NCBI GenBank assembly: GCA_021792185.1
Contig: JAJYVD010000018.1
Span: 1 to 42,645 of the forward strand
DNA from: Nitrospirota bacterium
Lineage (GTDB): Bacteria > Nitrospirota > Thermodesulfovibrionia > Thermodesulfovibrionales > Dissulfurispiraceae
Direction: 5' to 3'
Length of the DNA: 42,645 nt
The notes below the pieces were generated by a model. That model searched no databases. It saw only the letters and a program-made list of their open reading frames with translations, and was not told the DNA's origin. The position numbers and the translations under genes are program-made. Shown here one piece after another: positions 1-42,645 of this stretch (position 1 is its first letter; every line of letters starts with the position of its first letter).

Positions 1-36
1 TTTCTGCCTTACCATGATGATGTCCTTTCCTGCCAT
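1..36 (-). CDS. Transposase, N-terminal 12 codons only (cut by window edge)
   Basis: The reading frame begins with ATG at 36 and reads MAGKDIIMVRQK before leaving the window. A strong Shine-Dalgarno (AAGGGGAGG) precedes it. From memory, this start (M-x-G-K-D-I-I-M) resembles transposases of the ISNCY/IS1202 type, which continue into a helix-turn-helix. The upstream sequence carries repeated motifs expected of an insertion-sequence end, which supports the reading. Twelve codons cannot prove the family; a neighbouring IS family is the main alternative. Confidence 0.45.
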   Translation of the reverse strand, partial: MAGKDIIMVRQK

Positions 37-121
37 CCTGTCCTCCCCTTAAATCGGACAGTTTAGCAGTCTCTTTATAGGACATTTCTATCTTGGCTAT
101 ATAGGACATTATCATTTTGGC
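37..121. mobile_element. Insertion-sequence end with subterminal direct repeats
   Basis: Two 22-nt near-identical direct repeats lie at 76-97 and 100-121. Each starts TATAGGACATT and ends TTGGC. A related GGACAG motif lies near 56. They sit between the transposase start codon at 36 and the end of the HIT gene at 144. Such tandem motifs at IS ends usually bind transposase. The outer boundary is probably close to 121, but no target duplication can be tested because the other end is outside the window. Confidence 0.5.
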
Positions 122-143
122 GTTACAGGAAACAGAGGCTCTG

Positions 144-623
144 TCAAGGGTTGAAAACCGGATAGAGCTTGTCATACGTATCGAGGATATGTTCCGGTAT
201 AACCTTCACCTCTCCGAGCACCGTCATAAAACTCGCGTCTCCGGCCCATCTCGGCACTATATGAATATGAATGTGCTCTTCTATTCCCGCGCCCGCAACC
301 TCGCCGATGTTGATCCCGATATTAAACCCCTCCGGATTAAATGCCCGCTTTAAACAATCCGTCGAATATGCGGTGACCGCCATAAGTTCCGAAAGCGCTT
401 TTTTAGAAAGCCCCTCAAAGGACGATGTATGGGCATACGGTACGACCATGAGATGTCCGTTGTTGTAAGGATATTTGTTCATGATCACATAAACATCTTC
501 AGACCTGTAGAGGATAAGATTATCCCTGTCCTTATTTTCATGGGGCTTCATGCAGAACAGGCACTCCTTTTCCTTTTCGGAAAGGATATACTCCATTCTC
601 CACGGTGCCCATAATACCTTCAT
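144..623 (-). CDS. HIT-family nucleotide hydrolase/transferase (AP4A phosphorylase-like)
   Basis: This is a 159-residue histidine-triad protein that probably acts in the cytoplasm on dinucleoside polyphosphates or nucleoside phosphoramidates. The triad is H117-H119-H121 in EEHIHIHIVPRW, with H119 or its neighbour expected to be the nucleophile. The N-terminus LWAPWR and the C21-x-x-C24 pair are typical of the bacterial AP4A-phosphorylase-like branch, and C21/C24 may bind zinc. The ATG at 623 follows a GGGAGA Shine-Dalgarno. It is the last gene before the insertion sequence and follows the uracil-DNA glycosylase by about 10 bp, so it probably shares its transcript. Confidence 0.88.
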   Translation of the reverse strand: MKVLWAPWRMEYILSEKEKECLFCMKPHENKDRDNLILYRSEDVYVIMNKYPYNNGHLMVVPYAHTSSFEGLSKKALSELMAVTAYSTDCLKRAFNPEGFNIGINIGEVAGAGIEEHIHIHIVPRWAGDASFMTVLGEVKVIPEHILDTYDKLYPVFNP

Positions 624-632
624 ATCGTCTCT

Positions 633-656
633 CCCTAACTCTTAACTCCTAACTTT
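633..656. repeat. Dispersed repeat, family D (taactcctaac type)
   Basis: Short tandem units of the form taactcttaactcctaac overlap the 3' end of the uracil-DNA glycosylase gene and encode its last residues (LGVKS) and stop codon. A related stretch lies inside pgeF at 6277-6300 and a weaker one near 23441-23454. The sequence is simple, so the family assignment rests on recurrence in this window. Confidence 0.45.
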
Positions 657-1402
657 TTCAACACCGCCTGGGCATCCGCCCATGTCAACTGCTTGTCTTT
701 AGGATTTCTCAGAAAATATGCCGGATGAAATGTCGGCATAACAGGAATTCCCTTATATTCGAAGAAATGCCCTCTTACCTTCACAATAGAAAATTCGGCT
801 AAAGAGGTCTTCAATCCCATAAGCGTGTGGGATGCTATCTTTCCGAGCGCCATTATGACCCTCGGAGCTATTATGTCAATCTGTCTCTCAAGGAAGGGTA
901 AACATGCCGCTATCTCATCATCGTGGGGGTCGCGATTCACCGCAGGCCTGCATTTGACAATATTCGCGATATAAACATCCTCTCTTCCGAATCTCGATCC
1001 GGATGCCTTTCCCATATTATTAATAAGGCTCGTCAATATCTGCCCGGCCTCTCCCACAAACGGTCTTGCCTGAATGTCTTCGTCTTTTCCCGGCGCTTCC
1101 CCGATGAACATAATCGGGGCGTTTGCATTGCCTTCTCCGAATACTATATTTGTCCTTCCCTTCGAAAGCTTGCATCTCCGGCAGTCGCCTATCTCCTCAC
1201 GAAGAGCCTCCAATGCCTTAACTTTATTGTGGTTGCCAATATGTGGTGGCAAATTGAAGTGTTGGAGTGTTGGAGTGTTGGAATGATGAGAACTTTTTTC
1301 TGCTATTCCATTACTCCAATACTCCATTTTTATCGGCAGCCTGTCAAAGCCGAGATCCCTATAGAACTCCAGCACTATTTTCAAACTGTCAATCGTGTTC
1401 AT
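635..1402 (-). CDS. Uracil-DNA glycosylase, type 4 (iron-sulfur, family 4)
   Basis: A 255-residue base-excision repair enzyme that removes uracil from DNA. Motif A is GEAPGKDE at 101-108, the C-terminal motif is HPA at 226-228, and four cysteines at 74, 77, 151 and 167 match the [4Fe-4S] ligands of type-4 enzymes. Residues about 1-60 form an extra N-terminal arm. Within it, residues 25-50 are encoded by an inverted repeat (family B), and the last five residues by another repeat (family D), so both ends have been reshaped by repeats. The ATG at 1402 lies close to the end of the upstream TPR gene, suggesting co-transcription. No clear Shine-Dalgarno is seen. Confidence 0.92.
   Translation of the reverse strand: MNTIDSLKIVLEFYRDLGFDRLPIKMEYWSNGIAEKSSHHSNTPTLQHFNLPPHIGNHNKVKALEALREEIGDCRRCKLSKGRTNIVFGEGNANAPIMFIGEAPGKDEDIQARPFVGEAGQILTSLINNMGKASGSRFGREDVYIANIVKCRPAVNRDPHDDEIAACLPFLERQIDIIAPRVIMALGKIASHTLMGLKTSLAEFSIVKVRGHFFEYKGIPVMPTFHPAYFLRNPKDKQLTWADAQAVLKKLGVKS
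1254..1327. repeat. Inverted repeat, family B, inside uracil-DNA glycosylase
   Basis: The left arm (1254-1287) is built of TTGGAGTG units and the right arm (1305-1327) of ATTACTCCA units. Reverse-complementing the right arm matches the left at about 19 of 23 positions. The repeat is in frame and encodes a serine/asparagine/histidine-rich peptide (residues 25-50, including HSNTPTLQHF). A short related stretch lies at the recJ/panB junction near 19093-19112. Confidence 0.6.
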
Positions 1403-1405
1403 AAT

Positions 1406-3817
1406 TTAATTGGCTTTCATATTCTTATACTTCTCGACCCTTAAGTAGTCCTTATTCTTCTCAGAATTATCTATCAGGTCATCAATAAAGCCCTGTTTCA
1501 TTCCGAACTTCTCTGCCCTGCCGAGATTGTCATCGAGAAGTTTTATGGCAGAAAGATATTCGTTCTGAAGCGTATAATTTCCGGCCATCTCCCACAATCC
1601 CACAACCTCTCCTCCCTCGTTTCCCAATTCCCTGAAGATATTTATGGCAATAGCTATACTCTTTTCTGCGTTTTTATAATCAGCAAGTTTTTTCAAAACA
1701 CGGCCGATGCCCAGATATTCCTGAGCAATCATATGTCTAACGGTTCCTATTTCGATACTTATCTTCAGGGAATCCTCATAGTACTTAAGTGCAACCCTGT
1801 ATTCCCCTTTATCCAGCAGCACATTCCCAATATTGCTCAGCGCCACTGCTTCTCCTTCCCTGTTCCCTGTCTTCTTCACGCTATCAAGGTATCTGTTGTA
1901 ATAATATAATGCCTTTTCGTATGCCTTCTTCTGTTTGAAGATATTCCCTATAAGGTTGTAGACCATGCCAAGCCTCGTTTCGTCATTGCCTTTTTCAGAC
2001 ATCTCCTGAGCAAGCAGTGCATGATCTATCGCCTTGTCGTACTCATCGATGTTTATAAATGACATGGCAAGGTAGTAATTACCGCCGAATACTCCTCTCT
2101 TATAACCTAATCTCTTTGCTGTATCAGCGGCGTCTCTTGAAATCCTCTCCATGTCTTTATAATCGCCCCTCTCATAAGATGCCCATGCCTCGTCAAGCCC
2201 CACGTCTATATCGGATATCTCCTTATGCATCTCAATATCTGATGACTTCAAAGTGCTTACAATGCTCTTCTCAAGATTAAAATCGTGATTCACCATTAAG
2301 GCATACTCAAGTCTCTCTTTGGCCTTATCCTTTTCTCCCATGTCAAACAGAATGTGGGCAATCTGCAGTGAAACAAGCGCTTTTATATCATCTTTAACTG
2401 CGAGATTCAGGAATATCTCCTTATTTGCCCTCTCGGAGGCTATCTTAAAAATTTCTGCCGAGCTTCTTTTGTCTCCTTTAGCAGCAAGCACCCTGCTCTT
2501 GTCAATCAGGGCAAGGGTTTCGAGTTCTGCATCTTTAATCTTTGCGCCTATGGCTATAGCGCTGTCCAGGTGTCTTTTCGCATCCTCATATTTATTTAAC
2601 CTCGTATAGCATTCTGCCACATTGTAATGGAGTTTCCCTTCAACTGCCAGGCTGTTTTGTTTTGAGGCTATTTCGATGGCCTTCTCATTGGCATTGATAA
2701 AGTCCTCACACTTTCCCTCCCTGTAAAATATACCTGCCGTATCCAGCAGTTCATGCAGGGATTTTTTGTCTGACTTATTTTTAACAGTTTTTGCAGAGGC
2801 TTGTTCCTTTTGCCTGCCATCCCTTTTTGTTTTTTCCTTAACCCCTTTTCCCTTTATCTTTTCTTCCGCCTTCGTTTCCACCTTCTCTTCAGCTTTTAAA
2901 CCGGCAGCGTCAGCCTTTTTAACTTTATCCTGATTATCTTCTGACTTAAATGACGACAGACTGACAACCTTATCTTTTATCCAGCCTTCCCGGCCGTCAG
3001 AGGTTTTCACCCTATACCATTTTCTGCCTTCGCTGTCGGTAATCTCACTTATAACATCAAATACTGCTCCTTTTACAGCCCATGTGACAGGCTGGGAGTC
3101 AAAGGATGGTCTTGACCTCAGAGTTGCGGAGTTGGTTATGATTTTTATGTTTTTTTTGCCCTCTGATTTCGGTTCTTCGATCTTCGCATCTTTTTGCTTT
3201 TTTGCAGCAGGCACTATATCTTCTTTCGAGTTTTTATTCTCTTTTGATTCCCTCTTCAGTTCCTCTTCAGCCTTTGCTGTCTTTTTCTTATCCATCTGTG
3301 CGCCGGCAGATACCTTTGCGCCGCCGGGAAGAAGGATAAGATAATCACGCACATCTTCCGGGACTTCGAATATTACAACATCGTCTATCCATTTATCCGG
3401 GACTATTTCCATTCTCCCAAAACTCTCTGTGCCAAGCCTCATAGAGCCTGTTGCGCCCAAAGAATAATCCCACCGTTTCTTTTTGCCGTCAATCAGCATA
3501 AGGTCTGTAAGAGTGTTTGTAGGAATCGCGATGCTGCCTTTGTTATAAACCTTGAACCTTACGATTATAAACTTTCCGTCTGCCTTCTTTGAAAAAACCC
3601 CTTCTCCGATGGATTTTGTCTCTTTAATCTCTGTGATTATATATGCCGCTTTGATTACATGCTCCCGCTTGCCGTCAATGTACCGTATCTTCTGGAGGAT
3701 TGTCAGATTGGTGCCGTATTCCGCTGAAGCTTCGTGGCATAAAATAAAAATCACCAGAAAGAGCGGGAATATATAAATGAATTTCCTTTTTAAATAATAA
3801 GGAATAATGCGATTCAT
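1406..3817 (-). CDS. Exported SH3b and TPR repeat protein
   Basis: A secreted or periplasmic scaffold of about 803 residues, exact role unknown. It has a signal peptide (hydrophobic IFPLFLVIFILC, then ASA), then a beta-rich domain of about 120 residues resembling DUF4352-type extracellular domains. A bacterial SH3 domain follows (TLRSRPSFDS...GWIKDKVVSL), then a highly charged Lys/Glu linker, then about ten TPR repeats to the C-terminus. ATG at 3817 is preferred because AAGGA lies 10 nt upstream and the signal peptide then starts correctly. A GTG at 3841 overlapping the NAD kinase stop is the alternative and adds 8 residues. TPR proteins of this design usually mediate envelope protein contacts. 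Confidence 0.8.
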   Translation of the reverse strand: MNRIIPYYLKRKFIYIFPLFLVIFILCHEASAEYGTNLTILQKIRYIDGKREHVIKAAYIITEIKETKSIGEGVFSKKADGKFIIVRFKVYNKGSIAIPTNTLTDLMLIDGKKKRWDYSLGATGSMRLGTESFGRMEIVPDKWIDDVVIFEVPEDVRDYLILLPGGAKVSAGAQMDKKKTAKAEEELKRESKENKNSKEDIVPAAKKQKDAKIEEPKSEGKKNIKIITNSATLRSRPSFDSQPVTWAVKGAVFDVISEITDSEGRKWYRVKTSDGREGWIKDKVVSLSSFKSEDNQDKVKKADAAGLKAEEKVETKAEEKIKGKGVKEKTKRDGRQKEQASAKTVKNKSDKKSLHELLDTAGIFYREGKCEDFINANEKAIEIASKQNSLAVEGKLHYNVAECYTRLNKYEDAKRHLDSAIAIGAKIKDAELETLALIDKSRVLAAKGDKRSSAEIFKIASERANKEIFLNLAVKDDIKALVSLQIAHILFDMGEKDKAKERLEYALMVNHDFNLEKSIVSTLKSSDIEMHKEISDIDVGLDEAWASYERGDYKDMERISRDAADTAKRLGYKRGVFGGNYYLAMSFINIDEYDKAIDHALLAQEMSEKGNDETRLGMVYNLIGNIFKQKKAYEKALYYYNRYLDSVKKTGNREGEAVALSNIGNVLLDKGEYRVALKYYEDSLKISIEIGTVRHMIAQEYLGIGRVLKKLADYKNAEKSIAIAINIFRELGNEGGEVVGLWEMAGNYTLQNEYLSAIKLLDDNLGRAEKFGMKQGFIDDLIDNSEKNKDYLRVEKYKNMKAN

Positions 3818-3830
3818 TATATTTTTATCC

Positions 3831-4682
3831 TTATCTTTCACCCCATTTCAATTTTGTCCTTAATATCTGAAAATAATCCCGCTCGCACGGTATAAGAAGC
3901 CGTGTCGTAAATGCGGATTTTCTTATCTCGATTATATCGTCTTTTTTCAAAGAAAATCCGACCTGTCCGTCAAGGGTGAGGAAAACGTCTTCGCTCTCGG
4001 ACCTGAGGATGATCTCTATGGTGAAATCGTCGGGCAGGACAATAGGCCTGTTGGTGAGCGTATGGGGGCAGATAGGGGTCAGCACGATACTTTTCAGCGT
4101 GGGATAGAGTATCGGTCCTCCGGCAGACAGGGAATACGCCGTAGAGCCTGTAGGAGTGGCGATAATAAGTCCGTCCGCTTTGAATGTCGTCACATAAGAG
4201 TTGTTGATATATGTCTCGAGGTCTATAATCCGCGCCAGCGCGCCTTTGTTCACAACCACATCGTTCAAGACGATAAAATCCGATATCTTTTCTCCATGCC
4301 TTACCACAAAGGCGGTAAGCATTATGCGTTCTTCCACGGAACAGCTTCCGGAAAGCGCTTTTTCGACCGCGTCGAATATTTCGTCCCTGTTGACCTCGGT
4401 AATAAATCCGAGCCCGCCGAGGTTGACGCCGAGTATCGGGATTCCTTTATCTCCCACAAGCCGGGCAACGCCGAGCATAGTGCCGTCGCCTCCGAGCACC
4501 ACGATCACATCAACGAGAGACGGGATATGAGCCCTCGAATATCCCTCCATATTAAGAATCCATGCCGTTTCGGAATCGAGAAATATCTCGTACCCTTTAT
4601 TCCTGAGCCACGGAATGAACTCCTTCAATATCTCGGCAGGCTCGGGCCGTCCTATCTTACATATGATCCCAATTCTCTTCAT
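3831..4682 (-). CDS. nadK: NAD kinase
   Basis: Phosphorylates NAD to NADP using ATP or polyphosphate; cytoplasmic. The 283-residue length is normal. The GGDGTML signature is at 64-70, and the second conserved block PTGSTAYSLSAGGP supports the assignment together with GGLGFITEV. The ATG at 4682 follows AGAGGGA. It overlaps tsaE by 26 nt, implying translational coupling. In related genomes nadK often lies beside DNA-repair genes; here its downstream neighbour is the TPR protein. Confidence 0.96.
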   Translation of the reverse strand: MKRIGIICKIGRPEPAEILKEFIPWLRNKGYEIFLDSETAWILNMEGYSRAHIPSLVDVIVVLGGDGTMLGVARLVGDKGIPILGVNLGGLGFITEVNRDEIFDAVEKALSGSCSVEERIMLTAFVVRHGEKISDFIVLNDVVVNKGALARIIDLETYINNSYVTTFKADGLIIATPTGSTAYSLSAGGPILYPTLKSIVLTPICPHTLTNRPIVLPDDFTIEIILRSESEDVFLTLDGQVGFSLKKDDIIEIRKSAFTTRLLIPCERDYFQILRTKLKWGER

Positions 4683-5112
4683 CTATTCCCTCTATAATTA
4701 CCTCTCTCGTGCTGTCGTCCATAAAGTTCATCTTAACGATTATCGAGTCTTCGGGGATTTCCGAGAGCCTTTCAGCCCACTCGATGACGGCAATTCCACC
4801 CGATCCTATATATTCCCATATGCCGAGATTATCTATATCCCCTTCCCGCTCCACCCTGTAAAGGTCTATATGATAAAAAGGCGGAGAGGTTTCGTATTCG
4901 GCGGCGATCACAAAGCTGGCGCTCCCTATATCCCTTCCGGCAATGCCGAAGGCCGATGCCACGCCTTTGACAAATACCGTTTTACCGGCGCCGAGATCTC
5001 CATAAAGCAGCACTGTGCCTTTGCCGTTTGCCTTTAAAAACCTTCCGAGTTTAAACCCCAGTTCTTCCGTTTCAGACGGAGAATTTGTAATAATCCGCAG
5101 CTCATGGCCCAT
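4657..5112 (-). CDS. tsaE: tRNA threonylcarbamoyladenosine biosynthesis ATPase TsaE
   Basis: The ATPase partner of TsaB/TsaD needed to make t6A37 on ANN-decoding tRNAs. The P-loop GDLGAGKT lies at 38-45, and the family motif HIDLYRVE follows in the middle of the 151-residue protein. The ATG at 5112 has no clear Shine-Dalgarno. The start sits within short repeated words (ggctcatagc, ggccatgagc) next to a tandem GCTATCA array, so the first few residues may be repeat-derived. The gene runs into nadK with a 26-nt overlap. Confidence 0.94.
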   Translation of the reverse strand: MGHELRIITNSPSETEELGFKLGRFLKANGKGTVLLYGDLGAGKTVFVKGVASAFGIAGRDIGSASFVIAAEYETSPPFYHIDLYRVEREGDIDNLGIWEYIGSGGIAVIEWAERLSEIPEDSIIVKMNFMDDSTREVIIEGIDEENWDHM

Positions 5113-5165
5113 GGCTCATAGCTAATAGTCTTTTGCTATCAGCTATCAGCTATCAGCTATCAGCT
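5113..5165. repeat. Tandem 7-bp repeat (GCTATCA x4), family E
   Basis: Four exact copies of GCTATCA occupy 5135-5162 and a partial unit runs into the stop codon of the CBS gene (5164-5166). A degenerate inverted counterpart (ctcatagctaatag) lies at 5115-5128. It fills the whole gap between tsaE and the CBS gene. Repeat number could vary between strains by slippage. Confidence 0.7.
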
Positions 5166-5613
5166 ACTTCATCATCACTTTAATCATATCGATCTTGCCG
5201 ATTATGCCGATAATCTTTTTGCCGTCGACAACAGGAATCAGATGCACCATCTTCTCCGCCATAATGGTCGCTAAATCCTCAACAGGCGTGTCTCCGGTAA
5301 CGGTTATAACGTCCTTTGTGCAGATATCATCCACCGTAACTGCCGCCATTCTCTTGATCTCTTTTTCAAGCCTGCCCGGGCTTTCGAGCATTATAAAGGC
5401 ATCGAACAGCCTGACGACGGTAGGGATGTGGAATCTCTTGTTCTGGCTTATAAGGTCGTTCTCCGTGACAATGCCGGACAGGTTGCCGTCTGCGTCCACA
5501 ACCGGCGCTCCGCTGATTTTATGCTCTATGAGAGTACGCGCAAGTCCCTCTATCGTGGTCGTTGGACTGACAGTTATTATATCCCTTGTCATTATGTCTT
5601 TAGCCTTCAGCAT
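5164..5613 (-). CDS. CBS-domain pair protein
   Basis: A 149-residue stand-alone pair of CBS domains. Domain 1 covers about residues 7-60 (AKDIMTRDIITVSPTTTIEG...GAPVVDADG) and domain 2 about 90-145 (VDDICTKDVITVTGDTPVED...IPVVDGKK), so this is one Bateman module. Such modules sense adenosine nucleotides and regulate partner enzymes or transporters; the partner is not identifiable here. The ATG at 5613 has a very good AAGGAG five nt upstream. The stop codon overlaps a GCTATCA tandem repeat. Confidence 0.9.
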   Translation of the reverse strand: MLKAKDIMTRDIITVSPTTTIEGLARTLIEHKISGAPVVDADGNLSGIVTENDLISQNKRFHIPTVVRLFDAFIMLESPGRLEKEIKRMAAVTVDDICTKDVITVTGDTPVEDLATIMAEKMVHLIPVVDGKKIIGIIGKIDMIKVMMK

Positions 5614-5635
5614 AGTATCTCCTTTTTATACTTAA

Positions 5636-5666
5636 ATTACACAGATTTTATCAGATTACACAGATT
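5636..5666. repeat. Left inverted repeat of the GxxExxY cassette (family H)
   Basis: A 31-nt sequence made of two ATTACACAGATT-like halves. Its reverse complement recurs at 6034-6064 on the other side of the GxxExxY gene with 24 of 31 positions identical. This copy overlaps the gene's stop codon (5665-5667). Confidence 0.7.
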
Positions 5667-6033
5667 AAAACACAAATCTTTTGATTTGACAACTCTTATT
5701 TCCAAAATTAACTAACAAGCCAACCTTCAGATTAGATGCCTTTAAATAAGAAAGCACCTGGTATTTAAAAATATCTGGAATATTCCCAGATACTGCCTTA
5801 ATTTCAACTATAACTTTATCCTCAATAACTAAATCTGCAACAAAATCACCTGCTTTTCTACCCCGATAATAAACTCCAAATCGTTTTTCCGTTTCGTATT
5901 TTAATCCCTCCTGTTCAAAGTCTAATTTAAGAGCAGCATGATATACCCTCTCATTAAATCCAGGACCTAAATCGGAGTGAACCCTGTAACAACATGCTAT
6001 TATCTGTTCTGTAAGAGGGTCTCTATTTTCCAT
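5665..6033 (-). CDS. GxxExxY protein (PD-(D/E)XK nuclease-like fold)
   Basis: A 122-residue protein of the GxxExxY family, whose function is unknown and whose fold is related to PD-(D/E)XK nucleases. The signature G25-F-N-E28-R-V-Y31 is present, and VADLVIEDKVIVEIKAV matches the D...ExK catalytic core of that fold. The ATG at 6033 has no Shine-Dalgarno, and an AATCTGTGT-type repeat sits directly upstream. A matching inverted repeat sits at the stop codon. The gene and its flanks fill the space between pgeF and the CBS gene exactly, which suggests insertion as a unit. No transposase is present. Confidence 0.85.
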   Translation of the reverse strand: MENRDPLTEQIIACCYRVHSDLGPGFNERVYHAALKLDFEQEGLKYETEKRFGVYYRGRKAGDFVADLVIEDKVIVEIKAVSGNIPDIFKYQVLSYLKASNLKVGLLVNFGNKSCQIKRFVF

Positions 6034-6064
6034 AATCTGCGCAATCTATATTAATCTGTGTAAT
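6034..6064. repeat. Right inverted repeat of the GxxExxY cassette (family H)
   Basis: This is the partner of 5636-5666 in inverted orientation. The outer 12 nt (ATTACACAGATT) are identical in both copies and the middle differs. It begins immediately upstream of the GxxExxY start codon and ends 4 nt before the pgeF stop codon. Confidence 0.7.
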
Positions 6065-6068
6065 CATG

Positions 6069-6776
6069 TTAGACAATCCCTATGAATCCGCACTGTCTGC
6101 CTGTAACACCCTTCATATGCCGGTACGAATAATATTTTTCGGGCAGGCAGGAGGTGCATTCTTCCGACATCCATACATTGTCCGCCGGAACTCCCGAAGA
6201 AAGCGCCTGATATTTATTCGCGGTGGGCAGATCAAGGCAGTATTTTTCACCTTTTTTAATTATGTAGTCCTTTGATCTCTTAACTCCTAACTCTGAACTC
6301 GTCACTTTCTCAACCGCCTCAACAACTTCGTATCCTACATTATAACAACACCACCGTATTCCGGTACCGACGGCAATCAAGATATCGTCCGGCGATGAGT
6401 AAAACCTGTCCGTCATAGCCTGTATCGTGTTCTTCAATATCCCGGCTGCGGTTCCCCTCCATCCGGCGTGAACGGCGCCTGCTATGCGCCTTTTAGCATC
6501 ATACAGAAGAACAGGCACGCAGTCCGCAGTTTGAACGCCTATCAGAATACCTTTTCTGTCTGTAATAACGGCATCGGCTATCTTAGGTTCAAGCTCATAA
6601 TCGACAGCCAAAACCTTATCCGTATGTTTCTGAACGGGCAGATATATATTATTCGCTGCTATGCCGGCTATCTTTGAGACGGCATCCTTATCGCAGCCTG
6701 ACGCCTTTGTTGTGAAAAAGGCCGTTACGTGCGATCCGTTAAATATAGGAGGGATTACTATGCCGTATGTCGTCAT
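6069..6776 (-). CDS. pgeF: Polyphenol-oxidase/laccase-fold protein PgeF (YfiH): peptidoglycan editing and purine nucleoside hydrolysis
   Basis: A 235-residue member of the DUF152/YfiH family. Members correct mis-incorporated peptidoglycan stem residues or cleave purine nucleosides by phosphorolysis. The metal-site residues are visible in order: H of KHTDKVL, C of QTADCVPVLL and H of VHAGWRGTAAG. A short insert (SSELGVKRSKD) between the two C-terminal strands is encoded by a taactcctaac-type repeat. The start lies 2 nt after the histidine-kinase stop, so it is the last gene of that operon. The ATG has only a weak Shine-Dalgarno. Confidence 0.93.
   Translation of the reverse strand: MTTYGIVIPPIFNGSHVTAFFTTKASGCDKDAVSKIAGIAANNIYLPVQKHTDKVLAVDYELEPKIADAVITDRKGILIGVQTADCVPVLLYDAKRRIAGAVHAGWRGTAAGILKNTIQAMTDRFYSSPDDILIAVGTGIRWCCYNVGYEVVEAVEKVTSSELGVKRSKDYIIKKGEKYCLDLPTANKYQALSSGVPADNVWMSEECTSCLPEKYYSYRHMKGVTGRQCGFIGIV
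6277..6300. repeat. Dispersed repeat, family D, inside pgeF
   Basis: A copy of the taactcctaactctgaactc-type sequence. It is in frame and encodes SSELGVKRSK in PgeF. The same words, read in the same frame, give LGVKS at the end of the uracil-DNA glycosylase. Confidence 0.45.
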
Positions 6777-6778
6777 TA

Positions 6779-9004
6779 TTATATCGACATGGCGTCTTCG
6801 ACCTTGCTCAACAATTCCGTATGCTGGAAGGGCTTTTGGAGAAAACCTACCGCGCCCTCCTCGAATAATTCATGAAAATAGTGCTCCTCTCCATAGCCGC
6901 TGCAGATAATTATCTTTATACCGGGTTTTAATGCCTTCATCTCTTTAAATACCTGCCTGCCGCTTTTCTCAGGCATTACCATGTCAAGGATTACAAGGTC
7001 GATATTATCCTTGTTCTCATTGAATATACGCACCCCTTCGTTACCATGAATTGCAAGAAGCACCTTATAGTCATATGCCTCAAGAATATCCTTTCCAAGC
7101 TCCCGTACGACCTCCTCGTCATCGACAAGAAGGATTGTCCCTTTCCTTGTCTTCTCCTCCATAACCTCGCCCCTCCTTTTTTCTTCTACCTTCCCCTCCG
7201 CCTTCGGCAGATATAAGCGCACAGTAGTGCCGAGACCCGGCTCTGAATAAACATTGATATGGCCTCCGTGGTTTTTGATTATGCCGTAGACCATAGCAAG
7301 ACCGAGACCCGTTCCCTTGCCGATGCCTTTTGTAGTATAGAAAGGCTCGAATATCTTCTTCTTAACCTCCGGCGGCATGCCTACTCCGGTATCGGTAACG
7401 CTGACACGTATATATTCTCCCGGCGGTATCTGGAAAAAATCGACGACCTTTTCGTCGTGAAGCAGATAGAACTCGGTCTTTATATAAAGCCTTCCTCCTT
7501 CCGGCATTGCATCCCTCGCATTGATGCAAAGGTTCATAATTGCCTGATAAAGCTGGTTACTGTCCCCTTCTATCGGCGGCAGGTTTTCTTCGGTATCCAC
7601 AACAATCGTTATGCTCCTGTCAATGGTCTCCTTCACGAATGAAATAACTTCTTTTACGAGGTCGTTTATGGACATTTTCGTCATAAGATATTTGCCCTTC
7701 CTCGCAAAACCTAAAAGCTGCTGCGCGAGACTGGCTGCCCTTGTAGCCGACTTTTCTATGGTGTCTATGTATTTGTATATCTTATCGGTCTCGGGCGTAA
7801 TGCTTCTCAGCAGCGATGCATAGCCCAGGACGCCCGTCAAAATATTATTGAAATCGTGGGCGATCCCCCCTGCCAGCATACCGAGACTGTCCAGTTTCTG
7901 GGTCTGCATAAGGGTCTGTTCCAGCCGCTTTTTTTCGGTTATATCCACGAAATACCCGTCAAAGCCTATAATAGCTCTTTCCTCGTTCAACTCGGGATAG
8001 ACGCTCATAATTACGATAAGCTCGCTGCCGTCGGCGCCTATAATCTTTTCTTCCGAATTTTTAACCCCCGATTCTACAGCCTTTTCAAGCCTTAAACTCT
8101 CCTTCCCTTTGGGGAAAAGCGCGGAGAACTGCTTTACTCCGCCGCAGAGTTCGCCGAACTTCCTGTTGGTCCCTATGATACCGCCGTCTTTGTCGAGCCT
8201 GAAAATGGCGTGATCTACCCTTTCAAAGAGGTCCCTTATTTTCTTTTCCGATTCTATCAGTCTCGACTCCCTATCCTTTATGGCAACGGTCATTCTATTG
8301 AACTCCATAGCGAGTTCACCGATCTCGTCGCCGGTGGGCTCGATCTTTATTTCAGCATACTCTCCTTCCCCGATTCTCTTTACCGCACCGGAAAGCACTG
8401 CTAAAGGACGTGTGGCTATGGTGATCAAGAAGTAGACGACAACACTGCTGCCTGCCGCAAATATCAGCGCAAGCATGACCCCCCTGAGAACAATCCTGTT
8501 TTCGGTCTCTTTCATGGTGGATTTTGAGAAGCCTACCCTCACCCATCCGATGTTCTCCGTGGTTTGTCTCACGGTGTCTTCCTGAAATATGCCGATATCT
8601 TCGGACGCCCTTACCGTAAATACAGGGGCATAAAAGCTGAAGAAGTCGCTGTCTTCAAAGAATGACAGCGGAGAATTGGAAGACAATAAAGGAAGCTTTC
8701 CTGAGAATGGACTGCCTTCATGTATAAGCAGGTTCTCTTTTTTGTCATAGAAGGAGACAAATGCAACATCAGGAGAACTCTTGATAAATAATGCAGTCTT
8801 CTTCAGGAGTTCGGCATTCCCTGAAAGGATCGGCAGTTCCACCGTCTTGCTCGCCAATGCAGTTACGACCTCGGACCTCTTTATAATCTCCTTCCTCGAT
8901 ATATCCTTTTCCGTCCTTATGGCCTCATAGGTATATACTATGGATACAAAAATAAGGATCGGGATTATTAATAAAAGCGCCTTTTTTCTGAATGTCAATC
9001 TCAT
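6779..9004 (-). CDS. Hybrid sensor histidine kinase (periplasmic sensor, HAMP, PAS, HisKA, HATPase, receiver)
   Basis: A 741-residue inner-membrane sensor. Transmembrane helices lie at about 9-25 and 175-197 and enclose a periplasmic sensor region of about 150 residues. A HAMP domain (about 198-250) and a PAS domain (about 255-358) follow. The HisKA phospho-acceptor is H383 in IAHDFNN. ATP-binding boxes are NARDAM (495-500), DTGVGM (538-543) and the GKGTGLGLAM loop. The C-terminal receiver has VDDEE (627-631), phospho-acceptor D674 and K724. No output domain is attached, so phosphate probably goes to a separate regulator. The ATG overlaps the stop of the binding-protein gene as ATGA, and AAAGAGGA precedes it, so the two are coupled. 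Confidence 0.95.
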   Translation of the reverse strand: MRLTFRKKALLLIIPILIFVSIVYTYEAIRTEKDISRKEIIKRSEVVTALASKTVELPILSGNAELLKKTALFIKSSPDVAFVSFYDKKENLLIHEGSPFSGKLPLLSSNSPLSFFEDSDFFSFYAPVFTVRASEDIGIFQEDTVRQTTENIGWVRVGFSKSTMKETENRIVLRGVMLALIFAAGSSVVVYFLITIATRPLAVLSGAVKRIGEGEYAEIKIEPTGDEIGELAMEFNRMTVAIKDRESRLIESEKKIRDLFERVDHAIFRLDKDGGIIGTNRKFGELCGGVKQFSALFPKGKESLRLEKAVESGVKNSEEKIIGADGSELIVIMSVYPELNEERAIIGFDGYFVDITEKKRLEQTLMQTQKLDSLGMLAGGIAHDFNNILTGVLGYASLLRSITPETDKIYKYIDTIEKSATRAASLAQQLLGFARKGKYLMTKMSINDLVKEVISFVKETIDRSITIVVDTEENLPPIEGDSNQLYQAIMNLCINARDAMPEGGRLYIKTEFYLLHDEKVVDFFQIPPGEYIRVSVTDTGVGMPPEVKKKIFEPFYTTKGIGKGTGLGLAMVYGIIKNHGGHINVYSEPGLGTTVRLYLPKAEGKVEEKRRGEVMEEKTRKGTILLVDDEEVVRELGKDILEAYDYKVLLAIHGNEGVRIFNENKDNIDLVILDMVMPEKSGRQVFKEMKALKPGIKIIICSGYGEEHYFHELFEEGAVGFLQKPFQHTELLSKVEDAMSI

Positions 9005-9912
9005 GGATATATCCTCTTTGCCTTTCTTAAAAGTTCGGCAGGGATATGTATCCCCATCTTCCGCGCTGTATTCGTATTAATGTATAAATCGAAATCATGG
9101 GACGGCGACGGAGGTATTGTCCCCATATCCGCCCCCTTAAGCGCTTTAGACGCCTTTTCACCCAACTGTCTTCCGACATTGACGGTATTAAAGGTAAGTG
9201 CGAGCAGCGCGCCATGTTTTACATGTTTTTCCGAAATCCCGAGTATCGGGATATTTTTTCTGAAGGACGTCAGGAAAACCTCTTCTATGGTTGTGTCGGT
9301 AAGCAGCCCCACATCGGGCAGAAGTAAAACAGCGCCGGCTGAATCAACCTGTTTGACGGCGCTCACGAACTCAAATGAGCTTCTCACGCTGTAAGTTGAA
9401 ACCTGCGGGCTGGCAGTCCCGTCCAGTATCTTCATCAAGTCATGACTTCCCACGACCGCTATCCGCCTGATTTGCGGCAGGTAACTCTTAATAAGGGCAA
9501 CATACTCCTTCACAGGCGTTGCCATATAAACGCCTGTTGTGTTAGGCCTGTCAATCTCCGGAGACGTTATGACAAGGTCATAGATCACGGCAATGGACGG
9601 CGGGAGCTTAAGCGATTCTTCAAGCGCCTCCCTTCCGAGCGCTATAACAACGCTTGCCTCCTCCTTTGCTGCAATGCCTTTCAGCCTGCCTTTAACATCG
9701 GACGGGGATAATATTTTTACAGAATCCAGTTTTTCCTTTACGCCGGAAATAATTTCGTTTACGGGTTTAAGCTGCGTATCTCCGACGATAATCACATCTG
9801 CCGAATGACACGGGGATGCATAAAAAAAGACGATTAGCGTGAAAAGCAGAAAAAAAATTTTCTTTTTATCCACCTTGTAAGTTTCGATGTTATTAAGTAT
9901 AGACGCTATCAA
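9001..9912 (-). CDS. Periplasmic ABC-type substrate-binding protein (ABC_sub_bind family)
   Basis: A 303-residue exported protein of the TrpX-like ABC_sub_bind family. The signal peptide is FFLLFTLIVFFYASPCHSA, and the mature part shows the two-lobe pattern (DVIIVGD, VVIALGREAL, IAVVGSHDLM, PILGISEKHVKHGALLAL). No ABC permease or ATPase genes lie nearby; instead the gene is coupled to a membrane histidine kinase. The inferred role is ligand capture for that sensor rather than transport. The start used is TTG at 9912, supported by GAGGA 9 nt upstream. A GTG at 9873 would also leave a good signal peptide. Confidence 0.82.
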   Translation of the reverse strand: MIASILNNIETYKVDKKKIFFLLFTLIVFFYASPCHSADVIIVGDTQLKPVNEIISGVKEKLDSVKILSPSDVKGRLKGIAAKEEASVVIALGREALEESLKLPPSIAVIYDLVITSPEIDRPNTTGVYMATPVKEYVALIKSYLPQIRRIAVVGSHDLMKILDGTASPQVSTYSVRSSFEFVSAVKQVDSAGAVLLLPDVGLLTDTTIEEVFLTSFRKNIPILGISEKHVKHGALLALTFNTVNVGRQLGEKASKALKGADMGTIPPSPSHDFDLYINTNTARKMGIHIPAELLRKAKRIYP

Positions 9913-11590
9913 GTGTTTTAATCCTCGAATGAATCGGCGGGACTTCTTCCGGGTCGATAATTACATCCAGCACCGTAGGAACTCCTGATGATATTATATC
10001 ATTTATCATTTTCCTGTTTATTTTTCCCGGCTTTGTAATCCTGATCCCCCTTGCGCCAAGTCCTTCTGCAATTTTAACAAAATCGACCCGCTTGAACCTT
10101 GATGGGATGCCTTCAGGTAGAGAGGCAAGCTTTCTTGCATGATAGACCATACCAAGCATGGAATTATTCATTATAACCCATATTACAGGAATCTTATAAT
10201 TAGATGCTGTTGCCACCTCCATGCCGTTCATCAAAAACCCTCCATCGCCGACTAAAGTGATAACAGGTCTTTCGGGCGATGCGAGTTTAGCTCCAACAGG
10301 TGATGCTACCGCATATCCCATTGAGGCAAAACCGAGAGGAACATAAAATGAATATGGTTCTAAAATATTTATATAACGTATCGCCCATGCCATGCTATTC
10401 CCGTTATCTGCAAAATAAATTGCATTTTCAGGGAGACTATCCATAAGGTCTTTCATCAACCTTTGTGGTTTATATGGCATTCCACCTGATCTAATAAGCT
10501 CTTGTCTATCAATCAAAGCAAATTTCTTCTTTAATCTTTTTGCCTCTCTCTGTCTCCTATCTCCAACAGATATTTTCTTTCCTTGCCTCTTCAGTTCATA
10601 AATGAGTTCCCGTAAGACAACCTTAGCATCTCCAACAATTCCAACAGTTACAGGATAGTTTTTACCGATTTCGTCAGGATCTATATCAAGCTGAATTTTT
10701 GCTACACTTGGAAGAAGCCTCTCATCCCAACCCGATGTCATCCATTCATTAAAACTCGTGCCTATGGCAAGCATGACATCAACACTATTTTCCATTATAT
10801 ATTTCTTTGCTATCGGTGAACCCGCAAAGCCCAGAACTCCGAGGGAAAGAGGATGGAGTTCATTAAAAATACCCTTCCCTTTCTGTGATGTAGCAACAGG
10901 TATATCCATCATTTCTGAAAGTTCTAAAAGTTCTTTATCAGCCCTTGAAAGCACCGTTCCCCATCCTGCTATCATCACCGGTCTTTTTGCACTAAGAAGA
11001 AGTCTTGCTGCCTTCTTCACCCCTTCTCTATCAAAAACCGCCGCCTGTCCAATAGAAATTCTTCCGCCTTTATACGAAACTTCCCGCTTCATTATGTCTG
11101 TAGGCAGATTCAGGTGAACAGGTCCGGTTCTTCCTGTCAATGCTGTCCTTAATGCCCTTGAAACCATTTCCTGTGTCTTTTTTTCATTTATTATCATATC
11201 GCTGTATTTTGTAATGCTTCTGAACATGTCAACTATGCTCAACCACTCGCTTGTGAATTCTTGAACAGCGCCTTTACCAAATACAGATGTGGAGACCTGG
11301 CCGGTAAGAACAAGAACGGGTATGGAATCCGCATAGGAAGATGCAATGCCTGTTATAAGATTGGTAGCGCCGGGGCCTGATGTCCCGCAGCAAACTCCTA
11401 TTTTACCGCTCAGCCTCGCATATCCGTCTGCCATAAATGCAGCGCCTTCTTCGTGCTTTGTAACAATTACCTTTATCTTGCTTTTGTAGAGGGCATTATT
11501 AAGCGGCTCCAAGGCTCCGCCGGGTATGCCGAAGATGTATTCGACGCCATGATCCTCAAGACATTTAATGATAAGCTCTGCTGCAGTCAT
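9893..11590 (-). CDS. Thiamine-diphosphate-dependent enzyme, acetolactate synthase-like
   Basis: A 565-residue TPP enzyme of the acetolactate-synthase large-subunit superfamily. The N-terminal pyrimidine-binding domain has the catalytic Glu47 in KHEEGAAFMADGYAR. A central domain and a C-terminal TPP domain with GDGGFLMNGMEVA...VIMNN (metal and diphosphate binding) follow. No regulatory ilvN subunit gene follows, so it may be a catabolic synthase or another ThDP carboligase rather than the biosynthetic IlvB. The frame is open upstream to 11707, but that part is a palindromic repeat. The natural start is the ATG at 11590, just before TAAELIIKCLEDHG. Its 3' end overlaps the binding-protein start by 20 nt. 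Confidence 0.85.
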   Translation of the reverse strand: MTAAELIIKCLEDHGVEYIFGIPGGALEPLNNALYKSKIKVIVTKHEEGAAFMADGYARLSGKIGVCCGTSGPGATNLITGIASSYADSIPVLVLTGQVSTSVFGKGAVQEFTSEWLSIVDMFRSITKYSDMIINEKKTQEMVSRALRTALTGRTGPVHLNLPTDIMKREVSYKGGRISIGQAAVFDREGVKKAARLLLSAKRPVMIAGWGTVLSRADKELLELSEMMDIPVATSQKGKGIFNELHPLSLGVLGFAGSPIAKKYIMENSVDVMLAIGTSFNEWMTSGWDERLLPSVAKIQLDIDPDEIGKNYPVTVGIVGDAKVVLRELIYELKRQGKKISVGDRRQREAKRLKKKFALIDRQELIRSGGMPYKPQRLMKDLMDSLPENAIYFADNGNSMAWAIRYINILEPYSFYVPLGFASMGYAVASPVGAKLASPERPVITLVGDGGFLMNGMEVATASNYKIPVIWVIMNNSMLGMVYHARKLASLPEGIPSRFKRVDFVKIAEGLGARGIRITKPGKINRKMINDIISSGVPTVLDVIIDPEEVPPIHSRIKTLDSVYT

Positions 11591-11674
11591 TTTGTTAAGG
11601 AATATAGCACAAAGAGTCGGATATAGCAATAAGTCCGGGGTGTTTTTTGCTATAATTAATTTAATTCCAATTAA

Positions 11675-11705
11675 GATTGCTTCGGGCTGCCGCCCTCGCA
11701 ATGAC
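11675..11705. repeat. Palindromic intergenic repeat, family G (GATTGCTTCGGG type)
   Basis: The sequence is an imperfect dyad: GATTGC..GGGC on one side and GCCC..GCAATG on the other, around a four-base centre. It lies between the divergent TPP enzyme and KASIII-like genes. Repeats of this appearance (GATTGC...GCAATGAC) are common extragenic palindromes in environmental genomes. Only one copy occurs in this window. Confidence 0.55.
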
Positions 11706-11732
11706 AACTTTTGTTGTTAAGGAGAGTAAAAA

Positions 11733-12749
11733 ATGAAAGCAGCAGGAATTGTAGGAACAGGTCTGTATGTGCCTGAAGAGGTAAGAACGAATGAGTGGTT
11801 TCAACAATTCGAATTATTGCCCTTTGATGAACTCTTCGATGATGCGAGAGTGCGGGAAAGGAGGGTTTGCGCTAAGGGTGAAAAGTCCTCTGATATCGAA
11901 ACAAAGGCGCTCCTATCAGCGGTAGAGGATGCGGGGATCGGTATTGAGGATGTAGAACTAATCCTCGACGGCCCGAATCTCCATGACCAGCCGCAGCCCG
12001 GCAATGCCGCCCTTGTGCAGTATAAGTCCGGGGCAAAAAATGCCGCTGCAATAAATGTGGAGAGCGCATGCACCTCTTTGCTTTCACAGATCACTATAGC
12101 GTGGTCGCTGATAGGGAGCGGCATGTACAATACCATAGCATGCATAGGTGCAACCAACTGGACGATAACAGCCGATTACACCGAAAAAAACTGCATGTTC
12201 ATGGGTGACGGCGCTGCAGCCCTGATAATGCAGCCTGTAGGCACCGGTAAAGGAATATTAAGCGCGCATCTCGAGACCGACGGAAGTTGTTACAGCGCTG
12301 TGGGCAGAAACTTCAGACTTCCAAGGGCGCTCATAGAGAATTATAAACCGGGCAATTATCTCGAAGGGCCGAGGGAGAGGGTATATCTTTATATCGACCG
12401 CGGAGACGCCGGTATCGGAAAAATAAGGGAGCACGGACCTATAAAGATTCCGGAAGCGGCGCAAAAGGCGCTTGCAAAGGCAGGATATACCGAAAAAGAC
12501 ATAGATTTCTTAATAACGCACAACCCTGCCCCTGCGCTTGTTGATGCATGGCAAAAGGCGCTGAATGTCCCGCCGGAAAAGGCGCACATTACCTTCGAAA
12601 AATACGGCAACATGAGCGCTGCGAGTATCGGAGCCAATCTTCATGAGGCCGTTAAAATGGGAAGGATAAAAGACGGAGACCTGGTTGTAATGTGCGGCCC
12701 GGGCGCAGGATTTCATTACTCGGCGGTTGTAATGAGATGGGGAAAGTAG
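11733..12749 (+). CDS. 3-oxoacyl-ACP synthase III-like condensing enzyme
   Basis: A 338-residue thiolase-fold enzyme of the KASIII (FabH) class. The catalytic triad is C113 in ESACTSL, H263 in ITHNPAPA and N293 in YGNMSAAS, which is the Cys-His-Asn set of FabH-like decarboxylating synthases. It probably condenses an acyl-CoA with malonyl-ACP, but the substrate cannot be read from sequence. The FabH-typical HQAN is replaced by HNPA, so it may belong to a divergent KASIII-like group. The ATG follows AAGGAG at 11719-11724. It is divergent from the TPP enzyme and no fab cluster lies nearby. Confidence 0.88.
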   Translation: MKAAGIVGTGLYVPEEVRTNEWFQQFELLPFDELFDDARVRERRVCAKGEKSSDIETKALLSAVEDAGIGIEDVELILDGPNLHDQPQPGNAALVQYKSGAKNAAAINVESACTSLLSQITIAWSLIGSGMYNTIACIGATNWTITADYTEKNCMFMGDGAAALIMQPVGTGKGILSAHLETDGSCYSAVGRNFRLPRALIENYKPGNYLEGPRERVYLYIDRGDAGIGKIREHGPIKIPEAAQKALAKAGYTEKDIDFLITHNPAPALVDAWQKALNVPPEKAHITFEKYGNMSAASIGANLHEAVKMGRIKDGDLVVMCGPGAGFHYSAVVMRWGK

Positions 12750-12752
12750 CCT

Positions 12753-14870
12753 TTAAAACTTGTAACTAATGCTTATCAAAGCGGAAATGCCTTCCCTCGG
12801 AAAATCATTGGGTATGAGCTTTGAAGAACCCGAGGTATCCGGGTCCCTGTATCTCTTGTCCAGCAGGTTATGCACCGTGCCTTTTATTTCGAGATTCTTA
12901 TAAATATTTTTGGCAATAAGAGCTAAATCGACCGTCGTATAAGAAGGTATCCTTCCCCTCGTATCTCCAGATGCCCTCGGCCTTGAACCCGTCCATAATA
13001 CATCGATATGTGAAATTAAATACTTTGAGAGTCCATAATTCAGACCTGCTGCCGCCCTCTGGGAAGGCACATCAACCAATCTCTTTTTTGTGTTGGAGTC
13101 CTTTGGCTCCTGATATGTATAGCTTGCTTTCCAGTAATTCGAAGGGGTATAGTTTCCTGTCAATTCCACCTCTATACCCCTGACCCTCGCTCCTTCTTTG
13201 TTTGCGTATCTGGCAGGAGATACTGCCGCGTCCCTTACAATAAGGTCATCTATCAGGCTTATGAAATAACCCATATCGACCCTGAAATTATCCGTAAACC
13301 TGTAACCCAGAGCCGCTTCATACGTCCTTATTTTTTCCGGCTTGAGATTCGGATTTCCTATAACAGTGGGATTATTGGCATTATATAATTCGAGAAAGTT
13401 CGGCGCCCTGAATGCCTGGCCGTAGAGGAGCTTCAAATCAGCCTTATCCATGAAGCCCCATACAACACCGGCTCTCGGATTAAAGGCATCTCCGAACTCG
13501 CTGTAGTGGTCGTATCTGACCCCTGCTGTAACGTTTAAATTTTCCCTGATGTCCCATTCATCCTGAATAAATGCCGCCCATATCTCCCTTCTTGTATCCT
13601 TATTGAAGTTTGCCCATGATGTCACTTCCTGAAAAGAGCCGAGCGGAAGAAGGCTTGCTGTAGAAGTCCTCGGGTCATAGTTTGCGTAGAGCTTTACATC
13701 AAACTGCCTTATATTTTCATAGAGGCTGCCGATGATCAAATGGTTGTCTTCAAACAGTTCGTAATCGAATTGCATCTCTGCGCCGAGGGTTCTATTTTTA
13801 AGAAGGGCACGCGCAAATGCGCCGTCAGGAAATGTCCCTGCAGTTGATGTGAATCCCTCAGGGAAAAGCTCGACCTTTGCATCCTGCTCGAACTGGTCAA
13901 AATAGAGCCTGAGATTTGAAGACAGGCTTTCCGTAATTGTCTGATTATAACTCAGCTCATTCCAAAAATTTCTATACGTGATAAAATTCTCGTCCGTAAG
14001 GGCATAGGCATTGCCGATGTATGCGCCCCTGTCTTTGCCTGTATACTGCCCCTTGAACGTCAAATTGCCGTAAGAAGCCTTCAAGAATATATCGGTCTTT
14101 TCGAGATTGGCGTCTGTCCGCCCGGGGGCTGTCGTATATGATCTTCCTGCAAATCTGTCCTTGTCTATTAACAATTTCTGGCCGTTTGTATTCAGGTAAT
14201 CCACGCTTCCGGATACCTGCAGCTTTTCATAAGAACCACCTGCAAGAAGATTGAATTTCTTCGTGTCGAAACTTCCGCCTGCAGCAGATACATTCACACC
14301 CTTTATGTCACCAGCATCTTTGGTAACGATATTTATAACGGCAACAAATGCATTGGCGCCGTAAAGGGCAGAGCCTGGACCCCTTACTATCTCTATCTGT
14401 TTTATATTTTCGACGGGCAGATCATTGTAAGCATTAGCAAGTGCGCTTCCCGTATAAGACTCGTTCAATCTGTGCCCGTCGATCATAACGAGTATCTTTT
14501 CCGATGTAGTTGTCCTTATGCCCCTGACCTCGAACATATACCTGCCGAACTCGTTTATGGATATTCCTATGCCCGGAACCATCTTCAATACGTCCATGAT
14601 ATTCCGGGCGCCCATGTTCTTTATCTCATCAGAGGTTATAATGGTTGCGATTGCAGGCGCCTTTTTCAGCGGGATTGCGCGTTTTGTTGCCGTTACAAGA
14701 TCCTTCTCCTCGAAAAACAGGAGAAGCTCTTCCCTCGCTGAATCACCCGTACGTGTCTGCGCAAGCTTTATTCTTTCTAAGAGGGGTTTATTTTGAATGT
14801 CCAACGCAGGACTGACGGACGGGATGCCTAAGACAAATATAAACAACACAAACCATGCTGCTCCTCTCAT
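12753..14870 (-). CDS. TonB-dependent outer-membrane receptor
   Basis: About 705 residues. The signal peptide ends near VSPALD. A plug domain follows (SDEIKNMGARNIMDVLKMVPG...EIVRGPGSALYGANAF), then a long beta-barrel domain whose last residues (ISISYKF) end in an aromatic, as expected for outer-membrane insertion. The likely ligand is a siderophore, cobalamin or other metal complex, but it cannot be told. ATG at 14870 is chosen because GAGGAGG lies just upstream. A TTG start at 14924 is rejected because it falls inside the -35 element of the promoter. The promoter leaves a leader of about 20 nt, too short for a riboswitch. Confidence 0.92.
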   Translation of the reverse strand: MRGAAWFVLFIFVLGIPSVSPALDIQNKPLLERIKLAQTRTGDSAREELLLFFEEKDLVTATKRAIPLKKAPAIATIITSDEIKNMGARNIMDVLKMVPGIGISINEFGRYMFEVRGIRTTTSEKILVMIDGHRLNESYTGSALANAYNDLPVENIKQIEIVRGPGSALYGANAFVAVINIVTKDAGDIKGVNVSAAGGSFDTKKFNLLAGGSYEKLQVSGSVDYLNTNGQKLLIDKDRFAGRSYTTAPGRTDANLEKTDIFLKASYGNLTFKGQYTGKDRGAYIGNAYALTDENFITYRNFWNELSYNQTITESLSSNLRLYFDQFEQDAKVELFPEGFTSTAGTFPDGAFARALLKNRTLGAEMQFDYELFEDNHLIIGSLYENIRQFDVKLYANYDPRTSTASLLPLGSFQEVTSWANFNKDTRREIWAAFIQDEWDIRENLNVTAGVRYDHYSEFGDAFNPRAGVVWGFMDKADLKLLYGQAFRAPNFLELYNANNPTVIGNPNLKPEKIRTYEAALGYRFTDNFRVDMGYFISLIDDLIVRDAAVSPARYANKEGARVRGIEVELTGNYTPSNYWKASYTYQEPKDSNTKKRLVDVPSQRAAAGLNYGLSKYLISHIDVLWTGSRPRASGDTRGRIPSYTTVDLALIAKNIYKNLEIKGTVHNLLDKRYRDPDTSGSSKLIPNDFPREGISALISISYKF

Positions 14871-14895
14871 CAACCCTCCTCGGCGTAAGTGCTTT

Positions 14896-14924
14896 AAAAT
14901 ATCACGAAATGAGAGAACTGTCAA
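14896..14924 (-). promoter_or_regulatory. Sigma-70 promoter of the TonB receptor gene
   Basis: On the minus strand there is TTGACA (14919-14924), a 17-nt spacer and TATTTT (14896-14901). The -35 is an exact consensus and the spacing is ideal. The predicted start of transcription is about 14889, some 20 nt before the ATG at 14870. It confirms the shorter start choice for the receptor. Confidence 0.7.
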
Positions 14925-14971
14925 TCAATATATAGAGCGAGGAGTTCCCCCATTTTTTTGTTTCTTTGTCC

Positions 14972-15000
14972 GTCATTCCCGCGAAGGCGGGAATCCATTC
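14972..15000. repeat. Left inverted repeat of the GIY-YIG cassette (family F)
   Basis: A 29-nt sequence starting GTCATTCCCGC and continuing into GCGGGAATCC. It is itself a dyad (ATTCCCGC-gaag-GCGGGAAT). The reverse complement recurs at 15319-15347 with changes in the centre. It lies just downstream of the GIY-YIG stop codon. Confidence 0.75.
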
Positions 15001-15003
15001 TTA

Positions 15004-15297
15004 TTATGTAGTTAAGCTGTCATATAAATCCGTCCATTCGGGATTATGTTCCTCGATAAGCTTGAGTTTCCATACCCTATTCCATCTTTTCATTTGCCTT
15101 TCCCTCGATAATGCCGTCTCGGCATTCTCTGCAACTTCGTAGTAAACAAGTCTGTGAACCCCATATTTCTTTGTGAAACCTTCAACTAAGCCGTTTTTAT
15201 GTTCATAAACTCTTTTAGTCAGATTCGAGGTTGCCCCTATATACAAGGTCCCTCTTTTTCGGCTGGCTAAAATGTAAACGTAAAAACTTTCTTTCAT
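15004..15297 (-). CDS. GIY-YIG nuclease-domain protein
   Basis: A 97-residue single-domain protein of the YhbQ/UvrC-N-like GIY-YIG family. The motifs appear in order: YVYIL at 6-10, LYIGATSNL, then R...H near KRVYEHK. A conserved Glu follows near the middle (YYEVAENAETA). Such small proteins may nick or cleave DNA, but their cellular role is mostly untested. The gene is enclosed by inverted copies of a CATTCCCG-type repeat, 3 nt after its stop and 22 nt before its start. An AT-rich TAAAAT lies 6 nt upstream of the ATG. There is no Shine-Dalgarno. Confidence 0.85.
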   Translation of the reverse strand: MKESFYVYILASRKRGTLYIGATSNLTKRVYEHKNGLVEGFTKKYGVHRLVYYEVAENAETALSRERQMKRWNRVWKLKLIEEHNPEWTDLYDSLTT

Positions 15298-15318
15298 CTG
15301 CAGATTTTATTTAGAGAA

Positions 15319-15347
15319 AATGGATTCCCGTTTCCACGGGAATGACG
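15319..15347. repeat. Right inverted repeat of the GIY-YIG cassette (family F)
   Basis: This is the inverted counterpart of 14972-15000: GGATTCCCG...CGGGAATGAC. The outer parts match (ATTCCCG and CGGGAAT), while the loop is different (tttccac against cgaaggc). Together with the left copy it encloses the GIY-YIG gene in about 376 bp. Confidence 0.75.
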
Positions 15348-15374
15348 TGTCATAGTTTAACTTATTACCTGTCA

Positions 15375-16946
15375 TTACGGATTATGGTCAATCGTCTGCA
15401 TGAATGCCTCCGGCAAAAAGTTTATAATATCGGAAGCGATCATGGAATGTTCGCCCATGCGCCCTGCGGCCAGATCTCCCGCAAGTCCGTGAAGATAAAC
15501 TCCAGCCACGGAAGCGTTTATAGGATCCAAACCCTGTCCTAAAAGAGACGCTATCACTCCCGTTAAAACATCACCGGAGCCTGCAGTGGCCATTCCTGAA
15601 TTGCCTGTAGTGTTTATAAATGCATTGCCGTCCGGCTCTGCAACAATAGTAGGGACTCCTTTAAATACGAGATATGTTCCGGTTTCCTTCGAGAAAGCTA
15701 TCGCCGTCTTAATTCTGTCTTTTTCTATTTGCTTTTGTTGCGCCTCTTCTGGCTTCTGCTTGAGAAGCCTCGCCATCTCTCCCGCATGCGGCGTGAGAAT
15801 AATCGGCGATTTTGCTTTTTTCAAAATCCCTATCGCCTCTTGCCTATTGCCTATTGCCACGCTGATCGCGTTTATTCCATCCGCATCTATCACCATCGGA
15901 AGCGTGGATTTTTGAACAAGCTCCTTCACTATTTTTGCCGTACCGTCTGAAACTCCGATGCCGGGCCCGATCGCAATAACATCCGCTTTTTGCGCGGCAA
16001 ATGCGAGGATTTGGTCTATTGCCTTATATGAGAGCATCCCGCTTCCGTCATCCGCCAAAGGTAATGTCATCTCCTCAATAACCATGCCCTGAAACACGTC
16101 CATCAGCGATTCAGGAACGGCAAGGGTAACAAGACCGGCCCCGCTCCTGAGACATGCCCGCGCGGTCATCAATGCGGCTCCGGTTTTACCCCTCGATCCC
16201 GCTATTACCAGCACATGGCCGTAATCGCCTTTATGGGAATATCTCGGCCTTGGGGGAATCAGACCCGATACGGTTTCCCTATCGATTAAACCGACTTTTA
16301 GTTTGTCTGATAAAAGAAGCTTTTCAGGGAAGCCTATATCCTCTATGAAAAGCCTGCCTGTATATTCCGCGCCCGGATAAAGATAATGCCCGCGCTTAGG
16401 CAATCCGAAGGTTACGGTGAAATCGGCCTTTACAGCTTCTCCTAAGATTTCGCCTGTGTCCGAAGAAACTCCTGACGGCATATCGACCGATAAAACAGGA
16501 GCCTCCGAATTATTTATAAATTCAAAGATTCCGGCAAGACTCCCTTTTACAGGGCGGCTTAGGCCTGTGCCGAAAACGGCATCGATAATGAACGCGCCGT
16601 GAACATCCTTTGCATTCACGGCATTGCGAAACTCTATAGGTATGCCAATCTTTTTAGCGATTTGATACTGCTTGTTACAATCAGGGCTAAGCTCATTCTT
16701 CTTTGCACAAATCAAAACCTGTACATTAAACCCCCAATTATGGAGATTACGCGCAGCAACAATGCCGTCGCCGCCATTATTGCCTCCGCCGCAAAGGGCA
16801 ATAACCTTCTTATCCGGATAAAGCTCTCTAACCTTTGAAGCAACCGCAAGACCGGCCCTCTCCATAAGTACTAATGACGGAATACCGCAGTCCTCAATAG
16901 TAATCCTGTCGATCTCCCGCATTTCCTGAGATGTAACGACTTTCAT
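15375..16946 (-). CDS. nnrD: Bifunctional NAD(P)H-hydrate repair enzyme (epimerase/dehydratase)
   Basis: A 523-residue fusion. The N-terminal YjeF_N epimerase domain is about 1-210 (GGGNNGGDGIVAARNL). The C-terminal ADP-dependent dehydratase is about 225-515 (AGSRGKTGAALMTARACLRSG, PHAGEMARLL, SGMATAGSGDVLTGVIASLLG). It repairs hydrated NADH and NADPH. A short peptide GNRQEAIG (about residues 365-372) interrupts the segment between DADGINAIS and KSPIILTPHAGE and is encoded by a family-A repeat, so this loop is non-ancestral. No close Shine-Dalgarno is visible; AAAGGAG lies about 16 nt upstream. The following RelE-type pair is separate by about 30 nt. Confidence 0.95.
   Translation of the reverse strand: MKVVTSQEMREIDRITIEDCGIPSLVLMERAGLAVASKVRELYPDKKVIALCGGGNNGGDGIVAARNLHNWGFNVQVLICAKKNELSPDCNKQYQIAKKIGIPIEFRNAVNAKDVHGAFIIDAVFGTGLSRPVKGSLAGIFEFINNSEAPVLSVDMPSGVSSDTGEILGEAVKADFTVTFGLPKRGHYLYPGAEYTGRLFIEDIGFPEKLLLSDKLKVGLIDRETVSGLIPPRPRYSHKGDYGHVLVIAGSRGKTGAALMTARACLRSGAGLVTLAVPESLMDVFQGMVIEEMTLPLADDGSGMLSYKAIDQILAFAAQKADVIAIGPGIGVSDGTAKIVKELVQKSTLPMVIDADGINAISVAIGNRQEAIGILKKAKSPIILTPHAGEMARLLKQKPEEAQQKQIEKDRIKTAIAFSKETGTYLVFKGVPTIVAEPDGNAFINTTGNSGMATAGSGDVLTGVIASLLGQGLDPINASVAGVYLHGLAGDLAAGRMGEHSMIASDIINFLPEAFMQTIDHNP
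15829..15858. repeat. Family A repeat, single arm, inside nnrD
   Basis: Units of the type CCTATTGCC and CCTCTTGCC. On the gene strand they are read as GNRQEAIG. The mirror arm seen in recJ, mqnA and rapZ (encoding SLSPIAYSL) is missing here, so this is a half element. Confidence 0.6.
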
Positions 16947-16976
16947 AAAATCAATCTGAAGGCTCCTTTTTCTGAC

Positions 16977-17240
16977 TCATCGCCTATAAGCATCATCATG
17001 GTGTTCGAAGTCAATAAAACTTATCATCTTTTCTTTTTCATGAACTTCATATATGAGAACAAAATGCCCGATATGCACTCTTCTTTTGCCTTTAAGAACA
17101 TTTCTGAGAGGCTTGCCGATTTCGGGATTGCCTGCTACCTGTAAAATCTTTCTGACTACCGACTCGTAATGCCTTTTATCTTTTTTTGCAAGTTTTTGTA
17201 GAGATTTTTCAAGTTCCGGCTTTATCTCATATGCATACAT
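16977..17240 (-). CDS. RelE/ParE-family toxin
   Basis: An 87-residue toxin of the RelE superfamily. The fold markers are EIKPELEKSLQKLAKKDKRHYE and the C-terminal block GKRRVHIGHFVLIYEVHEKEKMISFIDFEHHDDAY. RelE-type members cleave ribosome-bound mRNA and ParE-type members inhibit gyrase; the two cannot be separated here. It starts 2 nt after the antitoxin stop, so the two are translated together. The ATG is weakly preceded by GGCGG. Confidence 0.85.
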   Translation of the reverse strand: MYAYEIKPELEKSLQKLAKKDKRHYESVVRKILQVAGNPEIGKPLRNVLKGKRRVHIGHFVLIYEVHEKEKMISFIDFEHHDDAYRR

Positions 17241-17242
17241 CT

Positions 17243-17491
17243 TTAGCCGCCTATGTTTCTCAAATGGGCTTCAAGCTCCCTTTTGGTTTTGAACACTTTA
17301 CCTTTGCTTTTGCCGGCACTTTTCACTCTTTCGATAAAACTCTCTTTGAAAGATTCTTCAGGAGGATAGAGCTGATCTTCCAGCGAAGCTATTAGTCCCC
17401 GTATAATATCTGCCCGCACCCGCTCCTCAATTTTTGGCATCAGTTTTTCTACAATAGCATCCTCATCTAAAACATAGCTTTTGGCTTTCAT
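17243..17491 (-). CDS. Antitoxin partner of the RelE/ParE-family toxin
   Basis: An 82-residue, highly charged protein directly upstream of the toxin gene, which is the usual antitoxin-toxin order. The N-terminal part (YVLDEDAIVEKLMPKIEERVRADIIRGL) is helical. I do not recognise a named antitoxin family. The ATG at 17491 has a strong Shine-Dalgarno (AAGGAGGT, 8 nt upstream), which gives the antitoxin better initiation than the toxin. Autoregulation is likely but no operator is obvious. Confidence 0.75.
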   Translation of the reverse strand: MKAKSYVLDEDAIVEKLMPKIEERVRADIIRGLIASLEDQLYPPEESFKESFIERVKSAGKSKGKVFKTKRELEAHLRNIGG

Positions 17492-17561
17492 ATTCGCAAC
17501 CTCCTTATGCCCTTATTTTACCTGAAAAACACGCTAAAATCATTTATTTCAGCCACATTTT

Positions 17562-17569
17562 GGTATAAT
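17562..17569 (+). promoter_or_regulatory. Extended -10 element directly upstream of a small ORF
   Basis: TGGTATAAT spans 17561-17569 on the plus strand, a consensus extended -10. No good -35 is seen at 17-nt spacing. The -10 ends 5 nt before the ATG at 17575, so transcription would start at the start codon. No Shine-Dalgarno precedes the ORF. Confidence 0.4.
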
Positions 17570-17574
17570 TAATC

Positions 17575-17721
17575 ATGGAATTATTAAAAACATTATTTTG
17601 GACTGCCGGATTCAATGCCGCTTTATACGGCGGCATCATAGGATTGCTTGCCTTATTCATCAATCCTTTCCTCGGTATTGCCATTTTTGCTCTCGTTATC
17701 ATCATTGCGACGTTTCTTTAA
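17575..17721 (+). CDS. Small hydrophobic membrane peptide, 48 residues
   Basis: Reads MELLKTLFWTAGFNAALYGG, then a 28-residue hydrophobic stretch (about 20-47) ending ATFL. It predicts one transmembrane helix with a possible second short one. Codon usage resembles neighbouring genes (GCC, GGC, ATC). It lies between the antitoxin gene and a pseudogene relic, on the strand opposite to its neighbours. The only initiation signal is the extended -10 five nt upstream, suggesting a leaderless message. No function can be assigned, and it could be an accidental open frame. Confidence 0.4.
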   Translation: MELLKTLFWTAGFNAALYGGIIGLLALFINPFLGIAIFALVIIIATFL

Positions 17722-17732
17722 CTTCTTTTCCA

Positions 17733-17837
17733 CTACCGCCAGCATCTCTCCTCGTCCTCCGTCACTCCATAAAGCTCATAAACAATATAGTCTATCTTTT
17801 CGTCAGTAACTGAGATTTCGCGTTCTATTTTTTCACG
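17733..17837 (-). pseudogene. Relic of the C-terminus of an Eco57I-type restriction/methylase protein
   Basis: On the minus strand an open frame of 34 codons plus stop begins CGT at 17837 and reads REKIEREISVTDEKIDYIVY, then ELYGVTEDE, ending at TAG 17733-17735. The pattern ID-x-x-VYELYG-x-TE is the characteristic C-terminal tail of Eco57I-like N6-adenine methylase/restriction proteins, as I recall it. Upstream the frame runs directly into the stop of the response-regulator gene without a start codon, so only the tail remains. A restriction-modification gene probably stood here once. Confidence 0.6.
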
Positions 17838-17858
17838 CCCGGAGGAGGGCGGGAGGGG

Positions 17859-18284
17859 TCACGGTTTCAATCCGGTCTGCATATACCACGGCACTTCCGT
17901 AGGCTTCTGGAAGCCGCAGAGCTTATAAATATAATCGCTCACCTGTTCCGCCGTAAACGGCCTCATGAGAACGCCGCTCACCACCTTCGACTGGATGAGT
18001 TCCACAAGTTCTTCCTTTGTGGTCCCGGAAGAAGCGATGAGGAGGATTTTAAGAGACTCATCTTTACCCTTTATCTCTTTCGCGAAATCAACGGTGGATT
18101 CATCCCCGATGACGGAATCGAGGATAATCGTGCAGCAGTTTTCTATATTTCCAATAACCGCTCCAAGCTGCTTTGTAGTGTCGAAATATTTTACGGTTAC
18201 ACTGCTTTCAAATTCCCTCAATGCCCAGCCGATGGGATGCACCAGATCCTTTTTCACGCATACCAGAACCGATTTTTTTGACAT
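17859..18284 (-). CDS. Degenerate response-regulator receiver protein
   Basis: A 141-residue stand-alone receiver domain. The candidate phospho-acceptor is D56 in TIILDSVIG. The usual acidic pair near residues 10-13 is weakened (VKKD), and the conserved lysine before PF is arginine (R108 in GVLMRPF). Phosphorylation may therefore be altered or absent. There is no output domain. It starts about 11 nt downstream of the panB stop, so it probably belongs to the yajC-secD-secF-recJ-panB transcript. Partners are unknown; the nearby hybrid kinase is a possible but unsupported donor. Confidence 0.8.
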   Translation of the reverse strand: MSKKSVLVCVKKDLVHPIGWALREFESSVTVKYFDTTKQLGAVIGNIENCCTIILDSVIGDESTVDFAKEIKGKDESLKILLIASSGTTKEELVELIQSKVVSGVLMRPFTAEQVSDYIYKLCGFQKPTEVPWYMQTGLKP

Positions 18285-18294
18285 CTATCCTCCC

Positions 18295-19098
18295 TTAAAA
18301 CGAATGTTCTTTCCCCGGAAATATGCCCTTCTCAATTTCTTCTTTATACTGTTTTACAGCCTTCAAAGCGTCTTTTTTAAGATCGGCATACCTCTTTACG
18401 AATTTAGGAGTAAACCTCTCGAATAATCCTATAACGTCGTGCAGCACCAAAACCTGCCCGTCGCAGTGGACACCCGCGCCGATGCCTATGGTCGGGATCG
18501 ACAGTTTTTTTGTTATCTGCTCCGCAAGTTTCGCGGGTATAGCCTCCAGAAGCAAAGAAAACGCGCCTGCCTCCTGAAGTATCTTTGCGTCCTCAATAAG
18601 CCTTTTTGCGGCATCCTCGGTCCTGCCCTGAATTTTATAACCTCCCATCCTGTGAATGGCCTGCGGCGTAAGCCCTATATGAGCCATTACCGGGATTTCA
18701 GCCTTTGTCATCGCCTCTATTTTTTCCGCGGTCTCTCTGCCGCCTTCTATTTTCACCGCCTGAGCGCCCGCTTCTTTAATAAAGCGTCCGGCATTCCTCA
18801 CCGCGTCCTCGACGCTTACCTGATAAGAAAGATAAGGCATATCTCCGATAACCATCGCGCTCTTTGCCGCCCTCGAAACCATCTTTGTGTGATATATCAT
18901 TTCATCCATAGTGACAGGGAGGGTATTTTCGAGCCCTTGAACGACCATGGCGAGCGAATCTCCGACAAGGATTGCGTCTATTCCGGCCTCATCCACTATA
19001 CGTGCAAAGGGATAATCATAGGCGGTGAGCATGGTGATCTTCCGCCCTTCCTGTTTCTTTTTCAAAAAATCATTAATTGTTATCTTCTGTTTTTCCAT
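18295..19098 (-). CDS. panB: 3-methyl-2-oxobutanoate hydroxymethyltransferase
   Basis: The first committed step of pantothenate biosynthesis: it adds a hydroxymethyl group from methylene-tetrahydrofolate to 2-oxoisovalerate to give ketopantoate. The 267-residue length is normal. Diagnostic blocks are [43 protein letters not shown] and [18 protein letters not shown]; metal-binding residues are the D in GDS and the following E/H positions. The start overlaps the recJ stop by one base (TAATG), so translation is coupled. No panC or panD lies in this window. Confidence 0.97.
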
Positions 19099-20885
19099 TA
19101 CTCCATCGCTCCGTTATTTGATTTTGACGGCCTTATCGCCTTTAAATTCAACTGCACGTATTTTCCGCCGTCCCATTCATTTATTATCGGATGAAACGCG
19201 GCGTCAATCGCACCGGCGTTTTCAACGACATCAAGCAGCCCTCCGAAATCAAAACCTATGCTGTCTACGCTTCTGCCGTTCTGTTTCAAGCGCATCTTAA
19301 GATGGTTCTTTCCCACAATCCTGGGCTGCATTACCTCAAATCCCTTCCCTCCGAAGATCGGTTCCTCATTTCCGCATCCGAAAGGCTCCAGAAGCGCAAT
19401 TTCGTTTATCAGATCTATAGTAACATCCGACATGGAAACGGACGCGTCTATGTGTAGGGCAGGCGTGAGATCGTTATCGGAAACCGAATCCGCGGCAATC
19501 CCCGAAATCATTTCCCTGAACCGTGCGATATCTTCGGACAAAAGGCTCAATCCCGCAGCCTGTTTGTGGCCGCCGAACCTTTTGAGAATATCCTTGCACC
19601 TGGTCAACCCTCCATAGATGTCAAACGCAGGGATGCTCCGGGCAGAGCCTTTAGCCGTGCCGTTTTCTATCGAAAGGATAAATGTCGGCCTGTAGTATTC
19701 CTCCGCGATCCTCGAAGCGACTATGCCCACCACTCCGGGATGCCACCCCTCCGATGCTAAAACGATAGCTCCGCCAATTTCGAATTTTTGGAGCATCTCT
19801 TTTGCTTCGTTATAAACAACCTCCTCTATTTCCTGTCTCTTTGAATTCAGTTCATTAAGCCGCTTCGCAAGACCTTCGGCCTCTGCTTCCGAATCGGTGG
19901 TTAAAAGTCTCACGACATCCGCTGCATCCGCTATCCTGCCGGCGGCATTGATCCTCGGTATAAGGGTGTAATGCAGGAACGTCGTTTTAAAAAAATCGGG
20001 TTTTACCCCGGCTGCACCTTTCAGCGCCCCGATGCCGATCCTTTCTCCCGAGCGGATCAATTTAATGCCCTCTTTCAGGATAATCCTGTTGTCTCCGACT
20101 ACGGGAACCACGTCGGCAGCAGTCCCTATTGCCGCAAGGTCTAACAGTTCATGTACATCGTCGATATTATTTTCAAAAAGGGCCTGTATGAGCTTGAAAG
20201 CCACCCCTGCACCGGAAAGATTTGAGATTTGAGATTTGAGATTTGAGATTTTTGGATTAATAATTGCGAGGGCATCCGGCAATTCAAAAAAAGAGGCTAT
20301 AGGCGATAGGCTATGGGCTATAGGATCTTGCTGTTTATCGCCTATTGCCTCTTGCCCATTGCCTATTGCCTTTCTAACCGGTTCATGATGGTCGGTAATG
20401 ATTACATCGATTCCGAGGGCATTTACCTGCGAGACCGCGTCAAATGACGTAATACCGCAGTCAACGGTTATTATCAGCCGTGCGCCTATTTCTTTTGCTT
20501 TTTCGACGCCCGCAGTCCCGAAGCCGTAGCCGTGTGCGATCCTGTCCGGTATGAAATAATCGGCATCGATGCCAAACTTTTTAAGCCCTTCCAGCATTAT
20601 CGCCGTTGCCGTAACTCCGTCTGCGTCGTAATCCCCGTGGATCAAAACACGCTCGCCGAGCCTCTTTGCCTCGTTTATCCTGTGGAGGGCCTTTTTGATG
20701 TCAGGAAGCTCCATAGGATCGGAGAGTCTGGAGATATCGGGAGAAAGAAACGAGTTAAGCTGTTCGGATGTCTTTATGCCCCTGTTTACGAGCACCTGCG
20801 CGAACGCAGGGGACACTGAGGCAAGCCGCGATACATAGTCAATGAATTCTGGATTGGTCTTGTTTATGAACCATCTCCTGTTCAC
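19098..20885 (-). CDS. recJ: Single-stranded-DNA-specific exonuclease RecJ
   Basis: A 5'-3' exonuclease of the DHH family for recombination and mismatch repair. The motifs are [17 protein letters not shown], the DHH motif in ITDHHEP, and the DHHA1 motif GGHKQAAGL; the C-terminal OB domain follows. Between DHHEP and the loop before GLSGAG-type sequence sits an extra segment built of family-A and family-C repeats ([26 protein letters not shown]). It contains a normal piece ([12 protein letters not shown]). Insertions at this surface loop seem tolerated because all catalytic motifs remain in frame. The start is GTG at 20885 with GAGGAG upstream. Confidence 0.95.
20220..20250. repeat. Family C repeat (TTTGAGA units) in recJ
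   Basis: Four tandem TTTGAGA units. On the gene strand they read NLKSQISNL. The same words occur in the cardiolipin-synthase-like gene (28506-28531) and around atpD. Confidence 0.65.
20295..20370. repeat. Family A inverted repeat inside recJ
   Basis: The left arm at 20295-20324 consists of GGCTATAGG-like units and the right arm at 20338-20370 of CCTATTGCC-like units, separated by 13 nt. The arms are imperfect reverse complements. On the gene strand, the right arm is read first as GNGQEAIG and the left arm as HSLSPIAS. The element is in frame and lies right after the DHH motif. Confidence 0.75.
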
Positions 20886-20892
20886 CAGCTCC

Positions 20893-21786
20893 TCACTTCT
20901 TTTTAAGAAGCACTACAATAGGGCTTGCCACGAATATGGACGAGAATGTTCCTACGACAAGTCCCATTATCATGGCAAGGGCAAAGTCGTGTATGACCTC
21001 TCCTCCGAAAAAAAATAAAGCCACAGAAGTAAGAAGCACTGTGAGGGATGTTATGATCGTCCTCGAAAGCACCTCGTTTATGCTCCTGTTGATAATCGCC
21101 TCTATAGGCTCTTTGACTATGCGCTTCATATTCTCCCGTATCCTGTCGAACACTACAACCGTATCGGTCAGCGAATATCCGGCAATTGTAAGGAGCGCGC
21201 TCAAAAGAATGAGATTTATCTCTTTGTTCATGATATAAAATACCCCGAGCACCGCGAGCACATCATGAAATGTGGCTACTGTGGCTCCCACCCCAAACCT
21301 CAACTGAAACCTCCACGCGACGTATATCAGAATTCCTCCGGTAGCCATGATTATCGCCCACATTGCATCCTGGCGTAATTTGGAACCTACCTTAGGGCCT
21401 ATCTCGGTTGTGGAATCGACAACAGGTTTCTTATCCGAAAACTTAGCGGAAAGAACCTGCACTATTTTTTCGGAAAAGCCGCCGAGTTTGTCTTCCTGTT
21501 TTTTTACCCTTATAAGGACTTTATTTTCGGTAGGAAGGTCCTGAAGGTCGAAGTCCTTTAATCCTCCTTCATCCAATGCCTTTCTGACATCGTGGAGAGA
21601 TACGGATTGCGCGAACTTTATCTGCACTGCTGTCCCGCCCGCGAAATCGACGCCTAAATTAGCGTTGCCGAGCGCTATCTGGACAATAGCTATAATGCCG
21701 AGCGTGGACAAAATGCCAGAAACGATAAATGCGTATATTTTTTTGCCCATGAAGTCTATGTTTGTGCCTTTCAGCAGTTCTATCAT
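20893..21786 (-). CDS. secF: Protein-export membrane protein SecF
   Basis: A 297-residue inner-membrane subunit of the SecDF complex that uses the proton-motive force to complete secretion. The transmembrane segment near the N-terminus is followed by the periplasmic domain, with the signature [14 protein letters not shown] near residue 45. Five further helices follow in the C-terminal half ([32 protein letters not shown]). The start overlaps the secD stop as ATGA. Short spacing to recJ (7 nt) suggests one transcript. Confidence 0.97.
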
Positions 21787-23405
21787 ATGCTCAACCTCTT
21801 GACCTCTTTTTTGGAGTGTATGATGTCAAAGACAGTCTTTGTCCCGATGAGGGCGGTGAAAAGATTTATCGCCACGCCCAGGCTCAATGTAACCGCGAAT
21901 CCTTTTATCGGCCCTGTGCCGAACTGGAATAACACCGCAGCGGTAATAAGGGTCGTTACATGGGAATCGAATATTGTCCAGAACGCCTTTTTATATCCGC
22001 TCTCAACCGCGGCCTTCGGCGTTTTGCCGCTCCGGATTTCGTCACGCATCCTTTCGAACATAAGGACGTTCGAATCGACCGCCATACCTATGGCGAGAAT
22101 TATACCGGCAATGCCGGGCATTGTAAGTGTTGCGTTAAGAGACGCCATCGCCCCCAGCAAGAGCAATATATTAAGCACAAGAGCAAAATCAGCCACGACT
22201 CCGGACAGCCTGTAATAAAAAATCATGAATATAACGACCAAGATCGTTCCGATAATGCCCGCCATTTTACCTGCTTCTATGGAGTCCCTTCCGAGAGAAG
22301 GGCCTACTGTAACGTTCTGGAGTATTTTAACGGGAGCAGGCAGTGCACCGGCCCTCAACACTATGGCGAGGTCTTTTGCCTCTTCCATCGCAAAGCTTCC
22401 GGTTATCTGGGCATCGCCGCCGCTTATCCTCTCCTGTATTACGGGCGCGGAATAAACATTATTGTCCAGTATGATGGCAAGCCGCTTCTTTACATTCTGC
22501 GCAGTTATGTCTTCAAATATCTTGGCCCCGGCGCTGCTGAACTTAATCGAGACATACGGCTCGCTGAACCTCTCGTCTATGCTTACCCTTGCTTCGGTTA
22601 AAAGGTCTCCGCTGAGCAACGTCTCCTTTTTAAGGAGCACCGGTCTTTTTGTAACAACGCCTGTCTCCTTATTAACAACCCTCTGGAATAATATCTCATC
22701 CCCTTCGGCAATCCTGTTTTTAAATTTATCGAGAAGCTGTGTTTCTTCCTCCGGCATGATGGATGGAGGCATCTCTGCCGCAAGGGGCGATTCGTCGTCA
22801 ACTATCTTGAACGCAAGCTGCGCAGTCTTACCGATTATCTCTACCGCCCGTTTCGGGTCTTTTACTCCGGGTAACTGCACAACGATCTCGTTTTCAGCCT
22901 GCCTGTGAATGGTCGGCTCCGCAACGCCGAATTGGTCTATTCTGTTCCTAATGACCTCCAGCACCTGATCTGTTGCCGTGTCTTTAATGCGCTGCTTTTC
23001 TTTCTCGGATATTTTATATTTCAAAGCATCCTTGGCGTCTGCCAGCGTCAATATAGGATACGCCTCTTCTATCACCTTCCTGACATCCATGTTTGAAGGC
23101 GTCACAACCATGAACATCCCGTCCTTTTTGACGCTCGCCTGAATCTTTTTCTTTTCGAGCACGCCGCTTAAGGAAGACGCAATCCTTTCCGTAGCGATCT
23201 CGACGGCCTTCTCGCCCTCGACCTCAAAAACAATATGCAGTCCTCCCTGAAGGTCAAGGCCCATTACTATCCCCTTATTAGGCATGGTCTTTTTCCACCA
23301 CCCTGGCATGCCCTGAAAGAGCGGGGTATTAGGCAAGAAGAAAACTGCGGCAACAACTACGGTGAGGGCTATAAGGACAATCCTCCACAACACACCTTTC
23401 TTCAT
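21783..23405 (-). CDS. secD: Protein-export membrane protein SecD
   Basis: A 540-residue partner of SecF. The N-terminal helix is followed by the first periplasmic block ([19 protein letters not shown]) and the large P1 domain. Six C-terminal helices include [19 protein letters not shown] and the conserved [17 protein letters not shown]. The ATG at 23405 and coupling to secF are normal. It follows yajC by about 50 nt, the classical yajC-secD-secF order. Confidence 0.97.
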
Positions 23406-23453
23406 TTATATCAGAAACCTCCAATTTTAATATCCAACAACCTAACTCTTAAT

Positions 23454-23807
23454 TTAGTCTTCGTCCGCAGCCGCTCTTACGGAGGCAATATAGCCTTTCC
23501 CGAATTTAACCTTCACGTTTTCGGCGATTTTCAAAATAACCGTGTTATTGCCCACGCTCTCAACAACCCCGTAAATGCCGCCTCCGGTTATCACTTTATC
23601 GCCCTTTTTAATGTTGTCGAGCATCTGCTTATGTTCCTTAGCCTTTTTCTGCTGCGGCCTGATGAGAAGAAAATAAAAGACCACAAAGATCAATATCAAC
23701 GGCAGAAGACTCGCGATCATACCCTGAGCGCCGCCCGGCTGCCCACCCTGCGGAGCGGGGCCCATGGCATACGCCTCTGTAACGGCAAAATTCAATAATT
23801 CCAGCAT
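23454..23807 (-). CDS. yajC: Preprotein translocase subunit YajC
   Basis: A 117-residue single-span membrane protein associated with SecDF. The transmembrane helix is IASLLPLILIFVVFYFLLI (about 31-50), followed by RPQQKK and the cytoplasmic domain with VITGGGIYGVVESVG. An N-terminal Gly/Pro/Gln-rich extension precedes the helix. The ATG at 23807 has a strong GGAGGT Shine-Dalgarno. It is the first gene of its operon. Confidence 0.95.
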   Translation of the reverse strand: MLELLNFAVTEAYAMGPAPQGGQPGGAQGMIASLLPLILIFVVFYFLLIRPQQKKAKEHKQMLDNIKKGDKVITGGGIYGVVESVGNNTVILKIAENVKVKFGKGYIASVRAAADED

Positions 23808-23843
23808 TCGACACCTCCGGTAATCTCTAAACTTTTAGCATAT

Positions 23844-23872
23844 ATACTAACAACCTTACGCAAAAATCTCAA
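23844..23872 (-). promoter_or_regulatory. Candidate sigma-70 promoter of yajC-secD-secF operon
   Basis: The minus strand shows TTGAGA (23867-23872), a 17-nt spacer and TAGTAT (23844-23849). The -35 matches 5 of 6 consensus bases and the -10 matches 4. The predicted leader is about 30 nt long, with the Shine-Dalgarno of yajC inside it. The position is right for an operon promoter, but the -10 is weak. Confidence 0.45.
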
Positions 23873-23897
23873 GGTTTTTAGACACCCTATCAAAGAT

Positions 23898-23957
23898 GGA
23901 AGGCAAAGTATTGGAGCGACTTCGGCAGCCCGAGCGTAACACGGATGTTTAAGCGGA
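23898..23957. repeat. Partial copy of the MITE-like repeat (family I, left half)
   Basis: The first 59 nt match 26301-26359 with 4 mismatches, including GGAAG.CAAAGTATTGGAGCG. The copy stops at the mqnA stop codon (23958-23960), so the right half with the inverted terminal repeat is missing. Confidence 0.75.
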
Positions 23958-24803
23958 CTAATAGCAGAAAAGTTCCCTTAGATATTTATCGAAAAGTTCA
24001 AGCCCCTCTTTGTGATTATCCGTCAAATCATAATCGATCCTGTTCCAGTAAGAGACAATCTCATCCTCGGACATGAACGCCCTCATAGGAGAATGTCTTG
24101 CTGTTTCAGGAAAATTATTTATTGCGATCTCTTTTGCCCTATTAAGGTCTTTTATGAATTTATTCAGCAGTTCCTCTTTATCGCCGAATTCTCTTCTCGC
24201 GATCCAGAGCGCAAAAACAAAAGGCAGCCCTGTTTTTTTATACCACAGTTCCCCAAGGTCGTAAATAAACAGGCTATAGGCTATAGGCGATAGGCTATAG
24301 GCTGCATGTTTATTAATGTTTCTACCTATTGCCTCTTGCCTATTGCCTCTTGCCTTGTGTTTCAGCGCATCGTCCCCGATTAAAAGAAATGCCTCGCCCT
24401 CCGACTCCTCCGGGTTTATCGAGATATGCAATCTGCACTGAATCCCATAAAATTCTCTGAGTATTATATCCAGCAAAGCAACGGACGTCTCGGACTGTGA
24501 TGACACGTATATAGTGCCTCCGTTTAATTCCCCGATGGGTACCCTACTGAACAGCAATATGCTCTCTATCGGCCCTTGAGAGCTTATCGAATGGCCTTCT
24601 ATTATCCGATAGAGGGATGGATTTTTGAGATATTCTATAGATGAAGACGGGCTTACATCTATTTCGTCGTTCCTGAGCATCTTGTTAAGAATAGACGGAA
24701 CCCCTTCCACAAACTCGTAAGACGAGCAATCGCACTCTTTTTCGAGCGTATAAAAAATCGGAAAAAGATTTGCGTACGGAATTTTGCCTATTCTGAGTTT
24801 CAT
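23958..24803 (-). CDS. mqnA: Chorismate dehydratase (futalosine pathway of menaquinone)
   Basis: A 281-residue enzyme of the MqnA family, which dehydrates chorismate to 3-enolpyruvylbenzoate, the entry to menaquinone by the futalosine route. Recognisable blocks are KIPYANLFPIFY at the N-terminus, IDVSPSSSIEYL, YVSSQSETSVALL and YDLGELWYKKTGLPFVFALW. About 27 residues (150-177, containing GNRQEAIG and YSLSPIAYSL) between GDDALK and IYDLGE come from a family-A repeat. The ATG follows AAAAGGA. The stop lies at the edge of a MITE-like repeat. The protein suggests respiration with menaquinone and no classical MenFD pathway. Confidence 0.9.
   Translation of the reverse strand: MKLRIGKIPYANLFPIFYTLEKECDCSSYEFVEGVPSILNKMLRNDEIDVSPSSSIEYLKNPSLYRIIEGHSISSQGPIESILLFSRVPIGELNGGTIYVSSQSETSVALLDIILREFYGIQCRLHISINPEESEGEAFLLIGDDALKHKARGNRQEAIGRNINKHAAYSLSPIAYSLFIYDLGELWYKKTGLPFVFALWIARREFGDKEELLNKFIKDLNRAKEIAINNFPETARHSPMRAFMSEDEIVSYWNRIDYDLTDNHKEGLELFDKYLRELFCY
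24272..24354. repeat. Family A inverted repeat inside mqnA
   Basis: The left arm at 24272-24303 (GGCTATAGG-type) and the right arm at 24324-24354 (CCTCTTGCC-type) are separated by about 20 nt. On the gene strand the sequence reads GNRQEAIG, a short linker, then YSLSPIAYSL. It is in frame. Confidence 0.8.
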
Positions 24804-24807
24804 GTTT

Positions 24808-26256
24808 TTATCCTTTTACAACTCCCATCGGCCTCAATCTCGCCACTTTCTTGGAAATACCGGCATTATGCACCACATCAACGACATTTGATATATCCTT
24901 ATACGCTTCTGACATCTCCTCCGCGAGCGTCCCCCTTCCGGCAGCCCTGACAATTATACCCTTATCCTCCATCTCCCGCCATATCGCCCTTCCCTTTGCC
25001 TGTCTCAGCGCCTGATGCCTCGACATTATCCTGCCCGCGCCGTGGCACGTAGAGCCGAATGTCTCGCTCATCGCCTTTTCCGTGCCGATCAGGACAAACG
25101 ACGCCCTGCCCATATCGCCGGGGATAAGCACAGGCTGTCCTAAATTCCGGTAGACGGCGGGGAGTTCGGGATGCCCGGGAGGAAATGCCCGTGTGCTTCC
25201 CTTTCTGTGAACCACCAGCTTTCTCTTTTTGCCGTTGACGATATGCTCCTCCACCTTTGCTATATTGTGCGCTACGTCATATATCAATGTCATGCCGAGT
25301 TCTGCCGGAGGCATCCCGAATACCGACATAAAGATCTCGCGCGTCCAGTGCATAAGGCACTGCCTGTTGCCCCACGCATAATTCGCAGCGGCCTTCATTG
25401 CGGCAAGATAATCCTGAGCCTCCGGACTGTTAAACGGCGCGCAGGCAAGTTCTCTGTCCGGCAAATCGATATTGTATTTTTGAACAGCCCTGCTCATTAC
25501 CTCAAGAAAGTCGGTGCATACCTGATGCCCGAACCCCCTCGAACCGGTATGTATCATCACCGTTATTTGGTCTTTAAAAAGCCCGAGGGCATTTGCCGTT
25601 TTTTCATCGTATATCTCATCCACATATTGCACTTCTAAAAAATGATTTCCGGAGCCAAGAGTCCCCTGCTGAGCCCTTCCCCTTTCGTATGCCCTTTGGC
25701 TTATAATCGAGGGATCCGCCCCATCGAGGCAGCCTCCCGACTCTATCTTTTCGAGGTCGGACACATCGCCGAGCCCTTTTTCAACAGCCCATTGCGCCCC
25801 TTTTAAAAGCAGTTTTTCTTCCTCGTCCGGGCCGAGCCTGATCTTTCCTTTTGATCCCACGCCTGAAGGAATTTCATTGTAAAGGGCATCGGCAAGCTCT
25901 TTAAGCCTCGGCACAAGCGTTTCTCTTTTCAGATTGCTCCTTAAAAGCCTCACCCCGCAGTTTATGTCATACCCCACGCCGCCTGGAGATATTACTCCCT
26001 CTTTAATGTCAAAAGCGGCCACGCCGCCTATCGGAAAACCGTAACCGGTATGTATATCCGGCATTGCCATCGATGCGCCTACAATACCCGGAAGCGTCGC
26101 GACATTCGCCACCTGCTCAACAGAGCCTGATTCCAGCTCTTTCTCCAAAACGGTGTCCACATAAATAACCCCGTTAGTCCTCATGCCCGGCTTGTAATCC
26201 TTCGGAACCTCCAGCTTGTTTGCATCTATCCTTTTAAGCCTTTCCGGCAATGACAT
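24808..26256 (-). CDS. rtcB: RNA-splicing ligase RtcB (3'-phosphate/2',3'-cyclic phosphate RNA ligase)
   Basis: A 482-residue, GTP- and manganese-dependent ligase that joins RNA 2',3'-cyclic-phosphate or 3'-phosphate ends to 5'-hydroxyl ends. Manganese ligands are in YDINCGVRLL, GSGNHFLEVQ and HTGSRGFGHQV. The guanylylated histidine is in the C-terminal block CHGAGRIMSRHQA. The ATG at 26256 follows TAGGAGGT. Its helper archease is encoded upstream on the same strand, but a 125-bp repeat lies between them. RtcB often acts in repair of RNA cut by toxins, which fits the two toxin systems in this window as an inference only. Confidence 0.96.
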   Translation of the reverse strand: MSLPERLKRIDANKLEVPKDYKPGMRTNGVIYVDTVLEKELESGSVEQVANVATLPGIVGASMAMPDIHTGYGFPIGGVAAFDIKEGVISPGGVGYDINCGVRLLRSNLKRETLVPRLKELADALYNEIPSGVGSKGKIRLGPDEEEKLLLKGAQWAVEKGLGDVSDLEKIESGGCLDGADPSIISQRAYERGRAQQGTLGSGNHFLEVQYVDEIYDEKTANALGLFKDQITVMIHTGSRGFGHQVCTDFLEVMSRAVQKYNIDLPDRELACAPFNSPEAQDYLAAMKAAANYAWGNRQCLMHWTREIFMSVFGMPPAELGMTLIYDVAHNIAKVEEHIVNGKKRKLVVHRKGSTRAFPPGHPELPAVYRNLGQPVLIPGDMGRASFVLIGTEKAMSETFGSTCHGAGRIMSRHQALRQAKGRAIWREMEDKGIIVRAAGRGTLAEEMSEAYKDISNVVDVVHNAGISKKVARLRPMGVVKG

Positions 26257-26300
26257 GATGCACCTCCTAACCTGTATGATTCATAAATTACGACAACAAA

Positions 26301-26425
26301 GGAAGACAAAGTATTGGAGCGACTTCGGCAGCCCAAGCGTAACATGGACGTTTAAGCGGGCTGGCGCAGCTTCGGAGGAAGGCTCGGATGCCTTCCGAGA
26401 ATGAAGCGGAAATGCTTTGTCTTCC
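26301..26425. mobile_element. MITE-like palindromic element with 11-bp perfect terminal inverted repeats
   Basis: The ends are GGAAGACAAAG (26301-26311) and CTTTGTCTTCC (26415-26425), perfect inverted repeats. The interior holds a further stem around GGAAGGC...GCCTTCC near 26378-26395. The 125-bp element has no gene. A left-half copy lies at 23898-23957 and the last 21 nt recur exactly at 36139-36159. It separates archease from rtcB. No clear target-site duplication is seen, and the mobilising transposase is not in the window. The rest of the 266-nt gap is AT-rich with no gene that I can support. Confidence 0.75.
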
Positions 26426-26522
26426 AGCATAACAAAAGTTTTTAAATAATATAATACGGCTAAACCTTGAGCTGCTAAAGCCGTTACAATACAATCCCCT
26501 GCCATTTCTTTCTGTTAAAAAT

Positions 26523-26945
26523 CTAAATATCAAATATAACCTCTATCTCCCATTTATCATTTATCTTCTCCACTCTGATATTATGATATGTCGCGGCCTT
26601 AACCAGCAGCCTCCTCTCGTGCCTGTCGATATCAAATTTCTCGCCGTATATATTCGCTTTCATAAAAGCCGGCGGCTGATGGGTGAAGGCGATTATCTCC
26701 ATTCTTTTACCGATAAATCCATACGTGTCGAACCGGAATATCAGATCATTAAGAAACGCGACCAGCAACCCCTCTATCGAATCGCTCTTTACCTCTATGA
26801 CTATCTCTTGTCTCTCATTAATATTCCCGATGTCCGTAATCAGGCTGTACATTCCCATTCCCGCATTTGCAAAAGCCTCTTCGCAGGTTTTTCCATATGC
26901 CTTTATTCCCGCATCTCCGGATATATCAAGGACTTCGTATTGCAT
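26523..26945 (-). CDS. Archease
   Basis: A 140-residue protein that activates and extends the specificity of RtcB by assisting guanylylation. Characteristic residues are the DISGDAGIKAYGKTCEEAFANA N-terminal block and the C-terminal KAATYHNIRVEK; acidic residues there bind divalent metal. Its position directly upstream of rtcB supports the assignment. The ATG at 26945 lacks a Shine-Dalgarno, and a TATCAT hexamer ends 6 nt upstream, so a leaderless or very short leader is possible. Confidence 0.9.
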   Translation of the reverse strand: MQYEVLDISGDAGIKAYGKTCEEAFANAGMGMYSLITDIGNINERQEIVIEVKSDSIEGLLVAFLNDLIFRFDTYGFIGKRMEIIAFTHQPPAFMKANIYGEKFDIDRHERRLLVKAATYHNIRVEKINDKWEIEVIFDI

Positions 26946-27008
26946 ATAAAAATGATAACATACAACTGCGCATATTATTCGGTAATTTCAATCGGCATCT
27001 ATTTCAGA

Positions 27009-27014
27009 TATAAT
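27009..27014 (+). promoter_or_regulatory. -10 element five nt upstream of the diguanylate cyclase start
   Basis: A perfect TATAAT ends 5 nt before the ATG at 27020. With a 17-nt spacer the -35 would be TTTCAA (26986-26991), weak. There is no Shine-Dalgarno. Transcription would start at or next to the start codon. Confidence 0.4.
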
Positions 27015-27019
27015 TAGTT

Positions 27020-27931
27020 ATGCAAGACAAAGACAAAACAGAAGAAGAACTAATAGAAGAACTAACAAGATATAAAAGACTCCTTGAGGCGGTGACAGAC
27101 TACATCTATACCGTAAGAGTCGAAAATAGTCATGTGGTTTCAACGACCCATGGTCCAAATTGTATAAGGATAACCGGGTACTCGCCGGAGGAATACGAAG
27201 AAAATCCATTGCTATGGTATCAGATGATCTATGAAGAAGACAAAAATGCTGTTTTAGAGCAAGCCTCTAAAGTAGTTTCCGGAAAACCTGCTCCGTTCCT
27301 TGAACACCGTATTATCCATAAAGACGGTTCCATCCGCTGGGTGAGAAACACACCTGTCCTTCGATACGATGAACATGGACAATTTATCGGTTACGACGGA
27401 TTGATTTCAGACATCACCGAACGGAAAATGATAGAAGAAAAACTCGTAGAACTTGCCGAAAGAGACCCGTTAACAAACATATACAACAGAAGAAAATTTT
27501 ATAATTTCTTGGAAGATGAAATAGAAAGGGCAAAAAGATACAAAAGACCCCTGTCATTAATAATGTTTGATATAGACTACTTTAAGAAAGTTAATGACAT
27601 GTACGGACATGATGTGGGAGACAAGGTTCTAATCATAATAGCCGATATTGTAGCTGCAAATATAAGGCGGATAGATGTATTTGGAAGATTAGGCGGAGAG
27701 GAGTTTGGAATACTTGTCTCCGACACGGCGATTGAAGGCTCTAAGGCATTGGCAGAAAAGGTAAAGGGGAAAATAGAAAGTCATAACTTTGATGTTGCAG
27801 GAAAGGTTACAATAAGCATTGGAGTGACAGAATATAAAGATGATGACACTTCGGATAGCTTTCTAAAAAGAGTGGATGATGCTCTTTACATGGCTAAAGA
27901 CAAAGGAAGAAACAGGGTTGAAGTGGTATAA
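27020..27931 (+). CDS. PAS-GGDEF diguanylate cyclase
   Basis: A 303-residue cytoplasmic enzyme making cyclic di-GMP. A short coiled-coil start is followed by a PAS domain (about 22-138, with HKDGSIRWVRNTPVLRYDEHG) and a GGDEF domain (about 145-300). The active-site motif is GGEEF at 225-229, and an inhibitory I-site RRID lies at 216-219, five residues upstream, so product inhibition is expected. The stop overlaps the next start by one base (TAATG), coupling it to the phospholipase-D-type enzyme. The PAS ligand is unknown. Confidence 0.95.
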   Translation: MQDKDKTEEELIEELTRYKRLLEAVTDYIYTVRVENSHVVSTTHGPNCIRITGYSPEEYEENPLLWYQMIYEEDKNAVLEQASKVVSGKPAPFLEHRIIHKDGSIRWVRNTPVLRYDEHGQFIGYDGLISDITERKMIEEKLVELAERDPLTNIYNRRKFYNFLEDEIERAKRYKRPLSLIMFDIDYFKKVNDMYGHDVGDKVLIIIADIVAANIRRIDVFGRLGGEEFGILVSDTAIEGSKALAEKVKGKIESHNFDVAGKVTISIGVTEYKDDDTSDSFLKRVDDALYMAKDKGRNRVEVV

Positions 27932-29085
27932 TGCATACCTTTACAGTCCAGGCTATTGAAAAACTCTTCGGGGACAGATTCTCCTCAGCCACAGAGGTGC
28001 ATCTCCTCTGGAAAGGGAATGAATCCTTTGCAACTATCTTTGACGCAATCAAAAAAGCAGAAAAATTTATCTGCCTCGAATTCTATATATTCAGAAACGA
28101 CGAGACAGGCTGCGAACTCGCGGAAATACTGAAACAAAAGAGCAGGGAAGGCGTTAAAGTATACCTGCTGTACGATCACTTCGGCTCGTTCGGCACGCCT
28201 TCCGAATTCTGGAAAGACTTAAAAAATACGGGCATAAAAATAATGGCATCGCGCCCTTTTAAGTGGACGAATCCATGTTATTACATCCACAGGGATCACA
28301 AAAAACTGATCGTAATAGACGGCCAACAGGCATTTGCCGGAGGGTTGAATATCGCCAACGAATACAGCGGCTTTCACCTGAGGCGCAAGGGCAGGACATG
28401 GCGCGATACGGGCGTAATGCTCCAGGGCCCGATAGTGGAAGAACTCTTTAATATATTCAAGAAAAGCTGGCGCATATGGAGAGGAGAACCCATCGCCATC
28501 TCGAACTTCAAATCTCAAATTCCAAATCTCAACGAAACGATCCCTGCCATCCCGATCTTTGTAAGCTCCGCACGCGGACGCAGGAGGATGAGGAGGCTTC
28601 TCTATTACAGCATCAACCATTCCAAGAAAAGCATATCGTTGACTACCGCGTACTTCACCCCGAGCAGGAGAATGGTCGAAACTCTGGAGAATGCCGTTAA
28701 TCGCGGTGTAAAGGTCAGATTGCTTGTGCCGGGTGACAGCGACGTTCCTGCCGCGTCATACGCTGGAAAGGCGTTCTTTTCAAGGCTTTTAAAGGCGGGC
28801 GTTGAAATATATACTTATACGGGCGAGATACTCCATGCAAAGACATTTATATTTGACGGATGCTGGAGCATTATAGGCTCGACCAATCTGGATTTCCAGT
28901 CGCTGAGATACAATGACGAGGGGAACGTCGGGATATTGAATTCCGGTTTTGCGGCGCGGATGAATGAGGTTTTTGAAGAGGACTTGAAGCGCTCAATAAA
29001 GATAGAGCTTGGCGAATGGCATAAAAGACCGTTTATGGAAAAAATGAAGGAACACTTCTTTTCTCTGTTCAGAAGAAGGCTGTAA
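27931..29085 (+). CDS. Phospholipase-D-superfamily cardiolipin synthase-like enzyme
   Basis: A 384-residue enzyme with two HKD motifs: HKKLIVIDGQQAFAGG near residue 120 and HAKTFIFDGCWSIIGSTN near 310. The overall pattern fits bacterial cardiolipin synthases or related phosphatidyl-transferases. No N-terminal membrane helices are present, so it resembles the ClsB/ClsC type rather than ClsA. Around residues 190-202 a family-C repeat encodes FKSQIPNLN between the two halves. It is translationally coupled to the diguanylate cyclase, suggesting membrane-lipid control linked to cyclic di-GMP as an inference. Confidence 0.9.
   Translation: MHTFTVQAIEKLFGDRFSSATEVHLLWKGNESFATIFDAIKKAEKFICLEFYIFRNDETGCELAEILKQKSREGVKVYLLYDHFGSFGTPSEFWKDLKNTGIKIMASRPFKWTNPCYYIHRDHKKLIVIDGQQAFAGGLNIANEYSGFHLRRKGRTWRDTGVMLQGPIVEELFNIFKKSWRIWRGEPIAISNFKSQIPNLNETIPAIPIFVSSARGRRRMRRLLYYSINHSKKSISLTTAYFTPSRRMVETLENAVNRGVKVRLLVPGDSDVPAASYAGKAFFSRLLKAGVEIYTYTGEILHAKTFIFDGCWSIIGSTNLDFQSLRYNDEGNVGILNSGFAARMNEVFEEDLKRSIKIELGEWHKRPFMEKMKEHFFSLFRRRL
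28506..28531. repeat. Family C repeat inside the cardiolipin synthase-like gene
   Basis: CTTCAAATCTCAAATT-type sequence. It is in frame and encodes NFKSQIPNL. The same words occur in recJ, before and after atpD, and at the start of atpF. Confidence 0.6.
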
Positions 29086-29096
29086 CGACCAAACTT

Positions 29097-29519
29097 TTAT
29101 GCCTCTTCGTTTTTCAAATATCTTTCCTCTATCTCTTTTAGAAACCGGTAAAAATCGCTCAAATGTTTTTTAAGCGCTCCGAAGATTATCGTATCGTCTA
29201 TTTTATCGTAGCCGTGAACAAGAACATTCCGTGTCCCTGCCATCGGAATTAGAAACTTTAAAGATTCCTCGCTGATAATACCGTTTTCAGCCAGAACCAC
29301 GAATACGCCTTTATTACCCTCAGGCTCTCTTAATCCCTCTTTCTTTATAATAACCTTTGCTATGTCTATGCATGCCTGTATGGCAACTTCGATATTCCGC
29401 TCTACGGCGTCCTTTGTTATAAAATCCTTAAGATAGGCTTCTATAGATATTTCCGAAAATGCAGACAGCCTTCTCACCCGCTCCTGAACAACCGCTATTT
29501 TTGCATTAATCTCTTCCAA
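29097..29519 (-). CDS. hepT: HEPN-domain toxin, HepT type
   Basis: A 140-residue HEPN-domain RNase toxin. The active-site motif R-x4-H-x-Y is present: R97, H102 and Y104 in RNVLVHGYD. In the known family HepT is neutralised by its MNT partner through adenylylation of the tyrosine. The gene overlaps the mntA stop by 14 nt, so expression is coupled. The C-terminus is rich in charged residues. The plus-strand phospholipase-D gene converges from 12 nt away. Confidence 0.88.
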   Translation of the reverse strand: MEEINAKIAVVQERVRRLSAFSEISIEAYLKDFITKDAVERNIEVAIQACIDIAKVIIKKEGLREPEGNKGVFVVLAENGIISEESLKFLIPMAGTRNVLVHGYDKIDDTIIFGALKKHLSDFYRFLKEIEERYLKNEEA

Positions 29520-29946
29520 GCAGCGCCCTCCTTTTGGTTTCCCTGAGTTCTTTGATAAAGGGCATAAAATCCTGATATTTGTTATCCAGAGTCACCTCGT
29601 ATATGATCCTTTCGGCTGTACTGCGCTCATAAATGCATAGTCCTTCTTTAATGACATAGTAAGTAAAGATTAAAGATGCCCCGTTCAAAACAGTTACATC
29701 AACTGCCCTCGCTGCCTTTATGCCTATCTCTACAGCCGACAGTTCCGCCTCCTGAAGCGCAATAAATGGGTCGGCTTTATAAAAGGCGTCTTCAAAAACA
29801 AAGGCAATGTCAATGTCGGACTTTTCTTTTTCGGTTCCTTTAACTACAGAACCGAACAAATACAAGGCAATCAGATGCTCTTTGAGAGCGCCATGCCTGT
29901 TTATCGCTTCTTGTGAAATTTCTTTTATTTTTTTAACTGTTTGCAT
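29506..29946 (-). CDS. mntA: MNT-domain nucleotidyltransferase antitoxin
   Basis: A 146-residue minimal nucleotidyltransferase. The signature G-S-x10-D-x-D is exact: G32, S33, D44 and D46 in FGSVVKGTEKEKSDID. A third acidic residue is expected further on (VDVTVLNG). It is thought to neutralise HepT by transferring AMP. The first gene of the pair is the antitoxin. A GATAAT hexamer ends 5 nt before the ATG, but an upstream TATAAT also exists, so the transcript start is unclear. Confidence 0.88.
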   Translation of the reverse strand: MQTVKKIKEISQEAINRHGALKEHLIALYLFGSVVKGTEKEKSDIDIAFVFEDAFYKADPFIALQEAELSAVEIGIKAARAVDVTVLNGASLIFTYYVIKEGLCIYERSTAERIIYEVTLDNKYQDFMPFIKELRETKRRALLGRD

Positions 29947-30044
29947 GCCCTATTATCCTGTCTTATTGCAGAATCCAATGACAACGTAATTATACCTAAA
30001 GAATTGGGAAATTACAAAACGAACGAAACGGCAGGCAATATAAC

Positions 30045-30074
30045 AAAAAAGGGGACATATTTCATGTCCCCTTT
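30045..30074 (-). terminator. Rho-independent terminator of the atp operon
   Basis: On the minus strand an 11-bp perfect stem AAAGGGGACAT/ATGTCCCCTTT with a 5-nt loop is followed by a run of six T. It lies about 22 nt downstream of the atpC stop (30097). The reverse orientation has only a weak T-run, so it serves the atp operon. Confidence 0.85.
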
Positions 30075-30096
30075 GGATTATTCGATGAAAAACTTT

Positions 30097-30507
30097 TTAT
30101 CTTGCCACTCTTTTCTCCGCTATCTGAATCCTTATCGTCGCCCTTTCGAGCGCCGCAGTAGCCCTCACAAAGTCTATTTCCTCGGCCTTTTTCAGCCTTT
30201 CCTCTGCGCGTTTCATCGCGGCCTTAGCCCTTTCCACATCGATTCCTTCGGACTTCTCCGCGCTGTCTGCAAGTATAACTACCTTATCCGGAGAGACTTC
30301 GGCATAACCGGAACTCACGAACACGTACTCTGTATCACTGCCCTTTTTCAGGACGAGCATCCCTATCTTCAGCGTTGTGATGAACGGAACGTGTCCGGGC
30401 AGCACTCCGAACTCTCCATCAGTGCCGGTTGCAGCCACCTCATCGACATCCTCGCTCAGCACAAGGCCGTGCGGTGTTACGATATCCAGTCTTAATTTAT
30501 TTTCCAT
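30097..30507 (-). CDS. atpC: ATP synthase F1 epsilon subunit
   Basis: A 136-residue epsilon subunit in the central stalk. The N-terminal beta-sandwich is recognisable ([18 protein letters not shown] and [20 protein letters not shown]) and the C-terminal helical part covers about residues 85-130. It is the last gene of the operon, followed by a terminator. Confidence 0.95.
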
Positions 30508-30525
30508 TTCATTTCCTTAATTTAA

Positions 30526-30550
30526 AATTTCAAATCTGAAATTTGAAATT
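30526..30550. repeat. Family C repeat between atpD and atpC (palindromic)
   Basis: The 25-nt sequence AATTTCAAAT...ATTTGAAATT is a dyad with 10-bp arms. It lies entirely in the gap upstream of atpC. A similar sequence at 31996-32014 flanks atpD on the other side. Confidence 0.6.
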
Positions 30551-30554
30551 AATG

Positions 30555-32012
<1,458 letters not shown>

Positions 32013-32014
<2 letters not shown>

Positions 32015-32885
32015 ATTGCTTCAATGCCTCAACGCCGCCTACAATATCCATCAGTTCCTTTGTAATGGACGCCTGTCTTGCCTTGTTATACTGCAGGGTC
32101 AGACTCGCTATCATATCGTCGGCAGCCTTTGTGGCATTCTCCATCGAAGTCATTCTCGCAGCCTCTTCGGACGCCTGGGATTCAAGAAGCGCCCTGAACA
32201 CCTGAATCTCAAGATTTTTCGGAAGCAACTTATCGAAAATATCCTGTTGTGAAGGCTCGTACAGAAAATCCGCCATATTTTCCTGTGCTTCGGCCTCAGC
32301 AGCCTTTACAGGTGAAAGCGGCAATAAACGCGCTGTAGAAACTTTCTGAACAAGGGCTGATTTGTATTCATTATACACAAGCAATACTTCATCAAACATC
32401 TCGTTTGTGTAATTCTCTATTATGTCCCTTATAATTTCCTGCGCGTTTAAATAAGATATCCTTCCTGAAATGCCGACCCACGATTTCCTTAAAACAACTC
32501 CCCTTCTTTTAAAAAGGTCGTTTCCTTTCTTGCCGATTGCGCTGACACTCACCTCTACGCCTTCCGCCCGGGTCTCTTTGATGAGTTTGAAGGCGGCCTT
32601 CATTACATTAGTATTGAATGCGCCGCATAACCCCTTGTCTCCCGTCATAACAATAATCTCGACATTTTTCCTCGGCCTGAGTTCAAGCAGCGGGTGTCCT
32701 GTTTCGACTGTCCCGGCAAGATTCGACAGCACGGAGTTCATTTTGTCCGCATACGGCCTCAATTCCAGTATCCTTGTCTGCGCCTTCCTGAATTTGGCTG
32801 CGGATACCATCTTCATGGCCTTTGTTATCTGCTTTGTGCTCTTTACGGAGCCTATTCTTTTGCGTATCTCTTTTAATCCGGGCAT
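32013..32885 (-). CDS. atpG: ATP synthase F1 gamma subunit
   Basis: A 290-residue rotor shaft subunit. The N-terminal helix (LKEIRKRIGSVKSTKQITKAMKMV) and the C-terminal block (ARMTSMENATKAADDMIASLTLQYNKARQA) are conserved. The ATG at 32885 is typical. It lies 3 nt after the atpA stop. Confidence 0.97.
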
Positions 32886-32888
32886 TCT

Positions 32889-34400
32889 TTATACCTCGAT
32901 AAAACCTTTCTTGAACTCTGCAATCGCTGCAGTGAGCTTCTCTTTCAGAGACTCGTCTATCGCATTTTTATCTTTAAGCTCGGTCCTCACGTCCGCTTTT
33001 TTGTCCTTCATGAAACCGATAAACTCCGCTTCAAATTTCTTTAGCGCCTCGACAGGCACATCATCGAGATGTCCGTGGGAACCCGCAAAAAGCACCATTA
33101 TCTGGTCTTCTACAGGCAGGGGCACATACTGGTCCTGTTTCAGTATCTCGACCATCCTCTTTCCTCTCTCGATTTGCGCCATGGTAGACTTATCGAGGTC
33201 GGAACCGAACTGGGCGAATGCGGCAAGCTCCCTGAACTGTGCAAGGTCGAGCCTGAGCGTTCCCGCAACCTGTTTCATTGCCTTGGTCTGGGCGGCGCTG
33301 CCGACACGGCTGACCGAAAGTCCTACGTTAACCGCAGGCCTGACACCGGCATAGAAAAGGTCGGGCTCGAGATATATCTGACCGTCAGTGATGGATATGA
33401 CGTTTGTGGGAATATACGCGGAAACGTCGCCGGCCTGTGTTTCGATTATAGGCAGCGCGGTTAATGACCCGCCGCCGAGCTCATCGCTTAATTTTGCGGC
33501 CCTTTCAAGGAGCCTTGAATGGAGATAAAATACGTCGCCGGGGAACGCCTCGCGTCCCGGGGGACGCCTCAGGATAAGTGAGAGCTGCCTGTAAGCAGTG
33601 GACTGCTTGCTGAGATCGTCATATATTATCAATGCGTGTTTTCCATTGTCCCTGAAGTATTCGCCTATCGCGCATCCTGTGTAAGGAGCGATATACTGGA
33701 GAGGCGCCGGCTCGCTGGCTGTCGCCGAAACGACAATGGTATGTTCCATTGCTCCATACTGTTCAAGAGTTTTAACCACACGCGCGACACTCGCCCTTTT
33801 CTGCCCGACCGCGACATATATACATACAACGTCACTGCCTTTCTGGTTTATGATCGCATCTATTGCTATGGCTGTCTTTCCGGTCTGACGGTCGCCGATA
33901 ATAAGTTCTCTCTGACCCCTGCCGATAGGGATCATCGCGTCTATAGCCTTAACTCCCGTCTGGAGAGGCTCCCTGACAGGCTGCCTGTCTACGATGCCGG
34001 GGGCAACAACATCCACTATCCTGCTTGCTTGAGCATTAATGGGTCCCTTGCCGTCTATAGGCTGTCCGATAGCATTGAGCACCCTGCCTATCATGGCTTC
34101 ACCGACAGGCACCGACATGATTTTCCCGGTTCTCTTTGCAACATCGCCTTCCTTGACAAGGGTGTCCTCGCCGAAAAGAACCGCTCCGACCGAGTCTTCT
34201 TCAAGGTTAAGAGCCATTCCGAATACGCCGTTCGGGAATTCGAGAAGCTCCGAAGTCATGCAGTTGTCCAGTCCGTAAATCCTTGCGATACCGTCGCCGA
34301 CGCCGGTCACAACGCCGACTTCGCTGACATCGACGCGCTTCTCGAAATCGGTTATCTGTTTTTTCAGGTACTCGCTAATCTCATCCGTTTTGATTTCCAT
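32889..34400 (-). CDS. atpA: ATP synthase F1 alpha subunit
   Basis: A 503-residue regulatory nucleotide-binding subunit. The P-loop [15 protein letters not shown] is near residue 170. The conserved [14 protein letters not shown] block (about 365) and the N-terminal beta domain ([15 protein letters not shown]) are present. The Shine-Dalgarno is AAGGGG; the upstream atpH stop is 4 nt away. Confidence 0.97.
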
Positions 34401-34404
34401 ATTA

Positions 34405-34944
34405 TCACCCCTTGATAAGCTTATCTCTTAAAAGCCCCAAATGGCCCTTTATACTACTGTCATACATTGTGCTGCCGACCTTTATTCTCATGCCGCCGAG
34501 CAGAGACGGGTCTATAACAAATTCAAGCTCGACATCCCGGCCTGTAATCTCTTTTAAAGAACCGGCCAGCTTCTCTTCGTATTCCTTGCTCACCTGCACC
34601 GGGCTTGTAACTATCGCCTTTGCCCGTTTCTTCATTTCAAAGTATTGAAGCGTTATCGTCTCGATTATCTCGGGCAGCGCATAGATTACCTGGGAGACTA
34701 AAAGATACCGCAGATATTTAACCGTCTTTTCTGCCATTTTCAGTTTCCCGCTGATGTAAGTGATGACCTGACTGCCTTCCTCATAACTGAAAAGGGGACT
34801 TGTCATGAGGTTCCTGAAGTTCTTGTCCTTTTTCATCAGGCCGGCAACTGCGCTTAACTGCTCAATCCCTTGCGGGACTTCGCCTAAATCGACAGCGCTT
34901 AAAAATTGTTTAGCGTATTTGTTTATGCCTTTTACCTTTTTCAA
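34405..34944 (-). CDS. atpH: ATP synthase F1 delta subunit
   Basis: A 179-residue delta (OSCP-type) stator subunit connecting the F1 head to the b stalk. The N-terminal helical domain ([19 protein letters not shown]) and the C-terminal block ([35 protein letters not shown]) are clear. The chosen start is TTG at 34944 with GAGGT about 9 nt upstream, giving [15 protein letters not shown] at 34968 has no suitable ribosome site. This start choice is an inference. Confidence 0.92.
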
Positions 34945-35000
34945 TTTTTTTGACCTCGCCTTTATCAAACAGGAAGCAACCGGCTCCTGTTTCTCGGTTC

Positions 35001-35588
35001 TTAGTTCCCTCTCAACAATTTAATGGATTCCTTCATAAGCCTTTCCTGATCTTCCTTTGTCAATTTGCTTTTTATCTTGTCTTCTGCAAGCTGCATTGCG
35101 GCTTCAACCGCTTCGGCCTTAATCGCATCTTTCGCGCGTTTCAATTCAAAATCTATGTTTACCTTCGCCTGCTCCAATATCTTGGCCTTCAGTTTCTCGC
35201 CTTCCTCGATCAGCCTTTCCTTCTCCCTTTCGCCGGAGGTTTTCGCGGAAGAAATAATCTCCTCTATTTCTTTGTCTTTGACCTTAAGCCTTTCCTCGAC
35301 CTCCGCAAGCGCCTTTAACGCAAGCGCCTTTGCCTCCTGCGCTTCTTTAATGCTCTTTTCGATCAATTCCTTTCTCTGTTGGAGAAAATTCCTGAGAGGC
35401 TTATTAAGGAACTTGACGAGCACGAATACGAGTATCGCGAAATTAAGTATCCTCCACACCCAATCCATAAGTGAACTGCCCTGCTCACCGCCGGATGCAA
35501 AGGCAGAAGAACTCTGTAATACAAGCATCAATATACAAATTGCCGGGCTGATAGAAATTATCCTATTGAAATTTGAAATCTTTTTCAT
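35001..35588 (-). CDS. atpF: ATP synthase F0 b subunit
   Basis: A 195-residue stator b subunit. A cleavable-signal-like N-terminus (PAICILMLVLQSSSAFASGG) precedes a second hydrophobic segment (WVWRILNFAILVFVLVKFL, residues about 43-61), then a long heptad-rich coiled coil. The extra leader before the membrane anchor is seen in some Geobacter-like b subunits. The start lies in a family-C repeat that encodes KISNFN. The start overlaps the upstream b' stop as ATGA. Confidence 0.9.
   Translation of the reverse strand: MKKISNFNRIISISPAICILMLVLQSSSAFASGGEQGSSLMDWVWRILNFAILVFVLVKFLNKPLRNFLQQRKELIEKSIKEAQEAKALALKALAEVEERLKVKDKEIEEIISSAKTSGEREKERLIEEGEKLKAKILEQAKVNIDFELKRAKDAIKAEAVEAAMQLAEDKIKSKLTKEDQERLMKESIKLLRGN
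35565..35584. repeat. Family C repeat at the atpF start
   Basis: The sequence around 35565-35584 is of the TTGAAATTTGAAATC type and encodes the second to fourth residues of the b subunit. It is a short fragment and could be coincidental. Confidence 0.3.
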
Positions 35589-36004
35589 GCCTTCACCAGC
35601 TTATTGACTATTTCTTCCGAGAATTTTTCGATATCGGCCTTCAAAGACGCACGCGCCTTTCCGGCTTCAGCCTGAAGCTCCTTTCTCGCGCTTTCGATCA
35701 TCGCAACCGCTTCCGCCTCGGACTTGGAAAGCGTTTCTTTTTGCCGTGCGAGACCCTCCTCGCGCAGCGCTCCGAACGTCTCCTTCGCCCTGCCTTTTGC
35801 CGAAGAAAGCTCCGCGTTCATTTTTGCGAGGGCATCTTCTTTTTTGAAGGAAAGGGATTTTGCTTCGTCGAGGGCGCCGCTTGTGGCGGCTTCTCTTTCT
35901 TTGAACAGCTTCGCGAGGGGCTTAAAAAGAAGTGCGCTTAATACAAAAAATAAGATGAGAAAATTTGCGAGAAGAACAAAAAACCACTGATTGAACTCTA
36001 ACAT
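35585..36004 (-). CDS. ATP synthase F0 b' subunit
   Basis: A 139-residue b-type subunit. An N-terminal membrane helix (QWFFVLLANFLILFFVLSALLF) precedes a long, Glu/Lys/Ala-rich coiled coil. As a second b-like gene before atpF it is best described as b' (AtpF'), so the peripheral stalk is probably a b/b' heterodimer. It is the first gene of the operon. The ATG at 36004 follows GGAG. Confidence 0.88.
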   Translation of the reverse strand: MLEFNQWFFVLLANFLILFFVLSALLFKPLAKLFKEREAATSGALDEAKSLSFKKEDALAKMNAELSSAKGRAKETFGALREEGLARQKETLSKSEAEAVAMIESARKELQAEAGKARASLKADIEKFSEEIVNKLVKA

Positions 36005-36053
36005 AAATTACCACTCCGAGCTTTGGTATTATTTAAAAAAAAGGCTGATGTGA

Positions 36054-36082
36054 ACATTACCACACGCATTATCATTTGTCAA
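36054..36082 (-). promoter_or_regulatory. Sigma-70 promoter of the atp operon
   Basis: TTGACA (36077-36082) is followed by a 17-nt spacer and TAATGT (36054-36059), with TGG directly before the -10 (extended -10). The predicted start is about 36047, leaving a leader of about 43 nt. It fits the operon start at the b' gene. The rest of the gap 36005-36167 is AT-rich and holds no gene that I can support. Confidence 0.75.
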
Positions 36083-36138
36083 GAATTTGAGCGATTATAA
36101 TTTTTTATAAAGATATTATCGTAAATATTAAATTTGAC

Positions 36139-36159
36139 AGCGGAAATGCTTTGTCTTCC
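36139..36159. repeat. Partial copy of the MITE-like repeat (family I, right terminus)
   Basis: The 21 nt AGCGGAAATGCTTTGTCTTCC are identical to 26405-26425, the right end of the full element. The rest of the element is absent. It lies 8 nt from the cysteine-desulfurase stop. Confidence 0.75.
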
Positions 36160-36167
36160 GTCTTGAA

Positions 36168-37292
36168 CTACCTCTTATTTTTCAACTCTTTTACACAGGC
36201 GATTATCATTTCCGAAGCGGTCCGAATTTCATCCGGAGTATTGTCTTTACCAACGCTCAGCCTGATCGATGAAAGTGCATCCTCGTCCGATAATCCCATC
36301 GCCTTCAAGACGGGCGAGGGTTTGCAAGTTCCGGAGTGACACGCTGAGCCGGCAGAAAAGGCCACGCTGTCCTTCAACTTTTCAACGAGATCATTGCCTT
36401 TAACGCCCTTTACAGAAACATTCAATGTATTTGGAAGCCGCAATGTTTCATGTCCGTTGAGTTTGACGTCGAGTTCGTTTCTCAGTAAAGAAAAAAGCTT
36501 ATCCCGCAGTTTAATAGTATGGTCGTATCGGAAAGGCATATTACACCCTGCTGTTTCGCACGCCTTCCCGATGCCGACAATCCCTATGACATTTTCGGTT
36601 CCTGGCCGTATGCCTCTCTCATGCCCCGCGCCGAACATCAACGGCATCACGTCGATTCCGTTCCTTACATATAACGCACCGACTCCTTTAGGCCCGTAAA
36701 ATTTATGAGATACAACAGTCAGCATATCGACCGACAAATCAATAATTCCGACTTCCATTTTTCCTACGCTCTGCGCGGCGTCGGAATGAAAAGTTATACC
36801 GTATTCCCGCGCAATCATGCCTATCTCACGTATCGGCTGGAGAACTCCCGTCTCATTATTTGAATGCATAATTGTTATAAGAAACGTATCTTTCCTTATC
36901 GCCTTCTTCACATCTTCGGGAGAAACCCGGCCATTCGAATCCACAGGAAGATATGCGGCCTCGAATCCTTTTGTTTCAAGCCACTTCACCGGATTTAAAG
37001 CAGCAGGGTGTTCTATAACGGACGTTATTATGTGCCCTTTTTGATGTTTATACGCAGTGCCGATAATCGCTAAATTATTCGATTCGGTCCCGCCTGATGT
37101 GAAGATTATTTCCGGCGGGTCTGCTCCGATCAAGTCTGCCACCTGTTTCCGCGCGTTATCTACAACAGCCTTTGCGGCTCTGCCGATAGTGTGACCGCTC
37201 GACGGATTGCCGAACAAAGAAAAGGCATCGACCATCACATTTTTCACTTCATCATCGATAGGAGTAGTGGCATTGTGGTCAAGATAAATCAT
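36168..37292 (-). CDS. Cysteine desulfurase (NifS/IscS type)
   Basis: A 374-residue PLP enzyme that removes sulfur from cysteine for Fe-S clusters, thiamine or tRNA thiolation. PLP is bound at K197 in SHKFYGPKG, and the active cysteine is C318 in GSACHSGTCKPS, which is the class I long-loop type. A NATT start (DHNATTPIDDEV) is characteristic. It overlaps the rapZ stop by 4 nt, and no iscU or nifU gene follows, so it may supply sulfur to a different acceptor. It is the last gene of the lpt-rpoN-rapZ operon. Confidence 0.94.
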   Translation of the reverse strand: MIYLDHNATTPIDDEVKNVMVDAFSLFGNPSSGHTIGRAAKAVVDNARKQVADLIGADPPEIIFTSGGTESNNLAIIGTAYKHQKGHIITSVIEHPAALNPVKWLETKGFEAAYLPVDSNGRVSPEDVKKAIRKDTFLITIMHSNNETGVLQPIREIGMIAREYGITFHSDAAQSVGKMEVGIIDLSVDMLTVVSHKFYGPKGVGALYVRNGIDVMPLMFGAGHERGIRPGTENVIGIVGIGKACETAGCNMPFRYDHTIKLRDKLFSLLRNELDVKLNGHETLRLPNTLNVSVKGVKGNDLVEKLKDSVAFSAGSACHSGTCKPSPVLKAMGLSDEDALSSIRLSVGKDNTPDEIRTASEMIIACVKELKNKR

Positions 37293-38227
37293 GCCATATC
37301 CCTGTGGATCACATTCGGTTTTATGCCGTGCTTCTCCTTCATATATCCGGCTATGTTCTCAACGATAGCCGGAGACCGGTGCATGCCGCCTGTGCATCCC
37401 ACGCCGATTACGAGATATGCCCTTCCTTCCCTGATGTAGTTCGGCATAAGAAAATCGAGCATTGAATTTAATCTTGCTAAAAAATCACGCGTGCTATCAT
37501 TATTAAGCACAAAATCGCTCACATCCGCGTCCGTACCTTTCAATGGCTTAAGCTCGGGAATAAAATAAGGGTTCGGCAGAAATCTAACGTCGAATAAAAT
37601 ATCCGCGTTCTGCGGCACTCCGAATTTATAGCCGAAAGATATAAGAGAGACATTAATGCCCTGCGTCTCCTTAAATTCCCCGTATGTCGATGATATTATA
37701 TGCCTCAGTTGGTGAGGAGTGTAATTAGATGTGTCTATTATCCTGTCTGCCGCGTCCCTTATCACCGAGAGCATTACGCGCTCTTCTTCCATGGCAGCCT
37801 CTATGTCCGTCCCGCCGCGCATGGAAAGCATGGGATGCGGACGTCTCGTCTCGCGGTAACGCCTCAGCATTACCTCTTTTTCGGCCTCAAAATATAATAT
37901 CTCGATATTGTATTTTTTCTTAAGGGAGGAAATCGTCTGATAAGCTCCGGACAGGAATCCTTTCTCGCGTATGTCTATGCCTATTCCTATTTTTTGAATG
38001 TCTTTTCCGGTTTCTATCGTTGAAAGAAATGATTCTATAAGCGTTACAGGGAGATTATCTATACAGAAATACCCTATATCCTCAAGCGCTCTGAGGGCGA
38101 CGGTCTTACCCGCGCCCGAGAGCCCGCTGATAATAACGACACGAGGCGATAGGCTATAGGCTATAGGCGATAGGTTTTGAGCCTCCGCGTCTGTATTCTT
38201 ATTTTTTGCCTCTTGCCTATTGCCCAT
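37289..38227 (-). CDS. rapZ: RapZ-type RNase adapter / nucleotide-binding protein
   Basis: A 312-residue protein of the RapZ (YvcJ) family. The P-loop GLSGAGKT is at 35-42, and the C-terminal domain has VGCTGGMHRSPAIVE. In Escherichia coli RapZ controls the glucosamine-6-phosphate sRNA; here that role is uncertain. The first 29 residues, including GNRQEA and SLSPIAYSLSP, are encoded by a family-A repeat that also supplies the only ATG before the P-loop. The gene is separated from hpf by 10 nt. Its place after rpoN and hpf is typical. Confidence 0.93.
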   Translation of the reverse strand: MGNRQEAKNKNTDAEAQNLSPIAYSLSPRVVIISGLSGAGKTVALRALEDIGYFCIDNLPVTLIESFLSTIETGKDIQKIGIGIDIREKGFLSGAYQTISSLKKKYNIEILYFEAEKEVMLRRYRETRRPHPMLSMRGGTDIEAAMEEERVMLSVIRDAADRIIDTSNYTPHQLRHIISSTYGEFKETQGINVSLISFGYKFGVPQNADILFDVRFLPNPYFIPELKPLKGTDADVSDFVLNNDSTRDFLARLNSMLDFLMPNYIREGRAYLVIGVGCTGGMHRSPAIVENIAGYMKEKHGIKPNVIHRDMA

Positions 38228-38241
38228 TGCCTCTTGCCTAT
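38145..38241. repeat. Family A inverted repeat forming the rapZ start
   Basis: The left arm lies at 38145-38174 (GGCTATAGG type) and the right arm at 38207-38241 (CCTCTTGCC type), with about 32 nt between. The right arm lies at the start of the gene and includes the start codon (38225-38227), and also reaches the hpf stop. Translated, the arms read GNRQEA and SLSPIAYSLSP. Confidence 0.8.
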
Positions 38242-38756
38242 TTCATGGGTTCTATCAACCCGTAATTGCCGTCTTTTCTTCTGTAAACGACATTGACATC
38301 TCCGCTCACCTGATTTGCGAATACGAAGAAATCCTTGTCCAGCAATTCCATCTGATCAACGGCCTCATCAGCCGCCATAGGCTTCATGTCGAACCGCTTA
38401 TGTTTTATTATTCTTCCTTTTTCCGCGGTTTCCGCAGAAACGGCAGGGGCGCTCCGTTTTTCTCCCTTCCGGTAATCGTGGAGTTTCTCCTTATGCTTCA
38501 TGACCTGTTTTTCAAGCTTTTCTACTACTTCGTCTATGGAAGAATATACCTCCCCGGTTACGCTCTCGGCCTGAATCATAACGCCGTTGACCTTTAAAAG
38601 CACCTCTGCCTTGTGCCTGTATTTCTCGACGCTGAGAGTGACGACGGCTTCCGTAATATTGGATATATACTTGCTGAACCTCCCTATCTTTTCTTCGGAA
38701 TAACTTTTCAATGCCGGTGTTATTTCCAGATGGCGCCCGTTGACGATGATATTCAT
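38238..38756 (-). CDS. hpf: Ribosome hibernation-promoting factor, long form
   Basis: A 172-residue long HPF, with a ribosome-binding N-terminal domain (about 1-100) and a C-terminal dimerisation domain (about 115-172, RFDMKPMAADEAVDQMELLDKDF). Long forms dimerise 70S ribosomes into 100S without RMF. The ATG at 38756 has a very strong AAGGAGG Shine-Dalgarno. It lies 10 nt after rpoN and 10 nt before rapZ, a classical rpoN-hpf arrangement. Confidence 0.95.
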   Translation of the reverse strand: MNIIVNGRHLEITPALKSYSEEKIGRFSKYISNITEAVVTLSVEKYRHKAEVLLKVNGVMIQAESVTGEVYSSIDEVVEKLEKQVMKHKEKLHDYRKGEKRSAPAVSAETAEKGRIIKHKRFDMKPMAADEAVDQMELLDKDFFVFANQVSGDVNVVYRRKDGNYGLIEPMK

Positions 38757-38766
38757 GTCTTCCTCC

Positions 38767-40197
38767 TTATTCGTATTTTTTTCTCTGATTTTGCGGGGGG
38801 ATCTTCAATTCCTCCCGATATTTCGCTACGGTCCTGCGAGCTATATTGATATTCTGTTCCTTTAATCTATCGGTTATCGCTTGATCGCTCATCGGCTTTT
38901 GAGAATCTTCCCCCGCTACTATCTTTTTAATCAAATCCTTCACGGATGTAGAAGAGACATCGCCGGAATCGGATTGTATCGCGCTGCTGAAAAAGAACCT
39001 GAAGCCGAAAACGCCGTGATTGCAGGCAAGAAACTTATTGGATGTTACTCTGCTTATGGTGCTTTCGTGCATGTTTATGTCTTCCGCCACATCCTTGAGA
39101 TTAAGAGGCCTTAGATTTTGAACCCCTCCTTCGAAAAATTCCATCTGGAATTTAAGGATGCTCTCCGATACTTTATATATGGTCCTGTTTCGTTGATCGA
39201 GGCTCTTTATCAGTTCTGTGGCAAGCCTCAGCTTATCCTTTAAAAAATCACGTTCTTCTTTCGTAAGCGTCTCTTTTTTCAAAAGAAGCTTTCTGTAAGC
39301 GCCGTTAAGCCTCAATCTCGGCATCCCGTCCTCATTCAGTATTATCTGGTATCCCTCGTCCGTCTTGTCTATAAACACATCCGGAACTATATAATTGGTC
39401 TCGGCGCTCGAAAAATTAACGGCCGGCCTCGGCTCAAGACCCTCTATTATCTTTACCGCCGTTATTATGTCGTCCATCGGCGAATTATACTGCTTCGCTA
39501 TATTGGGGTATCTCTTCTTTTGGAGATCATCCATGTTATTCTCTACAATCTTTTGGACGAGCGTTCCGCCCAGGTTCAAGGCATTGATCTGCAAAAGCAG
39601 GCACTCCTTCAAATCCCGCGCGCCGACCCCGGGCGGATCAAAGCTATGGACAAGAGAAACTGCCGCTTCAGTAATATCGATACCCGCGCCGGCAGCTGCG
39701 GTAAGTTCGTCCACTGTAGCCCGTAAATAGCCGTCATCGTCTATGTTCCCGATTACTATCTCGGCAACCCTTCTCACCTCATCATCGGCCGTGCACAGCC
39801 TCAACTGCCAGAACAGGTGATCGTAGAGATCGGGTTTTTTAGCGTAGAAAAGCTCGTGTGAGGGCTGTTCTTCCACCCCCGGTGAAAAATATCCGAGGTC
39901 CCTGCCGTCACTGCCTCGTTCGTCAAAATATTCATCTGTTCCAAAGGTTATAAGGCTTTCAAGGGGCAATTCCGTATCATCGCTCGGAGCCGGAATCTCC
40001 GGCTCTTCGGCGGAATATTCTTCTGTCTCGGACTCTTCCGTTACCTCTTCAAGAAACGGATTCTCGATAAGCTCCAGATTCAATGTCTGGGCGAGTTCGA
40101 GTTGCGGCATCTGCAAAAGCTTAATGGCCTGCTGAAGCTGCGGCGTAAGAATAAGCTTCTGCGATAGTCTTAAATCAAGCCTGTTCTCTAATGCCAT
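38767..40197 (-). CDS. rpoN: RNA polymerase sigma-54 factor
   Basis: A 476-residue sigma factor for enhancer-dependent promoters. The glutamine/leucine-rich activator-binding region (LSQKLILTPQLQQAIKLLQM) is at the N-terminus, the core-binding region is central, and the RpoN box ARRTVAKYRE is at about 453-462. It overlaps lptB by one base (TAATG). Sigma-54 and the lpt genes sharing an operon is common in Proteobacteria and Nitrospirota. Confidence 0.97.
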   Translation of the reverse strand: MALENRLDLRLSQKLILTPQLQQAIKLLQMPQLELAQTLNLELIENPFLEEVTEESETEEYSAEEPEIPAPSDDTELPLESLITFGTDEYFDERGSDGRDLGYFSPGVEEQPSHELFYAKKPDLYDHLFWQLRLCTADDEVRRVAEIVIGNIDDDGYLRATVDELTAAAGAGIDITEAAVSLVHSFDPPGVGARDLKECLLLQINALNLGGTLVQKIVENNMDDLQKKRYPNIAKQYNSPMDDIITAVKIIEGLEPRPAVNFSSAETNYIVPDVFIDKTDEGYQIILNEDGMPRLRLNGAYRKLLLKKETLTKEERDFLKDKLRLATELIKSLDQRNRTIYKVSESILKFQMEFFEGGVQNLRPLNLKDVAEDINMHESTISRVTSNKFLACNHGVFGFRFFFSSAIQSDSGDVSSTSVKDLIKKIVAGEDSQKPMSDQAITDRLKEQNINIARRTVAKYREELKIPPQNQRKKYE

Positions 40198-40937
40198 TAC
40201 AGTCTAAACTCCTCCCCTAAATACGCTTCTTTGACGGCAGCATTATTCACAAGGTTGTCCGGCGTGCCTTCCGCGAGCACCTGCCCGTTGCTTATGATAT
40301 ATGCCCTGTCCGTTATCGAAAGCGTCTCCCTCACATTGTGATCCGTTATAAGGATACCGAGTCCTTTCGATTTGAGATAACCCAACATCTTCTTCAGTTC
40401 TATTATAGCGATGGGGTCTATCCCCGCGAACGGCTCGTCAAAAAGCATAAACAGCGGGTTTAATGCTATTGCGCGCGCGATCTCCGCGCGCCTTCTCTCT
40501 CCGCCTGAAAGCCTGTATCCGTCCCTGTCCGCAAAATTCTTCAAATTGAATTCTTCCAGCAGCCTTTCCACGTCGTCCTCTATCGAGGAATTATTTTTAT
40601 TGCCCTGCCCCTTTTGTTTAATCTCCAAAACAGCCCTGAGGTTCTCTCTTACGGTCAATTTTCTGAATATGGACGGTTCCTGCGGCAGATAGCCTATTCC
40701 CTTAGCCGCCCTCAGATACATGGGAAGCCTCCTTATATCCGCGCCGTCAAGGGTGATATCCCCGCTTTCCGGCATTATCATGCCGACTACCATATAGAAT
40801 GTCGTAGTTTTGCCTGCGCCGTTGGGACCGAGGAGTCCGACAATCTCGCCTGTCCTGACCGAGATATCGACATTCTTCACCACGTACCGTTTGCCGTAAG
40901 CCTTGGATAAATCTTTTATTTCAAGGGCGTGATTCAT
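40197..40937 (-). CDS. lptB: Lipopolysaccharide export ATPase LptB
   Basis: A 246-residue ABC ATPase of the LptBFG exporter. Walker A is GPNGAGKTTTF, the signature is LSGGERRRAEIARAIA, Walker B is FMLFDEPFAGIDP and the H-loop is ITDHNVRE. LptF/LptG are not in this window. Repeat-like sequence lies between it and lptA. Confidence 0.97.
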   Translation of the reverse strand: MNHALEIKDLSKAYGKRYVVKNVDISVRTGEIVGLLGPNGAGKTTTFYMVVGMIMPESGDITLDGADIRRLPMYLRAAKGIGYLPQEPSIFRKLTVRENLRAVLEIKQKGQGNKNNSSIEDDVERLLEEFNLKNFADRDGYRLSGGERRRAEIARAIALNPLFMLFDEPFAGIDPIAIIELKKMLGYLKSKGLGILITDHNVRETLSITDRAYIISNGQVLAEGTPDNLVNNAAVKEAYLGEEFRL

Positions 40938-40972
40938 AGTAGATTCTTGTAGCCATGGGTATGCTGAAAGGG

Positions 40973-41557
40973 TTACTGCTTATCGGTGCCTTGCCCTTTA
41001 CCGCCCGCCCCTTGACCTTTATTGATCATAAATACCTTGCTGTTTTCGACTAAAGAACGGTCGTCCTTCATAAAATAGGTCATTTTTGTGCCGGTAACCA
41101 CGTTCTCTCCCTCGGTCGCGCGCGGCTCCCCGGTGAATATGATTTTTTCCTCCGGCTCGGCAAAATATACAGCAAACTTGGAGGTGACGATACGTTCCCC
41201 TTTTATAAGCTTGACATTTCCTTCCGCATCGATCTTCTTTATATTGCTGCTGCCTTTTTCTTCGGAATAATACACAAGCATCTTATCGGCAAACAATGTC
41301 ATCTCGCCTTTTTTCGCCACGACAGACCGCTCAAAGAGCGCGGTCTTCGCCTTATTGTCCGCGGTCAGGATTTCGGAGGTAATAACTGTCGGCTCCTTTG
41401 AGGAAGAAGCAGCCTTTTTTTCCTGAGCGAATACGTCAGGCACGAGGCAAGAGGCTATAGGCAAGAGGCAAAAAACAAGTATTACTATAAAAATATACAA
41501 TTCGCCTTTTCCTATCGCCCATCGCCTATCGCCCATCGCCTTCTTATTATTTTCCAT
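40973..41557 (-). CDS. lptA: Lipopolysaccharide periplasmic bridge protein LptA
   Basis: A 194-residue LptA/OstA-fold protein. The mature domain begins after the signal peptide near DVFAQEKKA and continues with TADNKAKTALFERSVVAKKGEM and FTGEPRATEGENVVTGTKMTYFM. The N-terminal signal region is encoded largely by family-A repeat sequence (GDRRWAIG and LLPIASCLVP), and the C-terminus (GQGAGGKGQG) by another simple repeat. It overlaps lptC by 11 nt. Whether this signal still works is an open question. Confidence 0.9.
   Translation of the reverse strand: MENNKKAMGDRRWAIGKGELYIFIVILVFCLLPIASCLVPDVFAQEKKAASSSKEPTVITSEILTADNKAKTALFERSVVAKKGEMTLFADKMLVYYSEEKGSSNIKKIDAEGNVKLIKGERIVTSKFAVYFAEPEEKIIFTGEPRATEGENVVTGTKMTYFMKDDRSLVENSKVFMINKGQGAGGKGQGTDKQ
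41444..41540. repeat. Family A inverted repeat in the lptA signal-peptide region
   Basis: The left arm lies at 41444-41470 (GAGGCAAGAGG type) and the right arm at 41511-41540 (CCATCGCCTATCG type), with about 40 nt of AT-rich sequence between. The arms flank the hydrophobic core of the signal peptide. The frame is open throughout. Confidence 0.7.
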
Positions 41558-42053
41558 AAAAAACCGCCTTTACGTTTTTATTTAATATCGCTTTATCCGT
41601 TGTCGCCGTCATGGTATCGCCTACCGCTGAAAACCTCTTACCGGTTATCTGCACCTGCTCGTCCGAAAGCAGTTCGTTCCGCGAAGAATCCCAAAAAAGG
41701 GTCGTCGCCGTTATGTCGTAATCCTTTGTGGATGCCTTTATATTGTCTTCTATCTTCAGGCTTTTATCATCGACATCATAAAGACCGCTGTTGGATGTAA
41801 GAACAAGTTCCTTTTCGGGAAAAAATATCTTCATGCTATGGAGTTTTATGTCATTGGCGGTCAGAAATACGGCCTTCTTAGCGTCCAGCACCCATTTAAC
41901 CGCGCCTTCCTTCTTCTGGATTATGCGGACGTTATCCATATAGGAATTGTCTTCAAGGCGCAGCTTAATCTTCGCGTCCTTATCCTGACTCAAATAAAAT
42001 ACAAGCACCGACAGAAGCACTAATGCGGAGGCTACGAACGATAGTCTTTTCAT
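41547..42053 (-). CDS. lptC: Lipopolysaccharide transport protein LptC
   Basis: A 168-residue LptC/YrbK protein. One N-terminal transmembrane helix (FVASALVLLSVLVFYL) anchors a periplasmic beta-jellyroll that passes LPS from LptB-FG to LptA (LRLEDNSYMDNVRIIQKKEG, VLTSNSGLYDVDDKSLKI). The ATG at 42053 has no Shine-Dalgarno; an excellent promoter ends 7 nt upstream. It is the first gene of the operon. Confidence 0.9.
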   Translation of the reverse strand: MKRLSFVASALVLLSVLVFYLSQDKDAKIKLRLEDNSYMDNVRIIQKKEGAVKWVLDAKKAVFLTANDIKLHSMKIFFPEKELVLTSNSGLYDVDDKSLKIEDNIKASTKDYDITATTLFWDSSRNELLSDEQVQITGKRFSAVGDTMTATTDKAILNKNVKAVFYGK

Positions 42054-42060
42054 ATTTAAA

Positions 42061-42089
42061 ATTTTACCACAGGAGGACAGTCTTGTAAA
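42061..42089 (-). promoter_or_regulatory. Sigma-70 promoter of the lptC operon, transcript start at the ATG
   Basis: On the minus strand TTTACA (42084-42089), a 17-nt spacer and TAAAAT (42061-42066), with TGG before the -10. The -35 matches 5 of 6 consensus bases and the -10 5 of 6. The -10 ends 7 nt before the ATG at 42053, so the transcript should begin at or next to the start codon and be leaderless. Confidence 0.65.
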
Positions 42090-42298
42090 GGCAAATTACG
42101 TGCCAGCAACCAGATAGGTATAGACATATTAACCAGTTTATAGAGGCAATTGAAGTAGAGGGAGGAGAAGATAAGGATGCAAGGGAAACAGTAAGCAGAA
42201 AAGAGGCTGCCCACCGAATACTCGGTATAATGAAGAAGTTGGGTTTACCCTGGCAGAGAAAGACCCAACCACTTCCCGGATGGAGGGGCAGCCTATGA
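42089..42298 (+). other. Open frame without start codon upstream of the transposase fragment
   Basis: A frame open from 42089 to TGA at 42296-42298. Its C-terminal part reads SRKEAAHRILGIMKKLGLPW, then QRKTQPLPGWRGSL. It has no ATG, GTG or TTG start at its beginning, and the stop overlaps the next ATG (ATGA), as in coupled genes. It may be an upstream reading frame or a degraded part of the insertion sequence. I do not recognise it. Confidence 0.3.
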
Positions 42299-42579
42299 GT
42301 ATTTTATATCATGAACTTAGAGAAATAGAATCATCTAAGGCGAGGGAACTGGTGAGAAAGGTTTTAGAGAAAAACAGCGGCAATGTTTCAAAGACGGCCC
42401 GTATCTTGGCAATATCCAGAAACACCGTAAGAAGGGCAAGAGACGGCAGCCTTGAGGATTTAAGCAGGCGTCCTCATCACAGCCCTACAAAGACAGAACA
42501 TTCATTAGAGGAACTCATAGTGAAACTCCCCGCCCCAAGGGGCGGGGCATCTTTAACGCAGCTTAAAAAAGCTGCGTAG
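42295..42579 (+). pseudogene. Truncated transposase-like helix-turn-helix gene
   Basis: About 94 residues. The N-terminal part has a helix-turn-helix (KVLEKNSGNVSKTARILAIS, then RNTVRRA) followed by RRPHHSP. This is typical of the N-terminus of IS481/ISNCY-like transposases, which continue for about 300 residues. Here the frame ends early in a hairpin-rich sequence (LPAPRGGASLTQLKKAA), so the gene is broken. ATG at 42295 with GGAGGGG upstream is preferred over the ATG at 42280. Confidence 0.55.
42528..42577. repeat. Two adjacent perfect hairpins at the transposase break
   Basis: The first is CCCCGCCCC-aa-GGGGCGGGG (42528-42547). The second is ACGCAGCTT-aaaa-AAGCTGCGT (42556-42577), followed by GTAG. 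Both are perfect. Strings like this appear at ends of IS200/IS605-type or REP elements, as I recall, but no tnpA gene is visible. The remaining 42580-42645 shows nothing that I can name. Confidence 0.5.
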
Positions 42580-42645
42580 GCCCTTGCTCTATTTCTCTAT
42601 GATGCTTTATATATTTATCGATAATTTGCCGAGTCATACGGTCTC

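Follow-up and report, generated by a model that had tools for sequence, protein, structure and literature searches.

As described by Bertels and Rainey (2011, PMC3116915), the REPIN-RAYT system ties a small gene to short inverted repeats, places gene-less hairpin doublets across intergenic DNA, and has distinct repeat groups that go with distinct proteins. Intervening sequences of rRNA genes offer a second comparison; the Coxiella IVS, for example, is selfish, measures 428 nt and contains an S23 ORF (PMC4990558). Insertion sequences and MITEs have terminal inverted repeats around one gene, along with short gene-less relatives. A fourth point of comparison is the Cas4/RecB/lambda-exonuclease/MGME1 branch of the PD-(D/E)XK nucleases.

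The window analysed here is a 42,645-nucleotide stretch of a Nitrospirota genome (GCA_021792185.1, contig JAJYVD010000018.1) and contains a gene of the GxxExxY family between inverted repeats. Like REPIN-RAYT, GxxExxY units combine a small gene with inverted repeats, gene-less doublets, and group-specific pairing of repeat and protein. Unlike REPIN-RAYT, they iterate their motif within each arm, occur as several subtypes per genome, and extend a single subtype across many phyla. RAYT is a tyrosine transposase (Y1/HUH), the trait that defines its family, whereas the GxxExxY protein is predicted to be of PD-(D/E)XK type and matches no transposase profile, only PDDEXK_3 and TIGR04256. By analogy, the unit is best read as working in the manner of REPIN-RAYT, with a nuclease that is unrelated to RAYT and each such nuclease having its own cognate repeat.

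The other three systems each overlap with the unit in part. An rRNA intervening sequence with an S23p ORF is also a selfish unit of ~430 nt with one small ORF, and the four-helix-bundle family of S23-type proteins is bracketed by inverted arrays in the present material too; an IVS, however, lies within rRNA, whereas the GxxExxY unit lies between two protein genes and encodes a protein unrelated to S23p. With insertion sequences the unit shares terminal inverted repeats and presence or absence at an orthologous site, but it has no known transposase, and it terminates in arrays built from a motif of 7-13 nt. With the Cas4/RecB/lambda-exonuclease/MGME1 branch it shares the fold and the D, ExK and QxxxY residues, although the protein is a stand-alone one of ~120 aa, encoded within its own repeats, and neither a helicase nor a CRISPR partner is seen. 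GxxExxY proteins are widely annotated without an assigned role. In the literature searched, which lay largely outside subscription journals, two papers name the family but do not treat its function, and none of six repeat sequences tried occurs.

The GxxExxY element and its protein

The element occupies positions 5636..6064 on the minus strand, about 430 bp, and is the only GxxExxY copy in its own 2.65-Mb genome. Its gene (5665..6033, minus strand) encodes 122 amino acids and lies between two arms of 32 nt each that are 78% complementary, the longest pair among the inverted pairs listed in 12.5 kb. The arm on the gene's 3' side (5636..5667, ATTACACAGATT ... AGATTACACAGATTA) is an inverted array covering the TAA stop codon (5665-5667), and the arm at the 5' end (6033..6064), with which it pairs, touches the ATG. 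Each arm is a direct repeat of a GATTACACAGATT-like sequence. The inverted-repeat alignment score of the element is 33, a value reached by none of 5000 dinucleotide shuffles (maximum 27), and the 40 nt preceding the start codon show no Shine-Dalgarno sequence. An earlier note on this DNA had described inverted repeats at the stop and directly before the start, in place of a normal ribosome-binding site; the repeats are real and the site is absent. RNA folding predicts that both arms form one long stem of ~29 bp with the entire gene in its loop (z -3.75).

Both neighbouring ORFs are on the same strand as the gene. The upstream one (6069..6776, minus strand), which we take from reading its sequence to be laccase-domain, PgeF-like, has its stop codon separated from the array by 5 bp; the downstream one (5164..5613, minus strand) is, on the same basis, presumably CBS-domain-like. 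An AGTAT-(9)-ATACT palindrome at 5614..5632, 3 nt outside the left arm, holds the AAGGAG of the downstream gene in its loop. Its 5-bp stem is weak on its own, and it resembles the strong edge palindromes seen elsewhere in the window's clade.

The protein exceeds the curated cut-offs of both family profiles, TIGR04256 (NCBIfam; E 6e-39, 133 bits against a cut-off of 35) and PF13366 PDDEXK_3 (Pfam; E 1e-35, 122.9 against 22). Its AlphaFold2 model has a mean pLDDT of 95.7, with Cas4-like 4ic1 as the best fold match (Z 10.0) and Cas4-like and other RecB-type PD-(D/E)XK nucleases as the nearest solved folds. Residues D67, E77, K79, Q92, and Y96 (the last two forming QxxxY) are invariant across 26 diverse GxxExxY sequences. 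A D, an ExK motif, and QxxxY are the residues expected of the RecB/Cas4 branch. The protein has both the fold and the D...ExK residues of the PD-(D/E)XK superfamily, the fold being that of a RecB/Cas4-like nuclease with its predicted catalytic residues kept. Kinship to phage T7 endonuclease I was considered and set aside, the hit having an E-value of only 0.95.

Packaging and repeat type across the family

Packaging by inverted arrays is general among GxxExxY genes. In a sample of 103 full-length genes at class and phylum level, chosen by protein profile alone, 76 are bracketed by inverted arrays of short motifs at an inverted-repeat score of at least 28 between the flanks, compared with 3 of 226 control ORFs from the same loci (Fisher p 3e-47). 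Shuffles attain that score in 0.12% of cases, and by the same measure about a quarter of the genes are missing a clear inverted flank. The comparison of flanks across loci proposed in the earlier note therefore comes out in favour of the association. The arms are arrays of a short motif with a period of ~8-14 bp, and different genes have different motifs, among them GATTACACAGATT, CACAGAG, CACGAAG, GCGCAAAG, CACGGAT, CACTGAGGA, and CAGGAT. Copies in Bacteroides and Bernardetia plasmid records have the CACAGAG form. A Fusobacteria plasmid (CP102406.1, L277) carries a GxxExxY gene between direct, not inverted, AATCRGTGAAAAT...AATCCGTGTACCTAT repeats.

Each GxxExxY subtype has one matching repeat, which follows the protein subtype rather than the genome. 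Repeat similarity rises with protein similarity (Mantel 0/300), and mapping the repeat types onto the protein tree takes 34 changes, compared with 70 once the labels are shuffled. A genome signature is ruled out as the source of this match because no permutation of repeats among the copies of a single genome recovers it (0/1000), and leakage from coding sequence is ruled out by non-coding post-stop DNA alone, with which the correspondence still holds (0/500). It is weaker for distant protein pairs: below a protein score ratio of 0.6 the nearest-foreign-relative counts balance (32 vs 35), and the correspondence is therefore strongest among fairly close relatives.

The sample of named genomes covers the window's clade only, with 60 named loci from many phyla. 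Nearly all intact copies there have GATTACACAGATT or near variants, and GATTACACAGATT or a one-base variant is kept in WOR-3, Deltaproteobacteria, Elusimicrobia, Omnitrophota, Atribacteria, Nitrospirota, and others. Such cross-phylum pairing of nuclease and repeat suggests that a class of minimal DNA able to spread itself has been overlooked. The correspondence gives the family a testable role, and it offers many natural pairs of a small nuclease and a target motif for studying the evolution of DNA specificity.

GxxExxY genes lie on the strand of their upstream neighbour at 91 of 99 loci (91 to 8), with co-orientation also at 33/3, and on the strand of their downstream neighbour at 77 of 93, neighbouring genes being defined by a simple rule for ORFs. 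Such co-orientation fits a dependence on, or preference for, read-through transcription.

Insertion and gene-less copies

The unit of the window behaves as an insertion, because two congeners (G058 and G150) have the same two neighbours at the same place, separated by a spacer of ~40-60 bp with neither gene nor arrays. No target-site duplication was found; at the insertion site in the window the flanks have diverged too far to reveal one. In a family of the same class, five genomes carry the element at the fsa-fmdB site, one of them as a decayed copy, and 17 do not, one of the latter having a gene-less CACAGAG hairpin there instead.

At the filled fsa-fmdB sites (L247, L248, L250, L263, L267), a copy of the last fsa codons directly follows the stop, and this flank copy is inverted, not direct. 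The resulting palindromes at the fsa end have stems of 8, 7, 6, 6, and 3 bp, compared with 1-4 bp at sites without the element. The inverted copy tracks each genome's own codons, so that the palindrome varies in step between genomes; it may have been created at insertion or may be maintained by selection. A hairpin containing the ribosome-binding site precedes fmdB at these sites. Edge palindromes with a stem of at least 7 occur at 19 of 70 edges in the GATTAC subtype vs 1.3%. They were rejected as a general feature, being confined to that subtype and not clear in the others (2/142). Decayed GxxExxY copies with stops or truncation are common. Carriage as phage or plasmid cargo was also rejected, with matches to just eight plasmids and one phage (2 records).

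Dispersed gene-less inverted doublets, as in REPIN-RAYT, are found for the CACAGAG type and, in relatives, for the GATTACACAGATT type. CACAGAG doublets reach 153 copies per genome, and adjacent CACAGAG arrays less than 600 bp apart are convergent in 11 of 11 cases, at a spacing of 29-173 bp. The gene is present in 34 of 49 genomes with at least five CACAGAG copies and in 23 of 347 others (p 2e-22, with kinship ignored); the GATTACACAGATT 13-mer behaves similarly, at 17 of 26 against 19 of 124 genomes, again ignoring kinship. These counts were tallied by hand from result tables. The window's own genome has one further exact copy of the 13-mer outside the element.

The check on repeats with and without the gene, as suggested in the earlier note, gives a divided answer: repeat flanks of the gene are common, but most repeat copies in relatives have no gene. 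This gene-less majority fits derivative copies rather than a refutation of the link between repeat and gene, and common dispersed repeats such as CACAGAGGCACAGAG may have originated from such units. Neither G148 (153 CACAGAG copies) nor G128 (34 GATTACACAGATT copies) has a GxxExxY match, which could reflect recent loss or a missing contig. Together with G164 and G205, they hold 34-153 gene-less repeat copies per genome with no match in the search.

Proposed mechanism and alternative explanations

With moderate confidence, we interpret the unit as a minimal mobile element in which a RecB/Cas4-type nuclease gene lies within inverted arrays that are its cognate recognition sites. The element would insert between genes along the direction of transcription and be read from the neighbouring operon. 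The nuclease would recognise its own iterated inverted motif, probably in hairpin or single-stranded form, and cut or nick at the array edge; this would start a movement that host repair or replication completes. DNA between two arrays may be mobilised with or without the gene, giving rise to gene-bearing and gene-less copies, the shorter gene-less ones being putative non-autonomous derivatives dispersed through genomes. Packaging, the subtype match, and insertion behaviour make a nuclease tied to the spread of its own repeats the leading reading, in agreement with one half of what the earlier note had suggested; for the other half, protection of the repeats, no evidence was found. Points against this reading are the lack of any target-site duplication found, the repeat-rich genomes in which the gene has no match, and the quarter or so of GxxExxY genes that miss a clear inverted flank by the score used. 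The mover could also be something else, because non-nuclease four-helix-bundle genes are packaged alike.

The most probable of the alternatives is a passenger at the RNA level like the 23S rRNA intervening sequence: the arrays would form a double-stranded stem in the operon transcript, the small protein would bind its cognate stem, and host machinery rather than the nuclease would do the copying. Non-nuclease TIGR02436 proteins (S23/IVS-type) occur in the same architecture with covariation of repeat and protein, and the Coxiella IVS provides a precedent. The long RNA stem enclosing the whole gene, the strong co-orientation with the upstream gene, and the hairpins that, in the window's clade, overlie a host gene's stop codon and ribosome-binding site also accord with it. 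Its weakness lies in the protein, which has a DNA nuclease fold and invariant nuclease residues unneeded by a mere passenger, and we regard this explanation as unlikely.

Homing is a lesser candidate and quite improbable. Under this explanation, the arrays would be older repeats moved by other means, and the nuclease gene would invade by cutting gene-less copies, in keeping with the gene being missing from most repeat copies in relatives. Repeat and protein type nonetheless go together, both inside a single genome and between phyla, the empty sites seen have no array, and the window's own genome holds only one further exact 13-mer copy outside the element.

Arrays over the start and stop codons that pair in RNA would also suit an ordinary gene, inherited vertically, that regulates itself through binding or attenuation at these sites, as would cognate pairing of repeat and protein. 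This regulatory reading is strongly disfavoured and has very little probability, given presence and absence between congeners, spread across phyla, and many gene-less copies elsewhere. A chance inverted repeat beside an ordinary gene has a negligible probability and is ruled out by the dinucleotide shuffles, with the same arrangement present in 76 of 103 relatives.

Other genes bracketed by inverted repeats

The window contains a second bracketed unit, as had been reported, with a GIY-YIG gene (15004-15297, minus strand) within 14971-15347 between 29-nt inverted repeats that are 86% complementary and of GTCATTCCCGCG..GCGGGAAT type. Among relatives in the class, 15 of 29 GIY-YIG genes are bracketed, by one widespread palindrome type. 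No covariation of repeat and protein is detected for them (rho 0.07), and cognate repeat pairing is rejected for this family.

TIGR02436 is a four-helix-bundle family to which the S23-type proteins of rRNA intervening sequences belong. Of 150 genomes in the class, 111 carry its genes, and 24 of the 30 genes inspected (L310-L339) are bracketed by inverted arrays with motifs such as ATCAGCTATCAGC, GTTGACAGTTCACAG, and GGCACAAAGGCACAAAG, among others. Repeat type tracks protein type here as well (permutation 0/1000).

The strategy shared by small nucleases that the earlier note had proposed thus survives in its packaging, since GIY-YIG genes are often bracketed, but not in its nuclease basis, because the non-nuclease TIGR02436 genes are bracketed alike. 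The common principle is a small protein, presumably nucleic-acid-binding, inside its own repeats rather than nuclease chemistry. At somewhat less than an even chance, GxxExxY and four-helix-bundle units, and perhaps GIY-YIG units, make up a wide and so far undescribed group of minimal elements in bacteria. Each would pair a small nucleic-acid-binding protein with an iterated inverted motif of its own and would spread inside genomes and between phyla, the gene-less hairpins being derived from it. If so, many interspersed repeats of bacterial genomes that now lack an explanation would be the repeats of such elements.

At 5102-5165 of the window, a solo GCTATCAGCTATCAGCTATCAGC array lies beside a short inverted partner. 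This repeat type occurs around some TIGR02436 genes, and copies of it are dispersed in the window's own genome and in those of congeners.
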